Source of the DNA: Clostridia bacterium
Lineage (GTDB): Bacteria > CBDUZB01 > JAGLHV01
Assembly: GCA_030595925.1 (NCBI GenBank)
Contig: JAUVLC010000136.1
Coordinates: 1-5,821 of the forward strand
Reading direction: 5' to 3'
Length of the DNA stretch: 5,821 nucleotides
Part shown: positions 1 to 5,821 of the stretch, piece by piece
Position numbering within the stretch: the first letter of the stretch is position 1
How the letters are laid out: each line of letters starts with the position of its first letter
The notes under the pieces: generated by a model
Database searches by the model: none
Seen by the model: the letters and a program-made list of their open reading frames with translations, nothing else
Told to the model about the DNA's origin: nothing
Position numbers and translations under genes: made by a program

Positions 1-1818
1 GTTAATCAAGTCCCCGGCTCTTTCGCAGTCTTCTACCAGCCGGTCAAAGACTTTGCCGGCGGATATGGATTCCAGCTGGTTGCGGTCTCCCACCAGAATT
101 ATTTTGTCTTTGCTTTTTTCGGCTAGCTTAAAGAGTTTGGATGCATTTCTTGAGTCCAGCATGCTGGCTTCGTCAAAGATGATTACCCTCTTTTTTTGTT
201 CCTTTGTTTTGCTTTCTCTTTTAAGTTTTCTTTCTTGCGATAAAAAGGAGCTGAGCGTGATTGATTTTATGCTGGTTTCTTCTTCCAGATTTTTAGCCGT
301 AACCCCTTGCATAGCCAAACCGATAACTTCAAATCCTCTTTCTTTGTAAAAGTCACCGGTGGTTTTTAATGCAGTGGTTTTGCCACTGCCGGCGTCTCCT
401 TGAACAACGGTTAGAAGGGTGTTAGATACAATCATTTTTTGCACGGCTAACGATTGGATATCGGAAAGCGTTCTTTCGCTTTTGGCTCTTTTCGCTTTAC
501 GCTCTCCTTCAACGATTTTTGAAACTTCTAAAGGATCTAATTTTTCCCAACCTAAAGATGTTCCGCTGGCGTTCATATATTCCCGGTCGGCTTTAACCAT
601 TTCCCATGAAGTATATCTGCCTTTTTCCAGCTCTATGATATAGCCCATATTTACTTGCTCGTTTAATTTGACTAGGGCTTCCTGATAGGTTATATCTTCC
701 CATTTTTCATCGTGCATACGTTCGGCAAGGTATTCGGTAATGACTGCTTGTTGGGAAGACGAGGCACTTTTTTCCGTGGCTCTTCGAATGGCTAACTGCC
801 ATTTTTCCGATTCGCTGGTGTTGTTCCGGTAATTGTTTCTTTCGTGAAAGGCTTCGATTGACCATTCGGCTTTATTTGACCAGTCCTGCCGGTTGGTTTT
901 TGTCTGCTCTTTATTTTGTTCTTCGGTTTTGGTATTGGTTCGTTCTGCCTTGGCTTGCCAGCCCTTAGTTATTTCATCTTTCGGGCTTTTTGGGGATTTT
1001 TCTTTTCTGGTTTTTCTCCAGGCGTCCATATCCCTTTTGCCTTCGGCTTTGGCTTCTAATATCTGTTGTCTGCGGGTAGAAAAAATCAGCTCGGTTTGAT
1101 GAGCGATTTTATCTAATCGCCACTCTCCGCCTTTGGTGTAGCTGATGTTATAACCTAAATTTTTCAAGCGGGAAGCCAGCCGGGTGCGGTACATAGTTCC
1201 CCACAATTTATTAAAGTCTTGAGATAAAATTTCCCTACTGCGTAAAGCCATGATTTTGTTTTCGTATTCGGTTAAATTGGTTACAACCACATGGGTATGC
1301 AGTTGCGGATCGTGTTCCCTATTGAAGCCGTCCCGGACAGTGATGTAACACATTTTTCCGGTGCGGACATCTACCCCGGCTTTTGGTTGGGCCATGGCGT
1401 GCCGTTCTTCAATTTCTTTCATTACCTCTAAAACTGTTTGGTCATGGGCTTTGATGATTTCCGAGTTTTTGTCGGTTACCAATCCGGCAATGCTTACGGT
1501 TTTGGGTGCGGAAAATGTAAAGTCAATTCCCTTGACTTTATGTTTTCTACTGCGTTGAGTTCCGGAGGCGTCTTTGCCGTTTAAGAGGTTTAAAAATACC
1601 TGTTCACTGATTGCTTGACCATCCTTTAACCCCATTGTATTACAGAGTTTGCCATTGACTTGCACATGGTCAAGTGTTTCGTCTGAAATTACAGAAAGTC
1701 CTTTATCTCGTAAGATATCGGCAAGTCCTTCGGATTGTTTAAAGTAGTAATTTTCTTGGTGGGTGTGGTATTCAACAAGCCCTTGAGGGTCACCTAATAA
1801 TTTCATTGTGGTTAGCAT
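1..1818 (-). CDS. MobF-family (TrwC/TraI-type) conjugative relaxase-helicase, N-terminal 606 residues, cut by window edge
   Basis: This cytoplasmic enzyme nicks oriT DNA, stays covalently bound to the 5' end and unwinds the plasmid for conjugation. The frame is open without interruption from the ATG at 1818 to base 1, so the C-terminus lies outside the window. Visible in the translation: candidate catalytic tyrosines Y17 and the Y24-Y25 pair (context ENYYF); DFTFSAPKTVS at 99-109, typical of MobF relaxases; the metal-binding HUH motif DPQLHTH with H174 and H176; a charged linker at about 260-350; then a RecD-like SF1 helicase with Walker A GDAGSGKTT at 474-482, Walker B DEASM at 549-553 and motif III GDRNQL at 577-582. 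The start is supported by an AGGT ribosome site about seven bases upstream and by the short distance to the tyrosines. D163 occupies the place of the usual first metal-binding histidine. Family members usually exceed 900 residues. The family assignment is very secure. Confidence 0.96.
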   Translation of the reverse strand, partial: MLTTMKLLGDPQGLVEYHTHQENYYFKQSEGLADILRDKGLSVISDETLDHVQVNGKLCNTMGLKDGQAISEQVFLNLLNGKDASGTQRSRKHKVKGIDFTFSAPKTVSIAGLVTDKNSEIIKAHDQTVLEVMKEIEERHAMAQPKAGVDVRTGKMCYITVRDGFNREHDPQLHTHVVVTNLTEYENKIMALRSREILSQDFNKLWGTMYRTRLASRLKNLGYNISYTKGGEWRLDKIAHQTELIFSTRRQQILEAKAEGKRDMDAWRKTRKEKSPKSPKDEITKGWQAKAERTNTKTEEQNKEQTKTNRQDWSNKAEWSIEAFHERNNYRNNTSESEKWQLAIRRATEKSASSSQQAVITEYLAERMHDEKWEDITYQEALVKLNEQVNMGYIIELEKGRYTSWEMVKADREYMNASGTSLGWEKLDPLEVSKIVEGERKAKRAKSERTLSDIQSLAVQKMIVSNTLLTVVQGDAGSGKTTALKTTGDFYKERGFEVIGLAMQGVTAKNLEEETSIKSITLSSFLSQERKLKRESKTKEQKKRVIIFDEASMLDSRNASKLFKLAEKSKDKIILVGDRNQLESISAGKVFDRLVEDCERAGDLIN

Positions 1819-1886
1819 AAGTTTACCTGATTTTTGTTATGGCTTTAAAGCTACTAAACCTTGTAGAATGGTGCATAGGTTAAAAA

Positions 1887-1943
1887 TGACATAAAAATAA
1901 TTAATCTACTTGTTTTTTATAACAAATAATTATATTTATGTCA
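1887..1943. repeat. 57-bp hyphenated palindrome over the relaxase promoter (operator or oriT-like)
   Basis: Two 17-base arms, TGACATAAAAATAATTA (1887-1903) and TAATTATATTTATGTCA (1927-1943), are inverted with 16 of 17 matching. A smaller inverted pair, TTGTT and AACAA, lies between them (1910-1914 and 1921-1925). The right arm overlaps the -35 box and the inner pair overlaps the -10 box. A dimeric regulator binding both arms would block the promoter. MobF relaxase genes are often next to oriT and autoregulated, so this could also be part of the transfer origin. The repeat is seen directly; its role is inferred. Confidence 0.7.
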
Positions 1944-1944
1944 A
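1916..1944 (-). promoter_or_regulatory. sigma70-type promoter for the relaxase gene
   Basis: The minus strand reads TTGACA (1944-1939), a 17-base spacer, then TATAAA (1921-1916). This is a perfect -35 and a near-perfect -10. Transcription would start near 1909, giving a leader of about 90 bases before the ATG at 1818. The whole core lies within the 57-bp palindrome. Confidence 0.8.
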
Positions 1945-1950
1945 GAAAAA

Positions 1951-2060
1951 AATTAGTTAAAATTTGGGGGTATTATAGTATTGGGTGGTTAAAAATAATG
2001 GTTAATTTTGGGTTGTAGGGGGTAAAAATTTTTGGGAAGTGTGGAATTTGCGGGATTGGG
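1951..2060 (-). other. C-rich, almost G-free tract (possible Rho-utilisation site)
   Basis: My hand count over these 110 bases on the minus strand is 37 C and 1 G, in many short CC, CCC and CCCCC runs separated by A/T. An RNA copied from this strand would be unstructured and C-rich, which is the classical description of a rut site for Rho-dependent termination. It lies after the stop of the 216-residue gene and just before the relaxase promoter, a sensible place to end that transcript. Other readings are a single-strand entry site for replication or transfer. Base composition is observed; function is inferred. Confidence 0.45.
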
Positions 2061-2193
2061 AAAATCTTACTACTTTAAAAGTAAAGAGAAAATTGAAAAT
2101 AAAAATGCAACTTCGGCAATAATACGAGCATTGTATAGTAAGAGTCGCCGCTTTTTTTTTGTAAATATTTTAGTTCTTCAATCGTTCTTTAAT
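2061..2193. other. Rest of the intergenic gap before the relaxase; no gene seen
   Basis: AT-rich spacer between the stop of the 216-residue gene and the C-rich tract. It holds a nine-base T run at 2152-2160 preceded on the plus strand by a weak GC-rich hairpin (CGGC and GCCG ends, about 2113-2149), which could be a poor plus-strand terminator. A small palindrome, TACTTTAAAAGTA, lies near 2071-2083. I see no start codon with a ribosome site and no RNA gene. Confidence 0.4.
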
Positions 2194-2844
2194 CTATAAA
2201 ATTATTAAAGTCAAGAATTTCTTCATCCTTTTCCGTAAACTGGATTTTTCCTTAATTATGGGAATTTCCAATTCTTCACTTTCAACTTCGAGTTCAATTT
2301 TCTTTCTCCATCGAACTGGGTTAACTAGGATCCATGTTTGTATAATTGCATACACATCGAACAAAAATAGACATAGACCAACATTTTTATAAGAGATGCT
2401 GAAAAAATAATGATAAGCAAACCCAATGGCAAATACATTTAATAACAGGAATATTCCACGAACATGGAAAAAGTGTAGATTTGATTTCCATTTCGACTCT
2501 CTATCATAGTAGTTCTGGCAAAATGTTTCCCATCCTAATCCTGAGAAGTGTGGTTCTATTTTATGCTGAATGTATTCTCCGATAAGTACAATCATCCTAT
2601 CATGATTTGACCATCCAATGGCTAGGAGAAGCAGTAGAAAAGGAATAAGTGAAAAGATATGAAAGCTTTGTTGCGGATCTTTAATTCCTATTTTAATGCC
2701 TAGGGCAAAGAGAGTCCCTGAAGTAATAAATGATAGGTGCACTAGGAATTGCTGACCCGTAGAACGCTGCATTATTTCTTCTCTAAGTCTAGAAAATTCA
2801 ATTAATGCTCCTTCATCTTTTATATTCTGATTAAATTCAGACAT
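2194..2844 (-). CDS. Four-helix inner-membrane protein of unknown function, under a GEMM-I riboswitch
   Basis: A 216-residue protein with a soluble N-terminus, four predicted transmembrane helices (about 33-52, 63-79, 128-148 and 154-174) and a charged, basic C-terminal tail rich in E and K. The conserved-looking segments are EFSRLREEIMQR (16-27), GWSNHDRMIVLIGEYI (77-92) and IEPHFSGLGWE (96-106). From memory this pattern recurs in uncharacterised bacterial membrane proteins, but I cannot name a family. The long loop between helices 2 and 3 (80-127) is the likely functional part. A GAGGG sequence 11 bases before the ATG is a somewhat distant ribosome site. The gene lies downstream of a strong promoter, a riboswitch and a terminator, with a 116-base leader after the terminator. 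Control by a cyclic dinucleotide suggests an envelope, signalling or lifestyle role; this is inference only. The gene is secure, its function open. Confidence 0.85.
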   Translation of the reverse strand: MSEFNQNIKDEGALIEFSRLREEIMQRSTGQQFLVHLSFITSGTLFALGIKIGIKDPQQSFHIFSLIPFLLLLLAIGWSNHDRMIVLIGEYIQHKIEPHFSGLGWETFCQNYYDRESKWKSNLHFFHVRGIFLLLNVFAIGFAYHYFFSISYKNVGLCLFLFDVYAIIQTWILVNPVRWRKKIELEVESEELEIPIIKEKSSLRKRMKKFLTLIIL

Positions 2845-2960
2845 TGATTAACATACCCTCTTTTCCATTCTTTGATTTTGATTACTAATAAATGCAGTAG
2901 CATGCTTCTGCTTCCAAAAGAACTATTAGTGCATTTTTGTAATAGAAAAAAAAACACAAT

Positions 2961-3002
2961 TAAAAAGCGACTTGCCACCTATCTTTAGGTAACTGAGTCG
3001 GT
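2961..3002 (-). terminator. Intrinsic terminator of the riboswitch (expression platform)
   Basis: On the minus strand an outer stem CGACT/AGTCG encloses a perfect inner hairpin ACCTA-AAGA-TAGGT, followed by five T at 2965-2961 and a second nine-base T run about ten bases on. It lies about 20 bases after the aptamer and before the 216-residue gene, so read-through decides whether that gene is expressed. The 5' half (2985-2993) can instead pair with the P2 strand of the aptamer. Confidence 0.8.
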
Positions 3003-3019
3003 TATTGTTTATCTTTATT

Positions 3020-3110
3020 TATTGTCTTCGGTAGCTCGGCGATCACAAGAATTTTCCTCCAGACCCGTAGCTTTGCGTCCCCTAATTTCTTAAGGTTTGC
3101 CTTTTCGGAT
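3020..3110 (-). promoter_or_regulatory. GEMM-I (class I cyclic-di-GMP) riboswitch aptamer
   Basis: The minus strand carries the hallmark blocks of this RNA class in order: GGCAAACC (3101-3094), a P2 hairpin CCTTAA-GAAA-TTAGGGG with a GNRA-type tetraloop, the invariant GACGCAAAGC (3079-3070), then GAGCTACCGAAG at the 3' side (about 3037-3026). The P3 stem is self-consistent: AGCT-A-CGG on the 5' side pairs with CCG-AGCT on the 3' side, with a bulged A. The base I align with G20 of the Vibrio Vc2 aptamer is G, which favours c-di-GMP over 3',3'-cGAMP, though that alignment is by eye. The flanking P1 helix is not clear here. A consensus promoter lies just upstream and an intrinsic terminator just downstream, so control is probably transcriptional. 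Confidence 0.93.
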
Positions 3111-3133
3111 TTATTATGTTCTTTACATCAATA

Positions 3134-3162
3134 AATGTATCCCAGCTTTATTTGTTTGTCAA
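3134..3162 (-). promoter_or_regulatory. sigma70-type promoter for the riboswitch and 216-residue gene
   Basis: TTGACA (3162-3157), a 17-base spacer and TACATT (3139-3134) on the minus strand. The start site would fall near 3127, about 20 bases before the aptamer. The TTGA of the -35 box belongs to the end of module copy 1 and the remaining CA lies outside it, so the promoter straddles the repeat boundary. Confidence 0.75.
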
Positions 3163-3398
3163 GGAGTAAATTTTCTTATAGGGTAACAGGAAAAGTTTGT
3201 TTGCGGAGTGGGAAAAAACCGGAGTGGAAATGTTTAATGTTTGTAGTTTGTTTGGGGAGTGATAACGGAGCAAAGTATCTGGTGAACGGATTTCTTGCGT
3301 AAGCAAGAAAAAAATGTTTTTGAGTGTTAACGAAAAATCATTTTGGGAACGAACAAACATTAAATAAAACGGAGCGGAGTGTTTGGAGGCGGGGGGTA
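3160..3398 (-). other. Structured C-rich tail of module copy 1
   Basis: Non-coding tail after the 86-residue gene. It has a perfect 12-base inverted repeat, TTTAATGTTTGT (3233-3244) with ACAAACATTAAA (3353-3364), enclosing a perfect 8-bp hairpin, TTTCTTGC-GTAA-GCAAGAAA (3291-3310). On the minus strand it is C-rich and G-poor and carries degenerate repeats of CACTCCGCAAACAAACT. It could be a Rho-dependent terminator or a structured 3' end. An open frame crosses it, but I do not call it a gene. Confidence 0.55.
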
Positions 3399-3659
3399 TT
3401 AGAATTTGTTTTTAAATAAAACATAAAGAAGCAAAGCCATGCCGATAATAAAAAGGGGGTAGTTTGCTTTCCTTAAATATGGTATATACTTATTACAAAG
3501 GTCTCTCTTGAAAAAGAAAATAAGAGCATGCAAAATAAGGAGAATTGTAAGAAATAAAACTATAATTGTCCTACCGGTAAACCCGTAAGTAACTAAATTA
3601 TAAATAGTGAGGTAAATCATCCATGCATAAATAAGAAAAAATAATATAATTAATTTCAT
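3399..3659 (-). CDS. Small three-helix membrane protein, module copy 1
   Basis: An 86-residue, strongly hydrophobic protein with likely membrane helices at about 3-24, 30-50 and 66-82. A short basic loop (KRDLCNKYIPYLRK, 51-64) between helices 2 and 3 is the only extended polar part. The ATG has a good ribosome site, AAGGA, about six bases upstream. It is 78 of 86 residues identical to the copy at 4384-4644; the coding frame has no indels and about half the base changes are silent, which suggests both copies are or recently were under selection. It starts 52 bases after the second lipoprotein and may be co-transcribed with it, although a hairpin (3677-3708) lies between. I recognise no family. 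A small holin-like or envelope-accessory protein is possible but unsupported. Confidence 0.75.
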   Translation of the reverse strand: MKLIILFFLIYAWMIYLTIYNLVTYGFTGRTIIVLFLTILLILHALIFFFKRDLCNKYIPYLRKANYPLFIIGMALLLYVLFKNKF

Positions 3660-3676
3660 AATTTCCTTGAAAACTC

Positions 3677-3708
3677 ATCTATCCCTTTGGTTTTTCAATG
3701 GGACAGAT
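3677..3708 (-). other. Hairpin between lipoprotein and membrane protein genes
   Basis: ATCTGTCCC and GGGATAGAT on the minus strand form a nine-pair stem with one G-U wobble and a 14-base loop. It begins four bases after the lipoprotein stop codon. There is no T run after it, so it is more likely an mRNA-stability or attenuation hairpin than a full terminator. Confidence 0.4.
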
Positions 3709-3711
3709 TTT

Positions 3712-4065
3712 TTACTTCCGTATCCAATGGATAGACCCTTGACTACCTGGATTAATCTTACAGTTGTCATCTGCTTTGGAACTCCCACTAATAACCTTAC
3801 TGTCTCCTGATACAGTGAAAGACATTGTACCATGTCGCTTCACTGACTCACCCCAAATGCCATTATAAATACCTTCTCCAGCTTTATCAAATTCAAATGT
3901 TCCTGGTCCTGTACCATAAGTATCTGTATATGTCCCCTTGTTGCCTTTGATTACGACGTAACCCCAGTCTCCTGTCCACTCACCAGAAAGGCTTTTATCT
4001 TTCTTTGTAGCACAACCAAAGTTTAATACCTGCAAAATCAATAATAAAAATATTATTTGTTTCAT
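3712..4065 (-). CDS. Small lipoprotein with Gly/Trp-rich beta-type domain
   Basis: 117 residues from the ATG at 4065, chosen because a strong AGGAGGA ribosome site (4077-4071) stands six bases before it; an in-frame ATG 30 bases upstream lacks one and would spoil the signal peptide. Residues 1-17 form a signal sequence ending in a lipobox (LNFG) with the lipid-bearing cysteine at C18, so the product is exported and membrane-anchored. The mature part has regularly spaced aromatic-glycine motifs (SGEWTGDWG, GTYTDTYGTGPG, GIYNGIWGES, GSIHWIRK), as in a small antiparallel beta-barrel. I know similar unnamed proteins but no function. It lies between the two module copies and has its own promoter at 4132-4160. 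Two perfect 10-base tandem units (4097-4116) sit in its leader. Confidence 0.85.
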   Translation of the reverse strand: MKQIIFLLLILQVLNFGCATKKDKSLSGEWTGDWGYVVIKGNKGTYTDTYGTGPGTFEFDKAGEGIYNGIWGESVKRHGTMSFTVSGDSKVISGSSKADDNCKINPGSQGSIHWIRK

Positions 4066-4096
4066 TTCTTTCCTCCTAACAATTAATAAACGCACT

Positions 4097-4116
4097 TCTT
4101 TTGGGGTCTTTTGGGG
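4097..4116 (-). repeat. 10-bp tandem repeat (two units) in the lipoprotein leader
   Basis: TCTTTTGGGG occurs twice without a gap on the plus strand (CCCCAAAAGA twice in the minus-strand transcript). It lies between the promoter and the ribosome site of the second lipoprotein gene. It may be a binding site or a slippage product. Confidence 0.6.
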
Positions 4117-4131
4117 TGGTGTGTTCGTCTT

Positions 4132-4160
4132 AAAATATCATATTTTAAAAAAGTATTCAA
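4132..4160 (-). promoter_or_regulatory. sigma70-type promoter for the second lipoprotein gene
   Basis: TTGAAT (4160-4155), a 17-base spacer and TATTTT (4137-4132), with TGA directly before the -10 giving an extended -10 element. Its TTGA sits at the same edge of module copy 2 as the -35 box at 3157-3162 does in copy 1. Confidence 0.6.
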
Positions 4161-4383
4161 GGAGAAAGTCAACAGGAAAAAGTTTGTTTGTGGTGTGGGG
4201 AAAAACCGGAGTGGAATTGTTTAATGTTTGCAGTTTGTTTGCGGAGTGAAAACGGAGCAAAGTAACTGGTGAACAGATTTCTTGTGTGAGCAAGAAAAAA
4301 ATGTTTTTGAGTGTTAACGAAAAATCTTTTGGTGAACGAACAAACATTAAATAAAATGGAGCGGAGTGTTTGGGGTGGGGGTA
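4161..4383 (-). other. Structured C-rich tail of module copy 2
   Basis: Hand count over 4161-4390 on the minus strand: about 70 C against 18 G. It keeps an 11-base inverted repeat, TTTAATGTTTG (4220-4230) with CAAACATTAAA (4341-4351), enclosing a hairpin TTTCTTGT-GTGA-GCAAGAAA (4278-4297). The one stem change relative to copy 1 (C to T) gives a G-U wobble in plus-strand RNA but an A-C mismatch in minus-strand RNA. CACTCCG-type repeats recur as in copy 1. Confidence 0.55.
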
Positions 4384-4644
4384 TTAGAATTTGTTTTTAA
4401 ATAAAGCATAAAGAAGTAAAGCCATGCCGATAAAAAAAGGGGGGTAGTTTGCTTTCCTTAAATATGGTATATACTTATCACAAAGGTCTCTCTTGAAAAA
4501 GAAAATAAGAGCGTGTAAAATAAGTAAAAGTGTAAGAAACAAAACTATAATTGTCCTAACTGTAAACCCGCAAGTAACTAAATTATAAATAGTGAGATAA
4601 ATCATCCAGGCATAAATAAGAAAAAATAATATAATCGTTTTCAT
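4384..4644 (-). CDS. Small three-helix membrane protein, module copy 2
   Basis: 86 residues, the paralogue of 3399-3659, differing at residues 3, 25, 29, 39, 56, 69, 71 and 80. The three hydrophobic segments and the basic KRDLCDKYIPYLRK loop are kept; one change puts a second proline at the start of helix 3 (YPP). The ribosome site is weaker than in copy 1 (AAGAAAA instead of AAGGAAA). No promoter is obvious between the attC-like site and this gene, so it probably depends on read-through from the lipoprotein gene upstream, as in a promoterless cassette. Function unknown. Confidence 0.75.
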   Translation of the reverse strand: MKTIILFFLIYAWMIYLTIYNLVTCGFTVRTIIVLFLTLLLILHALIFFFKRDLCDKYIPYLRKANYPPFFIGMALLLYALFKNKF

Positions 4645-4709
4645 AATTTTCTTAAAACTTCCTATTTATTCTTTTTTGTGTACCTTAGGCTTATGTACGT
4701 TTCATTTAT

Positions 4710-4809
4710 TTCTAACGGTGGAATTAAGCTGCCGTAGTATGGCGCGGGCTTTGCCTTTCCGCAAAGAGCGTGACATGCGTGAGCGGTCAGCTTTAATGAT
4801 TTGTTATGT
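4710..4809 (-). other. attC-like integron recombination site
   Basis: Directly after the lipoprotein stop, the minus strand starts with ACATAAC (4809-4803) and ends about 100 bases later with GTTAGA (4716-4711), matching the AAC and GTTRRR ends of an attC. Long arms pair: AATTAAGCTG-CCG (4722-4734) against CGG-T-CAGC-TTTAAT (4784-4797), leaving two single unpaired bases on the same arm, like the extrahelical bases that orient attC folding. An inner perfect hairpin, CTTTGC with GCAAAG (4749-4766), closes the structure. Orientation (gene, AAC, GTT) is right for a cassette. Outer core bases do not pair fully and no integrase is in view, so this is a candidate. Confidence 0.65.
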
Positions 4810-5199
4810 TTATTCACGAATGACAAATATCGCTCTTCCTTTCGCCGTCTTTGCTTCACTTGCATCCCCGTAGAAAACGCCTCCAGAGTAAAATCCAACT
4901 ACGCCGCCAGATTCGCTTTCAGTGTTAGTTATGAGTACGCCATTTGCCCCAATCTTTGCCGCTTGTCTTTTCAGCTCTTGGACTGCTCGATCTGTAGCGG
5001 CTTGAGAAGAGAGCTCAACATCACTTGAGGCCTCTACAATACCAATTGTTTCGTATTCCGATGGCGGCTCGAGATAAAGCTTGACGTCATTTGGATCGGC
5101 GGCTGGCCTCACATTTCCTGTTACAATATACGATCCGGTTGCGCAACCTAACAATGTAAGTAAGCAAACAAATAGTACTGCAATCTTATAAGTTTTCAT
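4810..5199 (-). CDS. Small lipoprotein, probable integron cassette cargo
   Basis: 129 residues from the ATG at 5199, chosen because it begins the signal peptide directly (MKTYKIAV...); an in-frame ATG at 5223 would add eight unlikely residues. The lipobox is LLG-C with C19 as the lipidated cysteine. The mature part has a segment GSYIVTGNVRPAADP, then VKLYLEPPSEYETIGIVEA (about 44-62), an alpha-helical stretch with DRAVQELKRQAAKIGANGVLI and a C-terminal GKGR-type strand ending AIFVIRE. The helix followed by GANGVLI resembles small envelope lipoproteins of the RcsF/DUF4156/YbjQ-like kind, and from memory similar proteins occur in integron cassettes; I cannot confirm the family. Its TAA stop abuts the attC-like site. 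A strong promoter lies at 5269-5297. The ribosome site is only AGGG close to the ATG. Confidence 0.85.
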   Translation of the reverse strand: MKTYKIAVLFVCLLTLLGCATGSYIVTGNVRPAADPNDVKLYLEPPSEYETIGIVEASSDVELSSQAATDRAVQELKRQAAKIGANGVLITNTESESGGVVGFYSGGVFYGDASEAKTAKGRAIFVIRE

Positions 5200-5268
5200 A
5201 GCCCTGTTTTTAAAACATAACATTATATATTATCTGGTTACTCTATTTTCATAAAATTACACTACATT

Positions 5269-5297
5269 ATTATAAAAAAAAGACGGGTTCCCGTCAA
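5269..5297 (-). promoter_or_regulatory. sigma70-type promoter for the first lipoprotein gene
   Basis: TTGACG (5297-5292), a 17-base spacer and a perfect TATAAT (5274-5269) on the minus strand. The leader would be about 65 bases. The -35 box and spacer are made of the terminator-like hairpin and its T run, so the two signals overlap. Confidence 0.7.
5274..5295 (-). terminator. Intrinsic terminator for the upstream operon
   Basis: GACGGGAACCCGTC (5295-5282), a short GC-rich hairpin, followed by eight T (5281-5274) on the minus strand. It would end transcripts of the 68-residue gene. On the plus strand the same hairpin is followed by AAG and a T-rich run, so it may work both ways. Confidence 0.65.
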
Positions 5298-5321
5298 GTT
5301 TTTTATTTTTTCCTCTTGACC

Positions 5322-5406
5322 AACTATAAAACATATGATGTTTAATAGTTATACGGTGACTGTATAAATTGACAAAGGTGTTATTAAAATAGCTTTTAAG
5401 CTATTT
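5322..5406. repeat. Cluster of three inverted repeats in the 5200-5448 gap
   Basis: First: AACTATAAAACAT-ATG-ATGTTTAATAGTT (5322-5350), arms matching at 12 of 13. Second, overlapping it: TTATAC-GGTGACT-GTATAA (5349-5367). Third: AAATAGCTT-TT-AAGCTATTT (5387-5406), perfect nine-base arms. The first two sit 25-70 bases upstream of the -35 box and could be operators or a recombination site; the third is close enough to the 68-residue gene to act as an mRNA 3' hairpin. No gene is seen in the gap. Confidence 0.6.
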
Positions 5407-5448
5407 CTTAAACAGAAACAAAATATTATTGATAAAAAAAATACCTTT

Positions 5449-5655
5449 TTATCCTTTTGGTTTTTCAACAGTGGTTAATTGTCTTATGGTTGCTTCCATG
5501 GTGTTCTTTTTCTTTTTTAGTTTTTTATAGGTTGTTTCTATGGATTCTAATTCTTTTGATGTCTTGGCTGAGTCGTCTTTTAGTTGTTTGACCAGGGCTT
5601 CGGTGGTTTCAAATTTATATTCTTTGCCGGAAATTTTCGTGATTAGTTTTACCAT
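5449..5655 (-). CDS. Small charged coiled-coil-type protein of unknown function
   Basis: 68 residues. The N-terminus (MVKLITKISGKEYKFET, 1-17) looks like a beta hairpin; the rest (about 18-60) is helical and rich in K, E and T, with heptad-like leucines and isoleucines (ALVKQLKDD, LESIETTYKKLKKKK), suggesting a short coiled coil and self-association. No signal peptide or membrane segment, so it is probably cytoplasmic. An AAGGA ribosome site stands about eight bases before the ATG, and the gene begins 17 bases after the TPR gene's stop, so the two are probably one operon. I do not recognise a family. Confidence 0.75.
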   Translation of the reverse strand: MVKLITKISGKEYKFETTEALVKQLKDDSAKTSKELESIETTYKKLKKKKNTMEATIRQLTTVEKPKG

Positions 5656-5672
5656 GGGGATTCCTTTTGTTG

Positions 5673-5821
5673 TTATTTATTAATTAAGTTAAAAAGTAGT
5701 TCATTAGCTTTCTCTTTATCCAGTTCCTTCAATATGTTGTATTCATCAAGTACTTCTCCTCGTCTACCTAAACTAAGATAAGCCATTCCAAGATTATAAT
5801 GTGCCCCCACAAAATCAGGAT
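5673..5821 (-). CDS. TPR-repeat protein, C-terminal fragment (49 codons in view)
   Basis: Read from the right edge, the frame gives PDFVGAHYNLGMAYLSLG and continues through GRRGEVLDEYNILKELDKEKANELLFNLINK to a TAA at 5675-5673. The first part fits a tetratricopeptide repeat: aromatic, N-L-G and Y at positions 5 to 11, a glycine at 15, V and Y at the usual small and aromatic sites 20 and 24. The ending, with LKELDKEKANELLF, resembles the last repeat of many TPR proteins from Desulfobacterota and uncultured phyla (from memory). TPR domains bind partner proteins, so the function depends on the missing N-terminus, which lies beyond the window. Confidence 0.85.
   Translation of the reverse strand, partial: PDFVGAHYNLGMAYLSLGRRGEVLDEYNILKELDKEKANELLFNLINK

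Follow-up and report, generated by a model that had tools for sequence, protein, structure and literature searches.

The window, one whole contig of 5,821 bases (C48) in a 2.6-Mb draft genome, carries on its minus strand a genuine c-di-GMP-I (GEMM-I) riboswitch, which adds one ordinary example of an established class from a little-known phylum. We consider it probable that this element works by transcription termination as an OFF switch, in which the terminator 5' strand (T) most likely invades the P3 5' strand of the aptamer, and that the switch is weak and OFF-biased. The aptamer, the terminator, the promoter, their layout and the comparison with paralogs were computed; ligand binding, switching direction, the partner strand and the bias are what we infer.

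Architecture of the riboswitch

The elements of the window referred to below are, in the direction of transcription:

3134–3162, minus strand: sigma-70-like promoter TTGACA-17-TACATT (10/12 consensus; TTGACA and a similar −10 are conserved in three paralogs)
3026–3110, minus strand: c-di-GMP-I (GEMM-I) aptamer (RF03167, 66.7 bits; RF01051, 75.1 bits)
3101, minus strand: G at the G20 position, as in c-di-GMP-type and not cGAMP-type aptamers (sequence and CM alignment)
3080–3095, minus strand: P2 hairpin CCUUAA-GAAA-UUAGGG (CM alignment and fold)
3077–3085, minus strand: P2 3' strand UUAGGGGAC, proposed earlier as the partner of 2993–2985 (present; complementarity at chance level)
3074, minus strand: A at the A47 position, against a G in the RF03167 consensus (CM alignment)
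3059–3072, minus strand: P3 5' strand AGCUACGGGUCUGG, able to pair with 3001–2991 (11 bp, two bulges) by folding; the same element appears to covary with the terminator in paralogs
3031, minus strand: C at the C92 position, the Watson-Crick partner of the ligand (sequence; mapped by eye)
2985–3001, minus strand: terminator 5' strand (T), the candidate competing strand (folding of growing transcripts, constrained energies)
2968–3000, minus strand: intrinsic terminator hairpin (−14 kcal/mol, z −4.85)
2962–2966, minus strand: U5 tract 3' of the hairpin, with one C between (sequence)
2946–2954, minus strand: second U tract, U9 (sequence)
2194–2844, minus strand: downstream ORF for a 216-aa predicted membrane protein of no known family (sequence; profile searches)

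The intrinsic terminator noted in the preliminary description is evident: none of 200 shuffles matched the energy of the 3000–2968 hairpin, which is followed by the C and the U5 tract. The hairpin shares no strand with the aptamer but has a 5' strand of its own, and predicted folds contain both structures side by side. Upstream, a near-palindrome, TACATTTATTGATGTA, at window 3124–3139 overlaps the promoter −10 and is nearly kept in the closest paralog; it is a possible operator.

Aptamer identity and predicted ligand

When all Rfam families were compared, the sole match in the window was a member of the c-di-GMP-I clan on the minus strand (3110–3026), and the element is a real c-di-GMP-I aptamer. 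The conserved blocks and the GAAA-capped P2 lie where they had been described, and the RF01051 search with Infernal that had been named as a check on them returned a score that is far from poor (75.1 bits against a gathering score of 35, E 6.2e-15, 3111–3027). The window shares with RF01051 the aptamer sequence, the structure, the pocket letters and a terminator directly downstream. Members of that family serve motility, pilus or surface genes, whereas the window copy precedes the gene of an unclassified membrane protein near a MobF relaxase.

The letters expected in the ligand pocket, G20, A47 and C92 in Vc2 numbering, are all present (G 3101, A 3074, C 3031). The assignment of 3101 to the G20 position follows Vc2 numbering in part, and that of the A47 position likewise. 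The ligand could be 3',3'-cGAMP or another variant dinucleotide instead of c-di-GMP, a reading that draws on the fact that the lowest E-value in the clan belongs to a variant family, c-di-GMP-I-GGC (RF03167; 66.7 bits, E 1.3e-14, 3110–3026), whose gathering score of 59 bits the window aptamer also passes. However, the same aptamer gains more bits from RF01051 (75.1 versus 66.7). It has G at 3101 in place of the A at the G20 position that marks the cGAMP-binding GEMM-Ib type, and the RF03167 consensus G within GACGCGAA, presumably the letter that defines the GGC variant to judge from the family name, is an A in the window (GACGCAAA). On these pocket letters we rejected a cGAMP or GGC-variant identity, and a variant ligand is highly improbable; by its sequence, the aptamer fits ordinary c-di-GMP-I better than either alternative. 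It is predicted to bind c-di-GMP, and the host genome encodes nine GGDEF domains. In the experimentally studied Cd1 riboswitch, G11 is the counterpart of the G20 position and C87 that of C92 (PMC9262584).

Terminator layouts in the genus and the direction of switching

Our sample of the phylum comprises three genomes of one genus, with 18 (host), 12 and 12 c-di-GMP-I riboswitch matches above the cut-off, and the terminator search covered 43 riboswitch places in them. Two layouts recur. In the ON-type layout, seen at 13 or more places, the 3' strand of the aptamer doubles as the 5' strand of the terminator, which starts 14–19 bases ahead of the aptamer end. In the OFF-type layout, that of the window and about 18 other places, the terminator has its own 5' strand and starts 14–32 bases after the aptamer. 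Three genomes with 12–18 sensors each and both layouts among them form a natural set for asking how the same aptamer can be connected to opposite outcomes, and this family of copies is of more interest than the window element, which is ordinary in isolation.

The terminator of the window lies apart from the aptamer, as in the OFF-type and unlike the ON-type paralogs, and by this analogy the window switch is likely to be OFF. Reference points are provided by two characterized riboswitches, Cd1 of Clostridioides difficile, an OFF switch, and pilM of Geobacter metallireducens, an ON switch (PMC9262584). Cd1 shares with the window a stand-alone terminator able to coexist with the aptamer, such that ligand is expected to favour termination. 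The pilM riboswitch has the same aptamer class, and its layout is found in the ON-type paralogs of the host genome; the window terminator, unlike that of pilM, spares the aptamer 3' strand, which is why the opposite direction is expected. That c-di-GMP instead promotes read-through here, in a pilM-type ON switch, is very unlikely. It is the layout of many paralogs in the host genome, and GCUACC, the 3' strand of the aptamer, might base-pair with GGUGGC in the 3' strand of the terminator, but the terminator of the window possesses a separate 5' strand and its predicted folds leave the aptamer in place.

For the OFF switch that we favour, RNA polymerase would start some 15–20 nt upstream of the aptamer. 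With c-di-GMP bound, P2 and P3 would stay closed, leaving T (3001–2985) free for its 3' strand, and the terminator thus formed would stop transcription before the membrane-protein gene. Without ligand, T would invade the aptamer, most likely at the P3 5' strand (3072–3059), allowing read-through.

Across the genus, T often reads like a duplicate of the aptamer 3' strand, as in CCGGGUUACC versus CCGGAUUAUCC. In six GEMM-I loci (L017, L055, L056, L013, L058 and L019) spread over all three species, the aptamer 3' strand occurs twice, tens of bases apart, the second copy being the terminator 5' strand; this doubling suggests that two strands compete to close one aptamer. Some aptamers among the 43 places (G000–G002) have AAGCAAA or GGUAAA in place of GGCAAA. 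These changes fall at or beside the ligand-selective G20 position, and the ligand preference of such aptamers may differ.

Partner of the terminator 5' strand

The preliminary description had presented a readable OFF-switch mechanism, in which the P2 3' strand UUAGGGGAC (3085–3077) pairs in the ligand-free state with GUUACCUAA (2993–2985) of the terminator 5' strand. The class, the terminator and the OFF layout hold, the direction being supported indirectly by the separate, Cd1-like terminator, whereas this particular antiterminator does not, and "readable" overstates the case. The complementarity itself is present as described (8/9 positions, one G-U). A 9-mer this complementary to the aptamer is found, however, in 34% of shuffled terminator 5' strands, and the local duplex energy is equally good in 53% of them. 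Upon folding by transcript length, the pairing never exceeds 10% of the ensemble, a share it has when the strand is just exposed, and vanishes as the terminator 3' strand emerges. Co-folding, which had been suggested as a check, favours the intact aptamer plus terminator and leaves the P2 3':T fold minor; under four energy parameter sets, its 5-bp core lies 1.1–2.4 kcal/mol above the intact aptamer.

Comparison with paralogs places the P2 3' strand as the predicted main partner of T in 0 of the 19 OFF-type copies examined. In the closest paralog (G000:C183), both strands are unchanged and the predicted energy of a fold with this helix comes to within 0.4 kcal/mol of the optimum, but the helix is missing from C142 and C333, the paralogs next in similarity, where T pairs with GGCAAACC instead; no covariation is available for it. 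With chance complementarity, ensemble share, constrained energies, the four energy sets and the paralogs all leaving it unsupported, we rejected the P2 3':T antiterminator as our model and regard an OFF switch of this kind as unlikely.

An invasion of the P3 5' strand by T, the route that we prefer, is indicated by the other OFF-type copies. When growing transcripts of the 18 OFF-type paralogs are folded, 6–21 bp are expected between T and the aptamer until the hairpin is complete, and T is mostly released thereafter; its partner is mostly the P3 5' strand together with the neighbouring P3 3' strand, and GGCAAACC in C142 and C333. Among 14 distinct P3 5'/T heptamer pairs in paralogs, 91.8% of positions form standard pairs versus 86.7% in shuffles, and both-side changes occupy 8 cells versus 2.7; either value is reached by 1/500 shuffles, in a set made up of related paralogs and with a P3 5' strand that also pairs inside the aptamer. 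The covariation thus favours the P3 5':T helix as support rather than proof. The switching strand of Cd1 pairs with the aptamer 3' strand (PMC9262584), whereas the candidate partner in the window is the P3 5' strand, as in the related copies of the genus.

Energetics of the window switch

At full T length, the intact aptamer of the window is predicted at −19.6 kcal/mol, the P2 3':T fold at −17.3 (5-bp core) or −17.1 kcal/mol (all 8 bp) and the 11-bp P3 5':T fold at −16.9 kcal/mol; by these model energies, the P3 5':T pairing of the window is about as weak as the P2 3':T pairing. The intact aptamer beats the best form of every alternative by 0.9–2.7 kcal/mol under the four parameter sets, although gaps of 1–3 kcal/mol are near model error and the model energies leave out tertiary contacts and kinetics. 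A Cd1-type OFF switch calls for an antiterminator that, until the terminator is complete, is no less stable than the ligand-free aptamer; in predicted folds, the window antiterminators fall short of this, by a margin near model error, whereas that of paralog C183 reaches it, and C183 is predicted to switch more strongly.

Pairing between aptamer and T in the window amounts to 2.4 bp, versus a mean of 5.8 in pair-preserving terminator shuffles, 83% of which do as well; all 18 paralogs lie above their own shuffle averages. Placing the C183 aptamer before the window T restored the predicted pairing (10.5 bp), which assigns the cause of the weak pairing to the window aptamer. The window P3 is stronger than that of C183 (GCU/AGC versus ACU/GGU). 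With invasion predicted to be this weak, the switch is probably biased towards OFF, and the window copy is expected to be closer to OFF than its relatives; given pairing below the shuffle mean and an intact aptamer as the most stable fold, the ligand-free state may also terminate.

Carried to its end, this bias would give an intact aptamer in a nearly locked switch, whose terminator forms with or without ligand and which acts mainly as an attenuator. We hold this to be possible, though clearly less probable than a weak but working switch. The low aptamer:T pairing and its recovery with the C183 aptamer point in this direction, as does the best fold at nearly all lengths, which is the intact aptamer plus terminator. 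The energy differences involved are, however, of the size of the model error, and the aptamer and terminator are well kept, including an exchange of P3 G-C to A-U between the two closest copies, a conservation that suggests selection for binding.

Paralogous cassettes and downstream genes

The closest paralog, C183, shares 86% identity with the window across 262 bases; the match begins upstream of the promoter and ends at the terminator U tract. C142 and G002:C333 belong to the subgroup as well but are less similar (79%). The genes that follow differ. In C142, the riboswitch is followed by the gene of a 309-aa protein without an assigned family, and in C333 by the first part of a similar gene. 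The C183 cassette leads into the genes of a PDDEXK nuclease (matching PADLOC PDC-S02, E 5e-44) and a dCTP deaminase (PADLOC dCTPase, E 1.4e-94). The operon of these two genes (L065:3664-7072) encodes candidate anti-phage proteins, the deaminase being AvcD-like; a dCTP deaminase of this kind is known as AvcD in Vibrio (PMC10511110). We tentatively suggest that the promoter, riboswitch and terminator have been copied as a cassette before unrelated accessory genes, with c-di-GMP gating defence or mobile cargo and T invading the P3 5' strand as the antiterminator. If confirmed, the C183 paralog would tie the c-di-GMP level to phage defence via a riboswitch. A literature search of limited extent found no report of a c-di-GMP riboswitch before a dCTP-deaminase defence gene; in C. 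difficile, c-di-GMP-I riboswitches adjoin antisense antitoxins of type I toxin-antitoxin systems (reviewed in PMC11477304).

Searches of Pfam, NCBIfam and PADLOC gave no significant match for the predicted 216-aa membrane protein encoded downstream of the window riboswitch. One homolog was detected among 386 genomes (30% identity), together with one weak Streptomyces plasmid match; none was found in phages, and the viral contigs searched held neither relatives of the protein nor the exact riboswitch patterns. An AlphaFold model built from the one sequence has a mean pLDDT of 50. On the same strand, 3' of the membrane-protein ORF, lies a MobF/TrwC relaxase-helicase gene (window 1–1818, cut by the contig end), and with this relaxase downstream, the membrane-protein gene is probably on a mobile element.

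The region upstream of the relaxase gene is 87% identical to a stretch on contig C143 of G000, which also holds a similar relaxase start. On that contig, the riboswitch promoter region recurs ahead of a DUF4136 lipoprotein gene, with no aptamer (L064:3397-3455; 59 bases, 85% identical). Just upstream of the window riboswitch, a direct duplication of ~480 bases (window 3191–3672 and 4178–4657; 91–93% identical) carries an 86-aa membrane ORF in each copy.
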